The notes beneath the pieces were generated by a model that saw only the letters and a list, made by a program, of their open reading frames with translations, did not search any database and had not been told where the DNA came from. A stretch of 55,182 nt of DNA from Brevinematales bacterium. Its GTDB lineage: Bacteria > Spirochaetota > Brevinematia > Brevinematales > GWF1-51-8. The stretch's first letter is position 1. Every line of letters starts with the position of its first letter. Positions 1-55,182 of this stretch are shown here, in pieces. Made by a program: the position numbers and the translations under genes. The stretch covers positions 1-55,182 of the forward strand of contig JABLXV010000014.1 in assembly GCA_013177895.1 (NCBI GenBank). The letters are read 5' to 3'.

Positions 1-99
1 ATCCTGTTAGACTGGTTAAGATTCCTTTTGGCAAATATTACCGGTTCGCTTCTCTTTACCGCTGTAATAATCGGATGGTTTTCGAGCGGAAGAAGATGA
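1..99 (+). CDS. C-terminal end of an upstream membrane protein (partial)
   Basis: The first frame is open from the window edge to a TGA at 97-99 and reads 32 residues containing a hydrophobic stretch (ITGSLLFTAVIIGWF) followed by a short basic tail (SSGRR), which looks like the last membrane helix of an integral membrane protein. The stop overlaps the start of the following kinase by four bases (ATGA), which supports a real co-translated gene. Too little is visible to name a family. Confidence 0.55.
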   Translation: MLLDWLRFLLANITGSLLFTAVIIGWFSSGRR

Positions 100-1886
100 C
101 CGGCGGGGAAATTCTGAAATTTCTCGTTGTTTCCGTTATCACAATAATCGGCGCCGGTTTCCTGTTTATTTTCCCTATCAATGAAAGCATTCCCGCTGAG
201 GATATTACCTTTCTTCTCATCGTACCGATGGCATGGGCGGCGGTAAATTTTACCACCCGGGAATCGATGACCTTCTTTATGATGGTGGTGATTATTGCGT
301 TAATCGGTACATTATTCGGGCCGAATACCATCATCAGCCAAAAATTCCCGATTATTGGGCTGGGCTATATGACAACCGGGTTCAGCTTGACGCTTCTGAT
401 ACTCGGCGCTATCACCCGTGAGAGGAGGAAGATACAGGGCGAACTGGTTCGAACGAGCGAAGAATTGGACAAGTACTTCAATTCCGCGCTCGACCTTCTT
501 TGTATCGCGGATATTCACGGATACTTCAGGAAATTGAACCCGGAATGGGAAAACACGCTGGGATACTCCATCGGCGAACTGATCGGTAAGGACTTCATCA
601 GTTTGGTGCATCCCGACGATGTGCAAGTAACGATAGATGCGATGCTGCGTCTTTCCGGGCAGAATACGGTGCTGAATTTTATCAACCGTTACCGTCATAA
701 AAACGGGTCGTACCGTTGGATCGAGTGGCGGTCATTCCCGTTCGGCGAGAGTATCTACGCAGTCGCGAGGGATATTACCGAACAGAGAATAGCCGAACAG
801 ACGCTGACGGAAAGCGAGGAGAAGTTCCGCACGTTTTTTGAGACGATTACCGAGGGAGTCGCGCTCCATGAGATGGTCTATAATAAAAAGGGCGATGCGG
901 TGAACTACCGTATTATCGACGTGAACCCCGCGTTCTATAATCATACCGGGATCGAGTCGGCTGCCGCGATAGGGAAGCTCGCGACCACACTCTATGGAAC
1001 TCCCGAGCCTCCGTATCTGGAGGTTTACAGCGAGGTGGCGCGTACCCGTGTGCCGTACCGTTATGAGACTTATTTCCCCCCGATGGAGAAGCATTTTATG
1101 ATATCGGTCATCTCTCCGAAAGCGGGTCAATTCGCGACCGTGTTCGAGGATATCACCGAACGGAAGATGTGGGAAGAAGAACTGAAACAGAAAAATGAGG
1201 AGTTGACCCGGTTTATCTATACCGTATCGCATGACCTGAAGAGCCCGCTGGTAACTATCAAGGCATTTTTGACCTATATGCAGGAGGACTATAAAAAGAA
1301 CGATCAGGCCGCGCTGGTTAAGGATATCCGTTATATCGAAAACGCGGCGGATAAAATGGGGCGGCTTCTGGACGAGTTGCTGGAATTATCGAGAGTGGGC
1401 AGGAAAGATACGATCATGCAGGAAGAGTATCTTCAAAGTATCGTTCAGGCCGCGATAGATTTGGTTGCCGGACGGATTTCCGCGAAAAATGCCAAGATTG
1501 AGGTAACAAAGGTCCCCGTCATTCTTGTGGGAGATTCCCGGAGGTTTATCCAGATATTCCAGAATCTGATCGATAACGCGGTCAAGTTTATGGGGAAGCA
1601 GAACCACCCTAAAGTTGAAATTGGCGTGATGGAAAAGGAAAATAATATTATTATATTTGTTAGGGATAACGGGGCGGGAATCGACCCCCGCTATGCGGAT
1701 AAATTATTCGGGCTCTTTGAGAAACTGGATTCCGCTACGGAGGGGACGGGTATCGGCCTTGCGCTGGTAAAAAGGATTATCGAAGTGAATCACGGGGAAA
1801 TCTGGTTTGAGTCCGCGGGTGTAGGACAGGGTACGACATTTTATTTTACATTAGCGGGAAGCAGGATAGATAAAAAGGAGGGATAA
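96..1886 (+). CDS. Membrane-bound PAS sensor histidine kinase
   Basis: Predicted inner-membrane sensor kinase of 596 residues. The first ~115 residues hold three to four hydrophobic helices. Two PAS domains follow (about 122-240 and 245-365); the first has a typical PAS core (NPEWENTLGYS, then HPDD). The HisKA box SHDLKSPL places the phospho-accepting His near 379. The ATPase domain shows the N box (NLIDNAVKF, about 490), G1 (DNGAGID) and G2 (GTGIGLAL). I chose ATG 96 over the in-frame ATG 75 because GGAAGAAG lies just before it and it forms an ATGA overlap with the preceding gene. There is no receiver domain; a stand-alone receiver follows 5 bp downstream, so that is the likely partner. The signal sensed is unknown. 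Confidence 0.92.
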   Translation: MTGGEILKFLVVSVITIIGAGFLFIFPINESIPAEDITFLLIVPMAWAAVNFTTRESMTFFMMVVIIALIGTLFGPNTIISQKFPIIGLGYMTTGFSLTLLILGAITRERRKIQGELVRTSEELDKYFNSALDLLCIADIHGYFRKLNPEWENTLGYSIGELIGKDFISLVHPDDVQVTIDAMLRLSGQNTVLNFINRYRHKNGSYRWIEWRSFPFGESIYAVARDITEQRIAEQTLTESEEKFRTFFETITEGVALHEMVYNKKGDAVNYRIIDVNPAFYNHTGIESAAAIGKLATTLYGTPEPPYLEVYSEVARTRVPYRYETYFPPMEKHFMISVISPKAGQFATVFEDITERKMWEEELKQKNEELTRFIYTVSHDLKSPLVTIKAFLTYMQEDYKKNDQAALVKDIRYIENAADKMGRLLDELLELSRVGRKDTIMQEEYLQSIVQAAIDLVAGRISAKNAKIEVTKVPVILVGDSRRFIQIFQNLIDNAVKFMGKQNHPKVEIGVMEKENNIIIFVRDNGAGIDPRYADKLFGLFEKLDSATEGTGIGLALVKRIIEVNHGEIWFESAGVGQGTTFYFTLAGSRIDKKEG

Positions 1887-1891
1887 GGCCT

Positions 1892-2332
1892 ATGACCGGA
1901 GAACCGATTTTAATTCTCTATGTCGAGGATGATCCGGCTCATGCGGAAATCGCGATGCGGAATTTAGAAAAATCCCGGATAGCGAATCGGATATTTCATG
2001 TTACCGACGGGCAGCAAGCCTTAGACTATCTATTTCACCAGGGTAATTTCACTGATCCGGCGGCACACCCGCGCCCGCATCTGATGCTTCTCGATCTTCG
2101 CCTGCCGAAAGTTGACGGTCTCGAGGTAATGAAGCGGATAAAGTCCGACCCCGAATTTTCCGATCTCCCTGTGGTAATACTGACCACCTCCGATGCGGAA
2201 TCGGACATCATCAAGGCTTATTCCTATAAGGCTAGCAGTTATCTGGTCAAACCTCTCGATTTTTCAAAGTTCAACGAATTATTGGAAGCGTTCGGTTTTT
2301 ACTGGCTGATGTGGAATAAATATCCGCGATAG
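1892..2332 (+). CDS. Single-domain response regulator, Rcp1-like
   Basis: A 146-residue receiver with no output domain. The acidic pocket (VEDDPAH), the phosphorylated Asp68 in LLDLRLPK, the Thr of VVILTTS and the Lys of LVKPLD are all present. The long loop before the Asp (FHQGNFTDPAAHPRPH) is typical of the Rcp1-like group that partners PAS/phytochrome-type kinases. It follows the kinase by 5 bp with a strong ribosome site (AAGGAGGG) and precedes a hybrid kinase by 11 bp. I infer that it carries phosphate from the upstream kinase or within a relay with the hybrid kinase. Confidence 0.9.
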   Translation: MTGEPILILYVEDDPAHAEIAMRNLEKSRIANRIFHVTDGQQALDYLFHQGNFTDPAAHPRPHLMLLDLRLPKVDGLEVMKRIKSDPEFSDLPVVILTTSDAESDIIKAYSYKASSYLVKPLDFSKFNELLEAFGFYWLMWNKYPR

Positions 2333-2343
2333 AAGAGGGATGA

Positions 2344-5028
2344 ATGACAAATCAACCGTACACGATGCTGCTTGTCGAGGACGAGGATGCGCATATCGAG
2401 GCGATCACCCGCTCGATGAGTGGCGTGTCCCGGCAGAATAAGATCATCGCGCTGAAAAACGCCGGGGAATTCCGAAAAGCGGTCGCGGATAATCGGGCGT
2501 TCGACCTGATATTGCTCGATATGAATCTGCCCGACGGTAACGCGATTGACCTGATGACGGAACTCGAGATCGGGTCGAGGTGGCCTGTTATTATTATGAC
2601 CGCCTTTGGGGACGAAGAACTCGCGGTTCGCGCGATCAAATCCGGGGCGATAGATTATATTGTCAAATCGGAAGGAACATTCCGGGATATTGGAAAAACA
2701 GCGGAACATACCCTGCGGGAGTGGGAGAATATCCAGAAAGGGAAAAAAGCGGAAATGGCGCTCTTTGAGAGCGAGGAGCGGTTCAGGAAGCTGATCGAAC
2801 TGTCGCCAATCTCGATCATTATCGGACGTGACGGAAAGGTTGAGTATGTAAATAAAGCTTTCAGTAAAATGATTGGGGCGGGTGAGAAAGAGATTAGAGG
2901 AAAAGATTATATCAGTTTTATCGCCCCTGAAGAAAGGGAAAGACTCCAGGAATATTCAATCGCGTGTGCGCAGGGAAAGAGCGTCCCGACGGTGTATGAA
3001 ACATTGGGATTACGGGCGGACGGGGTAAGAGTCCCTATTGAGATCAATGTTTCATCCATAATGCTGGAAAGCGGCCCGGAATCTATCGCGTATGTTGCCG
3101 ATCTTACCGAACGGAGAAAAGCGGAGGATGCTTTACGCGAGAGCGAGGAGCGTTACCGCGCCACTGTGAACTCGATGGACGTATTCCTCCATGTGGTCGA
3201 CAGGGATTTCCGTATCATCCTCTATAACGAAGTGCTCGTCGGGATGATGAAAGAACTGGGTTTCCATGAAGAAATGAAAGGGAAAAGTCTTTTCGATGTA
3301 TTTACTTTCGTACCGGAAAATACTAAATCGATCTACCGGAATATTTTAAAAACCGGCGAAAAATTTACCGATGAACAGAGCATTAAAGTAGATGAAAGAA
3401 TAGTCTGGTGCGAGACCCGCAGAATCCCCATCAGGGATGCCGACGGGCAGGTGGCCGGGATAATCACAATTATTATCGATATTACCGAACGGAAAACGAT
3501 GGAGAACGCGCTCAGGGAGAGCGAAGCGAGGAATAAGGCTTTGCTGGAAGCGATCCCCGATATGATGTTCGTAATATCCGAGACCGGGGAAATTCTCGAC
3601 TATAAGGCGGTCAATCAAAGCGATCTCTATGCCTCTCCCGAGAGGTTTCTCGGTAAAAACGTTCGTGAAACACTACCCCCGGATGTAGCGGAGCTGACGA
3701 TTGAGAGAATCAATGCGATAAAAGGAAGGGGCGGTATCGAGACCTATGAATACTCGCTCCAAATGAATGGACTGGAATACTTTGAAAGCAGACTGGTACC
3801 CTACGGGGATAATAAATATATCGGGATAATACGGAATATTACCGAAAGAAAGCGCGCCGAGGCGGAACGTATAGAAATGGAACGCCGCTTACAGCATGTC
3901 CAAAAACTGGAGAGTCTGGGCGTACTGGCGGGCGGGATCGCCCATGATTTTAATAATATTCTGACGGCGATCCTCGGACATAGCGAACTCGCTCTTTTCG
4001 GCCTCGACCCGTTCAATCCCGCCCGGGATAGTATCCGTGAGATCGAAAACGCCTCCCATCGTGCGGCCGAACTGTGCAGGCAGATGCTTGCCTATTCCGG
4101 CAAGGGTAAGTTTGTGATCGAAGATATCAATCTCAGTACGCTTATCAACGAGATGGTGAGTTTTCTCAAGGCGGCGGTATCGAAAAAAGCGGTGCTGAAC
4201 ATGAATCTTGAAAATGATATTGCCGGCATTAAAGGGGACGCGACCCAGATACGGCAGGTCGTGATGAATCTGATTACCAACGCCTCAGACGCGCTCGAGG
4301 GAAATCACGGCGTAATTACCATAGCTGACGGTACGATCGATTGCGACAAGGAAACCCTCTCCAAGTACTCGTTCGGCGCGGAGCTGAGCGAGGGTCTGTA
4401 TGTGTACCTCGAAGTCACCGATACGGGTACCGGAATGGATGAGGAGACGATGGTTCATATATTCGAACCGTTCTTTACCACCAAATTTACCGGCAGGGGG
4501 CTGGGGATGTCGGCGGTTATGGGAATCGTGCGCGGGCATAACGGCGCTATTTCAATCGATAGCGAAACCGGAAAGGGCTCGACCTTCCGTATTATTTTCC
4601 CATCCATCGATAAATCGATGATTGTAGACGAAAATATACCCGAAACATCTCCGGCGATAAAAAAAGGAATGGGGCTGGTCATGGTGGTGGACGACGAGGA
4701 GATTGTCAGATCCACTACTAAACTCATGCTGGAGAAACTGGAATTCGAAGCGTTAACCGCATCCGGCGGACATGAGGCAATCCGCCTGTTCAGGGAAAAG
4801 CGGGATAAGATCAGAATTGTCATCATCGACCTGAATATGCCTCAGATCGACGGGGAGGAGACCTTGAACGAACTGAGGAAGATCGACCCTGCCGTGCGTA
4901 CCATCATCGCTAGCGGGTACTCGGAATCCGAACTGAATATGCGTTTCCTCAACCGGGAGAACCTGAACTATATCCAGAAACCGTTCTCACTATCTGAACT
5001 GAGCGAAATATTAAAAAGTACCGGGTAG
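2344..5028 (+). CDS. Hybrid histidine kinase: REC-PAS-PAS-PAS-HisKA-HATPase-REC
   Basis: A soluble 894-residue hybrid kinase with no membrane segment. Domains in order: N-terminal receiver (1-125, Asp59 in LLDMNLPDG), three PAS domains (about 140-255, 265-385 and 385-505, each closed by an I/L-TERxxAE-type linker), HisKA with the box GGIAHDFNNIL (His534), HATPase with DTGTGMD and GRGLGMSAV, and a C-terminal receiver (Asp829 in IIDLNMPQIDG). The HDFNN box is that of the HisKA subgroup common in hybrid kinases. A receiver at both ends suggests it is controlled by an upstream kinase through the N-terminal REC and passes phosphate to its own C-terminal REC. It is the last gene of the signalling operon; output is not encoded nearby. 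Confidence 0.93.
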   Translation: MTNQPYTMLLVEDEDAHIEAITRSMSGVSRQNKIIALKNAGEFRKAVADNRAFDLILLDMNLPDGNAIDLMTELEIGSRWPVIIMTAFGDEELAVRAIKSGAIDYIVKSEGTFRDIGKTAEHTLREWENIQKGKKAEMALFESEERFRKLIELSPISIIIGRDGKVEYVNKAFSKMIGAGEKEIRGKDYISFIAPEERERLQEYSIACAQGKSVPTVYETLGLRADGVRVPIEINVSSIMLESGPESIAYVADLTERRKAEDALRESEERYRATVNSMDVFLHVVDRDFRIILYNEVLVGMMKELGFHEEMKGKSLFDVFTFVPENTKSIYRNILKTGEKFTDEQSIKVDERIVWCETRRIPIRDADGQVAGIITIIIDITERKTMENALRESEARNKALLEAIPDMMFVISETGEILDYKAVNQSDLYASPERFLGKNVRETLPPDVAELTIERINAIKGRGGIETYEYSLQMNGLEYFESRLVPYGDNKYIGIIRNITERKRAEAERIEMERRLQHVQKLESLGVLAGGIAHDFNNILTAILGHSELALFGLDPFNPARDSIREIENASHRAAELCRQMLAYSGKGKFVIEDINLSTLINEMVSFLKAAVSKKAVLNMNLENDIAGIKGDATQIRQVVMNLITNASDALEGNHGVITIADGTIDCDKETLSKYSFGAELSEGLYVYLEVTDTGTGMDEETMVHIFEPFFTTKFTGRGLGMSAVMGIVRGHNGAISIDSETGKGSTFRIIFPSIDKSMIVDENIPETSPAIKKGMGLVMVVDDEEIVRSTTKLMLEKLEFEALTASGGHEAIRLFREKRDKIRIVIIDLNMPQIDGEETLNELRKIDPAVRTIIASGYSESELNMRFLNRENLNYIQKPFSLSELSEILKSTG

Positions 5029-5077
5029 ACGTTCGCGGGAAACATTAAACTAGGGGTGAATTTCCTAAGACTAATAT

Positions 5078-5106
5078 TTGACGAATTCGTATAGATAAGT
5101 TATAAT
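5078..5106 (+). promoter_or_regulatory. Sigma-70-type promoter for the tRNA gene
   Basis: TTGACG at 5078-5083 and TATAAT at 5101-5106 are separated by 17 bp. Initiation would fall near 5113, about 50 bp before the tRNA. A short inverted repeat (ACAGGC at 5130-5135, GCCTGT at 5150-5155) lies in the 5' leader. Confidence 0.7.
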
Positions 5107-5161
5107 TTATATTCGATACTTATATATTTACAGGCTTATCCGGTTGACTGCCTGTATAAAA

Positions 5162-5235
5162 GGGCCCATAGCTCAGTCGGTTAGAGCAACTGACTCATAA
5201 TCAGTGGGTCCCAGGTTCAAGTCCTGGTGGGCCCA
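5162..5235 (+). tRNA. tRNA with CAT anticodon (Ile2 or elongator Met)
   Basis: A full cloverleaf is readable: acceptor GGGCCCA pairing with TGGGCCC, D arm with AGCTCAGT and GGTTAGAGC, anticodon stem ACTGA/TCAGT with loop CTCATAA (anticodon CAT), T arm CCAGG-TTCAAGT-CCTGG, discriminator A. The CCA end is not encoded. The GACTCATAATC anticodon arm resembles the bacterial tRNA-Ile2 that needs lysidine at the wobble C, but an elongator tRNA-Met cannot be excluded by eye. It is not the initiator: the first acceptor pair G-C is matched. Confidence 0.93.
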
Positions 5236-5269
5236 TAGTCATCTCAAAACACAATTTGGAGGACGGCGA

Positions 5270-6025
5270 ATGACGTCTCTTGAACAAGTCAAAAAACTCG
5301 TGGAAATGCAAAATCTTTACAATCGTGAAAAGGAAATAAAAGACCTTTATAAAGAGCAGGAAGCCCGGCTGATTAAAGCCGAAAAGGAAAACGACAACCT
5401 TGTCCAAACCCGCGGCGATATTGAGCTGACGATCAAGGAAATGGACAAAAAGATAAACGAGGAGATCGGTAAGCGCGACGAGATCAACACCCGTATCACC
5501 AGCCTCGACGAGGGAAAGGATAAGATAAAGATCGTCCGCCAGATCAAGTCGTGGGAAAAAGAAATGGAGAAGATGCAGCAGGAGCAGTCTCTGATCCAGG
5601 CGCAGATCGAGTACGATACATCGAAACAACTCGAATATAAGAACGAACAGGAAAGACTGTCTGTTAAAATAGAAGAGAATAAATCCAGAATAGGCGATTT
5701 CCAGAAGGAGATCGATGTTATAAAAGACCAGCACAGCGGCGAACTGAACGAGATAATCTCGAAATCCACCGAAATTCGCAAGACCTTCGGTATCCAGTTC
5801 ATCGATTATTTCGACAGCATGCTCCATAAGACCAACGGGGCGGCTATCGTGCTGGTCGAGGGCGACGCGTGCTCCGGGTGCAACACTATCCTTCCTACCG
5901 CGTTGCAGGGCGACCTCGGCGCGGATATCCGTCCTGAGGATATCGATATGCACCAGTGCCCGCACTGTTTCCGGTATCTCTACTTCGAAGAGTGGATGGA
6001 ACTCGTAGAAGAGGAAATTTACTAA
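5270..6025 (+). CDS. Coiled-coil protein with C-terminal C4 Zn ribbon (COG1579-like)
   Basis: A 251-residue soluble protein. Residues ~5-165 are almost entirely charged heptad-like helix (long K/E-rich coiled coil). The C-terminal ~70 residues carry two Cys pairs, C201-x2-C204 and C230-x2-C233 (CSGC and CPHC), which form a zinc ribbon. This is the architecture of the COG1579 family, thought to bind nucleic acid and often found beside RNA-related genes; its exact role is unsettled. ATG 5270 is preferred because GGAGGA lies at 5258-5263; longer in-frame starts run into the tRNA. It lies 34 bp after the tRNA and may share its promoter. Confidence 0.85.
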   Translation: MTSLEQVKKLVEMQNLYNREKEIKDLYKEQEARLIKAEKENDNLVQTRGDIELTIKEMDKKINEEIGKRDEINTRITSLDEGKDKIKIVRQIKSWEKEMEKMQQEQSLIQAQIEYDTSKQLEYKNEQERLSVKIEENKSRIGDFQKEIDVIKDQHSGELNEIISKSTEIRKTFGIQFIDYFDSMLHKTNGAAIVLVEGDACSGCNTILPTALQGDLGADIRPEDIDMHQCPHCFRYLYFEEWMELVEEEIY

Positions 6026-6086
6026 CCCTTAACCAAATTTCCGGCAGGCTGTTCTTCATGTTGTCTAGTGGATGATCGACTCGGAT

Positions 6087-6683
6087 TTACTGCGGGTTGA
6101 ACTCGCATGCGAGCTGCTTCCCGAAATCGAACGCCTTCAGGTTCATCTCGCGGAATTCCGGCTTGACCATCCCGGAAATCGCGTCCTTCCATGTCAGCTC
6201 TTTTACCTCCGGGAGGAGATGGGAGAGATAACCGATAACAAGGACGTTGATCGCCTTGACATTTCCGATCTCGCGCAGGGCGTTTTCTATATCGAGGATA
6301 CAGAGATTTTTGGTATATTTCTTTAACATCGCGGGAATGTCCTGCGGATATTCCGCCGTCCCGAGTATGACGGGAACCGGGTCAATTTTTATATCGGTGG
6401 TTACCGCGTGGCCGTCCTTTTTCAGGAAGTGCACATTCCGCAGCATCTCGAGCTCCTCGAAGCTCATCACGATATCCGCTTCCCCGAGCTTGACCACCGG
6501 CGAATAAACTTTATCGCCGAAACGGATGAAGCTGAGCACGGAACCGCCCCGCTGGCTCATCCCGTGGATTTCGTTCTTTTTTACGTCATATCCATGCCGG
6601 AATAACGCTTCGCTGATTATTTCCGATGCGAGGATGATGCCCTGTCCTCCTACCCCGCAAAGCACTACGCTTTTCGATTCCAT
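6087..6683 (-). CDS. iorB: Indolepyruvate:ferredoxin oxidoreductase, beta subunit
   Basis: A 198-residue pyruvate/ketoisovalerate oxidoreductase gamma-type domain. The N-terminal GVGGQGI (10-16) and the motif HGMSQRGGSV are hallmarks of IorB. With IorA it oxidatively decarboxylates aryl pyruvates from aromatic amino acids to aryl-acetyl-CoA, reducing ferredoxin, in the anaerobic cytoplasm. It is the last gene of a minus-strand operon (iorA, phosphatase, iorB) and starts 9 bp after the phosphatase stop with AAGGAC before the ATG. Confidence 0.92.
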   Translation of the reverse strand: MESKSVVLCGVGGQGIILASEIISEALFRHGYDVKKNEIHGMSQRGGSVLSFIRFGDKVYSPVVKLGEADIVMSFEELEMLRNVHFLKKDGHAVTTDIKIDPVPVILGTAEYPQDIPAMLKKYTKNLCILDIENALREIGNVKAINVLVIGYLSHLLPEVKELTWKDAISGMVKPEFREMNLKAFDFGKQLACEFNPQ

Positions 6684-6692
6684 TGTACGTCC

Positions 6693-8225
6693 TTATAGTT
6701 TAATCACCATCATGGTGCGGTCGTCGTGCTGGATTGTACCCTCGCAGAATTCTTCGATCGAGCTGAGCATATTATTCAGGATCAGAGACGCGTTATCCCC
6801 GTTCCGGCACGCCTCGAGGAACATGTCCTCCAGACGCCTGTCGCCTATCTGCATCCCCTCCGGGTTGACTCCCTCGATTACGCCGTCCGTGAACATCAGA
6901 ATTGCGTCCCCCGGCGCGTTGGATATCCCGTCGGCGGAATACTTCGCGTTCTTGAACGTACCGATGATGGGGTTACGGTTGCGTATTTTCACCACGCTGT
7001 CGTCCCGTTTGGAGTAATAGAACTGATCGGTATGTCCGGCGGATATATAAGTCAGGTTGTGGTCTTCAAGATTAATCATACATGAGAATAAAGTCGCGTA
7101 GGAGTAAGTGTTCTCGAGGATACGGGTGATACGTTTATTGAGCAGGGTAAACGCCTGCGCGAGGTCGCTGATCTGGTTTTCCTCGATAATCTCCTTGACC
7201 TCGACCTTCAGCATCGCCCATATCATAGCCGCGTAAATCCCGTGGCCGGACGCGTCTCCGAGTATCATTAATATCTTCTTTTCACCGATCTGGTAGAAAT
7301 CGTAATAATCCCCGCCTACGCTCTGCATGGGCATATAGGATATTTCCATATCGACATGTTTCTGTATCTCGCGCTGTTTTTCTATCGGCAATAAGGAGAA
7401 CTGAAGCGACTGCGCGGTGCGGACCTCGTCGAGTATCTGTTTATTCAGGGTGCTTAATTTGCGGTTGGTTTCCGACATACGGGTCATCACGCTCATATAT
7501 TCGAACATCAGGTTCAGGGATAACCCGAGACTGAGGAAAAAGATTCCGTACATGAAGAACGATCCGTATTGTGTAGTGATGGTTTGGCTGACAAACATAC
7601 GGATCAGAATTTCAATCAGCGCGAATATCACCGGCACAATCCCCGTCCACAGGATCGTCTTGAACCGTAAACGGTTCATCGGGGTGATTTTCCCCTCTTC
7701 CTTTTTAAGGAGGCGGTAGAATTCGATATATTCTATAATTGCTATAATAACGAAGAATGCCGGGTAGATCAAACCGGTAAGGCGGTAAGTCCCGGTATCC
7801 ATATCGATTACCAGATTGGTAAAGATTATGAGTACGATAAAGACCGCGCTGATTCCCGCCATCAGCAGAAGGTATTTCCGTGTGGATTCCTTATACTCGT
7901 CCGTCTCCACGAAAGTCATATCCTTGATCAGGATAAGGATAAAGCGGAGGAGAAGCACATAGAACGACAGGAGGATGACCCCCGCGGAGAGTTTAAGCCG
8001 GTAGAATACAACCTGAAGATACGGGTCGGTACTTAACATCTGAAGGCTTCCCATGATGCCGTAGGCCATAATGGAAACCCCGATCAGCGCGATATAGACA
8101 ACGTCCGACTTGTTTTTCTTGGCGTCGGTGTTCGCCAGCAGGATGAAGTAGAAGACAATATACTGCACACATAAAAAAAGCCCGAAGGATGCCCCAACGA
8201 TATAGGAGGCGAGTTCAACGTTCAT
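6693..8225 (-). CDS. Seven-TM SpoIIE-type PP2C serine/threonine phosphatase
   Basis: A 510-residue membrane phosphatase. Residues 1 to ~235 contain about seven hydrophobic helices, resembling the 7TM module fused to signalling domains. A helical linker (~240-270) leads to a SpoIIE/PP2C domain with the metal-binding motifs GGDYYDF, GDASGHG, FTDGVIEG and HDDRTMMV. Such enzymes usually dephosphorylate anti-sigma-factor antagonists. Its ATG directly abuts the iorA stop (TAAATG), and iorB follows 9 bp later, so it sits inside the ior operon. No anti-sigma factor or antagonist gene is nearby. Confidence 0.9.
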   Translation of the reverse strand: MNVELASYIVGASFGLFLCVQYIVFYFILLANTDAKKNKSDVVYIALIGVSIMAYGIMGSLQMLSTDPYLQVVFYRLKLSAGVILLSFYVLLLRFILILIKDMTFVETDEYKESTRKYLLLMAGISAVFIVLIIFTNLVIDMDTGTYRLTGLIYPAFFVIIAIIEYIEFYRLLKKEEGKITPMNRLRFKTILWTGIVPVIFALIEILIRMFVSQTITTQYGSFFMYGIFFLSLGLSLNLMFEYMSVMTRMSETNRKLSTLNKQILDEVRTAQSLQFSLLPIEKQREIQKHVDMEISYMPMQSVGGDYYDFYQIGEKKILMILGDASGHGIYAAMIWAMLKVEVKEIIEENQISDLAQAFTLLNKRITRILENTYSYATLFSCMINLEDHNLTYISAGHTDQFYYSKRDDSVVKIRNRNPIIGTFKNAKYSADGISNAPGDAILMFTDGVIEGVNPEGMQIGDRRLEDMFLEACRNGDNASLILNNMLSSIEEFCEGTIQHDDRTMMVIKL

Positions 8226-9821
8226 TTATGTTCCTGTTTTTATTAGTTCGGCTAATTTCCGCATTTTCGGCTCTGAGATGATACATATCTCGTCCGCGAT
8301 AATCACCGACGGTTCGTCCGCCGCGAGTTCTTCCAGTACGGCGGCCTTGAATTCCCCGACCGTCCGCGGGCTGATCTTGATCTTCCGTACCCTGCGTACA
8401 CCGAGACCCTTGATCACCTGTTCCATATCCGCCCGTTCGTTCGGCTGGAACGCATTATCGAAGCCTGTATTCGGGCTGGGCTGATGCCCCGTCATAGCGG
8501 TGATCCGGTTATCCAGTATAATCAGCGTGATCGGCGTACGGTTGTAGACCGCGTTGAGGAGGCCTGTCATCCCGGAGTGGAAGAAGGTCGAATCCCCGAT
8601 GACAGCCACCGAGTTCGCGAGGGTCCGGTGGAGCCGAGACGCCTTCTTGAACCCGATCTCGTTGCCGACGCTTGCGCCCATACAGATCGTCGTATGCATC
8701 GCGTTATACGGCGCGAGCGCCCCTAAAGTATAACACCCGATATCGCCGAGCACCGTACATTTCAGGTCGCGCAGAGCCTCGAACACCTGAATATGCCCGC
8801 ACCCCTTGCATAACTGCGGGGGACGCGCGGGTAATCCGGTCTGTGGGGAAATTTCCCCGTCGGTAATCCCGAACGCCTTGCGGATGATGTCGATCGAAAG
8901 CTCGCCCTCGGAGGGGATAATCTCCTTCCCGGTCAGCTCGATTCCCCCGGCGCGGAGCTCTTCCTCGATCAGCGGATCGAGTTCCTCTATAACGTAAAGC
9001 TTTTTTACTTTTTTAGCAAATTCTTTGATCCTTTTAACGGGAATGGGGTACATCGCGACCTTGAATACGCTCGCGTCGGGTAACGCCTCCCGGACATAGT
9101 TGTACACGAACCCGTGGGTGACAATCCCGATATCGGCGCCGCGGATCTCTTCCTGATGATGCGCGAAGCTCTCGGAGTATTCCCGCAGCATCTTGTAACG
9201 TTCGAGCACCTTCGTATGCTGGGGGCGCGCGTTCGCGGGAATCATGACATATTTCTTCGCGTTCTTACCCTCGTCCAACGGGGGAAGTTTGCGGGTTTCT
9301 TTTTTGATCTCCACAGGGGTTTTCGTATGGGCGACACGGGTCAGGGTGCGGAGGAGCACGGGGGTGTCGAATTTCTCGGAGATATCGAACGCGAGCGCGG
9401 TGAACTCCTTAGCCTCGTTACTGTCCCCCGGTTCGAGGGCGGCGATCCGCGCGAACTTCGCGTAGTTCCGGGAATCCTGCTCGTTCTGCGACGAGTGCAT
9501 CCCCGGATCGTCGGCGACTACGATAACCAGCCCGCCGGTTACACCGGTGTAGGACACGGTCATCAGCGGGTCGGCGGCGACATTCAGGCCGACATGCTTC
9601 ATCGTGCAGATGGAACGCACCCCGGCGATGGAGGAACCGATCGCGATTTCCAGCGCGACCTTCTCGTTGACGCTCCATTCGGAACTGATATCGGGATATT
9701 TCTCTCCGATGGTTTCGATAATTTCGGAACTCGGAGTACCCGGATACCCGGTCGCGACCCAGACGTTTGCCTCATACGCGCCCCGGGCGATAGCCTCATT
9801 TCCCAACATCAATTCTTTCAT
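8226..9821 (-). CDS. iorA: Indolepyruvate:ferredoxin oxidoreductase, alpha subunit lacking the ferredoxin tail
   Basis: A 531-residue thiamine-diphosphate enzyme subunit. The N-terminal pyrimidine-binding half opens with NEAIARGA and GYPGTPSSEI. The C-terminal half has CKGCGH (Cys338, Cys341), GDIGCYTLG and the ThDP motif GDSTFFHSG...NRTP. Usual IorA proteins are ~600 residues and end in an eight-Cys 2[4Fe-4S] ferredoxin domain; here the chain stops at SEPKMRKLAELIKTGT just where that domain should begin, and no Cys cluster is present. Start ATG 9821 has GGAGG ten bases upstream. First gene of the operon; its promoter overlaps one for the divergent lipoprotein gene. Confidence 0.92.
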   Translation of the reverse strand: MKELMLGNEAIARGAYEANVWVATGYPGTPSSEIIETIGEKYPDISSEWSVNEKVALEIAIGSSIAGVRSICTMKHVGLNVAADPLMTVSYTGVTGGLVIVVADDPGMHSSQNEQDSRNYAKFARIAALEPGDSNEAKEFTALAFDISEKFDTPVLLRTLTRVAHTKTPVEIKKETRKLPPLDEGKNAKKYVMIPANARPQHTKVLERYKMLREYSESFAHHQEEIRGADIGIVTHGFVYNYVREALPDASVFKVAMYPIPVKRIKEFAKKVKKLYVIEELDPLIEEELRAGGIELTGKEIIPSEGELSIDIIRKAFGITDGEISPQTGLPARPPQLCKGCGHIQVFEALRDLKCTVLGDIGCYTLGALAPYNAMHTTICMGASVGNEIGFKKASRLHRTLANSVAVIGDSTFFHSGMTGLLNAVYNRTPITLIILDNRITAMTGHQPSPNTGFDNAFQPNERADMEQVIKGLGVRRVRKIKISPRTVGEFKAAVLEELAADEPSVIIADEICIISEPKMRKLAELIKTGT

Positions 9822-9868
9822 TAGGGTGCATCCTCCGAATGCTTTTTTGAGTTAATCTTATAGAATAC

Positions 9869-9896
9869 TTGACTTTCTCCCATATGGAGATATATT
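9869..9896 (+). promoter_or_regulatory. Promoter for the PQQ-propeller lipoprotein gene
   Basis: TTGACT at 9869-9874 and TATATT at 9891-9896, 16 bp apart, upstream of the ATG at 9951. The -10 overlaps the -10 of the opposing iorA promoter. Confidence 0.6.
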
Positions 9897-9922
9897 ATAA
9901 AGTAGATTGGGTTTTCTGCCAA
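9894..9922 (-). promoter_or_regulatory. Promoter for the iorA-phosphatase-iorB operon
   Basis: On the minus strand TTGGCA (9922-9917) and TATAAT (9899-9894) are 17 bp apart, upstream of iorA. It shares bases with the divergent plus-strand promoter. Confidence 0.6.
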
Positions 9923-9950
9923 TAATAAAGTGATTAATTGAGGAGAAAAA

Positions 9951-11105
9951 ATGAGAAATAAATTGATTTTCGCCGCGCTTATTCTAGTGGGCTTTTCCGC
10001 ATGCAGTCTGAGCCCCCAGACCGAAGAGGGGATAGTCTGGCAATACAACCTGGATTACGATATTGTCGCCGGGGTGGCGCAGGTGGGGAATTCCATATTT
10101 TTCGCCGACGAGGCGGGAAATATCTATAACGTGTGGATGGATACCGGTAATCTCAGATGGTACCGCACGCTGAGTAACCAGAATATCGTTCTTCTCTATG
10201 CGGCGGAAATTTCCTTTAACGACTACTTATTCGTGATCTCCACTAATTCCGGGTCGCCGGAATCGGTATTACGTAAATATGACGCGATAGACGGCGGACT
10301 GATCAGCCAGACCAATCTCCCGATACTGCCGTCCGCGAACTATATTTCCTATACGAACGGGTCGCTTCAGACAATACTGCTTCTCCATAGCAAAACCGAT
10401 GCCGTGAAGGTGGTGATGGACGGTATCTCATTTACAATCACGCCTTATTATAATGTCTATAGCTCCTCTTCCGATATACGGACGATAATTTACGGCGACG
10501 GGAATTTTTACCTCTTCGATTATGACGGGACGATTACTAAAACCGATCTGGAATTCAACAGTCCGTCCACCGAATACTTACCAATGAATATCTACGGCTC
10601 GGCAGCCTACTTTAGCTTCAATCAGAAATTGTATATCGGGACCAGTACCGGGCTGGTGGTATATAACGCTGTAACGATGGCGCATCTGACGGAAGAAGAT
10701 GTCACGAGTATGGAAGTAAAGTACAGCCCTATTTACATTAACCCGATCTATAAAAAGATGTATATAGGGTATTCTAAGTTCAATAATCCCGGGATAGGGA
10801 AATACGATATTACCGGCGCTGTTTCTCAGGATTGGTTCTACCGCTCATTCGACCCTATTACCTATTCGCCGGTTTATTACTCCGAGATGCTCGATGTGAT
10901 TGCCAGTATTGATGATTACGGTTCGATCAATATTGTAAACGCCCAGACCGGCGCGTTGTTGTTTAACAAGTACCTCGGGGTTATTACCCGTCCGTACCTC
11001 AAATGGGCGAAGGACTACTATGGTAAGACGGTATATATTCCGGTGAACAATCCCTCGCGTGTATTCTGCTACAGCCTGGATTATGCCCTATCCCAGCAGA
11101 ACTAG
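9951..11105 (+). CDS. Lipoprotein with PQQ-like beta-propeller
   Basis: A 384-residue lipoprotein. The signal peptide ends in the lipobox GFSAC, giving Cys20 as the probable lipidated residue. The mature chain is made of ~40-residue beta-rich repeats (GNIYNVWMDTGNLRWYRT, GLVVYNAVT, GSINIVNAQTGALLFNKY) of the PQQ-like propeller type, similar in layout to BamB-like scaffolds but without a clear assignment. GAGGAG precedes the ATG. It is monocistronic: a gene-free stretch of over 500 bp follows. Function unknown; envelope location is inferred from the lipobox. Confidence 0.8.
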   Translation: MRNKLIFAALILVGFSACSLSPQTEEGIVWQYNLDYDIVAGVAQVGNSIFFADEAGNIYNVWMDTGNLRWYRTLSNQNIVLLYAAEISFNDYLFVISTNSGSPESVLRKYDAIDGGLISQTNLPILPSANYISYTNGSLQTILLLHSKTDAVKVVMDGISFTITPYYNVYSSSSDIRTIIYGDGNFYLFDYDGTITKTDLEFNSPSTEYLPMNIYGSAAYFSFNQKLYIGTSTGLVVYNAVTMAHLTEEDVTSMEVKYSPIYINPIYKKMYIGYSKFNNPGIGKYDITGAVSQDWFYRSFDPITYSPVYYSEMLDVIASIDDYGSINIVNAQTGALLFNKYLGVITRPYLKWAKDYYGKTVYIPVNNPSRVFCYSLDYALSQQN

Positions 11106-11117
11106 CCCGCTGATAGA

Positions 11118-11212
11118 GCATTTCCCCTCATACCGGGCATTTCCCCTCATACCGGGCATTTCCCCTTATTCCGGGCATATCCCGTCATACCGAGCTTGTC
11201 CCGTCATACCGA
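11118..11212. repeat. Five-copy 19-bp tandem array
   Basis: Five head-to-tail 19-bp units at 11118, 11137, 11156, 11175 and 11194. The first two are identical (GCATTTCCCCTCATACCGG); later units change gradually to GCTTGTCCCGTCATACCGA, and a sixth partial copy (GCTTGTCGAGGTATG) closes a small CATACC/GGTATG palindrome. It lies just after the propeller lipoprotein stop, in the gene-free stretch 11106-11669. Confidence 0.9.
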
Positions 11213-11363
11213 GCTTGTCGAGGTATGCATGTTTCAGGAATTGCATTGTTTTTCGTCATTATCCCTCGACATGCTCGGGATGACTCTTCCGTTTCGCGGA
11301 AGCGTCTACTGTCATCACGAGCGACCGAAGGGAGTGCCTCAAAGGGGTACAAGCCGAACCATG

Positions 11364-11432
11364 TCATCACGAGGTCGTAGGCCGAAGTGATCTATAGAGT
11401 TACCGACTGCTTCGACTGCGTCTCGCAGTGGC
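11364..11432. repeat. Dispersed two-part palindromic intergenic element, copy 1
   Basis: First part TCATCACGAGG...GGCCGAAGTGATCTAT, second part GACTGCTTCGACTGCG/TCTCGCAGTGGC. The same two-part plan recurs near 24.4 kb and 28.9 kb, with a half-copy at 34.4 kb. A further partial copy (TCATCACGAGCGACCGAAGG) lies just upstream at 11312-11331. Confidence 0.75.
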
Positions 11433-11510
11433 ATACTTCTTTTACTGCTTGTAACTTTCCACTTTTAACTTCTCACTTAACTCTTCATTCTCCGCGCGAT
11501 TATTACGATA

Positions 11511-11575
11511 GGTCACTTCTAATAATCCTCTTTTCACCATTAGGGTACTAAGGAAAAGAGGATAAGGAAGTGACC
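11511..11575. repeat. Large imperfect inverted repeat upstream of the SUMF1-like gene
   Basis: GGTCACTTC (11511-11519) and CCTCTTTT (11527-11534) pair with AAAAGAGG (11554-11561) and GAAGTGACC (11567-11575), with a small internal mismatch and a ~19-nt loop. It could be an RNA hairpin or the remnant of a small mobile element. No T-run follows, so it is not an evident terminator. Confidence 0.6.
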
Positions 11576-11669
11576 ATTGGGCGTGAAATAAAGAATTATG
11601 AATACAATAATTATAAATGTAAATAGTTTTTGGAACCGCCCGATAATTATAGGTAGGCGAGGAGAATGT

Positions 11670-12593
11670 ATGAATATTCCCGGCATCAATATATTTATCA
11701 AATCGTTGACGATATGGCTCCAGACTATGTTCGGCGTGCCCCCTGTGGAGGCGCCGGTCGAGTATGTCGAGACCAATATTATCGTGCTGCTCGAATATGT
11801 CCCGAACCCGATGGTGTATATCGCGGGCGGGATATTCGAGATGGGCGATACGTGGAATATGGGGGAGGACGACGAGAAGCCGGCGCATTATGTGCTGGTG
11901 GACTCGTTCTACCTTTCGCGCTTCGAGGTGACGTTCCATGAATACGACCGTTACTGCTTCGAGACCGGGAAGGCTCTCCCGCCCGACGACGGGCTAGGGA
12001 GGGGCGCGCGGCCAGTGGTCAATATCGACTGGTACGACGCAATCGAATACTGTAACTGGAAAAGCCTCAAGGAAGGGCTATTGCCCTGCTATATTATCGA
12101 TAAGAACCGGAAAGACCCGAATAACCTCGGGGGGTACGATTCCAAAAAGTGGATTGTGACCTGCGATTTCACGGTCGACGGGTACCGTTTACCGACCGAG
12201 GCGGAATGGGAATACGCCGCGCGCGGGGGAAATTTCCCGATGCCGTATGTTTACAGCGGGAGCGACAATCCCGCGATGGTGGGATGGTACGATTTTTCGG
12301 AGTCTATCGACCCGCCGTTCCCGGCAGGCCTGAAACACCCCAACTCGCTGGGGCTCTACGACATGAGCGGCAACGTCTGGGAATGGTGCTGGGACTGGTA
12401 CGGCCCGTACGCCTCGTACACGAATGAAAATCCCGCCGGGCCATTGCAGGGGTATTCGCATGTGATCCGCGGGGGGAGCGTCAATTCCCTTCCCGGGCAC
12501 CTTCGTATCGCGAACCGGAATTATCCCTTCCCGTATATGAGCTCCTACTATATCGGCTTCCGTCTGGCGATGACCTATATCAAACAGGAATAA
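11670..12593 (+). CDS. SUMF1/FGE-fold protein without the catalytic cysteines
   Basis: A 307-residue protein with the formylglycine-generating-enzyme (SUMF1) fold: MVYIAGGIFEMGD, RPVVNIDWYDAIEYCNW, YRLPTEAEWEYAARGG, SGNVWEWCWDW, RGGSVNS...GFRLAM. In true FGE the segment after RGGS carries the active-site cysteines; here it reads RGGSVNSLPGHLRIANRN with none, so sulfatase activation is unlikely. No sulfatase gene is in the window. The N-terminus has a hydrophobic stretch but no clear cleavage site. ATG 11670 is chosen for the GGCGAGGAG six bases upstream. Such domains also occur in adhesion, signalling and iron-oxidase-like proteins; role unknown. Confidence 0.82.
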   Translation: MNIPGINIFIKSLTIWLQTMFGVPPVEAPVEYVETNIIVLLEYVPNPMVYIAGGIFEMGDTWNMGEDDEKPAHYVLVDSFYLSRFEVTFHEYDRYCFETGKALPPDDGLGRGARPVVNIDWYDAIEYCNWKSLKEGLLPCYIIDKNRKDPNNLGGYDSKKWIVTCDFTVDGYRLPTEAEWEYAARGGNFPMPYVYSGSDNPAMVGWYDFSESIDPPFPAGLKHPNSLGLYDMSGNVWEWCWDWYGPYASYTNENPAGPLQGYSHVIRGGSVNSLPGHLRIANRNYPFPYMSSYYIGFRLAMTYIKQE

Positions 12594-12649
12594 TCGCCGT
12601 TATCAGGAAAATGCCAACGTAACAAACATATGCTAACAAAATCCTTTCC

Positions 12650-12677
12650 TTGACATTTAGGGAATTATCGCTATAAT
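12650..12677 (+). promoter_or_regulatory. Strong promoter for ppx-ppk1
   Basis: Consensus TTGACA (12650-12655) and TATAAT (12672-12677) are spaced by 16 bp. With initiation near 12684, the leader before ATG 12698 or 12704 would be very short (about 14-20 nt). Confidence 0.8.
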
Positions 12678-12697
12678 ATAGAAACTTTAACTTCGGG

Positions 12698-14260
12698 ATG
12701 AAAATGAAAAAACGCAAGCAGGGATTATACGCGGTCATCGATATAGGGTCGCATTCTATCAGGATGACTATCGGGGAAATAATACGCAAGGGCTGTTTTA
12801 AGACGATCGAGCATCTGTGGGTGCCCGTCCTGATCGGTAAGGACACGTTCAGTAAAGGGGTGGTTTCCAGCCAGACGGTACGCGACCTGATCAATGTGAT
12901 CAAACAGTACCTCGAGGTGATGAAATCGTACCAGATCGAGGACTACAAGGCGATCGCGACCAGCAGTCTCCGCGGGGCGTCCAACGCCGACGCGGTGATG
13001 GAACGGGTTTTCAACGCCACCGGGATACGTATCGAAATTATCGAACCCCTTCAGGAAATGCAGTATTTCTACCATTCCGCGCGTAAGCTCCTCAAGGAGA
13101 GATACGGTTTCCTGCAGGGCAACAGCCTCATTCTATCCATCGGAGGCGGGTCTACCCAGATCATGCTGCTCGTCAAAGGACAGATCGCGTTCACCCAGTC
13201 CTATAATCAGGGCACGCTTCGCCTTTTGAGGTCGTATGATCTGCCGGAGCGTTTTTTCGAATACGCGCTCAGCCCTATCACCATCAATTTTATCAACAAT
13301 ATGAAAAACTATCCTGAGATACAGGGCATCGACTGTTTCGTCGCGCTGAACGACGACCTGATTCGACTGTTCGGGTCGATCGGCGAGGATAAGGAAGTCG
13401 AGGATGTATACCGGATTAACGCCCTCCGCTTCAAATCGCTCTGCAAGGAGATCGAGAATCTGACGGTCGAGGAGATCAATAAGAAGTATTCGCTGAACGA
13501 GAATGTCGCGGGAACGACGCTGATGGCGCTCCTGATGACCTCGAAATTTTTCGCGCTAACGGAAGCGAAGGATATCCTGTTCCCGAATATTTCAATGTCG
13601 GGGGCGATCCTGGAATACCTGACCTGCCATGACGACGGGGAATTGGAACATACGAACGAGGAACTGAGCGGTCATATTCTTTCTTCGGCGGTCTATCTCG
13701 GAAGAAAATACCATTTCGCCGAAGAGCACTCCATGCATGTCAAGAAGCTCGCGCTTTCGCTGTTCGACCAGATTAAGGAAACCTTCGGGCTTCCCGATTC
13801 GGAACGGATTTACCTTGAGGTATCAGCGATCCTGCATGACATAGGCGCGTTCGTCAATCCGAGCAGTCATCATAAACACTCGCAGGTACTGATAATCTCC
13901 AGCGAGATATTCGGGCTGAGTAAGAGCGAAATGAATCTGATCTCGCTGATCTCGCGTTACCACCGTAAGTCGACCCCGAAACCGTCGCACATCGAGTATA
14001 TGGCGCTCCCGATGAATGAGCGGGTTATTGTCAGCCGTCTCGCGGCGATCCTGCGTGTAGCCGATGCGTTGGATAATATTCATAACCAGGTGGCAGAGGA
14101 TATTACCGTGAACATGCTGGATAACAAGTGCGAGATACAGGTGAAGATGAAAATCGGCGAGATTGAGTATTTCGATATTGTAAAATCTGCGGTAAAATCG
14201 AAAGGAGACCTATTCGAGCTCTTTTTCGGCGTACCGATCAGTTTGGAGATAAAAGTATGA
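12698..14260 (+). CDS. ppx: Exopolyphosphatase / pppGpp phosphohydrolase with HD domain
   Basis: A 520-residue Ppx/GppA protein: actin-like ATPase fold with phosphate-binding DIGSHSIRM near the N-terminus and IGGGSTQIML (~150), then a C-terminal HD domain (LHDIGAF, HHKHSQ, about 350-470). It removes terminal phosphates from polyphosphate or from pppGpp; which substrate dominates cannot be told from sequence. The stop overlaps the ppk1 start by four bases. ATG 12704 is an alternative start; neither has a convincing ribosome site, consistent with a very short leader. Confidence 0.9.
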   Translation: MKMKKRKQGLYAVIDIGSHSIRMTIGEIIRKGCFKTIEHLWVPVLIGKDTFSKGVVSSQTVRDLINVIKQYLEVMKSYQIEDYKAIATSSLRGASNADAVMERVFNATGIRIEIIEPLQEMQYFYHSARKLLKERYGFLQGNSLILSIGGGSTQIMLLVKGQIAFTQSYNQGTLRLLRSYDLPERFFEYALSPITINFINNMKNYPEIQGIDCFVALNDDLIRLFGSIGEDKEVEDVYRINALRFKSLCKEIENLTVEEINKKYSLNENVAGTTLMALLMTSKFFALTEAKDILFPNISMSGAILEYLTCHDDGELEHTNEELSGHILSSAVYLGRKYHFAEEHSMHVKKLALSLFDQIKETFGLPDSERIYLEVSAILHDIGAFVNPSSHHKHSQVLIISSEIFGLSKSEMNLISLISRYHRKSTPKPSHIEYMALPMNERVIVSRLAAILRVADALDNIHNQVAEDITVNMLDNKCEIQVKMKIGEIEYFDIVKSAVKSKGDLFELFFGVPISLEIKV

Positions 14261-16380
14261 TCGATTTGAATAGTCCCCAATATTTCCTGAACCGGGAATG
14301 GAGCTGGCTGGAATTCAATAACCGGGTATTGCACGAGGCGTGCGAGGAAGACCGGCCTGTAATGGAGCGCTTAAAATTCCTGTCGATCGTCACCCGAAAC
14401 CTCGAGGAATTCTTCATGGTGCGGGTGGCCGCGATCAATAAACAGAACGATCTGGAATCCGATGGGAGTTCCGCCGACGGCCTCACACCCGCCGAACAGC
14501 TCAAGGGTATAATAAAACGAACCCGGGAGTTCTATAAACGGCTCTATGGGGAATTCGACGAGAAAATTCTGCCGGAACTCCATCAGGCTGGGGTAAAGAT
14601 TGTCACCGAACCCGCCGGTCTCAAGAAGTATCAGGATTATCTGAAACATGTTTTCCAGACGAAAATTCAGAAGGTGCTGACGCCGCTCTCCGTAGGCCCG
14701 ACACACCCGTTCCCGCGACTCAACTCCGGCCGGCTGTATATTGCGGCAGGTCTGAAACGCGGCGCGGAGATTCCCGATTCAATAGAAGTCACCGATCTTT
14801 CTTTTGTCGAGGTTCCCGCAAGCGCGCTCGGCCGGTATATAAAAATCGAGGACGAGGAAACCTATTTTCCTCTCGAAAGCGTTATCAAGATGTTTATCGG
14901 CGATTTATATCACGGATACTCGGTTGAGTGGACTTGTATTATCAGGCTTTCCCGCGATACCGATTTTAATGTCGAAACCGACGCGGCCTCCGATCTCCTG
15001 ATGCGTATCGAAGAGAAGATTAAAACGATGCATCTGCGGGATGTGGTGAAATTCGAGTACGAGAAGGGGCTTCCCGAAACACGCCTCAAGGAACTGGTGG
15101 AACGTTTCGACGTAGTCGGAGATGCGGTCTTCGAGATCGACAGTTTGTTCGATCTTGGGTCTCTCATGGAAATTTACATGAATTCATCGCGGAACGATTT
15201 AAAAGAACCCCAGATCAAACCGCTTTACCCGATGGAATTCCAATCCAAGGACTTATTTGAGGTAATCGGCGAGAAGGATGTGCTGTTGTTTCATCCGTAT
15301 CAGTCATACGATCCGGTAGTCGAGCTGATTGAAAAAGCCGCCGAGGATCCCGAAGTACTTGCGATCAAACTCACACTGTACCGCACCAGTTCTAAATCGG
15401 CGATCCTGAAGGGGCTGATAAAGGCCGCCATTAACGGGAAATACGTCACCATTCTGGAAGAACTGAAAGCGCGGGGAGACGAGGAACGGAATATCAGCGC
15501 GGCCCGGGCGCTCGAGGACGCGGGCGCTCATGTGATCTACGGGATAGCGAACCTGAAGACTCACACCAAGGCTCTGATGATTGTCCGTAAGGAGCGCAAC
15601 GGCATCCGCCGTTACTGCCATCTTGCCACAGGGAATTACAACGAGACTACCGCGAAGCTCTATTCCGATTTCAGCCTTTTTACCAGCGATGAACTGATCG
15701 GCGAGGATATCTCACAACTATTCAATCTCCTGACCGGGTTTTCGCTTCCGAATAAATGGAACCATGTCGCGGTTGCGCCTATCGACCTGCGGGAGAAGTT
15801 TCTTTCGCTGATCCGTCGGGAGACCGAGAACGCGAAGAACCGGATGAACGCGAGGATTATCGCGAAATTGAACACCCTGCTGGATAAGGAAATTGTGCAG
15901 GCGCTTTATGAGGCATCGATGGCCGGAGTGAAGATCAGCCTGATTGTACGCGGCGCGTGCGCGCTCAAGCCGGGACTGAAGGGTATTAGCGAAAATATCA
16001 CGATACACAGTATTATCGGGCGGTTTCTCGAACATGCGAGAATCTACTACTTTTATAACGGCGGCGATGAGGAATACTTTCTTTCCAGCGCGGACTGGAT
16101 GATGCGTAATCTTAACCGTCGCGTAGAGCTTCTGTTTCCCATCAAAGCGAAGGACGGCCGGGCGATATTGAGCAAAGTGCTGGATATCCAGTTCAGCGAT
16201 ACGGCGAACACATGGATACTCAATTCCGACGGGAACTACGTCCTTCGTATGGATAAAAAACCGCGCGACAGCTTCAAGGAGATAGAGGAATATATCGTTA
16301 AGAAGGAAGAGAAAGCGCGGCGGGATATGGAAAAAAAGCTGGAGTTCAAGCCTATCCGTAATCCTGAAAAGGGGCTTTAG
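14257..16380 (+). CDS. ppk1: Polyphosphate kinase 1
   Basis: Full-length 707-residue PPK1, which reversibly builds polyphosphate from ATP. The N-terminal helical region begins YFLNREWSWLEFNNRVL; the kinase core shows LFHPYQSYDPV and ELKARGDEERNI. The phosphohistidine His436 is in LKTHTKALM (equivalent to E. coli His435) and a second His593 is in FLEHARIYYF (equivalent to His592). The ATGA overlap with ppx means translational coupling of the synthesising and degrading enzymes. A 15-bp gap separates it from the following acyltransferase gene. Confidence 0.96.
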   Translation: MIDLNSPQYFLNREWSWLEFNNRVLHEACEEDRPVMERLKFLSIVTRNLEEFFMVRVAAINKQNDLESDGSSADGLTPAEQLKGIIKRTREFYKRLYGEFDEKILPELHQAGVKIVTEPAGLKKYQDYLKHVFQTKIQKVLTPLSVGPTHPFPRLNSGRLYIAAGLKRGAEIPDSIEVTDLSFVEVPASALGRYIKIEDEETYFPLESVIKMFIGDLYHGYSVEWTCIIRLSRDTDFNVETDAASDLLMRIEEKIKTMHLRDVVKFEYEKGLPETRLKELVERFDVVGDAVFEIDSLFDLGSLMEIYMNSSRNDLKEPQIKPLYPMEFQSKDLFEVIGEKDVLLFHPYQSYDPVVELIEKAAEDPEVLAIKLTLYRTSSKSAILKGLIKAAINGKYVTILEELKARGDEERNISAARALEDAGAHVIYGIANLKTHTKALMIVRKERNGIRRYCHLATGNYNETTAKLYSDFSLFTSDELIGEDISQLFNLLTGFSLPNKWNHVAVAPIDLREKFLSLIRRETENAKNRMNARIIAKLNTLLDKEIVQALYEASMAGVKISLIVRGACALKPGLKGISENITIHSIIGRFLEHARIYYFYNGGDEEYFLSSADWMMRNLNRRVELLFPIKAKDGRAILSKVLDIQFSDTANTWILNSDGNYVLRMDKKPRDSFKEIEEYIVKKEEKARRDMEKKLEFKPIRNPEKGL

Positions 16381-16395
16381 TCCCGGGGGGTATCG

Positions 16396-17364
16396 ATGAC
16401 AGAACCAAACCCCGGAACACCCGCATCGTTCAAACGCGCCCCGTCTATCGACCATTTTCGCGGCCTTGCGCTCGTACTGATGATTATCGTCAACACCGCC
16501 GCTCTTTTTAACTCGATACCCGGGTGGATGAAGCATGCGGGGTGGGACGGATTCGCGTTTGCGGACGCTATCGCGCCGATGTTCCTTTTCGCGATAGGCC
16601 TTACCTCAGGCGCGTCGTTCAACCGGAGACGCGAAAAACACGGCATACCCAAAACAATCCTTCATTTCCTCCTGCGGAACATTCTGCTGATGAGCTTCGG
16701 GCTTGCGGGCACGCTCCTTTTGGGAAATCCGCTGATCGGCGGCGAGGAAATCCTGACATTGATCGGCGCCGCCGGAATCCTCTGTATCCCGTTCTGGTTC
16801 ATCCCGTCCTATCTGCGGGTAGTTGCCGGCTCGATTCTCCTGGGGGCATACGCCGTTCTATCGGCGGGTATCCTGCATCCCGCGGTCATGCTCTATGCGG
16901 ACTCGGGACTGGGAGGATGGGCGGCGCTGCCGGCGTGGATGTTCGTCATCCTGTTCGCGTCATGGGTGGGGGAACGTTTCGGCGCGGACAGCCGGGGGAG
17001 GCTCGCGGCGGGGATGATTCCCATCGCGATTGTGATGACCGCCGCCGGGGTTTTCGGGAACACGCTGATTCCCGTGAATAAGCATCTCGTCAGTTTCACT
17101 TATATCCTTCTTTCAAGCGGGATAGCGCTCGCGGGATATTACCTTTTTTATCGGGTGTTCGACCGGGGCGTGGGAGAATTCCTCCCGTTATCCGCGCCGG
17201 GGAAAAACTCCCTACTGATCTATATCACGAGCAGTGTCATAGGTATCATCCTGTCCGGGGAATACTCGCTTCTTATCGCGCTTGCATGGATTTCTTTCAA
17301 TCTGGGAATGAATATCCTGTTCGCGGTATTCCTCGATAAAAAAAAGCTCACCCTCAAGCTATAA
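16396..17364 (+). CDS. Multi-TM membrane acyltransferase, HGSNAT/DUF5009-like
   Basis: A 322-residue polytopic membrane protein with about eight to nine hydrophobic helices. The N-terminal signature SIDHFRGLALVLMIIVN, followed by FADAIAPMFLFAIGLT, is characteristic of the heparan-alpha-glucosaminide N-acetyltransferase-like / DUF5009-DUF1624 membrane acyltransferases, which move acyl groups across the membrane onto sugars. The substrate is not predictable. It follows ppk1 by 15 bp with GGGGGGT before the ATG, and a strong terminator lies ~120 bp downstream. Confidence 0.75.
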   Translation: MTEPNPGTPASFKRAPSIDHFRGLALVLMIIVNTAALFNSIPGWMKHAGWDGFAFADAIAPMFLFAIGLTSGASFNRRREKHGIPKTILHFLLRNILLMSFGLAGTLLLGNPLIGGEEILTLIGAAGILCIPFWFIPSYLRVVAGSILLGAYAVLSAGILHPAVMLYADSGLGGWAALPAWMFVILFASWVGERFGADSRGRLAAGMIPIAIVMTAAGVFGNTLIPVNKHLVSFTYILLSSGIALAGYYLFYRVFDRGVGEFLPLSAPGKNSLLIYITSSVIGIILSGEYSLLIALAWISFNLGMNILFAVFLDKKKLTLKL

Positions 17365-17484
17365 ATTTTCAAAACATTCTAACCTTTTCCTATAAATCCA
17401 GTCTCATTAAATGACAGCGAAAACACCCCCTTTCTATAGATCCGGCGTTTATGAACATGAAAAAAATCCGCTTCTCATTCGCCT

Positions 17485-17520
17485 AACACCCGCGGGCATG
17501 GCTCGCGGGTGTTTCATTTT
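17485..17520 (+). terminator. Rho-independent terminator after the ppx-ppk1 unit
   Basis: A perfect 10-bp stem, AACACCCGCG (17485-17494) with CGCGGGTGTT (17504-17513), a 9-nt loop and a following T-rich tail (CATTTT). It lies 120 bp after the acyltransferase stop and before the topA promoter. Confidence 0.75.
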
Positions 17521-17540
17521 ACCTTATTCTATTATAAAAC

Positions 17541-17569
17541 TTGATTTTCAGGTTCATATCGAGTAAAAT
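17541..17569 (+). promoter_or_regulatory. Promoter for topA
   Basis: TTGATT (17541-17546) and TAAAAT (17564-17569) separated by 17 bp; topA begins at 17618 after GGGAGG. Confidence 0.6.
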
Positions 17570-17617
17570 ATCTTCTTATATTATAGAAGAAAGTCATCAC
17601 CCGGGAGGCATGGTTTA

Positions 17618-19744
17618 ATGGCCGATACTAAAAAGAAGGCATCCGCTAAGAAAAAGACGGCGCATCTGAAAAAGCTGGTCATAGTGGAATCGCCGTCGAA
17701 AGCGGATACGATAAAGAAATACCTCGGCTCGGGTTATGAAGTCAAGGCCTCGGTGGGGCATCTGATCGACCTGCCGCGTTCCCGTATGGGGGTCAATCTC
17801 GAAACGTTCGAGCCGGACTACATCGTGATGCGGGATAAGTCGAAGGTGATGAAGGACCTGCGCGACTCCGCGAAGAACGCGTCCGAAATCATACTCGCGT
17901 CCGACCCCGACCGTGAGGGCGAGGCGATAGCGTTCCATATCCGCAACCATATGAACGAGAAGGTGCTGTCCAAGATAAAGAACCGCGAGGTTCCGATACG
18001 CCGTATTAAGTTCGAGGAAATCACCCAACCCGCCGTCCTCGAGGCGATCAATCATCCTATCGAGATCGATACCCGCCTTGTGAACGCCCAGCAGTCGCGC
18101 CGTGTGATCGACCGCCTGTTCGGTTACCAGCTCTCGCCGTTATTGTGGAAGAAAGTCAAATCCAAACTCTCCGCCGGGCGCGTACAGTCGGTCGCGTTAC
18201 GGATTATCTGCGAACGAGAGGACGAGATAGAAAAATTCGTCCCGGTGGAATACTGGGAGATCAAGGGACATTTTAAATCGAAGAAACACGCCCTGATCGG
18301 CGAACTTTCGAAGATCGGCGGGAAGAAGGCGGAAATACCCGATCAGGCGACAGCCGACCGTATCGAGAAGGAAGTCCTCGCCGGGAAATCCTCGATCGGT
18401 AATATCGCGGTGCGGCAGCAGAGCAGGAAAGCCCTGCCGCCGTTTATCACCAGTACCCTTCAGCAGGCCGCGAACAATTTGCTCGGGTACTCGTCCATCC
18501 GCACGATGATGATCGCGCAGGAGCTCTACGAGGGTATCAACCTCGGCAGTACCCGTACGGGTCTCATCACCTATATGCGTACGGACTCCACCCGTATCTC
18601 CCCGATCGCGATGGAGGCGGTGAGGAAGTATATCGCGGAAAACTTCGATAAAGAGTTTCTGCCCGATACGCCGAATGTTTACGCGAACAAGAAGTCCGCG
18701 CAGGACGCCCACGAGGCTATCCGCGCGAGCGATGTGACTCTCCACCCGGATAAAATTAAAAGCTACCTGACTGCCGACCAGTATAAATTATACAACCTCA
18801 TCTGGCGGCGGTTTGTCGCCTCACAGATGACTCCCTCGCAGACCGAGACCTATACGATCGAGATCGAGAACGGCGATAAGCTGTTCACCGCGTCCGATTC
18901 CCATACGGTGTTCGAGGGATACCAGGCCGTGTACCAGTTCTCCAAGTCCAAGAAGGAGAAGATGCTCCCGCGCGACCTCAAGAAGGGCGACGAACTGACG
19001 GTAACGAAGATCGACAAGGATCAGAAGTTTACCGAGCCGCCTCCGCGTTATACCGACGCGTCGCTCGTCAAGACGATGGAGGAGCTCGGAATCGGACGGC
19101 CGTCCACCTACGCCCCGACGATATTTACCCTCACCAAACGTTATTATATCATGAAGTCCGGCAAGAGCCTTACCCCGACCGAACTCGGGCGGGTAGTGAA
19201 CCGGCTCCTCGTGGACAATTTCCCCGACCTCATCAACGTGGGATTTACCGCGAAGATGGAGGACGAGTTGGACGAGGTGGAGGAGGGCGGCAAAGAATGG
19301 AAGGGAGTCGTCCGTCATTTCTACGAACCGTTTACCCATGTACTGACTAAGGCCTACGAGCAGATAGACAACCTGAAGGGGAGTTTCGACGAGGAGACCG
19401 AGTTCGTCTGCGAGAAATGCGGGAAAAAGATGCTGAAGAAGCTCGGACGTTTCGGGTATTTTCTCGCGTGCTCCGGGTGGCCGGATTGCCGGAACGCCAA
19501 ACCGTTACCGTTAGGAAGATGTCCCAAGTGCGAGACGGGACAGGTAGTCAAGAAAAAGGGCGGCAGGGGAAAATTCTTCTACGGGTGCTCGACCTACCCG
19601 GAATGCGATTTCGCGACATTCCTCGAACCGTCGAAGGAATCCTGCCCGAACGACGGGAGCGTCCTTTTCAATAAACGAGAGAAAGGGGAAACAAAACTAA
19701 TCTGTCTGAAGGAAGGATGCGGATATGAGAAGCCTGCTGAGTAG
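17618..19744 (+). CDS. topA: DNA topoisomerase I
   Basis: A 708-residue type IA topoisomerase that relaxes negatively supercoiled DNA. A Lys-rich N-terminal tail (~20 residues) precedes the Toprim domain (VIVESPSKADTIKKYLG, SDPDREGEAIAFHI). The catalytic Tyr319 is in GLITYMRTDSTR, the same residue number as in E. coli. The C-terminus has three four-Cys zinc-ribbon modules (CEKCGKK...C..WPDC, CPKC...C..YPEC, CPND...C..GC). The last 20 bases overlap the next gene. Confidence 0.97.
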   Translation: MADTKKKASAKKKTAHLKKLVIVESPSKADTIKKYLGSGYEVKASVGHLIDLPRSRMGVNLETFEPDYIVMRDKSKVMKDLRDSAKNASEIILASDPDREGEAIAFHIRNHMNEKVLSKIKNREVPIRRIKFEEITQPAVLEAINHPIEIDTRLVNAQQSRRVIDRLFGYQLSPLLWKKVKSKLSAGRVQSVALRIICEREDEIEKFVPVEYWEIKGHFKSKKHALIGELSKIGGKKAEIPDQATADRIEKEVLAGKSSIGNIAVRQQSRKALPPFITSTLQQAANNLLGYSSIRTMMIAQELYEGINLGSTRTGLITYMRTDSTRISPIAMEAVRKYIAENFDKEFLPDTPNVYANKKSAQDAHEAIRASDVTLHPDKIKSYLTADQYKLYNLIWRRFVASQMTPSQTETYTIEIENGDKLFTASDSHTVFEGYQAVYQFSKSKKEKMLPRDLKKGDELTVTKIDKDQKFTEPPPRYTDASLVKTMEELGIGRPSTYAPTIFTLTKRYYIMKSGKSLTPTELGRVVNRLLVDNFPDLINVGFTAKMEDELDEVEEGGKEWKGVVRHFYEPFTHVLTKAYEQIDNLKGSFDEETEFVCEKCGKKMLKKLGRFGYFLACSGWPDCRNAKPLPLGRCPKCETGQVVKKKGGRGKFFYGCSTYPECDFATFLEPSKESCPNDGSVLFNKREKGETKLICLKEGCGYEKPAE

Positions 19745-21014
19745 CCTGATATTCCTCGCGGTGTTCGCCAATGCGGCATTGGCGGCGAACGCCACTGTCA
19801 ACGAGATCAACGCGCCGATCTATAAAAACCCGATGGTGGAATCCCCGATGGGATACCTTCAGGTCGGGATGAGCGTCAAGATAGAAAAGGAGCAGGGGGA
19901 TTTCTACCTGATATCCAACGGGTGGCTCCGGGGGTGGATTTCCAAACCGGCGATAGCCCCGGTTCCGGCGGGCGCGCCCAATGTCAAGGAGAAGGTCATC
20001 CTCTCCGAGCGTATCTACGCCGAGAGCGGAAAGAACTATCTCGTCTATTACTATAACAACTTTATCTACAAGACCGACATTGTTACTCACGAGGTGGTCT
20101 CCGCCCTGGACGTGGGGTCCATCAACGCGATCTATCCGTCGTACGGCGGGGAATACTTCCTTCTAGAGGGGGTGTATACCAACGGGACGGACAGTTATTC
20201 GTACCGTGTCGTGAATATCAAGAACGGGAAAAGCATGTTTATCGGGGTGTTCGACCACCAGAAGGCGTATATCTATTCCATCGATTTTACGACTGACGAT
20301 AAGTATTTCGTGATGAGCTTTCAGTGTGGGACGAAAAAATCCGCGGCGGTTTATGTGACCGAACGCGGGGAGTTTGTCGCCTACGCCAACGGGATCGAAT
20401 CCGCCAAGTGGTACGGCAGTATCCTGATTATGAATAATAAGGAAAATTTCTGGACGGTCGATTTCAATAAGCGGAACGACGATCCAAATATCGGGGTTCG
20501 GCCGGAAAACATCCTAGCCCCGGTCAGCAAGGACTGGATTGTGGACAATCTGGTGGAGTTCGACATATTCGGCAACAATATTCTTATCGCCGCGAAAAAA
20601 GGGGTGGTCTCCCTCAATATTACCAATAAAACGGTCAACACTACCCCGTTCAACGGACTCCTGGTCGATTCGTCCGGGACATATAATTATTATCTCGCGA
20701 GTTCGGGCGGGATATTGAAAAATGTCGCGAAGAACGAGACTTTGAAGGATTTCTCCGGCGTGAAGCCGAATTATAAGTTCGAACGTTTCCTCGAGGATAA
20801 AATCCTGTATTATCAGGTCAAGGACAAAATCGAGACGCTCTATCTTTATAACCCCGTCCTGAATACCAAGTACAAGTATAAGGCGATCAACGAGATCGAA
20901 GCGTGGAATTCCCAGGGGGTAGTCGCGGAAAGTGTGGCCGATAAAAATATCGTAATGATCGCGATAGAGAACCCTACCGAGGAAAAATTTTCGTATATCC
21001 TGCTGAAGGAGTAG
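19725..21014 (+). CDS. Exported protein: SH3-like domain plus beta-propeller-like region
   Basis: A 429-residue predicted periplasmic protein. It starts with a signal peptide (MRSLLSSLIFLAVFANAALAA, cleavage after ALA). Residues ~23-75 resemble a bacterial SH3 domain (INAPIYKNPMVESPMGYLQVGMSVKI...GWISKP). The rest is beta-rich with repeated blade-like segments. There is no lipobox. The start lies inside the 3' end of topA with AAGGAAGG before it, so translation is coupled to topA, although a functional link is doubtful. Function unknown. Confidence 0.75.
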   Translation: MRSLLSSLIFLAVFANAALAANATVNEINAPIYKNPMVESPMGYLQVGMSVKIEKEQGDFYLISNGWLRGWISKPAIAPVPAGAPNVKEKVILSERIYAESGKNYLVYYYNNFIYKTDIVTHEVVSALDVGSINAIYPSYGGEYFLLEGVYTNGTDSYSYRVVNIKNGKSMFIGVFDHQKAYIYSIDFTTDDKYFVMSFQCGTKKSAAVYVTERGEFVAYANGIESAKWYGSILIMNNKENFWTVDFNKRNDDPNIGVRPENILAPVSKDWIVDNLVEFDIFGNNILIAAKKGVVSLNITNKTVNTTPFNGLLVDSSGTYNYYLASSGGILKNVAKNETLKDFSGVKPNYKFERFLEDKILYYQVKDKIETLYLYNPVLNTKYKYKAINEIEAWNSQGVVAESVADKNIVMIAIENPTEEKFSYILLKE

Positions 21015-21061
21015 CCCGGTAACCGGTCTTCGCGGGCATGAGGCGGCCTTGCCTATGTGGA

Positions 21062-21838
21062 CTAGTTTTTAATAAAGAGGAATTTCTTCGATAGTTCGAT
21101 AGTTTTCCCGTCGATAGATTTCGCGCGGATATAGATAAAATACGACCCCGATTTCAGGGTGTTTTTATTTTTGTCGTCCTCCGGCATCCAGAAAAACTCA
21201 TAATACCCCTGCGAAAGTTTCTGCTGCTTCTGCACATAATGCACAATAGTACCGTATTCGTCGTATACTATCATATCGATTACCGACGGGATTCTGAGGT
21301 TGATATTAATCGTCAGGTTCGTGATGCCGTAGAAGCAAAGTTCCGGCCCTATGGTGAATTCCTCAGGGCGGATGATTTCACGCGGGATACGTTTCAGCCC
21401 GAACGAGAAGAGTTGCAGATTAGTCCCGTGGAACTCGATCATCAGGTAGATTTCCTTTTTAAATATATTCGTCAGGGTGAGAAACCCGGTTTGAGAGAAA
21501 TCCTTCTTTACGAGTATTTCATCGCTGACGGAATCCCTGACGATCATAGTTACATAGGAATCGGTAGAACTGTTTTTAATGTTCAGGAAAGCGCTGTACG
21601 GCAGGAATTCGGATCCGGTAAAAATGTCGTACGACCTGACCCACGAGTTGGTGGGATCGGCCGCGCTGATGCATTCGCCCTTCACGGAAATATTATCGTA
21701 ATCGAGAAATAACGCGTAGGGGTTTCCGATCTCGGGCTTGAATTTGATGATATCGTTCTCGCCCCATTCCAGCGCGAATAACGGGATAGCGGCTACCGAA
21801 AGTATGATCAGCGAAATGAAATTTCGCACCGGCTTCAT
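21062..21838 (-). CDS. Exported protein with FlgD-Ig-like C-terminus
   Basis: A 258-residue exported protein. The signal peptide ends near IPLFALEWGEND. The C-terminal ~85 residues (INLRIPSVIDMIVYDEYG, then GYYEFFWMPEDDKN, then LKSGSYFIYIRAKS) have the pattern of FlgD-Ig-like domains seen at the end of many secreted proteins. The N-terminal half is beta-rich and unrecognised. The start overlaps the stop of the preceding membrane-protein gene (ATGA); it is the last gene of a four-gene minus-strand operon. Confidence 0.75.
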   Translation of the reverse strand: MKPVRNFISLIILSVAAIPLFALEWGENDIIKFKPEIGNPYALFLDYDNISVKGECISAADPTNSWVRSYDIFTGSEFLPYSAFLNIKNSSTDSYVTMIVRDSVSDEILVKKDFSQTGFLTLTNIFKKEIYLMIEFHGTNLQLFSFGLKRIPREIIRPEEFTIGPELCFYGITNLTININLRIPSVIDMIVYDEYGTIVHYVQKQQKLSQGYYEFFWMPEDDKNKNTLKSGSYFIYIRAKSIDGKTIELSKKFLFIKN

Positions 21839-22893
21839 TTCTCATGCTCCGACTGCCCGATATAATGCTCGATCCATTCGAGGTTCCGATCGGTTTTTTC
21901 CTCGTCCGCCATTTCTTCCTCTTCTGCTTTTTTCGGGGCTGCCGGGATATCTATCACAACATTTTTATTCTCTTTTTTGAGCAGGGCACTCTCCGATTTC
22001 AGATAGGCCGACACCCGACGGTCTATAAAGTAGATAAACACGCCCATAGCGCAGAAGAGCGCCAGTTTCAGGAACAGGAGGAGGTAGCTGACGAAGCTGC
22101 GCGACGGGTAGACGACACCGGCATACCCGATATTAAATTCCCCGACTTTCAGCGGTATCTTTTTCAGGATATTGAACCCGGTGTATATTTCGTCTTTTGT
22201 CTGTAATTGCTCCTTGTATTGGCGGAATTCGTCGATCGAGAAACGGTCGTTGCGGATCAGCGTATCGCCGATATAGATGAACGCGGGCATGGGGTTACTT
22301 TTTATCAATTCGGCAAGCGCGCTGAAATCGTACAGCGCGATGACCTCGAAGTCGAAGTCGAGGAACGGGTCTTCGCCCTTCCTGATGAGGCCGTAGAGGT
22401 TCTTAAAGTTCATGGCGATGATCCGGTTCGTGAATTCGTAAAACTCGATCTGGAAACTTTCCGACCCCGATTTATAGATCACGTTCAGCTTTTTATCGAT
22501 AATGATCAGGTCTTTGAAATCGGAGTAAGGGGCGAAGTACTCGTGGGTAAGGTCGCCGATCTCGGTGAGTTCCCGCGAGACGCAATAGTAAAAAATCTGG
22601 TCGTAGAATCGCTGGTCGGTGGTGTATTTTTCCAGAGTGTGGGAACGCTCAATCATCAGCATATTCATGTTGGTCTGAAACTCAGTTACCTGCGCGATAG
22701 TCTCGTTAAAGTAGGGGTCGTTCAGGAAAAATCCCCTGATGCCGAGGTATACCGATATGACCGCGCCGGACACGGGGTTGCTGTCCGCGATCGTCTTGCC
22801 CTGCTGGAGCGATTCGAAGACCACGATATTGACAAGGAACACGATCAGCACTACGAATAGAAAGATTTTTATCCCCAGGTAAATTCTCGACAT
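21835..22893 (-). CDS. Two-TM membrane protein with extracytoplasmic sensor-like domain
   Basis: A 352-residue protein with one hydrophobic helix near the N-terminus (YLGIKIFLFVVLIVFLVNIVV) and another at about 275-295, flanking a ~230-residue region that should lie outside the membrane. A short acidic cytoplasmic tail follows. The layout is that of Cache-type sensor modules, but no HAMP, kinase or chemotaxis domain follows. ATG 22893 with GGCGGGGG upstream is preferred over an in-frame ATG 45 bases earlier that would run into aroK. Unknown function; it may scaffold or sense with its exported operon partner. Confidence 0.7.
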   Translation of the reverse strand: MSRIYLGIKIFLFVVLIVFLVNIVVFESLQQGKTIADSNPVSGAVISVYLGIRGFFLNDPYFNETIAQVTEFQTNMNMLMIERSHTLEKYTTDQRFYDQIFYYCVSRELTEIGDLTHEYFAPYSDFKDLIIIDKKLNVIYKSGSESFQIEFYEFTNRIIAMNFKNLYGLIRKGEDPFLDFDFEVIALYDFSALAELIKSNPMPAFIYIGDTLIRNDRFSIDEFRQYKEQLQTKDEIYTGFNILKKIPLKVGEFNIGYAGVVYPSRSFVSYLLLFLKLALFCAMGVFIYFIDRRVSAYLKSESALLKKENKNVVIDIPAAPKKAEEEEMADEEKTDRNLEWIEHYIGQSEHEK

Positions 22894-22901
22894 ACCCCCG
22901 C

Positions 22902-23405
22902 CTATAATCCGACTTTGTTCCGTATCATCCGCACGCATTCCGCGAGCGGCGTTTTCCCGGTATCTATCACTACTTCCGCGACTTCTTCATAGAACGCGCG
23001 GCGTTTATTTAAAAGTTCTTTAATCTCGTCCATCGGATCTTTCCCGGTCAGGGACGGACGGTTCGTATCCCGGTGTATCCGTTGGAATATCACTTCGGGG
23101 GACGCGGTCAGGTACGCGCGGAAACCCCGTTCCATTATTATCCGGCGGTTTCCCTCGCTGAGGATAATCCCGCCGCCTGTGGAAATCACCGCGCCGTCTC
23201 CCGACGTGACGTTTGCGAGCGCCGAGCTCTCCATCTCCCGGAAACGCGGCTCGCCGTACTCGGCGAATATCTCCGGGATCGTTATCCCGTTCGCGCGCAC
23301 GACCTCATCGTCGGTATCGATAAAACGGTATCCCAGTTCGGCGGCGAGTTCCCTGCCGAGCGTGGTCTTGCCGGCGCCGCGGTATCCTACGAGGATGATA
23401 TTCAT
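22902..23405 (-). CDS. aroK: Shikimate kinase
   Basis: A 167-residue P-loop kinase phosphorylating shikimate at O3 in the chorismate pathway. Walker A is GYRGAGKTT (7-15), the substrate Asp pair is in FIDTDDEVV, the shikimate-binding Arg is in GEPRFREMES, then STGGGII and the lid RPSL. Size is normal. It overlaps the upstream gene by four bases and ends 8 bp before the sensor-like gene, so it is embedded in an envelope-protein operon rather than with other aro genes. Confidence 0.95.
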   Translation of the reverse strand: MNIILVGYRGAGKTTLGRELAAELGYRFIDTDDEVVRANGITIPEIFAEYGEPRFREMESSALANVTSGDGAVISTGGGIILSEGNRRIIMERGFRAYLTASPEVIFQRIHRDTNRPSLTGKDPMDEIKELLNKRRAFYEEVAEVVIDTGKTPLAECVRMIRNKVGL

Positions 23406-23818
23406 ACCGCCGGCCTCATCCCGGCGACCAGGAAAATATTCCCGGCCAGTATAATCAGCACCGCCACCCCGCCGATCAGGAACAGGCGGTATTTGATGAA
23501 GCTGAAATCGGATTCGGGGAACGTGTTCTTGATCTGGTCGTTCACATACTCCTCGTCGTAACGGAAAATCACGGTCGAGGGCAGTTTTTTCCCGTTCAGC
23601 GCGAGCAGGTTCGGGTCGGGCTCGGACAGGTGCTTGAGGTGCGTCAGTTGAAGGCGCATATTTTCAAGCTCGACCTGTAGCTTTTTCTTCTCGTGCTCCA
23701 TCCGGTAGATTTTATCGATCTTCTCGAGATTATCGATAATTCCCCCCTGGCTGAACGAGAAGGCGAACAGTACGTAGAACGCGATTACATTAAAAATAAT
23801 AAGGTAGATATACTTCAT
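23402..23818 (-). CDS. Small membrane coiled-coil protein, FtsB/DivIC-like layout
   Basis: A 138-residue protein. An N-terminal membrane helix (YLIIFNVIAFYVLFAF) is followed by a coiled coil (IDNLEKIDKIYRMEHEKKKL...ENMRLQLTHL) and a second hydrophobic helix near the C-terminus (LFLIGGVAVLIILAGNIF). The first half has the plan of FtsB/DivIC septum proteins, but the second helix is extra and the identity is unproven. First gene of the operon; its TGA overlaps the aroK ATG. Confidence 0.6.
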   Translation of the reverse strand: MKYIYLIIFNVIAFYVLFAFSFSQGGIIDNLEKIDKIYRMEHEKKKLQVELENMRLQLTHLKHLSEPDPNLLALNGKKLPSTVIFRYDEEYVNDQIKNTFPESDFSFIKYRLFLIGGVAVLIILAGNIFLVAGMRPAV

Positions 23819-23902
23819 GCCGCATCCTTCTATGGACTATAATAATATTCGGCATAAATATAAATTGGAATTAGAGTTGGCGGGATGCAGGAGGGTGATT
23901 TT

Positions 23903-23931
23903 TTGATTATCGCCTTCCGGCGGTGTATAAT
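23903..23931 (+). promoter_or_regulatory. Promoter for the Cys-rich small protein
   Basis: TTGATT (23903-23908) and TATAAT (23926-23931) are 17 bp apart. The spacer contains a small palindrome (CGCC-TTCC-GGCG) that could be an operator. Confidence 0.6.
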
Positions 23932-23965
23932 GGGATCGCCCTGATTTTCACAAAGGAGCGCGCCG

Positions 23966-24169
23966 ATGGAATGCGGAAAAAGCCGGAATCTGAAAAATTG
24001 CGCCTGTAGTTATCCGTCCTGCGAACGGAAGGGGCTCTGCTGCGAATGTGTGGAATATCACAGAAGGAACGACGAACTCCCCGCGTGCTTCTTCCCGCCC
24101 GGTATCGAGCGTACCTATGACCGGAGTTACCGGCGTTTCGCGGAGTATGTCGTCGGTATAAAAAAATAG
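23966..24169 (+). CDS. Cys-rich small protein, DUF6485-like
   Basis: A 67-residue soluble protein with six cysteines in the first ~41 residues (NCACSYPSC, GLCCECVEYH, PACFFP), which probably bind metal. The pattern, including ELPACFFP and ERTYDRS, matches my recollection of the DUF6485 family, whose function is unknown. A strong ribosome site (AAAGGAG) and a good promoter argue that it is real. Monocistronic. Confidence 0.8.
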   Translation: MECGKSRNLKNCACSYPSCERKGLCCECVEYHRRNDELPACFFPPGIERTYDRSYRRFAEYVVGIKK

Positions 24170-24189
24170 TCCCCGATAGGAAGATTCCC

Positions 24190-24218
24190 TTGACAGATTT
24201 CCCAGCCGGGAATACAAT
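24190..24218 (+). promoter_or_regulatory. Near-consensus promoter with no evident ORF longer than 15 codons downstream
   Basis: TTGACA (24190-24195) and TACAAT (24213-24218), spacing 17 bp, predicting initiation near 24225. It directs transcription into the small structured region at 24248-24305 and on toward rsgA. Confidence 0.65.
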
Positions 24219-24247
24219 GATATATCAAATAAACAGAGGAGCAGAAG

Positions 24248-24305
24248 ATGAGTGTCCGAATAATTCGAGTTTCAACCCGCGGGGTTGGGTTCTGACGGAG
24301 GACAC
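24248..24305 (+). ncRNA. Candidate structured leader RNA / 15-codon leader peptide
   Basis: Behind the promoter, GAGGAG precedes an ATG at 24248 opening a 15-codon frame (MSVRIIRVSTRGVGF) that stops at 24293-24295. The same bases can fold into a three-way junction: GTGTCC (24252-24257) with GGACAC (24300-24305), CGAA/TTCG around a TAA loop, and AACCC (24274-24278) with GGGTT (24282-24286). It matches no riboswitch class I recognise. The 365-bp gene-free stretch 24170-24534 holds this, an intergenic repeat and the rsgA ribosome site. Confidence 0.35.
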
Positions 24306-24335
24306 CGTTAGGGAGAGTTGACAAATATTTTCTGT

Positions 24336-24420
24336 AATTGCGAGGCAGAGCCGAAGCAATCTATTTTTATACTAAAATGAATAAAACAGACTGCTTCGAT
24401 GCGTTGCATCTCGCAGTGAC
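24336..24420. repeat. Dispersed two-part palindromic intergenic element, copy 2
   Basis: ATTGCGAGGCAGAGCCGAAGCAATCTAT, then an AT-rich spacer, then GACTGCTTCGATGCG/TTGCATCTCGCAGTGAC. Same plan as the copies at 11.4 and 28.9 kb; the first part pairs ATTGC with GCAAT and the second CTGC with GCAG. Confidence 0.75.
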
Positions 24421-24534
24421 TGTGATTTCAGTTTGTTAGCGATCCTTACAAGAAGGCTCTTTCACTTTTCAATTTTACCCTTCTTTAACGGTTTCTCCGC
24501 CGTGTGACGCGTATTGTTATGGAGGAATCGAATC

Positions 24535-25614
24535 ATGACTATCGACCGGTTAGGATGGAGTCCCTTTTTTGGGGATTCATTCGAGTTATTCAGGCGCGAC
24601 GGCGCATATCCCGCGAGGATATCCCGCGCCTACTATAACAGTTTCACTATCGCGGGGGAGAACGGCGAGGAGAATGCCGTGCTCACCGGAAACCTGCGCG
24701 CGGAATGCGAGTCTGACGGGGATTATCCGGTGACCGGGGATTGGGCTGCGGCGACCCGCGAACAGAATACCCACGCCGCCCTCGTGCACGGTATCCTTCC
24801 GCGCCGGACGAAACTTTCCCGGAAATCGCCGGGCAAGAGCTTCGCGGAACAGGTCATCTGCGCGAATATGGATATGGTTGTCGTCGTAGGCGCGTTCGAT
24901 CTGGAGTGGAATCCCCGCAGAATCGAACGTTTCCTGACGCTCGCGTGGAACAGCGGCGCGGAGCCGCTGGTTGTGCTCAATAAGCTCGACGTCCGCGGCG
25001 ATTGGGAAGCGCTGCTCGCCGAGACCGAATGCGCCGCCACCGGGGTGAACGTCCTCGCGGTGAGCGCGGAGACCGGAGAGGGGCTGGACGCATTGGAGCG
25101 GGCGGTCGCTCCCGGTAAGACCGCCGTGTTTATCGGCTCGTCCGGGGTAGGGAAATCCACCCTGCTGAACCGTCTGTCCGGCGGGGCGATTATAGCGACC
25201 GGGGAGGTGCATGCTAAAACCTCGCAGGGCCGGCATACCACCTCCACGCGCGAACTGACCGTCTTGCCGAACGGCGGGATTGTGATCGACACCCCGGGAC
25301 TGCGGGAGATCGAGCTATGGGCGGACGAGAGCGCGCTCGGGAACTCGTTCGCGGATATCGTGGAAATCGCCCGGGGATGCCGTTTCAGCGACTGTTCGCA
25401 TACGAACGAACCCGGGTGCGCGGTGATGGAAGGGCTTGAGAACGGTACGATCCGGCGCGGGCATTATGAAAATTATGTCAAACAGCGCCGGGAAATACGT
25501 TATCTCGAACGGCTCGGCGACGCGAACCTGATGCGCGAGGATAAGGAGAAGTGGAAAAAGATCGGTAAGTTCCAGCGCGAGATCGAGAAGCGCGGGAAGG
25601 GAGGACTAGGATGA
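24535..25614 (+). CDS. rsgA: Ribosome small-subunit-dependent GTPase A
   Basis: A 359-residue circularly permuted GTPase that helps mature the 30S subunit. The GTPase motifs come in permuted order: G4 NKLD (~149), SAETGEG, then G1 GSSGVGKST (~201), a Thr region (RHTTSTREL) and G3 DTPG. An N-terminal OB fold precedes and the C-terminal zinc motif is CRFSDCSHTNEPGC. ATG 24535 has GGAGGA nine bases upstream; a longer in-frame start lacks a site. Its TGA overlaps the methyltransferase ATG. Confidence 0.96.
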   Translation: MTIDRLGWSPFFGDSFELFRRDGAYPARISRAYYNSFTIAGENGEENAVLTGNLRAECESDGDYPVTGDWAAATREQNTHAALVHGILPRRTKLSRKSPGKSFAEQVICANMDMVVVVGAFDLEWNPRRIERFLTLAWNSGAEPLVVLNKLDVRGDWEALLAETECAATGVNVLAVSAETGEGLDALERAVAPGKTAVFIGSSGVGKSTLLNRLSGGAIIATGEVHAKTSQGRHTTSTRELTVLPNGGIVIDTPGLREIELWADESALGNSFADIVEIARGCRFSDCSHTNEPGCAVMEGLENGTIRRGHYENYVKQRREIRYLERLGDANLMREDKEKWKKIGKFQREIEKRGKGGLG

Positions 25615-26351
25615 ATATGGAAATGTTTTTTGAGGTGCATACCGGCGAGACCCGCGAGGGTCCGGGCAGTCTGGAAACGACGCGGAAGGCATTCTCATAT
25701 ATAAAGGGATTAAGTAAGAATTCGGAGATACTTGACGCGGGGTGCGGACCGGGATGGCAGACCCTCGAACTCGCGCGGCTATGTCCGGCGCGGATTACCG
25801 CAATCGACCTGCACCAGCCATTCCTCGATCTCTTGCGCCGAAACGTCGATGCACGGAGTTATGCGGACAGGTTTACTATACGGAATATGTCCATGGGCGA
25901 AATGGATTTCCCCCCTGAATCATTCGGCCTGATCTGGTCTGAGGGTGCGATCTATAATATCGGGTTCGCGCACGGTATCCGCGAATTCCGCAGGTTTATT
26001 AAAACGGGCGGGTATCTCGCTGTCTCGGAGGCGTCATGGCTGAAACCCGGCGCACCCTGGGAGATCAGGGATTTCTGGAACGCGGAGTACCCGGGGATCG
26101 ATACAATCGATGGCAGTCTTGAAAAGCTGATAGCGGCGGGATATGAACTTGTCGCGCATTTTACTCTACCTGACACCGACTGGTTCGCATATTATGACCC
26201 GCTAAAGGGAAGGCTTGATGAGATGATGCGGCGGCACCCGAACGACCCTGATGCGAAGGCATACTACGCGATGGAACGGCATGAGTATGAGTTGTTCGAT
26301 AAGTACCGGGAGTGGTACGGGTATGTATTCTATATCGCGAAAAAGTTGTAG
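25611..26351 (+). CDS. Class I SAM-dependent methyltransferase
   Basis: A 246-residue methyltransferase. Motif I is ILDAGCGPGWQTLEL (~40-54), with the acidic end of strand 2 in AIDLHQPFL and a motif-IV-like SFGLIWSEGAIYNIG. The C-terminal half (TDWFAYYDPLKGRLDEM...HEYELFDKYREWYGYVFYIAKK) resembles the small-molecule methyltransferases of the UbiE/Cyc-like superfamily. The substrate is unknown. It is coupled to rsgA by a four-base overlap, and a perfect hairpin follows at 26370. Confidence 0.85.
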   Translation: MNMEMFFEVHTGETREGPGSLETTRKAFSYIKGLSKNSEILDAGCGPGWQTLELARLCPARITAIDLHQPFLDLLRRNVDARSYADRFTIRNMSMGEMDFPPESFGLIWSEGAIYNIGFAHGIREFRRFIKTGGYLAVSEASWLKPGAPWEIRDFWNAEYPGIDTIDGSLEKLIAAGYELVAHFTLPDTDWFAYYDPLKGRLDEMMRRHPNDPDAKAYYAMERHEYELFDKYREWYGYVFYIAKKL

Positions 26352-26369
26352 TTCATAGTACAAACGCAG

Positions 26370-26397
26370 GTAAAGAGAGGTTAACCCCTCTCTTTAC
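26370..26397. terminator. Bidirectional terminator between convergent genes
   Basis: A perfect 11-bp stem, GTAAAGAGAGG (26370-26380) with CCTCTCTTTAC (26387-26397), loop of six. Followed by TTTTC on the plus strand. On the minus strand the last codons and stop of the 26381-26842 gene lie within the hairpin. Confidence 0.8.
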
Positions 26398-26842
26398 TTT
26401 TCTTTATATAAAGATTCATGATTCCGTTTTCTATAAACTCTTCTTCATAAGGGGTGATGAACTTGTCCAGAAGTTTAAATCTTTCAAGATTGTCCATTTC
26501 TTTTTGGGATTTCATATCGTACTTTTTTGACATATCTCTTCTGCCAAGTTTATCGGACAGTTCTTCCCAGAAGTATGACTCCTCATAATTACTCAGAATA
26601 TCTTCAAAAATGAATTCCTCGAATTGACGATTCGGGTAAAACTTTCCTTCATGTTTGTTGAAATCCTCTTCCGAATGAAAATCTTTACAGAAAGCGGTAA
26701 AGTATTCGAAAAGGTCTGAATATTCCTCCGCATTAAAGTCCAGTTCCGGGTTTTCTTCCTTTACTGCCTCTGTAATTATATCAGCCATCGATAATGCGCG
26801 GGTCAGTACCTTATACTGATTTTCGGATATCTCTACTTTCAT
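26381..26842 (-). CDS. Unknown acidic protein, paralogue A
   Basis: A 153-residue soluble acidic protein with no recognised domain. It is clearly related to the next gene upstream in the operon: shared patterns are ISENQYKVLTRALSMADI / FTEQQYKTLSRALFLASI, SYFWEELSDKLGRRDM / IVFWDELIHRLSSRDM and the C-terminal E-F-I-ENGI / EFEKNGI. Probably all helical. It is last in a minus-strand operon headed by DUF58 genes, and its stop codon is inside the terminator hairpin. Its codons are more AT-rich than its sister's. Confidence 0.75.
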   Translation of the reverse strand: MKVEISENQYKVLTRALSMADIITEAVKEENPELDFNAEEYSDLFEYFTAFCKDFHSEEDFNKHEGKFYPNRQFEEFIFEDILSNYEESYFWEELSDKLGRRDMSKKYDMKSQKEMDNLERFKLLDKFITPYEEEFIENGIMNLYIKKSKERG

Positions 26843-26866
26843 GGCGTTTCCTCAGTGAATAAAGTT

Positions 26867-27313
26867 TTACTTGACGACCATCCGGTCGATACCGTTCTTC
26901 TCGAATTCCTCGGCGTACTTGTCGATAAACGGGGACTCCTTCTCGATAATCTCCTCGACTTCCATCGCGTGGAGGGTTTCGTCGCCGTACTCCGCGTGCA
27001 TATCCCGTGAGGACAGACGGTGGATCAGTTCGTCCCAGAACACGATTTCATCGTAGGATTCGATAATCGACGAGCATTCCTCCTCGAGCGCGTGGGTAGG
27101 GATATAGCCCTTTCCCTTCTCGCCGGGGGTGAAATCGCCGGACGATTTGAAGTCCTGAGCGCGGGAGCCGACCATGCTTAAAAGCGACTGGTACTCCTCG
27201 TTATCGACGTCCGCTTCCGGGTCGAGCTCGTTCACTTCGCCAACCATAATGGACGCGAGAAATAGCGCCCGTGACAAGGTCTTATACTGCTGTTCCGTAA
27301 AATCGATAGTCAT
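26867..27313 (-). CDS. Unknown acidic protein, paralogue B
   Basis: A 148-residue acidic soluble protein, sister of the following gene (see shared FW-x-EL-x3-L-x-RDM motif). No known family recognised. AAGGA precedes the ATG, which overlaps the stop of the 56-residue gene at 27310-27480. The tandem pair probably arose by duplication and then diverged; the two may form a heteromer (inference). Confidence 0.75.
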   Translation of the reverse strand: MTIDFTEQQYKTLSRALFLASIMVGEVNELDPEADVDNEEYQSLLSMVGSRAQDFKSSGDFTPGEKGKGYIPTHALEEECSSIIESYDEIVFWDELIHRLSSRDMHAEYGDETLHAMEVEEIIEKESPFIDKYAEEFEKNGIDRMVVK

Positions 27314-27480
27314 ATTTTATCCTTAGTGAGTTTTTGATAAATAAATTTCTTTTGATAACTTTTTTCGGTTTCCGACACGGTTTCCTTGAGAATATCGAAA
27401 TAGGATCGGATATTGTTACCGGCTTTTTTATATAGTTTTTTCTGAACCAGTTCCATTTGCTTGAGAAGAATATGCGTCAT
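27310..27480 (-). CDS. Small basic protein of 56 residues
   Basis: Reading the minus strand from ATG 27480 gives 56 codons ending in TGA (27312-27310) that overlaps the next ATG as ATGA. The start has an excellent ribosome site (AGGAGAGG, ~6 bases upstream) and follows the DUF58 stop by 18 bp. The product (MTHILLKQMELVQKK..., ending LTKDKI) is Lys-rich and predicted helical, with no Cys and no membrane segment. Position, ribosome site and the overlap make it a likely real gene of the operon. Function unknown. Confidence 0.7.
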   Translation of the reverse strand: MTHILLKQMELVQKKLYKKAGNNIRSYFDILKETVSETEKSYQKKFIYQKLTKDKI

Positions 27481-27498
27481 TTATTTCCTCTCCTATTA

Positions 27499-28392
27499 TT
27501 ATCTTTTTTTCGCGCGGCGGCGAAGTAAAAGTTCTATCTTCCTGAAATAATCCATCGTATCGTTGATCTCCGCGTAATCGAGCGAGAGTTTCGCGAACAC
27601 CTTGCGGTAATAGTCGCGGTACCTCGCGATCTCGGAATGACGGTGTTCTGAGAGGTCGATCGTGCGGGTCTCCCCGTTCTCGATATCCTCGACGTCTATC
27701 AGCACCGGGAGTTTGCCCCCGCCGCGTAACGTTAACCGTTCCTCCATAAAGTCGTTCACTACTATCGGGATAACCTCATGTTTCTTGCATAGCCCGATGA
27801 GGGGTTTCTCGTACCCCGCGTCGAGGAAATCGGACATCAGGAATATGATGGCTTTTTTCTTCAGCAGGTTCATCATACTGAGGAGGGAATTCGCGATACT
27901 GGTGCCCTTCAGCACCGGCGGGCTGTACCAGCAGTCGCGGATAATCCGCAGGAGATGGGATTCGTTCTTCAGGGGCGGGACGACCTTCTCGATATCCGAG
28001 CTGAACAGGACGAGTCCCGCGCGGTCGTTATTATAGAACGACGCGAAGCCCAGAAGCGCAACGACCTCCGCCATCACCTGGCGCTTGGCCTTGCGGCTTC
28101 CGAAGAACATCGAGTCGCTGATATCGACCGCGAAAATCACGGTCAACTGGCGGTCTTCTATATAGGTCTTGATGAACGGCTGATTCATGCGCGCTGTGAC
28201 ATTCCAGTCGATATCGCGGACATCGTCGCCGGGATTATACCCGCGCACTTCGTTGAACTCGATGCCGCGTCCCTTGAAAACGCTGTGATAATCGCTCTGG
28301 AGCGTATCCGCGACCAATTTCCGCGCGCGTATCTCGAGGTTCTTGACCCGTTTGATAATCTGGTTAATGGGGATTTCAGGCTGGCGTTCCAT
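27499..28392 (-). CDS. DUF58 (vWA-like) protein
   Basis: A 297-residue DUF58 protein. The signature FNEVRGYNPGDDVRDIDWNVTARMNQPFIKTY (about 45-80) and the vWA-like metal site DISDSM are present, followed by FLMSDFLD. DUF58 proteins normally work with MoxR-type AAA+ ATPases in envelope or redox-enzyme maturation; no MoxR gene is adjacent here, so the partner must be encoded elsewhere or just be missing. Flanked by a two-TM protein 2 bp upstream and a small gene 18 bp downstream. Confidence 0.9.
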   Translation of the reverse strand: MERQPEIPINQIIKRVKNLEIRARKLVADTLQSDYHSVFKGRGIEFNEVRGYNPGDDVRDIDWNVTARMNQPFIKTYIEDRQLTVIFAVDISDSMFFGSRKAKRQVMAEVVALLGFASFYNNDRAGLVLFSSDIEKVVPPLKNESHLLRIIRDCWYSPPVLKGTSIANSLLSMMNLLKKKAIIFLMSDFLDAGYEKPLIGLCKKHEVIPIVVNDFMEERLTLRGGGKLPVLIDVEDIENGETRTIDLSEHRHSEIARYRDYYRKVFAKLSLDYAEINDTMDYFRKIELLLRRRAKKR

Positions 28393-28394
28393 AG

Positions 28395-28667
28395 TTAACC
28401 CTGCTTCGTTTTTTCCTGCTCGTCGTCGTCCGTCATCTCGAGGATAGTGGCCTTAGTAATTACACGCCCCTTCTCGTCGAACTTCGCGGCGGATTTGTTG
28501 AATTGCCGCTTGAGCTTCACGTTCCGGTAGAACAGATAGCCGCCGTAACCGATTATCGCGAGAATCACGATGAGAATCATGACCGGCGACAGCCAGACAA
28601 TGAAATAGAACAGTACGAGCAAACCGACGATGGTGATGACAAGGTCGATACCGTCGAAACGGTACAT
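28395..28667 (-). CDS. Small two-TM membrane protein
   Basis: A 90-residue protein with two adjacent hydrophobic helices (LVITIVGLLVLFYFIVWL and VMILIVILAIIGYGGYLF) and a charged cytoplasmic tail ending in acidic and Lys residues. First gene of the DUF58 operon, with GGAG before the ATG and a consensus promoter upstream. Not recognised; possibly a membrane anchor for the DUF58 protein. Confidence 0.75.
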   Translation of the reverse strand: MYRFDGIDLVITIVGLLVLFYFIVWLSPVMILIVILAIIGYGGYLFYRNVKLKRQFNKSAAKFDEKGRVITKATILEMTDDDEQEKTKQG

Positions 28668-28694
28668 AGGCGATACTCCAAAAGATATAGTAAA

Positions 28695-28723
28695 GTATAA
28701 TATAATTAGTGCGGAAAGTCAAA
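28695..28723 (-). promoter_or_regulatory. Promoter for the DUF58 operon
   Basis: On the minus strand TTGACT (28723-28718) and TATACT (28700-28695), spacing 17 bp, placed 28 bp before the first ATG. Confidence 0.7.
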
Positions 28724-28833
28724 GTGCTGCGCACGCTAATCCCGATCTGCGGGCTGAATACCTTAGTGAGGTGTTCAACCGTGATGCAAACGCGATATAG
28801 GCATCTCGACTGCGCTCGATGACCGATGGGACA

Positions 28834-29055
28834 CCCTTCGACTACGCTCAGGGTGACGTGCGTTTATTTAGGGTGATGTCATTTTCACTGGGGTGACGGT
28901 TCTTCCGTTTAAGGATGTGTTGACGAACTAGTTTTTGTCATTGCGAGGCGTCATGGTGAGCTTGCCGAACCATAGCCGAAGCAATCTATTTGGAGGTTTC
29001 ACCGACCGCTTCGCTCACGCTCGCGGTGACACCCTTCGACTGCGCTCAGGGTGAC
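28834..29055. repeat. Cluster of dispersed intergenic palindromes, copy 3
   Basis: In the 420-bp gap 28668-29087: a CCCTTCGACTACGCTCAGGG palindrome (28834-28853), a copy of the two-part element starting GTCATTGCGAGGC (28938) and ending AGCCGAAGCAATCTATT (28990), a second part GACCGCTTCGCTCACG/CTCGCGGTGAC (29004-29030), and another CCCTTCGACTGCGCTCAGGG (29032-29051). A shorter palindrome (ATGGTGAGC...GAACCAT) is nested inside the first part. Short GCTCAG-AGTGACG pieces run up to the stop codon of the next gene. Confidence 0.8.
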
Positions 29056-29087
29056 GCGGCGTTTGCTCAGAGTGACGTCATGTTTGC

Positions 29088-30662
29088 TCAGGAGGACGGT
29101 ACTTCCGGTTCGGGGGTTTCCGCTTCGGCCAGGTCGATTCCGCAGATACTCACGTGTTTCTGATTGTCAATCAGCATAAGCCGCACGGTATCGTTCCGCG
29201 CGGGGAAAAGCATCACCTCGCGGTATTCGCCTAATTCTTCACGGTTGATATTGAGCGTGGTGTTCGCGTCGTCCCCGTAGCAGATAATCTGGATATTCCC
29301 GTCGAGGCTGGAATAAAAATTCCGTATCCTTCTGAGCGCGATCATCTCGAAATCGTCTATATTGATATTGGCATAATTATGGTCGAAGGTATAGATAAAA
29401 CGGTAGCCGCCGTCATGATTATAAAATACCGGGAGCGCGCTGATGGAGCTGAATCCCCCGTGGAGCTTCCCGCCGATATTCAGGTAATACCATCCCCGTT
29501 CGATATAACTGAACGCGAATTTCCGCCCGTCGGAGGATACCTCGACATGGTTCAGGGCTTCCCCCGCCTCGTAGGTCTCCCCCATGAACGATACCCGCCA
29601 CGACCCGTCATGGAAATACCCGATGATAGTTTCGCTCCCGTCGCGGGAAAACGCGATGTCGAATATTTCGTCATATCCGCCGATCTCCGCATCGTTCACA
29701 TGCGCGAACCATTCGCCGGGCTCGCCCTCCTCCTCGTCGTATCCAAGGTTATAGATATAAGCGAATTTCGACCCCTCGGGGGAAAACACGATCGTCCCCG
29801 CGGCGTCATAATCCCCGTATTCCTCGCCGTTTATCACGAATTTCCATTTTGTCCCGTTGAAGTAGGCGAACCCGAACGATTTTCCGTCCGGGGCGAACAC
29901 AGGGGTGTTCATCTCGGGGTAGGGCCCGTAGGTTGCCCCGTTGAGGTGCATCCCCCATGACCCGCTCGCGATAATGATATCGTAGTCGTCTTCCTCGAAG
30001 ACGGGGTTGTTCACATAGACGACGCAAATCCCATTGCCGTTGAGGGAGTAGTGATGTAGATAGCCGTACCCGCCGAGGACATCCTCGCCGTAACGGACAT
30101 ACCATTTCCCGCCGCGGATAAAATCGTTATCGTCGAACGCGCCACCGATATTGTAGACGTAGATACATTTATCGTAGGCGTTGTCGTACTCGGATACCGT
30201 GACGCGGTCGTACGCGGGGGAGTCCTTCCCGTTGATATTCACCTGCCATTTAGGCGGGAGGGGAATACCCTCCTCGTCGTTATACTTTCCCTTCAGATAG
30301 TGGAAGCAGAATTTATCGAAATCCGGGCTGACGTCCGGGATTGAAACCTCGTCGTACTCTCCGTACACCTTGTCGCCGATTTTCACATACCATGCCCCGC
30401 GAATCACTTCCCCGGCCTTATCGAACAGCGCATTCTCGCAGTAAACATAACAGTACTTCGAGCCGTCGGCGTTGAACCGGATCTCCCGGATATAATCGTG
30501 CCCGCCGAATTCCTCGCCGTTGACGGAGAAATACGACTTTCCGCCGCGGCGGTAAACCAGCGCCGCTTTCGTGCCGTCGGCGGTAAGGATTCCTGTTCTG
30601 AGCGTCGTGTAATCGGAAACGAGATCGAAGCTGAACAAAGTTTTCAAGGAGGCTTTCTGCAT
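29088..30662 (-). CDS. Cytoplasmic beta-propeller protein with W/ING repeats
   Basis: A 524-residue protein without signal peptide or membrane helix. It contains about eight repeats of ~55 residues starting with a Trp-led strand and a [IVL]NG[E/K]..G.Y turn, then F[SA]PDG-type loops: for example WYVKIGDKVYGEYDEV, WGMHLNGATYGPYPEM, WKFVINGEEYGDYDAA, WRVSFMGETYEAG. This predicts a beta-propeller reminiscent of WG-repeat or TolB/WD40-like proteins. The C-terminal tail is Pro/Glu-rich. A consensus promoter lies upstream; monocistronic. Function unknown. Confidence 0.75.
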   Translation of the reverse strand: MQKASLKTLFSFDLVSDYTTLRTGILTADGTKAALVYRRGGKSYFSVNGEEFGGHDYIREIRFNADGSKYCYVYCENALFDKAGEVIRGAWYVKIGDKVYGEYDEVSIPDVSPDFDKFCFHYLKGKYNDEEGIPLPPKWQVNINGKDSPAYDRVTVSEYDNAYDKCIYVYNIGGAFDDNDFIRGGKWYVRYGEDVLGGYGYLHHYSLNGNGICVVYVNNPVFEEDDYDIIIASGSWGMHLNGATYGPYPEMNTPVFAPDGKSFGFAYFNGTKWKFVINGEEYGDYDAAGTIVFSPEGSKFAYIYNLGYDEEEGEPGEWFAHVNDAEIGGYDEIFDIAFSRDGSETIIGYFHDGSWRVSFMGETYEAGEALNHVEVSSDGRKFAFSYIERGWYYLNIGGKLHGGFSSISALPVFYNHDGGYRFIYTFDHNYANINIDDFEMIALRRIRNFYSSLDGNIQIICYGDDANTTLNINREELGEYREVMLFPARNDTVRLMLIDNQKHVSICGIDLAEAETPEPEVPSS

Positions 30663-30691
30663 GGTTTAACCCCGGTTTTGTTTTGGTGAAT

Positions 30692-30719
30692 ATTATAATA
30701 CGGTTCGCATAGATGTCAA
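30692..30719 (-). promoter_or_regulatory. Consensus promoter for the W-repeat propeller gene
   Basis: Minus strand TTGACA (30719-30714) and TATAAT (30697-30692), 16 bp apart, 30 bp before the ATG at 30662. Confidence 0.75.
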
Positions 30720-30860
30720 ACCAATGGAGCATCGGGATTACGGGAGATGAGAATTTAAATGTAGATCGATGAACATTATTCGCCGGCACACTTTTTAATC
30801 ACGGGCTATCTGATGGTTTCGGTATACACACTGAAATCGGGGCAAACACTCACGCGTGAG

Positions 30861-30889
30861 TTGACGATTCTCGCGTTTTCTACTATAAT
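30861..30889 (+). promoter_or_regulatory. Promoter for ileS
   Basis: TTGACG (30861-30866) and TATAAT (30884-30889) with a 17-bp spacer. The predicted leader of ~45 nt is too short for a T-box. Confidence 0.7.
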
Positions 30890-30941
30890 ATTCGATTGCG
30901 TTTTCCTTTAACCGACGCACTTTAAATAAAGGAGCTATAGA

Positions 30942-33725
30942 ATGGAGTACTCAAAAACGGTGAATCTGCCCGATACACCGTTCAGCATGAAGGCCGGGCT
31001 GACCAATCTCGAGCCGCGTTTCCTCGCCGCATGGGAGAAAGCGGATATCTACACCCGCCAGTTGGAAAGCCGAAAAGACGCAGAAGTCTTTATTTTGCAT
31101 GACGGACCGCCGTACGCTAACGGCGAGATTCATATCGGTCACGCAGTCAATAAAATTTTTAAAGATATTATTATTAAGTATAAATATCTCCGAGGATACA
31201 AGACCCCGTATGTCCCGGGATGGGACTGCCACGGGCTTCCTATCGAGCTCAAGGCGATGGAGCAGCTGGGCGAGGGCGCGAAGGATATGCCCGTCCTCAA
31301 AATACTCGGGAAATGCCGCGATTACGCGAACAAGTATATCAAGCTCCAGATGGAGGGATTCAAGCGCCTCGGGGTGTTCGGCGAATGGGACAACCCGTAC
31401 CTGACGCTCTCGAAGGACTACGAGGCTTCCATCATGGAGGCGTTCGGCCTGCTGGTGGAGAAGGGATATATCTATCGCGGACTGCGACCCATCCTCTGGT
31501 GCCCGAGCTGCCGTACCGCGCTCGCCGAGGCGGAGGTCGAATACCACGACCACACCTCGCCCGCGATATTCGTCAAATTCCCCGTAAAGGGACATAAAAT
31601 ACCCGGCCTCGACGGGAAGGCGTTCGTGATGATATGGACGACTACTCCGTGGACGCTCCCCGCGAATACGGGATTGTCGTTCCACCCGGAGGAGGAGTAC
31701 GCCGCGTACCTACTCCACGGCGAGTACATCATCCTCGCGCGGAAGCTCGCGGACGCGGTACTTTCCCTGCACGGTTACAAGGCCGATAAGGAAATCCCGC
31801 TATCCAAGAAGGACCTCGAAGGTATGGATGTCCGGCACCCGTGGATAGACCGCGAATCGAAGGTCGTGTTCGGCGAACATGTGACAATGGATACCGGTAC
31901 GGGTATCGTGCATACGGCGCCCGGCCACGGTATGGAGGATTATTTCGCGGGTCTCGCGTACCATCTCCCGATGCTGTCCCCCGTGGACGACGAGGGGCGT
32001 TTTACCGGCGAGGTGCCCGAATGGGCTGGTATGAAGGTCGGCGACGCGAACAAGGAAATCATCAGGTTCCTCGACGATAAGGGACTCCTGTACAATAGAG
32101 AAGACATCAGCCATTCCTATCCGCATTGCTGGCGCTGTAAGGGGCCGGTCATTTTCCGGTCGAAGCCGCAATGGTTCTTCAAGGTGTCCGATAAGGAGCT
32201 GTCGAAGAGCGCGCTCGGTTTCCTGAACAGCATCAAGTGGTTCCCGGAGTGGGGCGAGGAACGTTTCCGTAATATGCTCGACGGGCGGCCGGACTGGTGC
32301 CTGTCCCGCCAGCGGAAATGGGGCGTGCCGATACCCGCGTTTTATTGCAGGAAGTGCGGCGAGGCGGTCATCGATAAGGAAATAGTGAAGAAAGTGATAC
32401 CGGTCATCAAGGCCGAGGGCATCGAAGCGTGGTACAAGCATGAGACCACGGATTTCCTGCCCGGCGGTTATAAATGCCCCAAGTGCGGGCATACGGAGTT
32501 CGACAAGGAGACGGACATACTCGACGTATGGTTCGACTCCGGCGTGAGCCATTTCGCGGTGCTCGACCGGCGGGACACCCTGCACAGCCCCGCGGATATT
32601 TACCTCGAGGGCAACGACCAGTACCGGGGATGGTTCCAGTCGTCCATGTGGATGTCGGTCGCGCTCAAGGGCAGGCCGCCGTTCAAGACGGTCATCACCC
32701 ACGGGATGGCTCTCGACGAGCAGGGCAGGCAGATGCACAAGAGTCTGATGAACTCGGTGGCGCCTAAGGTGATATACGACAAGTTCGGGGCCGACGTGCT
32801 CCGGCTGTGGTTCGTGACCGAGGACCCTACCCATGATCCGCGTATCGGGGACACCATGATCCAGAAGAGCGTGGACGCCTACCGTAAACTGCGGAATACG
32901 TTCCGCTATTTGATGGGCAACCTGAAGAAGTTCGACCGCGCGAACCCGATGCCGTATAAGGATATGATGGATATCGATAAATACGCGCTCGCGCTCCTGT
33001 CCGGCCTGACCAAACGGGTCGGGGAGTCTTTCGACGGGTACGAGTTCTTCCGGGGCTTCCGCGATATCTATAACTTCTGCGTCATCGATATGAGTAACCG
33101 TTACCTCGATATCCTGAAAGACAGGCTGTATATCTATCCCGCCGATTCCCGCGAGGGGCGTTCGGGACGTACCGCGTTGTCGCATATCCTACGTTCGCTG
33201 ATGACCATGCTCGCGCCGATACTTCCCTTTACGATGGAGGAAGTGTTCCAGAAGCGCTACGCCGCCGAGCCGGAGACGATGAAGGAATCGGTGCATCTCC
33301 AGAAATGGATAGACACTCCCGCCGAATGGGACAACCCGGAAATATTCAGGAAGTTCGACGATATAATGAATATGCGCGACACGGTGCTGAAGGGTCTCGA
33401 GGAACTGCGTTCCGCCGGGACGATCGGCAATCCGATGGACGCGAAGGTCACTGTGAAGCCCGGGAACGCGGAGCAGAAAAAACTGCTCGATGAATATAAG
33501 GATCAGCTCAGGTATTTCTTTATCGTATCGCAGGTTTTTATCGCGGACGAGATTAAGAATCCCACGGTCGAGGAGAACGGGTTTGCCGTACTGGCGGAAC
33601 CGGCGGAGGGCGCGAAATGCGACCGTTGCTGGAACTTCTCCACCCATGTCGGCGAGGATGCGGATCATCCCACGCTATGTGAACGCTGCGCCCCGGTCGT
33701 CAAATCGATGCCGGCCGCCGAATAG
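30942..33725 (+). CDS. ileS: Isoleucyl-tRNA synthetase
   Basis: Full-length 927-residue bacterial-type (IleS1) class I synthetase charging tRNA-Ile. HIGH motif is at 64-67 (DGPPYANGEIHIGH). The editing domain has TTPWTLPANTG and HTAPGHG. The ATP-site loop that is usually KMSKS reads QMHKS (597-601). The C-terminal zinc ribbon is CDRCWNFS...CERC. AAAGGAGC precedes the ATG. lspA follows after 12 bp, the same order seen in many bacteria. Confidence 0.97.
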   Translation: MEYSKTVNLPDTPFSMKAGLTNLEPRFLAAWEKADIYTRQLESRKDAEVFILHDGPPYANGEIHIGHAVNKIFKDIIIKYKYLRGYKTPYVPGWDCHGLPIELKAMEQLGEGAKDMPVLKILGKCRDYANKYIKLQMEGFKRLGVFGEWDNPYLTLSKDYEASIMEAFGLLVEKGYIYRGLRPILWCPSCRTALAEAEVEYHDHTSPAIFVKFPVKGHKIPGLDGKAFVMIWTTTPWTLPANTGLSFHPEEEYAAYLLHGEYIILARKLADAVLSLHGYKADKEIPLSKKDLEGMDVRHPWIDRESKVVFGEHVTMDTGTGIVHTAPGHGMEDYFAGLAYHLPMLSPVDDEGRFTGEVPEWAGMKVGDANKEIIRFLDDKGLLYNREDISHSYPHCWRCKGPVIFRSKPQWFFKVSDKELSKSALGFLNSIKWFPEWGEERFRNMLDGRPDWCLSRQRKWGVPIPAFYCRKCGEAVIDKEIVKKVIPVIKAEGIEAWYKHETTDFLPGGYKCPKCGHTEFDKETDILDVWFDSGVSHFAVLDRRDTLHSPADIYLEGNDQYRGWFQSSMWMSVALKGRPPFKTVITHGMALDEQGRQMHKSLMNSVAPKVIYDKFGADVLRLWFVTEDPTHDPRIGDTMIQKSVDAYRKLRNTFRYLMGNLKKFDRANPMPYKDMMDIDKYALALLSGLTKRVGESFDGYEFFRGFRDIYNFCVIDMSNRYLDILKDRLYIYPADSREGRSGRTALSHILRSLMTMLAPILPFTMEEVFQKRYAAEPETMKESVHLQKWIDTPAEWDNPEIFRKFDDIMNMRDTVLKGLEELRSAGTIGNPMDAKVTVKPGNAEQKKLLDEYKDQLRYFFIVSQVFIADEIKNPTVEENGFAVLAEPAEGAKCDRCWNFSTHVGEDADHPTLCERCAPVVKSMPAAE

Positions 33726-33737
33726 AAGGAATAACCT

Positions 33738-34280
33738 ATGCAGAAGAAACTGGATTGGAAATGGATCGTTTTCCCGGCTATCGCGCTGGTCGCGGCGGCG
33801 TTCGACCTGATCACGAAGCAGATCGTCGTCAGCACGCTCCCGCCGTCGCAGCCCGTGGAGTTCCTCGGGATTTTCTGGCGGTGGACGTTTATCCGTAATA
33901 CGGGGGTCGTGTTCGGTATCCTGAGCGGGCTCGACGTATCATGGAAACCCGCGATGCTGGTCGGAACCAACCTGATCGTGATGACGGTGGTCGTGCTGTT
34001 CTACAAGAACCTGTCGAAATATATCAGGGACGGCAAGCCGGAGATTTGGGGGCGCACCGCATTAATGATGATTTTGGGCGGCGCTATCGGTAATCTGGTC
34101 GACCGGATTATCAACGGGTCTGTGGTGGACTTCATCGACTGGGGTATCAACCCGCAGGCGCGGTTCTTTATCTTTAACGTCGGCGACTCGTTTGTCGTAG
34201 TGGGGAGTATCCTGCTCGCTATCCTGTTCCTGTTCTTCGAGAAGAAGCAGGATAAGGTGAGTACTCCTGAAACGAAATAG
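33738..34280 (+). CDS. lspA: Lipoprotein signal peptidase, first copy
   Basis: A 180-residue signal peptidase II, an inner-membrane aspartyl protease that cleaves prolipoproteins before the lipidated Cys. Four hydrophobic helices; conserved NTGVVFGIL (54-62), GGAIGNLVDR with catalytic Asp122, VVDFIDWG, and FNVGDS with catalytic Asp150. It probably shares the ileS transcript. The many lipoproteins of the window are its natural clients. A second, related copy follows 171 bp downstream. Confidence 0.94.
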   Translation: MQKKLDWKWIVFPAIALVAAAFDLITKQIVVSTLPPSQPVEFLGIFWRWTFIRNTGVVFGILSGLDVSWKPAMLVGTNLIVMTVVVLFYKNLSKYIRDGKPEIWGRTALMMILGGAIGNLVDRIINGSVVDFIDWGINPQARFFIFNVGDSFVVVGSILLAILFLFFEKKQDKVSTPETK

Positions 34281-34290
34281 TCAGCAATGT

Positions 34291-34416
34291 CATGGTTCGA
34301 CTAGCGCTCACCATGATAAATGATTACTGATAGAATATCATTCCGCGCTAAAAGTAATGCGGCGAACAGCCGACGGCGCGAATCTCAGAATATTAAACCG
34401 CATGCCTCGCAATGAC
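34291..34416. repeat. Intergenic palindromes between the two lspA genes
   Basis: CATGGT (34291-34296) pairs with ACCATG (34310-34315), and TGCCTCGCAATGAC at 34403-34416 is the reverse complement of the conserved head of the dispersed element (GTCATTGCGAGGCA). A half-copy or eroded copy of the element found at 11.4, 24.4 and 28.9 kb. Confidence 0.6.
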
Positions 34417-34451
34417 AGGAAAAACCGTAATAGTTCGGATAGGGAGTAATA

Positions 34452-35003
34452 ATGGCGAACAAATTTGAATGGAAGAATATTATTATGCCGGCCATAGCGG
34501 TTTTCGCGGCGGCGGCGGACCTGATTACGAAGTATCTCGTGACGCTGAATTTAACCTTCCATCAGCCCGTCCGTTTCCTCGGGGATGTGTGGCGATGGAC
34601 ATACACCCATAATCCGGGTATCACGTTCGGGATGCTCAGTAACTTGGACGCGGCGTGGAGGCCGGTCATTCTCGTGATAACCGCGCTCATCGCGCTCGGG
34701 GTAGTGATCTATTTTTACCTGAACCTGTCGAAGTATATCAAGGACGGCAGGCCGCAGGATGTCGGGCGTGTCGCGCTGATGGCGATTATCGGCGGGGCGT
34801 TCGGGAATATTATCGACCGCGCGTATAACGGGTTTGTGGTGGACTTCATCGACTGGGGGCTGAACGACCAGATCCGGTGGTACACGTTCAATGTCGGGGA
34901 CGCGTGCGTCGTCTGCGGGAGTATTACTTTAGCGATACTGTTCCTGTTCTTCGAGAAGAAGCAGAAAAATATCAAGAGTGAACCGGCCGAAGTAAAAAAC
35001 TAA
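34452..35003 (+). CDS. lspA: Lipoprotein signal peptidase, second copy
   Basis: A 183-residue paralogue of the preceding gene, aligned over the full length without gaps through residue 170. Both catalytic Asp residues are kept (Asp122 in GNIIDR, Asp150 in FNVGDA), so it looks active. Differences: NPGITFGML in place of NTGVVFGIL, and Cys152 and Cys155 (ACVVC) near the second Asp. A terminator follows 6 bp after the stop. The tandem duplication may give two enzymes with different lipobox preference (inference). Confidence 0.93.
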   Translation: MANKFEWKNIIMPAIAVFAAAADLITKYLVTLNLTFHQPVRFLGDVWRWTYTHNPGITFGMLSNLDAAWRPVILVITALIALGVVIYFYLNLSKYIKDGRPQDVGRVALMAIIGGAFGNIIDRAYNGFVVDFIDWGLNDQIRWYTFNVGDACVVCGSITLAILFLFFEKKQKNIKSEPAEVKN

Positions 35004-35009
35004 TAAAAT

Positions 35010-35036
35010 AAAAGCTGCCGTAGGGCAGCTTTTATT
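35010..35036. terminator. Terminator after ileS-lspA-lspA
   Basis: AAAAGCTGCC (35010-35019) with GGCAGCTTTT (35024-35033), loop GTAG-like, then TTATTTT. It also ends with A-runs on the other side, so it may serve the convergent minus-strand gene too. Confidence 0.85.
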
Positions 35037-35058
35037 TTGCCCGCCTCTATTCAAACCA

Positions 35059-37920
35059 TCAAGGAGCTGCGGCGGAATAACCGGAATTATACGGAATAGT
35101 CACAAATTTACTGTTCCCATAGGCAATTGAAGTCCACATAGCTGAAATAGGTAGGGTTCGCGCGGTCCATGTAATTCCGTCGGGCGATGTGGCCGCCTTG
35201 GTTGAACCGCTTCCGCCAGCCACCAAGGTAAAGATCCCGTACCCATAAGTAACCGAACTCCAGGGTTCAGTGCTTGGCAGCCCCCGTATCGTCCATGTGA
35301 TCCCGTTGGTTGAAGTATACACGTAGTTCAGACCCGGTCCTACCGCAACAAATAACCCGTTGCCGTATGTTACCGATGTCCCATATACGGATGCACCTGG
35401 AGTCCAGTTATACCCGTCGGAGGAAATTGCTGCATTACCCCCGGAAGGCACCGCGACAAACAATCCGTTTCCATAGGTAACCGATTGCCAGTCGGCATCG
35501 CTGTTTATTGAAGCGACTGACCAGTTTATCCCGTCGGGCGATACCACGATATTTGACGAGCGAAATCCAACCGCGACGAAGACGCCGTTCCCATAAGTGA
35601 CCGAATTCCAACTATTTTCTATTGGAAGGAAACGTTTTGTCCAAGTGATCCCATCGGGCGAGGTTACAATATTTGACTCGCTGTAATCAAGCGAGACAAA
35701 TAAGTTATTTCCATATGCTGTGCAGTTCCATTCACCACTCATGGGAAGATTCTGCGATGTCCAATTTATCCCATCGACCGAAATTGCTGCCTTAGAGGAA
35801 TACTGTGCCATCGCCACGAAAATTCCGTTTCCATAGACCACATTTCGCCAATTTGCCGTAAACGGGAGAGAACCCAGTGCCCATGTGGCTCCATTAGGCT
35901 GTTTAATAATTTTCCATGCCGTGCTGATGTTTGTTTTCCCATTGTCGGTAATGGCTCTCGCATAGATGGTATTCGTCCCTGCGGCGAATATCAGGTCTTT
36001 TACCCAAGATGTCGTTCCGGTTGCGTTGCTCCATGCACCGCCGTTCACTTGCACCTGTATCTTCGCGACACTGTAGGGAGCGCTGACGCTTGAGGTGCCT
36101 AATAATGTGTTAGTAAAATAGTATATATAACTTCCATTTGTAGGTGAAGAAATCGTGATAGCGGGTAATGAGTATTTCATTATTTTCCATGCGGATGATG
36201 TATAGGACGCTCCGCTGTTCGCGGTCGCGCGGGCATAAATAGTATTCGTGCCTTCAGTCAGCGTGATATTGCTCGACCATGACGTCGTTCCGTTGACAGT
36301 CTTCCATCCTCCGCCGTTCAACTGCACCTGTACATTTGAAATACTGAATGGAGGCATAACACTGGCCAATCCGGATAACGTTATCGCGGCATTAGCTGTC
36401 GAACTCCCATTAGCCGGCGAAGAAACAGCTATGACAGGGAGGGAATACTTGATTATTTTATAGATTGACGACTGATTGGTCGCTCCACTGTCGGCGATAG
36501 CGCGGGCGTAGACGGTATTGGTTCCTTCCACTAGCATGATATTGCTCGACCATGACACCGTTCCGGGAACCGTTTTCCATGCCCCGCCGTTCAGCTGCAC
36601 CTGTATCTTCGTGATACTGTAAGGGGCGCCAACACTCGACGACCCGGAAAGGGATACGGATGCGGATTCGGATGCGCTTCCGTTTGCCGGTGAAGTGATT
36701 GTTATGGCCGGAAGAGAGTATTTTATAATTTTATACACTGCTGAGGTGTTCGTCTGGTTGTCAACGGAGATGGCTCGGGCATAAATATTATTCGTTCCAT
36801 CGACAAGCGATATTCCAATAGACCAAGAATTAGTTCCGGCCGCGTCATTCCACCCTGCGCCGTTCACCTGCACCTGTACCTTAGCGATAAAACCAGGTGA
36901 ATCCACCGATGCCGATCCGTTTATGGTTATACTTGCGTTATTGGTTTTACTCCCGTTAGCAGGAGAGACAATCACCGCGGATGGGATAGGGGAGCGGAAA
37001 ACTGTAACCTGCTGGGTGATGCTGGAATTCCCGAACATATCTAATCCATATACATAGAATATTTTGTTACCGGAACCCCCGATCGAAAGATTGGTGTTCC
37101 ATGATAATCCTAAAATCGTCGCGGGTTTGAATACCCCGCCGTTCGTTCTGATCATAACCGATTGAACCCCGGAGTACAAGTCACTGACCATACCGTTGAC
37201 GGCAAAGATCGATCCTACTTTCTGGTTATTTGTCGGGGTAACTGTATTAACCACGGGGCCTGTCATATCGCGGACTATTTTCCATTCGGCGGATACGTTA
37301 GTCTTACCGTTATTCGCGAACGCGCACGCGAAGATACGGTTTGTACCCTCGGAAAGCGCGATTTGGTTCGACCATGAACTTAACCCGCCGGCGATTGTCC
37401 AGTTGCCGTTATTGACCTTTACCTCGACCTTGGCGAGTAAATACGGCCACGGTACGCTTGCAGACCCGCCGGTTAAAATATTCGGGACGTTGGTAAGAAG
37501 ATTAAATGCCGGATAGGTAATCATCGCGGTAGGTATACTTTTTTTCTCTACAATAATAATCTTTGTTTCACTAACATTCCCTTTATCGTCCTCGGCGTAA
37601 ATAAAATTGGTATGCTTCCCCAATGTAGAAACAGGAAGGTTTGTGCTCCATGACCCGTTGATAACCGGAACATGTACCGGAATTTGATTATCCAGCTGAA
37701 TCAGTACCGTCATAACCGTACTTCCAGCACCCGACACGCTTCCGACATATTGGATACTTGTACCAACATCCTGATTATTGGTGGGGGAAAAAACGGATAA
37801 TTCGAGCTGAGTTTTTAGCAGATTACTGATATCACTCGGTTCCAATAGTTCGTTGAATAAGCCGCACGCGGTAGTAGTGTAGATTAAAAAGCCGAAGATT
37901 AGCCCAAATGATTTTTTCAA
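35059..37920 (-). CDS. Large lipoprotein: seven Ig-like repeats plus seven-blade propeller
   Basis: A 953-residue predicted surface lipoprotein. The signal peptide ends in lipobox TTAC-G. Then come seven Ig-like units of ~90 residues; the last four are near-identical in plan ([TS]SPANGS..., VQVQLNGGAWK, SWSSNI, EGTNTIYARA). The C-terminal ~290 residues hold seven repeats of the W.SVTYGNG.FVAV...SPDGI.W type, which predicts a seven-bladed propeller. I chose TTG 37920: GGAGGAAAAC lies just before it, and the in-frame ATG at 37932 is itself part of that ribosome site. Likely adhesion or binding; ligand unknown. Confidence 0.82.
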   Translation of the reverse strand: MKKSFGLIFGFLIYTTTACGLFNELLEPSDISNLLKTQLELSVFSPTNNQDVGTSIQYVGSVSGAGSTVMTVLIQLDNQIPVHVPVINGSWSTNLPVSTLGKHTNFIYAEDDKGNVSETKIIIVEKKSIPTAMITYPAFNLLTNVPNILTGGSASVPWPYLLAKVEVKVNNGNWTIAGGLSSWSNQIALSEGTNRIFACAFANNGKTNVSAEWKIVRDMTGPVVNTVTPTNNQKVGSIFAVNGMVSDLYSGVQSVMIRTNGGVFKPATILGLSWNTNLSIGGSGNKIFYVYGLDMFGNSSITQQVTVFRSPIPSAVIVSPANGSKTNNASITINGSASVDSPGFIAKVQVQVNGAGWNDAAGTNSWSIGISLVDGTNNIYARAISVDNQTNTSAVYKIIKYSLPAITITSPANGSASESASVSLSGSSSVGAPYSITKIQVQLNGGAWKTVPGTVSWSSNIMLVEGTNTVYARAIADSGATNQSSIYKIIKYSLPVIAVSSPANGSSTANAAITLSGLASVMPPFSISNVQVQLNGGGWKTVNGTTSWSSNITLTEGTNTIYARATANSGASYTSSAWKIMKYSLPAITISSPTNGSYIYYFTNTLLGTSSVSAPYSVAKIQVQVNGGAWSNATGTTSWVKDLIFAAGTNTIYARAITDNGKTNISTAWKIIKQPNGATWALGSLPFTANWRNVVYGNGIFVAMAQYSSKAAISVDGINWTSQNLPMSGEWNCTAYGNNLFVSLDYSESNIVTSPDGITWTKRFLPIENSWNSVTYGNGVFVAVGFRSSNIVVSPDGINWSVASINSDADWQSVTYGNGLFVAVPSGGNAAISSDGYNWTPGASVYGTSVTYGNGLFVAVGPGLNYVYTSTNGITWTIRGLPSTEPWSSVTYGYGIFTLVAGGSGSTKAATSPDGITWTARTLPISAMWTSIAYGNSKFVTIPYNSGYSAAAP

Positions 37921-37950
37921 GTTTTCCTCCATACAATGAATAACATATGT

Positions 37951-37979
37951 ATTATAACCTATGTCGTATTATATGTGAA
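37951..37979 (-). promoter_or_regulatory. Promoter for the Ig/propeller lipoprotein
   Basis: Minus strand TTCACA (37979-37974) and TATAAT (37956-37951), 17 bp apart. Confidence 0.65.
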
Positions 37980-38019
37980 TGATTTTATTGAAAAAATTTA
38001 TTAATTTATATGTGGAACA

Positions 38020-38050
38020 AAAAATACCCCGCATGATGCGGGGTATTTTT
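38020..38050 (-). terminator. Terminator downstream of the flagellin genes
   Basis: A 14-bp perfect stem: AAAAATACCCCGCA (38020-38033) with TGCGGGGTATTTTT (38037-38050), 3-nt loop. It lies ~120 bp past the flagellin stop on the minus strand with a T-run on that side. The A/T ends make it work in either direction. Confidence 0.85.
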
Positions 38051-38105
38051 TTACTCAAATCCTAAAGGGATTTCGGTAAATGTCGATGATAAAGTGTAAA
38101 CAAAA

Positions 38106-38124
38106 CTAGGGACCCTCAACAATC
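38106..38124. repeat. Inverted repeat flanking a flagellin gene, distal arm
   Basis: CTAGGGACCCTCAACAATC. Its reverse complement recurs with one base deleted at 39096-39113, on the other side of the flagellin gene. It lies 49 bp past the flagellin stop. Confidence 0.85.
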
Positions 38125-38172
38125 AGATTTCGATTAGACTATATCCTAGCGTAGTAGGGTATCAGCCTATCC

Positions 38173-39060
38173 CTAACCAAGGAGCCTCAGCACCAGCTGA
38201 GGCTTTAAATTTGCCTGTGCCAGCATGGATACATTGGCCTGCGCCAGAATCTGGTTTTTCACAAATTCACTCATCTGCTCCGCCATATTGGTATCTCTGA
38301 TGCGGGATTCCGCCGCCTGAGTATTCTCAAAAGCGATATAAAGGCCTTTGAAAAGTTTCTCGAAACGGTTCTGATAGGAACCCAGGTCAGTTCTCTGTTT
38401 GGCCACTTTTGAAAGCGCCTGGTCGATGATACCGATGGAACGGTTCGCAGTTTCAGGTAATTCCGCGGAAACCTGCAGAGTCTTATCCTGCTGGAGTCCC
38501 AAGGCGGCCGCGTTCATAGTACCGATAAATACCTGAACTTTTTGATTCATATTCGGTCCGATATGGAACCACAGACCCGCTTCCTCTTCCTTAATGGGAG
38601 CCGATCCTGCCGAAGCGGGAGCGTTCACGTTAGGCTGGGAGAAGCGGCCGAGGAAAATATCCATACCGTTAAACTGAGCCTGCGAAGCGATACGGTTGAC
38701 TTCGTCTACCAGTTGGTTGATTTCGACGTTGATAAGCGATCGATCCTCCGTACTGTAGACACCGTTTCCCGCCTGCACGGAAAGTTCGCGGATCCTCTGG
38801 AGTACTTGCGTAGTTTCTTCCAGGTATCCTTCAGCAGTCTGAAGGAAGGAGACCGCGTCTTCGGTGTTTCGCATGGCCTGATAAAGCCCTTTGATTTGAG
38901 TCCGCATTTTTTCCGATACCGCTAAACCCGAAGCGTCGTCGCCGGCTTTGTTGATTCTCAAGCCGGAAGACAGCTTCTCGATGTCGGAGTTCAGGTTCAT
39001 TTCGGTAATCTTGAATTGTCTGTTCGCGAAAACAGAACTGATATTGTGATTGATGATCAT
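38173..39060 (-). CDS. flaB: Flagellin FlaB-like, copy 2
   Basis: A 295-residue core flagellin of spirochaete FlaB type. N-terminal D0/D1: [39 protein letters not shown]-terminal D1/D0: [21 protein letters not shown] and [16 protein letters not shown] short extra segment ([17 protein letters not shown], about 150-167) sits in the variable middle compared with its neighbour. It lacks a signal peptide, as expected for a flagellar type III export substrate forming periplasmic filaments. AAGGAGGG precedes the ATG. An inverted repeat brackets the gene. Confidence 0.95.
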
Positions 39061-39095
39061 TTCTACCCTCCTTGAAAAAAGTTATCCATCCCTGT

Positions 39096-39113
39096 GATTG
39101 TTGGGGTCCCTAG
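39096..39113. repeat. Inverted repeat flanking a flagellin gene, proximal arm
   Basis: GATTGTTGGGGTCCCTAG, matching the reverse complement of 38106-38124 at 18 of 19 positions (one A missing). It lies 36 bases upstream of the flagellin ATG, in the 5' leader. Confidence 0.85.
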
Positions 39114-39115
39114 GT

Positions 39116-39135
39116 ACCGTACTCGCGGGTACGGT
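39116..39135 (-). promoter_or_regulatory. Leader hairpin upstream of flagellin copy 2
   Basis: ACCGTAC (39116-39122) pairs with GTACGGT (39129-39135) around a 6-nt loop, directly beside the inverted-repeat arm. Confidence 0.5.
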
Positions 39136-39189
39136 TGATGGAGTTAAGGTAGAAGATCACGAGCCTATTACCGTTAAAAACAGATATAT

Positions 39190-39250
39190 CCCGATCAAAG
39201 ATCGGGAGTTTTATAAACAGTAGTTACCCCGATGGCGGCGGGGTAACTAC
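39190..39250 (-). terminator. Two hairpins after flagellin copy 1
   Basis: GTAGTTACCCCG (39220-39231) pairs with CGGGGTAACTAC (39239-39250), 42 bp after the flagellin stop; next CCCGATC (39190-39196) pairs with GATCGGG (39200-39206). On the minus strand T-rich bases follow each. Probably a terminator or processing site giving separate transcripts for the two flagellins. No clear sigma-28 site was found in the 232-bp gap. Confidence 0.6.
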
Positions 39251-39292
39251 TTATATTCGATGTATCGTTAATACCTATCCCTGAGGAACCCC

Positions 39293-40153
39293 CTACCGCA
39301 GAAGAGCCAGAACAAGCTGAGGCTTCTGATTAGCCTGAGCAAGCATAGCAGTCGCGGCCTGAGTGAGTATCTGATTCTTTACGAAATCACTCATCTCAGT
39401 AGCCATATTGGTGTCGCGAATGCGGGATTCGGCAGCCTGCAGGTTTTCAGCACCGATCATCAAAGCTTTACCGGTATATTCGAGACGGTTCTGGTATGCA
39501 CCGAGATCCGCTCTCTGCTTATTCACTTTGGTCAACGCAACGTCAATCAAACCGATAGACATATTCGCGTTTTCAGGAGTGCTGAGGCTTACGATGGTAT
39601 TGTTAACCGGGTTTTTCATACCGAGAGCGGCGGCGGTCATCGTACCGACGAAGGCCTGTTCTCTCTGGTCCATATTCGCACCGAGGTGGAACCACATACT
39701 CGCAGTAGGAGTGTTTCCGATACTCGGCTGAGCGAAACGGCCGGTCAGCATGTTCAAACCGTTAAACTGGGCATGGGAAGCGATACGATCCAATTCGTCC
39801 ACCATCTGGGAAACTTCCACTTGAATCATCATACGATCGGTAGTGTCGTAGATACCGTTCGCAGCCTGAACGGAAAGTTCACGAAGACGCTGTAAAATAT
39901 CGGTGGATTCCTGGAGATAACCTTCGGTAGTCTGGATGAAGGAAACGGCATCCTCAGTGTTTTTCACAGCTCGCCATAAGCCGCGAACCTGAGCACGCAT
40001 TTTCTCAGAGACAGCCAACCCTGAAGCATCGTCGCCGGCTTTGTTGATACGCATTCCGGAAGACAGCTTCTCGATGTTCTTGTCCATTTCGAGCCCATCA
40101 TTTTTCAACGCACGATTGGCAAAGATTGCGCTGAGGTTGTGATTGATGATCAT
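39293..40153 (-). CDS. flaB: Flagellin FlaB-like, copy 1
   Basis: A 286-residue core flagellin, very close to canonical spirochaete FlaB. It has [63 protein letters not shown], a [11 protein letters not shown] segment, and the C-terminal [21 protein letters not shown]...[10 protein letters not shown]. No signal peptide. GGAGGATTTT precedes the ATG. A hairpin lies 25-50 bases upstream in the leader. It lies upstream of, and in the same orientation as, the second flagellin. Confidence 0.96.
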
Positions 40154-40177
40154 AAAATCCTCCTTGATATATGAAAC

Positions 40178-40202
40178 CCGGCATCCATGCCGGATTTTTT
40201 TT
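40178..40202. terminator. Hairpin with T-run in the flagellin leader
   Basis: CCGGCAT (40178-40184) with ATGCCGG (40187-40193), followed on the plus strand by a run of eight T. On the plus strand it looks like a terminator; on the minus strand it would be a hairpin in the 5' leader of flagellin copy 1, 25 bases before the ATG. Confidence 0.45.
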
Positions 40203-40393
40203 CCGTAAAAAAGCTAAAGGGTTTGTGGAAAGTGCCGAAAATTAAGTTAGAGGAAATAGTAAAAATCCCCATCGAGCAAAACCACACATTCCTTGCTCAA
40301 TATATCGACGCGTGCCCCGGTAATCTTTATAGTGTTTTTATAAATAATTTTCAGGAAATTTCGGGTTTGATGAAAAATTCGTGAAAAGGTTAG

Positions 40394-40419
40394 AAATCCT
40401 TAAAATATTTTAAGGATTT
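40394..40419. promoter_or_regulatory. Perfect 26-bp palindrome, candidate operator
   Basis: Half-site AAATCCTTAAAAT is followed immediately by its exact reverse complement, with no spacer. It ends 14 bp before the -35 box of the glucan-cluster promoter and no T-run follows, which favours a dimer-binding site over a terminator. Apart from this, the promoter and the flagellin-leader hairpin, the 343-bp gap 40154-40496 shows nothing I can name. Confidence 0.65.
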
Positions 40420-40433
40420 GAAGGAAAAAAGTA

Positions 40434-40461
40434 TTGACAAAACGTAAAACTACTTTAAACT
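40434..40461 (+). promoter_or_regulatory. Promoter of the glucan-uptake cluster
   Basis: TTGACA (40434-40439) and TAAACT (40456-40461) with 16 bp between; the first ATG of the cluster is at 40497. No other good promoter is seen up to the terminator at 48.5 kb. Confidence 0.6.
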
Positions 40462-40496
40462 TAAAAAAATGTAAAAAATCGATGGAGGTTACTAAT

Positions 40497-41888
40497 ATGA
40501 AGTTATTGAGAATACTTTTCTTATTTGCGATAGTATTGACTGTATCGTCGCAGGGGTATTCGAAAGCTGCATTGGATAAAAGTCAATTATTGGTGTATAT
40601 TACCAATTCTGCAATAGCATTGACAAACTGGGCAGGATTAAATTATGGATGGGATGCAGATGATAATCTTATAGGCGCGTCTATGGTGTTAACCTATCCG
40701 AAATTTTCAACAAATTCAATATCAAATATTACCCAGTATCTCTATCCGCCTAAGACAACAGAAAACAGATGTGAATTATCCGATGACTCTAAAATGTCCA
40801 GTGCGAATTCTCAAACTTCTGGAGAAATATTCGGGTTATGGTTCACTTGGGATACAAACGGTTTTTATTATGCGATACAAGGGCAATCGGTAGGGAGATG
40901 GAATAATATTTTATTCCTTATTGACCGGGTAACCAATGTCGGCACGCGTTCGATGCAGGATATGAATACTGGATGGAAACGTAATATCAACCTATACCAG
41001 TGGGATACCGATTTTTATTTGGGATTTTGGTGCGCAAATGACCAACCCTATTTAACTGGCGGTGGCGGGTATCAGGCTTGGCGAACCGTAAGTATCGATC
41101 CTTCGGGTGGGTTATATGTTGGATGGGAGCAATTATGTAGTGTCGCGGTAGGTGGGGCGGCTACTTGGAATATTGCAGGATTAAGCAATACATTTTTTAT
41201 GAATTTTAATGGAAATGATGAATCTGATTCAACTGAAAGAGTGGTATTAGGCTTTGTAAAATGGAGCCTATTTACGAATGGTATGTCTCCGACATATATA
41301 TCAAATATGACAATTAAAATTGCGGCCGTTAGTACTGGACCAGATGATGGAAGTCCTGTATATGATTTTTGCCCCGATAATTTAGGGGGTATAAATCCTC
41401 TCAACCCACGGGTTGCTCTAGAGAATTACTTTTTATTAAATGTTTTTACCAATGGGCATGTAAATACTAATTATTCGCCTCAAATAAATGGAAAAATGTA
41501 TGCTATTCCTGGGGCGAGCGATTACTTAAGTATTATTGTTCCCGAGTTTAGTTCCGCCAAGGATAATTTTAGTAATAACACCTCTTACTTAGTACCGGAT
41601 CAAGGTGGAGAAATTACTTTTACTATTGACGCAGCTAAAATGGATAGTATTGGGTATCTATATTCAGTGAAAGTTTATGTTTTTGATTTAGCTGGGAATA
41701 AAGTAGCGACAATCTATGACGGAGTCGATACTCTTGATAATAGTAACATCGGACAATATTTAAAGTGGGATGGGAAAGATGATAAAGGTAGTATAGTCGG
41801 TATGGGCACATACATAGTAGTGTTAAGTGGGTTTAATCCCTCCAGCGATGCCATCAAGCTGAAGGGAATTGTAAACGTAATCCGTTAG
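40497..41888 (+). CDS. Secreted protein with FlgD-Ig-like C-terminal domain
   Basis: A 463-residue exported protein. The signal peptide is MKLLRILFLFAIVLTVSSQG with cleavage near YSKA. The central region (about 40-340) is Trp/Asn/Tyr-rich and beta-rich, with an acidic DGSPVYDFCPDN segment, like sugar-binding or dehydrogenase-associated surface domains; I do not recognise the family. The last ~85 residues (YSVKVYVFDLAGNKVATIYDG...LKWDGKDDKGSIVGMGTYIVVL) are a FlgD-Ig/type-A-CTD-like fold. ATG 40497 follows GGAGG; an upstream TTG in frame is part of the -35 box. First gene of the cluster. Confidence 0.8.
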   Translation: MKLLRILFLFAIVLTVSSQGYSKAALDKSQLLVYITNSAIALTNWAGLNYGWDADDNLIGASMVLTYPKFSTNSISNITQYLYPPKTTENRCELSDDSKMSSANSQTSGEIFGLWFTWDTNGFYYAIQGQSVGRWNNILFLIDRVTNVGTRSMQDMNTGWKRNINLYQWDTDFYLGFWCANDQPYLTGGGGYQAWRTVSIDPSGGLYVGWEQLCSVAVGGAATWNIAGLSNTFFMNFNGNDESDSTERVVLGFVKWSLFTNGMSPTYISNMTIKIAAVSTGPDDGSPVYDFCPDNLGGINPLNPRVALENYFLLNVFTNGHVNTNYSPQINGKMYAIPGASDYLSIIVPEFSSAKDNFSNNTSYLVPDQGGEITFTIDAAKMDSIGYLYSVKVYVFDLAGNKVATIYDGVDTLDNSNIGQYLKWDGKDDKGSIVGMGTYIVVLSGFNPSSDAIKLKGIVNVIR

Positions 41889-41901
41889 AAAGGAGGATAG
41901 A

Positions 41902-42846
41902 ATGAGAAAAATAAAGCTTATTTCAGTATGTTTTATCATAGCATTTATTTCATCTGTAAACGGATTATTTGGAGAGATAGTAGAAAGCCGATATATTGGT
42001 GGAAAAGTAGTGGGTAAGGGTGGCGCTATTTCGGCCGATTCAATGGGAGTTTCCTCAATCTTCTTTAACCCCGCTGCATTATCGGATATAAAGAAGAGTT
42101 TGGAAGTGTGGGTTGCCTATGGAATGCCATATGAATCTGTTGGAACGCTAGCTCTACATGAATTTGCATTTGCGGCTGGATATAATCTGGGAGCCGTTAA
42201 AGTTGCAGTGGGTTTTAAATCCACGGGCGATTTTAATACCTTATCTTATAATTATATCTATTGTGGAGGAGGCACATCGTTTGACCTTGGAAGTTCTGTT
42301 TTCAAATCGCTTGCCGTGGGTTTGAATATTAAACTAGTTGATTTACATGCTGGAAATGTTCCTACCTATTCCCTCTTTACCATGAATAGTGATGCTCTCG
42401 GATTTTCGTTGGATGTTGGAGTTCAACTCGCAATGTTTAACAAGGATCTTGTTTTTGCAATAAATGGGAAAAATCTATACTCCTCGACCTTATCTTTAAT
42501 TGCAGGAGGAGTAGGCGACACCCTAAAGAGAGATTTGTTTTTAGGTCTTAAATATAATGTAACAAAATTCCTCAATCTCACACTTGATTATAACGTTCTG
42601 GGCTCTGATCATTCGGTCGCATATTTAAATCTTTTTGGGGATAGTTTTTCATTCGCGAATCTCTATTTCGGGATAGAATTCGATTACTTGGAAAACCTTG
42701 AAATCTATACCGGATTTAATGAAGGCTCTCTCACTTTAGGTGTAGGATTAACAGATTCAGACTATTTTAAAATAGACCTTGGGTTGTGGGTCGTACCGGG
42801 ATTGAAGATGTATAGTCATATCGGTTTGTCCATCAGACCCTTCTAA
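41902..42846 (+). CDS. PorV/UPF0164-like outer-membrane protein
   Basis: A 314-residue exported protein with signal peptide (ISVCFIIAFISSVNGLFGE). The start of the mature chain, GKVVGKGGAISADSMGVSSIFFNPAALSD, is the N-terminal pattern of PorV/PorQ and spirochaete UPF0164 proteins, a FadL-related beta-barrel group. The rest alternates in amphipathic strands and ends with a C-terminal aromatic (IRPF), as outer-membrane barrels do. AAGGAGG precedes the ATG; 13 bp after the previous stop. Likely outer-membrane channel or secretion shuttle. Confidence 0.78.
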   Translation: MRKIKLISVCFIIAFISSVNGLFGEIVESRYIGGKVVGKGGAISADSMGVSSIFFNPAALSDIKKSLEVWVAYGMPYESVGTLALHEFAFAAGYNLGAVKVAVGFKSTGDFNTLSYNYIYCGGGTSFDLGSSVFKSLAVGLNIKLVDLHAGNVPTYSLFTMNSDALGFSLDVGVQLAMFNKDLVFAINGKNLYSSTLSLIAGGVGDTLKRDLFLGLKYNVTKFLNLTLDYNVLGSDHSVAYLNLFGDSFSFANLYFGIEFDYLENLEIYTGFNEGSLTLGVGLTDSDYFKIDLGLWVVPGLKMYSHIGLSIRPF

Positions 42847-42866
42847 TGAACTAAGAGGAGGAGATA

Positions 42867-44477
42867 ATGAAAACGAAGATATTAGGTGCATTGCTTTTGT
42901 TATTCATATTTTCACAAGCAATGTTCGCGGGAATCACATGGAATGCTTTTATGGAAGGGGGCATCCAGTGGTATAACGATGCTGCTGGAACGGTTGTTTC
43001 CAATGGAACATGGAAAATTTATCCGTATAGTGATACTCACTATGGTTATTATGAGTTGAGGATGAATCTGCTTAGTGATAATGGTTGGACTGGTTGGGGA
43101 AATTTGCAGATGTATATGTTGGATTCCTCTGCAGCCAATATGCAGATAAAAAATCCGCAAATTCATTTTTCTTATCGTCCAAATAAATTGAATTTCTCAT
43201 TAATTCGAAACGAGAACTGGACATGGTTGGGACAGCCATACTTGAGTATTTTTGGTCAGAAGAACGTGGATCAAAAAACAGTAACTTTTTACTTTGAGCA
43301 AAGTGACCAGATATTGAAAGGATTACATACAAAAACAGTAATCTATGGAAAAGATATTAATGATAACTATCTGGGAAATCGAATCGATGGCGGGTATAAG
43401 CTTGGTAAATTTTTCTCGGGATCGTTGGGTTTTACGTTTTCTATGAAGCGTTGGGCGGCTGTTAGCAATAATTCGGTATTAGGGTTTGGTTATGATGCTA
43501 ACGCAAATATCATTCTTCCCGCAGGCATCAACGTGTTTGTGGGATTGGAATTTAACCATATCGATGAACCATGGAGAGGTCCATTAACAAACACTCCTTT
43601 TTTAGGCTCTATAGATGCTCTTGCTTATCGTTTTGAGTTAAAGTCGTCATTCCCTACAATGGCAGGAAACTTTAATCTCAATGGAAGCATAATGTATAAA
43701 GGAAAGAACTATGATGCCGATGCGCAGTTTGGTGGAACCGGTGGAAACTGGTTTGAGGAATTTTTCCAATTCCTTTACTCGTTCCCTCTAAAAATGATCG
43801 ATTTTGAGTTTAATATGAAATATGCGCACCCTGTCTATGCTTCTATAGCAAAATTTGGTAGTCCTGTGCTACCCACAAAAACAATTGTCAATACCAACTG
43901 GATTTGGGGATATCATATTTGGGATTATACTGAAGGAGTTTATGGAACTGGGCAGGTTTTAAATTATTATGCAAAGCTCAGTGTTCAGTTTAAGAAGGGC
44001 ATCAAATTTTTTGCGAGTTATATTGTTTATAAACCGGGAAGTATTGAACTTTGGGGTGGAAATAATAAATATGATGATAATAAAGATAATGATGCATTGT
44101 TCTTCGAGTTAAAGTTTGAGAATGAGACCGGAAAGATCAATTTGCAGTATAAAATCTACCGTGCTTTTTATGATGATCCTGCTTATCGGATTGAAGCGGG
44201 TGGTCTTGAATTGGTTGCAAATATTACATCGCAGTTGAAACTATACTCACGTGTATTACTGATGAACAGTGGCGGCGCTATTCTGACCTCCAGCGGTTCC
44301 TCCACATGGTGGAACTATTTCGGTCAAATTCAGTATTATCCGGTTAATAATATGGGAATCTTCCTTGAGTTTGGTAACGGCGGCGACTCAGATCGTTTAA
44401 CGAGTACGGTTGGAGCAACTTATTCCGCTAAGCAGTTTGAAAGGAAGATAGTTTTAAAGTTTAACTATAATATATAA
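42867..44477 (+). CDS. Predicted outer-membrane beta-barrel protein A
   Basis: A 536-residue exported protein with a clean signal peptide (LGALLLLFIFSQAMFA-G). The mature chain is rich in alternating aromatic/polar strands (for example IKFFASYIVYKPGSIELWGG, KINLQYKIYRAFYDD) and closes with VLKFNYNI, a barrel-like end. No Cys lipobox. No family recognised; the pattern suits a large monomeric barrel of porin type. Strong ribosome site GAGGAGG. In an operon between the PorV-like gene and a second barrel, hence a candidate oligosaccharide pore. Confidence 0.7.
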   Translation: MKTKILGALLLLFIFSQAMFAGITWNAFMEGGIQWYNDAAGTVVSNGTWKIYPYSDTHYGYYELRMNLLSDNGWTGWGNLQMYMLDSSAANMQIKNPQIHFSYRPNKLNFSLIRNENWTWLGQPYLSIFGQKNVDQKTVTFYFEQSDQILKGLHTKTVIYGKDINDNYLGNRIDGGYKLGKFFSGSLGFTFSMKRWAAVSNNSVLGFGYDANANIILPAGINVFVGLEFNHIDEPWRGPLTNTPFLGSIDALAYRFELKSSFPTMAGNFNLNGSIMYKGKNYDADAQFGGTGGNWFEEFFQFLYSFPLKMIDFEFNMKYAHPVYASIAKFGSPVLPTKTIVNTNWIWGYHIWDYTEGVYGTGQVLNYYAKLSVQFKKGIKFFASYIVYKPGSIELWGGNNKYDDNKDNDALFFELKFENETGKINLQYKIYRAFYDDPAYRIEAGGLELVANITSQLKLYSRVLLMNSGGAILTSSGSSTWWNYFGQIQYYPVNNMGIFLEFGNGGDSDRLTSTVGATYSAKQFERKIVLKFNYNI

Positions 44478-44503
44478 TTATTCAGGAAAATAGGAGGAAT
44501 AAT

Positions 44504-46072
44504 ATGAATGCTGTTAAGAAAATAATGACGGTGGTCTTATTTACGGTGTTTTATATGATTGGGTTTTCAAATACTTCCCATAGTGCTATGCTTCTTTTTA
44601 AAGGGAAAGGGTTCTTTTTAATGAATATGAAGATGGATATGTCAAATATTCTTGTAAATCCTTTCGGAACCGGACAACCTTTACTAACAAGTTCTTCATT
44701 CTTAAAAATTGATCTTTATCCAACATATGAAGATAAAAATTTTAAATCGGAATTGAAAATAAAAATAAATCCTTATGCTACGGGAACAGATTATTTACTC
44801 GCTGACGGATTTAATTTTATTTATGATACGGATTCCGCGAATATTGCGATCTTTGTTAATAGATATGGCTTTAGATTTCATGATCCCATGTTTACTGGTA
44901 TAGAACAGTATAATTGGGAAAATTCGAAATACAGTTATGACAGGCCTGTCTATTTTTCCTATAATAATTCTGTACAGACACCAGCGTTTTATGAAGGCGA
45001 AAAGGTAGATGATCGTTTCCTCAAACTTGGTTATGGTTTAACCGGTATTTATTTAGGAAGTAAAGGTGATTTAAGCTATGAAATAGCTGCGTATTTGAAT
45101 AAATGGCAAACAAGTTCGCATATTCAGGCCGATGTTGCATACGATATGGGGCTTTTAAAAGCGGGTGTCATTTTTAAGCTTGACAATCATCCAAATAGTG
45201 ATGTAGCAAAGGGCGCTGCCTATAATCTGACCAATGTTTTCGATGGATTGGTACAGCGCTATAATAATGCGTTTGTCACCTATTCAGCAGGATTATTTGG
45301 TAATGTTAACCTTGAGGTACTCAATATCTTTTTTGAGGGTGTATACCGAACCGGAACTGGTATGCCGGGTGTTGCGACAAATACAAGTAAGAATGGGTTA
45401 ATTGATATCTATGCCGGGGTTGGATCCGATATTATTCCCGGATCTTCTATAGAGGTAGCCACACTTTATAGAATGTATACTCCTGGAACTGACTATAGAA
45501 TGGACATCATGGTAAAAGATTATAATGCACTTGACTTCGGCGACGTCCAACTATTCTTGTTAGCAAATGTAGTCATCTTTTCAGGCAAGTTCTCTTCTAC
45601 TGATTTAAGCGGTATGGGGGCTTCGTTAAGCGCACGAATACCTATGTTTGATTTAATTACACTGAGAGTTGCGGCAACATATGAATCTTATACAATTTCA
45701 ACAAATAATACCGCGGATTTAGTTCTTAAGGCTACTGTTGATTATTACTTTGATGAGACCTCATGGGTATATGCTGGTATTGTGATGTATAATCTTATGA
45801 AGTTCAACGGATTAACAGCGTATGAACCTTCATATTTCTTACCCGTGGTAGGTTTTGTCTCGTCACCATTTGAATCTTTACGTCTATCATTGACATTTGG
45901 ATATAATGTCGAAGTATTTGAATATGATAATAGTGGTGCTAACATGGAAAATATTGTGTCCAAGAGTATTGCCACTGTTCCTGTTGGAGCAGAAACTCAG
46001 GTATATTCCACAGATTGGCTTAAAATGGTTGCCAATCCATCGGTAAACTTTACTGCTAATATTATATTTTAA
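44504..46072 (+). CDS. Predicted outer-membrane beta-barrel protein B
   Basis: A 522-residue exported protein; the signal peptide is in VVLFTVFYMIGFSNTSHSA. The mature part consists of alternating amphipathic strands (DLSYEIAAYLNKWQTSSH, LFGNVNLEVLNIFFEGVYRTG, SLRLSLTFGYNVEVFEYD) and ends in VNFTANIIF with a terminal Phe, the classical outer-membrane sorting end. Similar in length and style to the preceding barrel, though direct homology is not obvious by eye. TAGGAGGA precedes the ATG. Codon usage is strongly AT-rich. Confidence 0.7.
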   Translation: MNAVKKIMTVVLFTVFYMIGFSNTSHSAMLLFKGKGFFLMNMKMDMSNILVNPFGTGQPLLTSSSFLKIDLYPTYEDKNFKSELKIKINPYATGTDYLLADGFNFIYDTDSANIAIFVNRYGFRFHDPMFTGIEQYNWENSKYSYDRPVYFSYNNSVQTPAFYEGEKVDDRFLKLGYGLTGIYLGSKGDLSYEIAAYLNKWQTSSHIQADVAYDMGLLKAGVIFKLDNHPNSDVAKGAAYNLTNVFDGLVQRYNNAFVTYSAGLFGNVNLEVLNIFFEGVYRTGTGMPGVATNTSKNGLIDIYAGVGSDIIPGSSIEVATLYRMYTPGTDYRMDIMVKDYNALDFGDVQLFLLANVVIFSGKFSSTDLSGMGASLSARIPMFDLITLRVAATYESYTISTNNTADLVLKATVDYYFDETSWVYAGIVMYNLMKFNGLTAYEPSYFLPVVGFVSSPFESLRLSLTFGYNVEVFEYDNSGANMENIVSKSIATVPVGAETQVYSTDWLKMVANPSVNFTANIIF

Positions 46073-46100
46073 TTGATATTATATTATTAAGGAGGTAAAA

Positions 46101-46601
46101 ATGAAATCTATAAAGAAGTTCCTCCTATCTATTTTAGGAATATTCATGATAAGTACCGTGTTTTCTTCATGCGGAGTGCTCGATGCGGTTAAGGATCGTT
46201 ATATCCCTTATGAATTGGTAGGTGTTCAGGAAAGCGAAGTATTGGTAAAGTTTGTTTTCGATGCGCCGTCTGCTACAGAAGTATGGCTGGCCGGCTCGTT
46301 TAATAACTGGTCGCAGAGTAAGAGTAATCCCGCGTATCCCGCGGTGCCGCTTGCGCAAAACGCCCGTGTTGTTATGTCGCTCGATCCGAAGACGGGCTAT
46401 TGGGTAGCAACTATTCCATTGGCGCCCGGCAGATATCAGTATAAGTATATAGTCGATACTTCCAACTGGCAGGAAGACCCGAACACTCCCGAGCACGTGG
46501 ATGACGGCTTTGGCGGAAACAACTCCATTGTAATGGTAACTATGCCAAGCGGTGAAACGGAAGCGCCTAAAGAAGAAAAGGCTCCTGAGCCGGTGCAATA
46601 G
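46101..46601 (+). CDS. Lipoprotein with CBM48/AMPK-type glycogen-binding domain, copy A
   Basis: A 166-residue lipoprotein: signal peptide with lipobox FSSC, Cys24 lipidated. Residues ~45-145 form an early-set CBM48/AMPK-beta-like glycogen-binding domain: VWLAGSFNNWSQ, then GYWVATIPLAPGRYQYKYIVD and NWQEDPNTP. The Trp of FNNW and of GYW match the alpha-glucan-stacking positions of that family. The C-terminal tail is Glu/Pro/Lys-rich. AAGGAGGT precedes the ATG. Its sister gene starts 19 bp downstream. Predicted to bind alpha-1,4-glucan on the envelope. Confidence 0.85.
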   Translation: MKSIKKFLLSILGIFMISTVFSSCGVLDAVKDRYIPYELVGVQESEVLVKFVFDAPSATEVWLAGSFNNWSQSKSNPAYPAVPLAQNARVVMSLDPKTGYWVATIPLAPGRYQYKYIVDTSNWQEDPNTPEHVDDGFGGNNSIVMVTMPSGETEAPKEEKAPEPVQ

Positions 46602-46620
46602 TTCGAGATAAGGGGAATAA

Positions 46621-47079
46621 ATGAATCGTAGGTTATATAGTTTGAAGCATTTATGGATGGCATTACTACTAGGGTTAGTTTTTTGCCTGACGGGTTGTGA
46701 TGATTCGGAAGTGATGGATAGGGTGTTACCCTATAAAGTCCTGGGTTCTCTTGGCGGCAGTGAAATTTTAGTAAAATTTAATTTCGACGAGCCGACAGCC
46801 CGGGAGGTATGGCTTATCGGGGATTTTAACAATTGGGCGGTTGGTTTATCTAACCCTTTCTATCCCGATGCTCCTTTATCGCAGGGTGCCAAGGTTGCCA
46901 TGCGAATGGATCCCACAACTGGATTTTGGACGGTAACTATCCCTTTGGTCGCGGGTCGTTATATGTATCAGTACGCGATTGATCAGGGAATCATTGTTCA
47001 AGGCGATCCGAATAACTCTGATAAGCATGAATTGGCAGATGGGACATTTAAATCAGTGGTTTATGTTATAGACAAATAA
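46621..47079 (+). CDS. Lipoprotein with CBM48/AMPK-type glycogen-binding domain, copy B
   Basis: A 152-residue lipoprotein with lipobox LTGC. Tandem paralogue of the previous gene: a shared mature start (MDRVLPYKVLG against KDRYIPYELVG), then SEILVKFNFDEPTAREVWLIGDFNNWA and GFWTVTIPLVAGRYMYQYAID. The ligand-site tryptophans are kept; the acidic C-terminal tail of copy A is absent. Its third-position GC is higher than that of the barrel genes. The sugar-binding protein gene follows 17 bp downstream. Confidence 0.85.
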   Translation: MNRRLYSLKHLWMALLLGLVFCLTGCDDSEVMDRVLPYKVLGSLGGSEILVKFNFDEPTAREVWLIGDFNNWAVGLSNPFYPDAPLSQGAKVAMRMDPTTGFWTVTIPLVAGRYMYQYAIDQGIIVQGDPNNSDKHELADGTFKSVVYVIDK

Positions 47080-47096
47080 AGTTTTTGGAGGCATAC

Positions 47097-48482
47097 ATGA
47101 CCAAGTATTTATGGATAATCGCTTGTATAGCTATGCTATCTTTTACCGCATGCGACGGAAAGGGTGGCGGCGGAACAAACGATACGATTTCCGACGAGTA
47201 TAAGCTGGACGAAACAGGGGATGTTGTCTTAACCTTCTTAATGTGGGGTACGCCGGAGGAGAAAACTGCGGTTTACGCTGTGTTAAAGCGTTTCCAGACT
47301 ATTCAAAAAGAAAAGGGCGAACCCATAGGTTTGAAAGTGATAGCAGTTGATTCACTTTCCTACTCAGATAAATTACAGACGATGTTCGCGGGCGGTACTT
47401 ATCCCGATGTGTTCTATTTGCATATTCAGGACTTCTTTAAATATGCGAGTAAGGGTAATCTGGCTCCGTTGGACGACTATACGAAAGAAGAAGATTTTAA
47501 TATAAACGACTTCTATCCCCAATTGATAGACGCGTTCACGTTTGAAGGAACAATCTACGGCGTACCTAAGGACTGGACATCGTTCGTACTTTACTATAAT
47601 ATGGACATGTTTGATAAAGAGGGATTAGCCTATCCGAACAGTACTTGGACATGGGATGATTTCCTCAATGCGGCGAAAATCCTGACCAAAGATCTCAACG
47701 GTGATAAGAAAATTGACCAGTACGGGTTTATCATCGAAACTTGGGCCGACTGGTATCAGTCATGGATTATGCAGAATGACGGCCAGATATTCGACGCAAA
47801 AGGCAACTGGGTATTCTCACGCGGCGCTAACGTTGATAAAAACGCTCAGGCTATTCAGTTTGTCGCGGACCTTATCAATGTAGTCGGTGTAGCTCCCAGT
47901 ATAGACCAGTCGAGACAGCTCGGCGGCGGTGAAGCCTTTATGTCGGGTCGCGTCGCTATGTGTATGTACGGCCGCTGGCAGATGCAGAAATTCAAAAAAG
48001 TTAAAGACTTTAAGTGGAATTATGCGGTACTGCCTCAAAAGGCGAAAAAAGCCTCGACTGTTGTGACAGTAGCGCTTTCTATCGCCGCGCAGTCTCCTAA
48101 CAAAGAAGCGGCATGGAAACTTTTAAAGTTTGTCACCAGTTTTGAGGGGCAGATATTTAATGCGGAAGCCGGTACGGGTGTGCCGTCGAGAATATCCTTA
48201 GTAGAATCCGATCATTACCTGAAGGCGCCGGAAGTCATCAAGTTCCAGCCCCAGTTAGCGATGAAGAGTTCAAAGGATGACCCGTTTATCATCCAGTTGG
48301 CTTATGGAACATTTGCGCCTGCCAATCCCTATTGGCTTGAAGTACGCCAGAAAATGGATGAACAGTTTGACGAGGTATTCCTCGGCAAGCAGCAGGCAAA
48401 GGATGTTATCCTGCGACTTGATAAAATTATCAACGACATCATTGAGCCTCAGGCAATCGAGAATGTAGAAGTATCTGAATAG
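47097..48482 (+). CDS. ABC-type sugar-binding lipoprotein (family 1 solute-binding protein)
   Basis: A 461-residue periplasmic solute-binding lipoprotein with lipobox SFTAC (Cys19). The family 1 (MalE/UgpB-like) core is clear: VLTFLMWGTPEEKTAVYAVLKRF, MFAGGTYPDVFYLH, GTIYGVPKDWTSFVLYYNMDMFDKEGL, TWTWDDFLNAAKILT, and GGGEAFMSGRVAMCMYGRW. Such proteins deliver oligosaccharides to an ABC permease. ATG 47097 follows TTGGAGG; a GTG-type longer start would overlap that site. No permease or ATPase gene follows: a strong terminator ends the operon. Confidence 0.92.
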   Translation: MTKYLWIIACIAMLSFTACDGKGGGGTNDTISDEYKLDETGDVVLTFLMWGTPEEKTAVYAVLKRFQTIQKEKGEPIGLKVIAVDSLSYSDKLQTMFAGGTYPDVFYLHIQDFFKYASKGNLAPLDDYTKEEDFNINDFYPQLIDAFTFEGTIYGVPKDWTSFVLYYNMDMFDKEGLAYPNSTWTWDDFLNAAKILTKDLNGDKKIDQYGFIIETWADWYQSWIMQNDGQIFDAKGNWVFSRGANVDKNAQAIQFVADLINVVGVAPSIDQSRQLGGGEAFMSGRVAMCMYGRWQMQKFKKVKDFKWNYAVLPQKAKKASTVVTVALSIAAQSPNKEAAWKLLKFVTSFEGQIFNAEAGTGVPSRISLVESDHYLKAPEVIKFQPQLAMKSSKDDPFIIQLAYGTFAPANPYWLEVRQKMDEQFDEVFLGKQQAKDVILRLDKIINDIIEPQAIENVEVSE

Positions 48483-48498
48483 TTTTCGGATAGAATTC

Positions 48499-48530
48499 AG
48501 GGGCTGTCTCAAAAGGCAGCCCCTTTTTTT
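48499..48530 (+). terminator. Strong terminator of the glucan cluster
   Basis: GGGGCTG (48500-48506) with CAGCCCC (48517-48523), extended by two further pairs, then a run of seven T. It lies 18 bp after the sugar-binding protein stop. Confidence 0.92.
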
Positions 48531-48557
48531 ATGCCGCATTGATTATCATAGTAAGAC

Positions 48558-50627
48558 TTATCCTGAACGGAGATAATCGCCGGGGAGGAAATCCAGTATA
48601 CCCTTTTTTAACGGGAGGTTTACAGGCTTCTCGAGCTCCGGGTCGTGTTCCAGAATAATGCGCGCATCCTTTCGCGCGGTATCGAGGAGTTTTTCATCAC
48701 GAAGGTAGTCGGCGATCTTTAGCTCGGGCAGCCCTGATTGACGAACCCCGAGTATCTCGCCGGGGCCTCGAAGACGCAAATCCTCCTCCGCAATCCTGAA
48801 CCCGTCGTTAGTATCCGTCATAATCTTCATCCGCGCGGATGTTTCCTCGGACACCTCGCTCGCGGTCACGAGGAAACAATAGGACTGATGCATTCCCCGC
48901 CCGACACGTCCCCGAAGCTGATGCAATTGCGAAAGCCCGAAGCGTTCCGCGCTTTCAATGACAATAACCGTAGAGTTCGGGATATCGATACCGACCTCGA
49001 TAACGCTGGTCGAGACCAGTATTTGCAGTTGCCCTTCGTGGAACTGCCGCATTATATCGTTCTTTTCGGACGGTTTCATTTTTCCATGCACCATCCCGAT
49101 TTTCAGGTTTTTATAATATTTCTGGAGATTGAGAAACATCTCCTTCGCGGCCTTGCTCTCAAGGAACATCGATTCCTCGATGAGGGGATAGATAAAGAAC
49201 GCCTGCCTTCCGCGCTCGATCTCCTTCGCGATAAAGTCCAGCATCACTTCGTATTTATTATGCGGCACCCATTTTGTTGAGATAGGGATACGGCTCTTCG
49301 GGAGTTCGTCTATCAGCGATACGTCCAGATCGCCGTACAGAGTGAGGGTCAGGGTGCGCGGTATCGGAGTGGCGGTCATTACCAGTACGTCGGGATGGTC
49401 GGTTTTCTGGGACAACGCGATGCGCTGCTCGACGCCGAATTTATGCTGTTCGTCCACAATAATCAAACTCAGTTTGCTGAATTCGACGTCCGGTGAAAAC
49501 AGCGCATGGGTCCCAATAATAAAATTCGCCGCTCCGGCCTTGATCATTTCAAGCGTCTCGTTTCTCTCGGCGGCGGTAAGCGAACCGGTCAGGATTGCCG
49601 TACGGAAACCGAGCGCATCCGTGAGGGAAGTCAGCTTCTCGTAGTGCTGGACGGCGAGGACTTCGGTGGGCACCATAAGCGCGCTCTGGTATCCGTTCTC
49701 CGCGCTGAAAACCATCGCGCCGATAGCGACAGTTGTTTTACCGCTGCCGACATCCCCGTGTATCAGCCGGTGCATCGGATATTCGGATACCATATCGGCG
49801 ACCGTTTCTTCCAATGCGTGGCGCTGCGCCTGGGTGGGTTCATACCCCAATTCCGTGAGGTAACGTTTCAATAGGCCGCGTTTTTCATAACGGTAGGGTT
49901 TGCGTACGGAATGAAAGAACGCGCGCTTTTTGGTAACCGCGAGCTGTATCGCGAGGAATTCCTCGAACGCCAGCCGCAGCTTCGCGCGTTTCATATCGGG
50001 CATACTCGACGGAAAATGGATATTCTGTAGAGCGAATGTTTTATCGGCAATATTATGCTGTTTGACGATATATTCGGGCAATTCGTCTTCGATCTGCGGA
50101 AGGTAAATATCGAGGGTGCTCCGCACCATCTTCCGCAATTCCTTCATATAGAGTTTTTCAGTGAGCTGGTATATCGGAAGGATAGCGCCGAAGTTCTCGG
50201 TATCCTCGCCCTCGACATATTCCTCGAAATCGAACGAACTTGCCTGTATCTCGTTGAATTTATAGATAAAGTGCGCGGTCAGCCAGTACTTCACCCCGAT
50301 TTTCAGGGATTGGAGCAGGTAGGGGCGATGGAATCCGATTAAAAATGCCTGCGATTCGCCGTCCTGAACGGAAATCTTGGGATGCGGTTTCCGGTTATAA
50401 AAAATACTCTGGTGACCGGTGACAGTTACGATCACGGTGACCGGTTTGTTCTTAGTCAGGCTGTCGCGGATAGTCTCGATCTGTGTCCGGTCCTCGTAAC
50501 GGAACGGGAAATAGGTCAGGAGATCGGCGACTGTAAAAAGGTCGAGTTTGGATAGAAGGGATTTCTGACGGGATGTGATATGCTTCTGGGCTCTCAGGTC
50601 GGAACGGGATAGCTCGTTCAAATACAT
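48558..50627 (-). CDS. recG: ATP-dependent DNA helicase RecG
   Basis: A 689-residue SF2 helicase that reverses stalled forks and branch-migrates Holliday junctions. N-terminal wedge/OB domain (~1-230); Walker A HGDVGSGKTTVA (~285-296), VPTEVLA, DEQH box, TATPIPRTL, motif V STSVIEVGIDIPN and motif VI QLHQLRGRVGRG. The TRG-like segment VTDTNDGFRIAEEDLRLRGPGE is present. Size is normal. Last gene of a unit starting at the unknown gene 14 bp upstream. Confidence 0.97.
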   Translation of the reverse strand: MYLNELSRSDLRAQKHITSRQKSLLSKLDLFTVADLLTYFPFRYEDRTQIETIRDSLTKNKPVTVIVTVTGHQSIFYNRKPHPKISVQDGESQAFLIGFHRPYLLQSLKIGVKYWLTAHFIYKFNEIQASSFDFEEYVEGEDTENFGAILPIYQLTEKLYMKELRKMVRSTLDIYLPQIEDELPEYIVKQHNIADKTFALQNIHFPSSMPDMKRAKLRLAFEEFLAIQLAVTKKRAFFHSVRKPYRYEKRGLLKRYLTELGYEPTQAQRHALEETVADMVSEYPMHRLIHGDVGSGKTTVAIGAMVFSAENGYQSALMVPTEVLAVQHYEKLTSLTDALGFRTAILTGSLTAAERNETLEMIKAGAANFIIGTHALFSPDVEFSKLSLIIVDEQHKFGVEQRIALSQKTDHPDVLVMTATPIPRTLTLTLYGDLDVSLIDELPKSRIPISTKWVPHNKYEVMLDFIAKEIERGRQAFFIYPLIEESMFLESKAAKEMFLNLQKYYKNLKIGMVHGKMKPSEKNDIMRQFHEGQLQILVSTSVIEVGIDIPNSTVIVIESAERFGLSQLHQLRGRVGRGMHQSYCFLVTASEVSEETSARMKIMTDTNDGFRIAEEDLRLRGPGEILGVRQSGLPELKIADYLRDEKLLDTARKDARIILEHDPELEKPVNLPLKKGILDFLPGDYLRSG

Positions 50628-50641
50628 GATTATATCCGGGA

Positions 50642-52126
50642 CTATTCTTGCGACAAACGGAAAGTCTGTTCCTTTTTCCAGAGTTCGTTATAATAGAATC
50701 CCTTCAGGCTGAGCTTTTCCTTGAGATCGTCCGGGAACGGTATAAAGCGCCAGAAGACGTATCGCACGTCTTTATGGAGTTTCTGAATACCCTGAGCTTC
50801 CTTCGACAACCAGAGGATATAATCCTCCATAAACGTGGTCTTGATATCGCCTTTCAGCTTCTCGTTGGTAAAGTACTCATAGTAACGCCCGGTGAGGCCT
50901 TCGTCCATCCAGTGATAAGACGCGAGTTCCTTCGCGGTCTGCCAGCGGAAATCCGCGAGCGCCATCTGTATGACGAGATCGGGGATGCGTGTAAACATAG
51001 GGACGGCGATCCTTCCCTTACTGGTGGCTTTGTTGTATTTATCGTAGGGTTCCCAACAGATGCCGAAGTTTCCATATCCCGGCAGGAGAATGATATAGGG
51101 AAGAATACGGTTCGATGCCTGACGGAACGTGCGGGAGAATACCGACGAGTCCAATTTTTCGACGGCGTTTATTTTAGCGTAGGCGTTGGTTTTAAAGTTA
51201 TAATCGCGGGTCTCTTTCGGGATGAATGCGGACGTGAGGATAGGGAAATGGTTTCCCTGACGTCCGACGCACATCTTGACCATCTGGCGCAATGCCCCGG
51301 CTTCGTTCTCGATAGTACGGGCGTCGGTCTCGTAAAGTTGGGCAGACGCGCTTTCACCGCCCGACGCGCCCATAATCTGCTTCTCAAGTTCGTTCACTTC
51401 CTCGAACTTGCTGGAGTAGTTATTCCGCGCTAATTGCATCTCCTTCTGGAGCCTGCGGAGCTCGCGGCTGATCTCGGGCAATTCCTCCAAACGTGCAAGC
51501 TGGTCGTCCGAGTAAATATCAGGCATCGCCAGAAGTTGTTCGTTCGGGTGATTGGTGGCGAGGTTCGCGATGGATAACAGGGTCTCTTCCATCAGCTTGC
51601 GTTTTTCAAGAAGATTCGCGTAGTTCAATTTTTCCGCTTCGGACGCGCCGACCAGGCGTTCGTATTTAGAACGGTTGCCTGACGGGTCTTCGCCGCTGCC
51701 CCCGGCTGACTGCGCCTTCCGCTTCGGCTGCTCGTCCGTCATACTGGGCTTGACTTTTCCCTCGGCCACTGCCATGAGCCATTCGTCGACGTAAAATACG
51801 GTGTTATCGGGTTCGGTTTCTTCGAGCGGGCGTCCGAGGATGAGTTTCTGATCGTCCGCGTTCAGGTAACGCATATCCAGCGTACCGTAACGGAGCAGGA
51901 GTCGTTTCTGCGCCGGGAGATTGGGGCTGATTTTTTTCGCGACCTCAATGTAAAATTGCCAGAAAGTCGACGCGAGGCGTTCCCGGTAGACTGCTTTCTC
52001 GTCTTTTTCGGTGCTGTCGCGGTATTTGACCTGAAGCGTCAAGAGGCGTTCCACCAATTCCGGATCTTCGCCCTCGAGCACCTTCTTTAAAAACCCGTCC
52101 GGCAATGCATCGTACAATTTCCCCAT
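50642..52126 (-). CDS. Long unknown soluble protein
   Basis: A 494-residue protein with no signal peptide and no recognised domain. N-terminal ~130 residues look helical. A low-complexity linker follows (KRKAQSAGGSGEDPSGNRS, ~135-153). Then comes a coiled coil (~165-260; SRELRRLQKEMQLARNNYSSK and EEVNELEKQI) and a C-terminal ~230-residue region rich in aromatic residues (ILPYIILLPGYGNFGICWEPYDKYNKA, YHWMDEGLTGRYYEYF). AAGAGG precedes the ATG. In an operon with recG, which hints at no more than co-expression. Confidence 0.7.
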   Translation of the reverse strand: MGKLYDALPDGFLKKVLEGEDPELVERLLTLQVKYRDSTEKDEKAVYRERLASTFWQFYIEVAKKISPNLPAQKRLLLRYGTLDMRYLNADDQKLILGRPLEETEPDNTVFYVDEWLMAVAEGKVKPSMTDEQPKRKAQSAGGSGEDPSGNRSKYERLVGASEAEKLNYANLLEKRKLMEETLLSIANLATNHPNEQLLAMPDIYSDDQLARLEELPEISRELRRLQKEMQLARNNYSSKFEEVNELEKQIMGASGGESASAQLYETDARTIENEAGALRQMVKMCVGRQGNHFPILTSAFIPKETRDYNFKTNAYAKINAVEKLDSSVFSRTFRQASNRILPYIILLPGYGNFGICWEPYDKYNKATSKGRIAVPMFTRIPDLVIQMALADFRWQTAKELASYHWMDEGLTGRYYEYFTNEKLKGDIKTTFMEDYILWLSKEAQGIQKLHKDVRYVFWRFIPFPDDLKEKLSLKGFYYNELWKKEQTFRLSQE

Positions 52127-52158
52127 CGTATCCTCTTAATCTGTATTCAACTTCTACT

Positions 52159-52186
52159 ATCTTAAAAGAAATATTCCTATTGTCAA
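52159..52186 (-). promoter_or_regulatory. Promoter for the unknown gene and recG
   Basis: Minus strand TTGACA (52186-52181) and TAAGAT (52164-52159), spacing 16 bp, in the 64-bp gap before the unknown gene. It separates this unit from trmJ upstream. Confidence 0.55.
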
Positions 52187-52190
52187 GTAT

Positions 52191-52955
52191 TTATTTATTA
52201 AGATTTGGCTCGGGCGGGTCTTCAGTATCTATCTTTTTATTGTCCAATTCTTTACGCATCTGGATAATCATACCGTTCACCCTCTGGAAAAGGTTTTTTA
52301 TGATCACGGTATCGTAGTGATCCAGAGAGGCGCGATGCAGGATTTTATTGAGATATTTGGTGAGCCGCCATGCGGGAACTGTCCGAAAATAATCGAGGTT
52401 TTCCAGCGTACCGATGATAGTCCCGATCATTTCGTCGAACTCCTCGCGCGGCGCGGTTTCCCGCCGGAACGAGTCTGTCTCCTGAAACGCGATAAAAAGC
52501 TCATATAACGCCACCATGACGGCTTGCGACAAATTCATCGATGCGAACTCGGGGGCGGAGGGTATATAGCATAACAGGTCGCAGAGAAGGATATCCTCGT
52601 TGGACAACCCGTGCTTCTCATTGCCGAAAACTACTGCGATCGATTTATCCCGCAGGGGCCGGAGGTGTTCGGTCAGCTCGGTTAGGCTATAGTCGCGTTT
52701 TCTCCATTGTCCGATCCTCCTGCTGAACGCGATGCGGATTTCGGAGTCGTCGATTGCTTCCGGTAACGATTGCATGACTGAGGCGTTTTGGAGGATTTCA
52801 CGGGCATGCACCGAATGGTTCAGGGAGTCCTCGGAGAGATGGTCGCATTTGGGATTGACGAGAATGAGCCGGTTCACCCCCGTATTCATCATCGCCCGCG
52901 CTACCGCGCCGAGATTTCCCTCCCCCTCCGGCTCTACCAGAATCACTGTTATCAT
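52191..52955 (-). CDS. trmJ: SpoU/TrmH-family RNA 2'-O-methyltransferase, TrmJ-like
   Basis: A 254-residue SPOUT methyltransferase. Motif 1 is EGEGNLGAVARAMMNTG (Asn and Arg of the active site), motif 2 AVVFGNEKHGLSNEDI, motif 3 CYIPSAPEFASMNLSQAV, which forms the knot that binds SAM. The C-terminal helical extension (~165-254) is typical of TrmJ, which methylates position 32 of tRNA. Its ATG overlaps the receiver-protein stop. Confidence 0.88.
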   Translation of the reverse strand: MITVILVEPEGEGNLGAVARAMMNTGVNRLILVNPKCDHLSEDSLNHSVHAREILQNASVMQSLPEAIDDSEIRIAFSRRIGQWRKRDYSLTELTEHLRPLRDKSIAVVFGNEKHGLSNEDILLCDLLCYIPSAPEFASMNLSQAVMVALYELFIAFQETDSFRRETAPREEFDEMIGTIIGTLENLDYFRTVPAWRLTKYLNKILHRASLDHYDTVIIKNLFQRVNGMIIQMRKELDNKKIDTEDPPEPNLNK

Positions 52956-53329
52956 AACGGTTTTCCTAAAATTCCATAAATGCTCTCTTCGAATATGGAG
53001 AGGCTGAACGGTTTATTCAGAACTTTATCGACCAGTTGACTGCCGTATGCGTTGTTGATTTCCATAGCGGAAATAGGGTCGCCGGTAGAGATAATGATTT
53101 TTAAATTCGGTTTGATTTGCCTGAGTTGTACGGCTAATTGAATCCCTGAAATGTCAGGAAGATTTAAGTCGAGAATCGCTAAAGCGATATCTTCCTTTTT
53201 CAGTACCAGCCGTTCCATAGCCTCGGTTCCGTTGAGACAGCCTATGGCGCATAATTTCATACGTTCCAAAAAGCGGGTTAACAGTGTGAGAACCATATTT
53301 TCATCATCGGCTATAAGAACATGTTTCAA
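52952..53329 (-). CDS. Stand-alone CheY-like receiver protein
   Basis: A 125-residue receiver with the acidic pair DD (8-9), phosphorylated Asp54 in AILDLNLPD, Thr of ISTGD and Lys of NKPFS. No output domain. The start codon is TTG at 53329 (no ATG in frame nearby), with GAGGT upstream. It overlaps trmJ by four bases. The kinase partner is not adjacent; the C-terminal receiver of the hybrid kinase at 2.3-5.0 kb is of similar type. Confidence 0.85.
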   Translation of the reverse strand: MKHVLIADDENMVLTLLTRFLERMKLCAIGCLNGTEAMERLVLKKEDIALAILDLNLPDISGIQLAVQLRQIKPNLKIIISTGDPISAMEINNAYGSQLVDKVLNKPFSLSIFEESIYGILGKPL

Positions 53330-53415
53330 ATGAAATACCTCAAAATGTGATGCTCAAATTATAACATAAAAATCAAAAAGTAAAAGGTTTTATCGCCTTT
53401 AATGATATATATTAT

Positions 53416-53443
53416 TTGCATAAAAAAATATTTCTGCTATAAT
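53416..53443 (+). promoter_or_regulatory. Promoter for the V-type ATP synthase operon
   Basis: TTGCAT (53416-53421) and TATAAT (53438-53443), 16 bp apart, 28 bp before the subunit K ATG, which has GGAGGA at 53461-53466. Confidence 0.6.
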
Positions 53444-53471
53444 GTATCGATAAAATAAATGGAGGAATACC

Positions 53472-53969
53472 ATGTGGAATATAATCTTGGTAATTGCCAC
53501 TTTGATTGTCGTAGTTCTAATTGTTTCCGGTGTGTATTTCATTTTTATGAAAAAAGTACCCAGCGGTAAAGCCAAGGCATTATTGACCGGGAGTGCGGGG
53601 ATATCGATGGTTCTGATGATTGTGTTGGCGGTGGGGATGCTGACGACCGCGAATAATCGCGCCAGCGCGCAGGAAGCCGCGGGTCAGCCCGGGGCAGCGG
53701 TTCAAGCGACGACGAATATAGTCGCGCATACTCCTCCCAAAGCCCCCCTCGATCCTGTTGCCGGATTAGGATTCCTTGCGGCGGGTCTCGCTGTGGGATT
53801 GGGCTCTATCGGCGCGGGTATCGCTGTCGGTATGTCCGCATCGGCGGCATTGGGCGCTATTTCCGAGGATCCCAGCATCTTCGGTAAAAGTATTCTCTAT
53901 ATCGGTATGGCGGAAGGTATCGCTATATACGGTTTGATTATAGCTATTATGATACTGGGCAAATTATAG
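53472..53969 (+). CDS. atpK: V-type ATP synthase subunit K (proteolipid ring)
   Basis: A 165-residue four-helix proteolipid that forms the membrane rotor. First hairpin: helices at about 2-26 and 36-58. A hydrophilic Ala/Gln/Pro-rich loop (~60-95) joins it to the second hairpin (GLGFLAAGLAVGLGSIGAGIAVG and ILYIGMAEGIAIYGLII). The ion-binding Glu148 lies in the last helix; the first hairpin lacks a carboxylate, the usual V-type arrangement. First gene of the operon. Confidence 0.92.
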   Translation: MWNIILVIATLIVVVLIVSGVYFIFMKKVPSGKAKALLTGSAGISMVLMIVLAVGMLTTANNRASAQEAAGQPGAAVQATTNIVAHTPPKAPLDPVAGLGFLAAGLAVGLGSIGAGIAVGMSASAALGAISEDPSIFGKSILYIGMAEGIAIYGLIIAIMILGKL

Positions 53970-53976
53970 AGGTTTT

Positions 53977-54282
53977 ATGAAAACGGTGGTGATTGGAGAC
54001 AAACATACAGTTCTCCTTTTCTCCTTCGCGGGTATTGAGGGAAGGATTGTCGATAACGAGAACGAGGCGATCGAGCAGGTAAAAGACATCCGTAGGAGTA
54101 AAGATTACGGCCTACTGATTATTACCGAGAGGGTCGCCCAATGGGCATATATTTGGATCAATAAAACCCGTTTTTCCAAGTCCAATCTTCTCGTAGTAGA
54201 GGTTCCCGATAAACAGGGACATATCGAAACTGGAAAGAGTTTATCCGATTTCATCCGTGAGGCGGTCGGTATTAGAATCTGA
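53977..54282 (+). CDS. atpF: V-type ATP synthase subunit F
   Basis: A 101-residue Rossmann-like stalk subunit: KTVVIGDKHTVLLFSFAGIEGRIV, then DYGLLIITERVA and LLVVEVPD, as in bacterial NtpG/VatF subunits. It sits on the central stalk and may modulate coupling. Starts 8 bp after subunit K, with AGAGG upstream. Confidence 0.87.
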   Translation: MKTVVIGDKHTVLLFSFAGIEGRIVDNENEAIEQVKDIRRSKDYGLLIITERVAQWAYIWINKTRFSKSNLLVVEVPDKQGHIETGKSLSDFIREAVGIRI

Positions 54283-54301
54283 TTAATCAGGCAGGATTTT
54301 C

Positions 54302-54892
54302 ATGGGATTAAAAGAAATCTTAGATGAGATCAGCAAAGAATCCGATGAGCGTACTCAAACCATTCTCAACGATAGTAAAATGAAAGCAGCGCAAATCACT
54401 ATTCTGAAGAGTGAGGAGCTCGAAGAATACTATAAGAAAAAGCGCGATGCTTTTTTAACTGAGATCGCGCGCGATGAGCGCAAACTATTCGCGAAAGTGG
54501 AGCTGGACGCCCAGAAGTCACTTAATATAGTAGATAATCAAATTATCGAAACCACGATCAATGAGGTGTTTCAGGATGTCATCGAACGTCTGAAAAAGGA
54601 CGAGGAACTCTATCTCACCTTTCTCCAAAAACAAATCGACCATGCGGCGAAAGTCCTGAAGAAAAAGGAAATCCTGATATCGTTGAACAGCGACGACGCC
54701 CATCTTTTTAAAAAGTTGGAATCGCGTGTAAAAACTAAGATTACACTCGGGGAACCGGCGGTGATCCGCGCGGGCGTCATCTGCTCCGCGATAGATTCTC
54801 CCGTTTTTATCGACAGTTCGCTGGGGTCGATATTCCGGGATATGAAGCCCGATTTCATTCGTTTGATCACGCAAGAATTATCCAAGGAATAG
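54302..54892 (+). CDS. atpE: V-type ATP synthase subunit E
   Basis: A 196-residue peripheral-stalk subunit. Residues ~1-110 are a long charged helix (ILDEISKESDERTQTILNDS...), followed by a compact C-terminal alpha/beta domain (GVICSAIDSPVFIDSSLGSIFRDM), which is the VatE pattern. It forms the stator with a partner subunit not seen in the window. Starts 20 bp after subunit F. Confidence 0.88.
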   Translation: MGLKEILDEISKESDERTQTILNDSKMKAAQITILKSEELEEYYKKKRDAFLTEIARDERKLFAKVELDAQKSLNIVDNQIIETTINEVFQDVIERLKKDEELYLTFLQKQIDHAAKVLKKKEILISLNSDDAHLFKKLESRVKTKITLGEPAVIRAGVICSAIDSPVFIDSSLGSIFRDMKPDFIRLITQELSKE

Positions 54893-54900
54893 AGGAAAAT

Positions 54901-55182
54901 ATGAAAGAGAATACAGTCGGGACGATTACCCGTGTCAACGGCCCACTGATCGAAGCGAAACTTTCCACCATGGTACAGATGATGGAGCTGGTGCAGGTCT
55001 CCGAATGGCGTCTGATCGGCGAAGTTTTAGGTATCAATGGGGATATCGCGAATATACAGGTCTACGAAGATACCAGCGGGGTAAAGCCAGGCGATAGTAT
55101 CTACGGGACGGGGCTTCCGTTATCGGTCGAACTCGGCCACGGGTTGATCGGCAACGTTTTCGACGGTATTCAGCGCCCGTTG
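54901..55182 (+). CDS. atpA: V-type ATP synthase catalytic subunit A (partial, 5' end)
   Basis: 94 codons are present before the window edge. The N-terminal beta-barrel domain is typical: GTITRVNGPLIEAK, MMELVQVSEWRLIGEVLGINGDIANIQVYEDTSGVKPGD, LPLSVELGHGLIGNVFDGIQRPL. AGAGGAAA precedes the ATG, 8 bp after subunit E. The nucleotide-binding domain lies beyond the window. Confidence 0.95.
   Translation, partial: MKENTVGTITRVNGPLIEAKLSTMVQMMELVQVSEWRLIGEVLGINGDIANIQVYEDTSGVKPGDSIYGTGLPLSVELGHGLIGNVFDGIQRPL

What the first reader, a model, noticed from the sequence alone, without database searches (positions are those of the whole stretch)
40394..48530. Spirochaetal outer-membrane glucan-capture cluster, distinct from Sus
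Seven genes in one apparent transcription unit combine a secreted FlgD-Ig-ended protein, a PorV/UPF0164-like barrel, two further predicted barrels, two CBM48-like lipoproteins and a family 1 sugar-binding lipoprotein. Seen: gene order, short gaps (13-31 bp), strong ribosome sites, promoter and terminator. Known: CBM48 domains bind alpha-glucans and family 1 binding proteins serve ABC sugar importers. Inferred: surface lipoproteins hold glycogen or starch fragments, barrels admit them and the binding protein hands them to a permease encoded elsewhere. I know no described system with this set.
Basis: partly seen in the sequence, partly recalled or inferred. Interest (0 to 1): 0.75.

Follow-up and report, generated by a model that had tools for sequence, protein, structure and literature searches.

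The report
Spirochaete alpha-glucan capture gene cluster
A seven-gene operon in an uncultured groundwater spirochaete, whose core recurs in distant spirochaetes beside starch-binding and glycogen-degrading genes, probably builds an outer-membrane device for catching starch- or glycogen-like sugars, with parts that resemble a protein-secretion system so far credited only to the Bacteroidetes group.

Summary
The operon is real. All seven genes stand in the same order, with short gaps, a conserved promoter and differently spelled terminators, in congeneric Brevinematales genomes. A core (secreted FlgD_ig-ended protein, PorV-like barrel, g3 barrel, CBM48 lipoprotein g5) recurs in other orders and classes of Spirochaetota, but g3 in only 12 of 393 genomes.

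The alpha-glucan reading is well supported. g5 keeps all four AMPK-beta glycogen-contact positions in the nine genomes examined. In other classes CBM48 is fused to a barrel, and the locus extends to CBM20 and triple-CBM48 proteins; in one genome to an alpha-glucan phosphorylase and a GH13 enzyme. Genomes with the cluster carry more CBM48 domains.

Corrections: g6 has lost three of four contacts; g4, g6 and the binding protein are lineage-specific; "surface" location is unproven; the barrels rest on sequence statistics only, because both structure models failed.

Verdict: a new variant of a polysaccharide-utilisation-type system, without SusC/SusD.

The parts
40434..40461 (+). Promoter TTGACA-16-TAAACT
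   Evidence: both hexamers invariant in the window, G001 and G003
40497..41888 (+). g1: secreted protein, beta-rich (probably DOMON/CBM9-like) middle and C-terminal FlgD_ig/CHU_C-type domain
   Evidence: orthologues 20-85% identical in other genomes
41902..42846 (+). g2: PorV/PorQ/SprF-family-like outer-membrane barrel
   Evidence: strand alternation z 4.2
42867..44477 (+). g3: core predicted barrel, no described family; orthologues in 12 of 393 phylum genomes
44504..46072 (+). g4: genus-specific predicted barrel; other, not detectably homologous barrels fill this position in relatives
46101..46601 (+). g5: CBM48/AMPK1_CBM lipoprotein with Trp/Lys/Trp/Asn glycogen-contact positions intact; core gene
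46621..47079 (+). g6: CBM48-like lipoprotein, genus-specific, three of four contact positions replaced
47097..48482 (+). g7: family 1 sugar-binding lipoprotein (SBP_bac_1), distant MalE/GanS likeness; genus-specific in this cluster
48499..48524 (+). Intrinsic terminator (11-pair stem, T tail)
   Evidence: stems of different sequence at the same place in G001, G002, G003

Best explanation
The operon encodes an outer-membrane alpha-glucan (starch/glycogen/maltodextrin) capture and uptake apparatus that does not use SusC/SusD. Proposed course: g1 is exported and held at the surface with the help of its PorV-family partner g2, possibly through the SprA/Sov-like protein encoded elsewhere in the genome, and touches the polymer. 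The g3 and g4 barrels let glucan chains into the periplasm. The CBM48 lipoprotein g5, tethered at the outer membrane, binds the chain and keeps it at the channel. The lipoprotein g7, perhaps with g6, hands oligosaccharides to a MalF/MalG-type ABC permease encoded elsewhere. Shown: gene order, conservation, domain content, intact binding positions in g5, link to glucan genes, permease candidates. Inferred: every location and transport step, and the direction of flow.
For: Conserved order in the genus and a conserved core in other orders and classes. g5 binding positions W/K/W/N in all nine cluster genomes examined. The CBM profile hits pullulanase and AMPK-beta structures. In G019, G029, G041 and G051 the barrel after g3 carries an N-terminal CBM48 with W, K and W kept. 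The locus extends in G019 and G029 to a Big_5 + triple-CBM48 lipoprotein, in G019 also to a CBM20 protein, an alpha-glucan phosphorylase (PF00343 + DUF3417) and a GH13 enzyme. CBM48 counts: cluster-positive genomes 3-17 (median 8.5), 48 negative genomes 0-5 (median 2), p 3e-7 per genome and 0.005 per family after removing two copies for the cluster itself. The own genome has a CBM48 GH13 enzyme beside a CBM48 lipoprotein, a second GH13 enzyme with a signal-like N-terminus, and a MalK/MalG-type importer operon containing a g5 paralogue 40-42% identical.
Against: Barrels not modelled: g3 pLDDT 31, g1 pLDDT 49. No binding or expression data. In the window itself there is no hydrolase or permease next to the cluster. 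g6 lacks the contact positions. The count association is not corrected for phylogeny beyond family averages, and family f5 genomes carry the core with only 3-4 CBM48 domains. A CBM48 fold can serve non-sugar roles.
Confidence: 0.6

Rival explanations
1. The cluster is mainly a T9SS-like secretion and anchoring unit: g1 is the cargo, g2 its PorV/SprF-type shuttle, and the barrels and CBM48-fold lipoproteins are assembly or plug-like partners; glucan binding is secondary or vestigial.
For: FlgD_ig/CHU_C/Por_Secre_tail-like C-termini near PorV-like barrels recur in the extended loci of G019 and G029. A SprA/Sov-like match occurs in 11 of 12 cluster genomes. g5 has a weak hit to the T9SS plug protein.
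Against: g5 keeps sugar-contact residues rather than only the fold. Phosphorylase and GH13 genes adjoin the cluster in G019. No GldM motor was detected, though that search had no positive control.
Confidence: 0.2
2. A structural or adhesive outer-sheath complex whose CBM48 domains recognise the cell's own envelope polysaccharide or make protein contacts, with no role in nutrition.
For: No hydrolase adjoins the window cluster; g6 has lost the contact positions; FlgD_ig domains are common in very large proteins also in SprA-negative genomes.
Against: A sugar-binding protein in the operon, GH13/phosphorylase neighbours in G019, and the link with CBM48-rich genomes.
Confidence: 0.13
3. A chance row of unrelated envelope genes.
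For: None beyond the absence of experiments.
Against: Order conserved over genus, class and phylum with short or overlapping gaps.
Confidence: 0.01

Closest known systems
Bacteroidetes starch utilisation system (SusC/D/E/F/G)
   Same: Outer-membrane channel proteins, glucan-binding lipoproteins and alpha-glucan enzymes in one locus; the Big_5 + triple-CBM48 lipoprotein of G019/G029 is laid out like SusE/SusF (likeness from own knowledge).
   Different: No TonB plug, SusC or SusD match among the cluster proteins; no hydrolase in the window operon; CBM48 instead of SusE/F domains; a family 1 ABC binding protein in the operon; PorV-like and FlgD_ig proteins.
Type IX secretion system (SprA/Sov, PorV, CTD cargo; SprB-SprF pairs)
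   Same: PorV-family-like barrel beside a protein with a CHU_C/FlgD_ig-like C-terminal domain; a SprA/Sov-like protein in the genome.
   Different: SprA match below the curated cut-off (64-105 bits against 200); GldM not detected; phylum outside the reported range.
Maltodextrin porin plus ABC uptake (LamB/MalEFGK of proteobacteria)
   Same: Family 1 binding protein, MalF/G/K-type genes in the genome, predicted porins.
   Different: Barrels without any LamB or porin family match; the binding protein is encoded apart from its permease; CBM48 lipoproteins.
AMPK-beta/SEX4-type glycogen-binding module (CBM48)
   Same: g5 fold family and the four contact positions.
   Different: A free lipoprotein domain, not part of a kinase, phosphatase or hydrolase.

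Membership tests
Sus-type polysaccharide utilisation locus | SusC (TonB-dependent) and SusD pair | tested here: not met
   No TonB/SusC/SusD Pfam or NCBIfam hit among the seven proteins or the scanned homologues; the 1-3 Plug-domain matches per genome lie on contigs other than the cluster's
Sus-type polysaccharide utilisation locus | Glycan-binding outer-membrane lipoproteins in the locus | tested here: inconclusive
   g5 has a lipobox and intact glycogen-contact positions; location not tested
Type IX secretion system | SprA/Sov translocon | tested here: inconclusive
   1989-aa protein, TIGR04189 E 5e-18 (own genome) and 1.5e-30 (G029), below the 200-bit cut-off
Type IX secretion system | GldM/PorM motor | tested here: inconclusive
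   No match, but the search rang nowhere, control genomes included
Type IX secretion system | C-terminal sorting domain on cargo | tested here: inconclusive
   g1 orthologue CHU_C E 9e-5; neighbours in G019 CHU_C and Por_Secre_tail, all below cut-off; FlgD_ig also occurs in SprA-negative genomes
PorV/PorQ family | Curated NF033709 score of 90 bits | tested here: not met
   20-48 bits for g2 and its homologues: a relative, not a member by the curated cut-off
CBM48/AMPK1_CBM | Pfam cut-off score | tested here: met
   g5 39.8 bits against 26.8 (AMPK1_CBM); g6 22.7 against 22.4 (CBM_48)
CBM48/AMPK1_CBM | Glycogen-contact residues Trp100/Lys126/Trp133/Asn150 (AMPK-beta numbering, own knowledge) | tested here: met
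   g5 4 of 4 in all nine cluster genomes examined; g6 only 1 of 4
Family 1 extracellular solute-binding protein | SBP_bac_1 cut-off | tested here: met
   125 bits against 26; substrate not resolved

The most novel reading that the evidence does not exclude
Spirochaetota possess a divergent SprA/PorV-based secretion route, a T9SS relative outside the FCB group, and this cluster is one of its outputs: a secreted, surface-anchored alpha-glucan-catching complex coupled to dedicated barrels and an ABC importer.
Probability: 0.3. Interest if true: 0.82.

Novelty: new variant of a known kind. Interest (0 to 1): 0.64.

Why it matters
Glycan capture at the outer membrane is understood almost only through SusC/SusD and a few porins; how environmental spirochaetes take up polymers is largely undescribed (own knowledge). 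This cluster would give a second, independently built solution with testable parts. The attached observation, SprA/Sov-like proteins in about 40% of sampled spirochaete genomes, would extend a secretion system reported as confined to Bacteroidetes (PMC4793230) or the FCB superphylum (PMC11205867) into another phylum.

Tried and rejected
Structure prediction of g1 and g3 from six-sequence alignments failed (mean pLDDT 49 and 31). The Foldseek list for g1 includes the starch-binding Sas6/CBM74, but with TM-scores of at most 0.24, so I draw nothing from it. Sequence searches of PorV-like g2 and barrel g3 against solved structures gave nothing. Pfam SprA_N found nothing in the own genome and rang in no control; the NCBIfam SprA model did match. 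I considered FlgD_ig as proof of T9SS sorting and rejected it, because SprA-negative genomes also carry FlgD_ig (median 1 against 3 in SprA-positive genomes). I considered a homologous relation between g4 and the barrels at the same place in relatives and found none by profile comparison. No Rfam family lies in or near the operon. Literature searches for spirochaetal T9SS or CBM48 outer-membrane systems found no description in the held library.

Full report
WHERE IT IS. The window is contig 14 of a 3.6 Mb, 95% complete genome. Named relatives of the cluster are a Brevinematales bacterium (isolate DeMMO6_14, L050) and Spirochaetes bacterium GWF1_51_8 (L051). The genus has four genomes in the collection.

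THE OBSERVATION. Seven co-directional genes run from 40497 to 48482 with gaps of 13, 20, 26, 28, 19 and 17 bp and a ribosome-binding site before each start. The promoter TTGACA-16-TAAACT at 40434 is no better than chance by consensus scanning (25 sites found, 26 expected), but both hexamers are invariant in three species. The terminator at 48499-48524 has an 11-pair stem; G001, G002 and G003 have stems of quite different sequence in the same place, which speaks for a real terminator. In G001 and G003 all seven genes stand in the same order; the G002 contig starts inside g3 and continues with g4-g7. The flanking genes (two flagellins, a large helicase-like gene) are also shared in the genus, so synteny there is partly general; the stronger evidence is the next point.

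THE CORE IN DISTANT RELATIVES. g1-g2-g3, one or two further predicted barrels, and a g5-type lipoprotein recur in another order of the same class (G014, G015; partly on G016 and G017 contigs that end early) and in other classes (G019, G029, G051; G041 up to a contig end), with short or overlapping gaps. A profile of g3 finds 12 of 393 genomes of the phylum, 8 of 328 good-quality ones. The same-order families f2-f4 lack it. g4, g6 and g7 appear in the cluster only inside the genus. At the g4 position relatives have other barrels with no detectable homology to g4; in G019, G029, G041 and G051 the barrel after g3 carries an N-terminal CBM48 domain, and in G019, G029 and G051 a barrel related to it follows.

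WHY ALPHA-GLUCAN. First, the g5 family hits pullulanase and AMPK-beta structures, and at the positions equivalent to AMPK-beta Trp100, Lys126, Trp133 and Asn150 every g5 orthologue examined (nine genomes) has Trp, Lys, Trp, Asn; the CBM48-barrel fusions keep Trp, Lys, Trp; g6 keeps only the first Trp (the role of these residues in AMPK is from my own knowledge). Second, in G019 the locus continues to a CBM20-bearing protein, a lipoprotein with Big_5 and several AMPK1_CBM domains, an alpha-glucan phosphorylase and a GH13 enzyme; G029 shares the extension up to the triple-CBM48 lipoprotein. Third, cluster genomes are richer in CBM48: 13-17 in the genus, 17, 9, 8 and 8 in the other-class genomes, 3-4 in family f5, against 0-5 in 48 genomes without the cluster (p 3e-7 by genome, 0.005 by family after subtracting two copies). 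This test does not fully remove shared ancestry, and f5 does not follow the trend. Fourth, the own genome has a GH13+CBM48 enzyme next to a CBM48 lipoprotein, conserved in G001, a GH13 enzyme with a signal-like N-terminus, a MalE/F/G-type set on contig 1, and on contig 57 a MalK/MalG-type importer with a family 1 binding protein and a g5 paralogue of 40-42% identity. The g7 substrate is not resolved: it scores with MalE and GanS models far below their cut-offs.

BARRELS. g3 and g4 match no family. Structure models are too poor to use. Alternating hydrophobicity, as in transmembrane strands, exceeds shuffles at z 3.6-4.8 in g2, g3, g4 and the two barrel families of the other classes, and at 1.7-2.1 in the two f5 families; g1 gives 2.0 and the sugar-binding protein -1.1. 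Many members end in an aromatic residue. Barrel nature is thus likely, not shown.

THE SECRETION LINK. g2 and its homologues match PorV, PorQ and PorP/SprF models with E-values to 1e-12, below curated cut-offs. g1 ends in a FlgD_ig domain, and its G029 orthologue also scores with the CHU_C type IX signal domain; neighbours in the extended G019 locus score with CHU_C and Por_Secre_tail, next to another PorV-like gene. All but one of the 12 cluster genomes, the exception being G051 at 78% completeness, hold a match to the SprA/Sov model. The own copy is 1989 aa (E 5e-18) and the G029 copy scores 105 bits; six of them align over 1,700-2,000 residues with shared blocks such as EDLNGNG.LD. In 120 phylum genomes 47 match, none above the cut-off, and none of 14 control genomes does. 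A GldM search found nothing but had no positive control. Published surveys restrict T9SS to Bacteroidetes (PMC4793230) or the FCB superphylum (PMC11205867). I therefore state a divergent SprA-like protein as shown, a working T9SS-like route as possible, and export of g1 by it as a hypothesis.

TOPOLOGY. By the usual rule for outer-membrane barrels, an N-terminal fused CBM48 faces the periplasm, so at least that module may act on the inner side of the channel. g5 orthologues have Gly, Leu, Ser or Ala after the lipobox Cys, g6 has Asp or Glu, and g7 Asp in three of four genomes; under the E. coli rule this would place g5 in the outer and g6/g7 in the inner membrane, but spirochaete sorting rules differ (own knowledge), so this is only a lead.

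VERDICT. Observation confirmed; interpretation partly supported and extended. It works like a polysaccharide-utilisation locus for alpha-glucans, but it is not a Sus locus by the defining pair. Novelty: new variant of a known kind.

Noticed in passing
L081:4508-10477 (own genome, contig 15): 1989-aa SprA/Sov-like protein; similar ones in 47 of 120 sampled Spirochaetota genomes, a phylum not credited with a type IX secretion system.
   Followed up: partly
L059:5031-11441 (own genome, contig 57): MalK/MalG-type sugar ABC importer operon containing a CBM48 lipoprotein 40-42% identical to g5, a further lipoprotein and an ankyrin-repeat protein.
   Followed up: partly
L031:8931-11831 (own genome, contig 13): 966-aa membrane protein with an N-terminal CBM48 domain that keeps all four glycogen-contact positions and a large C-terminal part not identified here: a candidate glucan sensor.
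   Followed up: no
L024:1607-3045 and L025 near 2084-2741: Tandem small CBM48 proteins (three on contig 42, two on contig 47), some with lost contact positions; part of about 20 CBM48 matches in the genome.
   Followed up: partly
L093 and L094: Extended locus in G029 and G019: very large protein with repeated DOMON-like, fn3 and starch-module-like stretches, two 330-370-aa secreted proteins, a third PorV-like barrel, triple-CBM48 lipoprotein, and in G019 alpha-glucan phosphorylase and GH13.
   Followed up: partly
L064:11892-13991 (own genome, contig 8): Subtilase with C-terminal FlgD_ig/CHU_C-like domain, another possible cargo of a SprA-like route.
   Followed up: no
window 35059-37932 (-): 957-aa protein with a lipobox-like N-terminus, repeated Ig-like stretches and a C-terminal series of repeats around 'YGNG.FVA'.
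   Followed up: no
window 38173-40153 (-): Two flagellin genes in tandem directly upstream of the cluster, conserved in G001 and G003.
   Followed up: no
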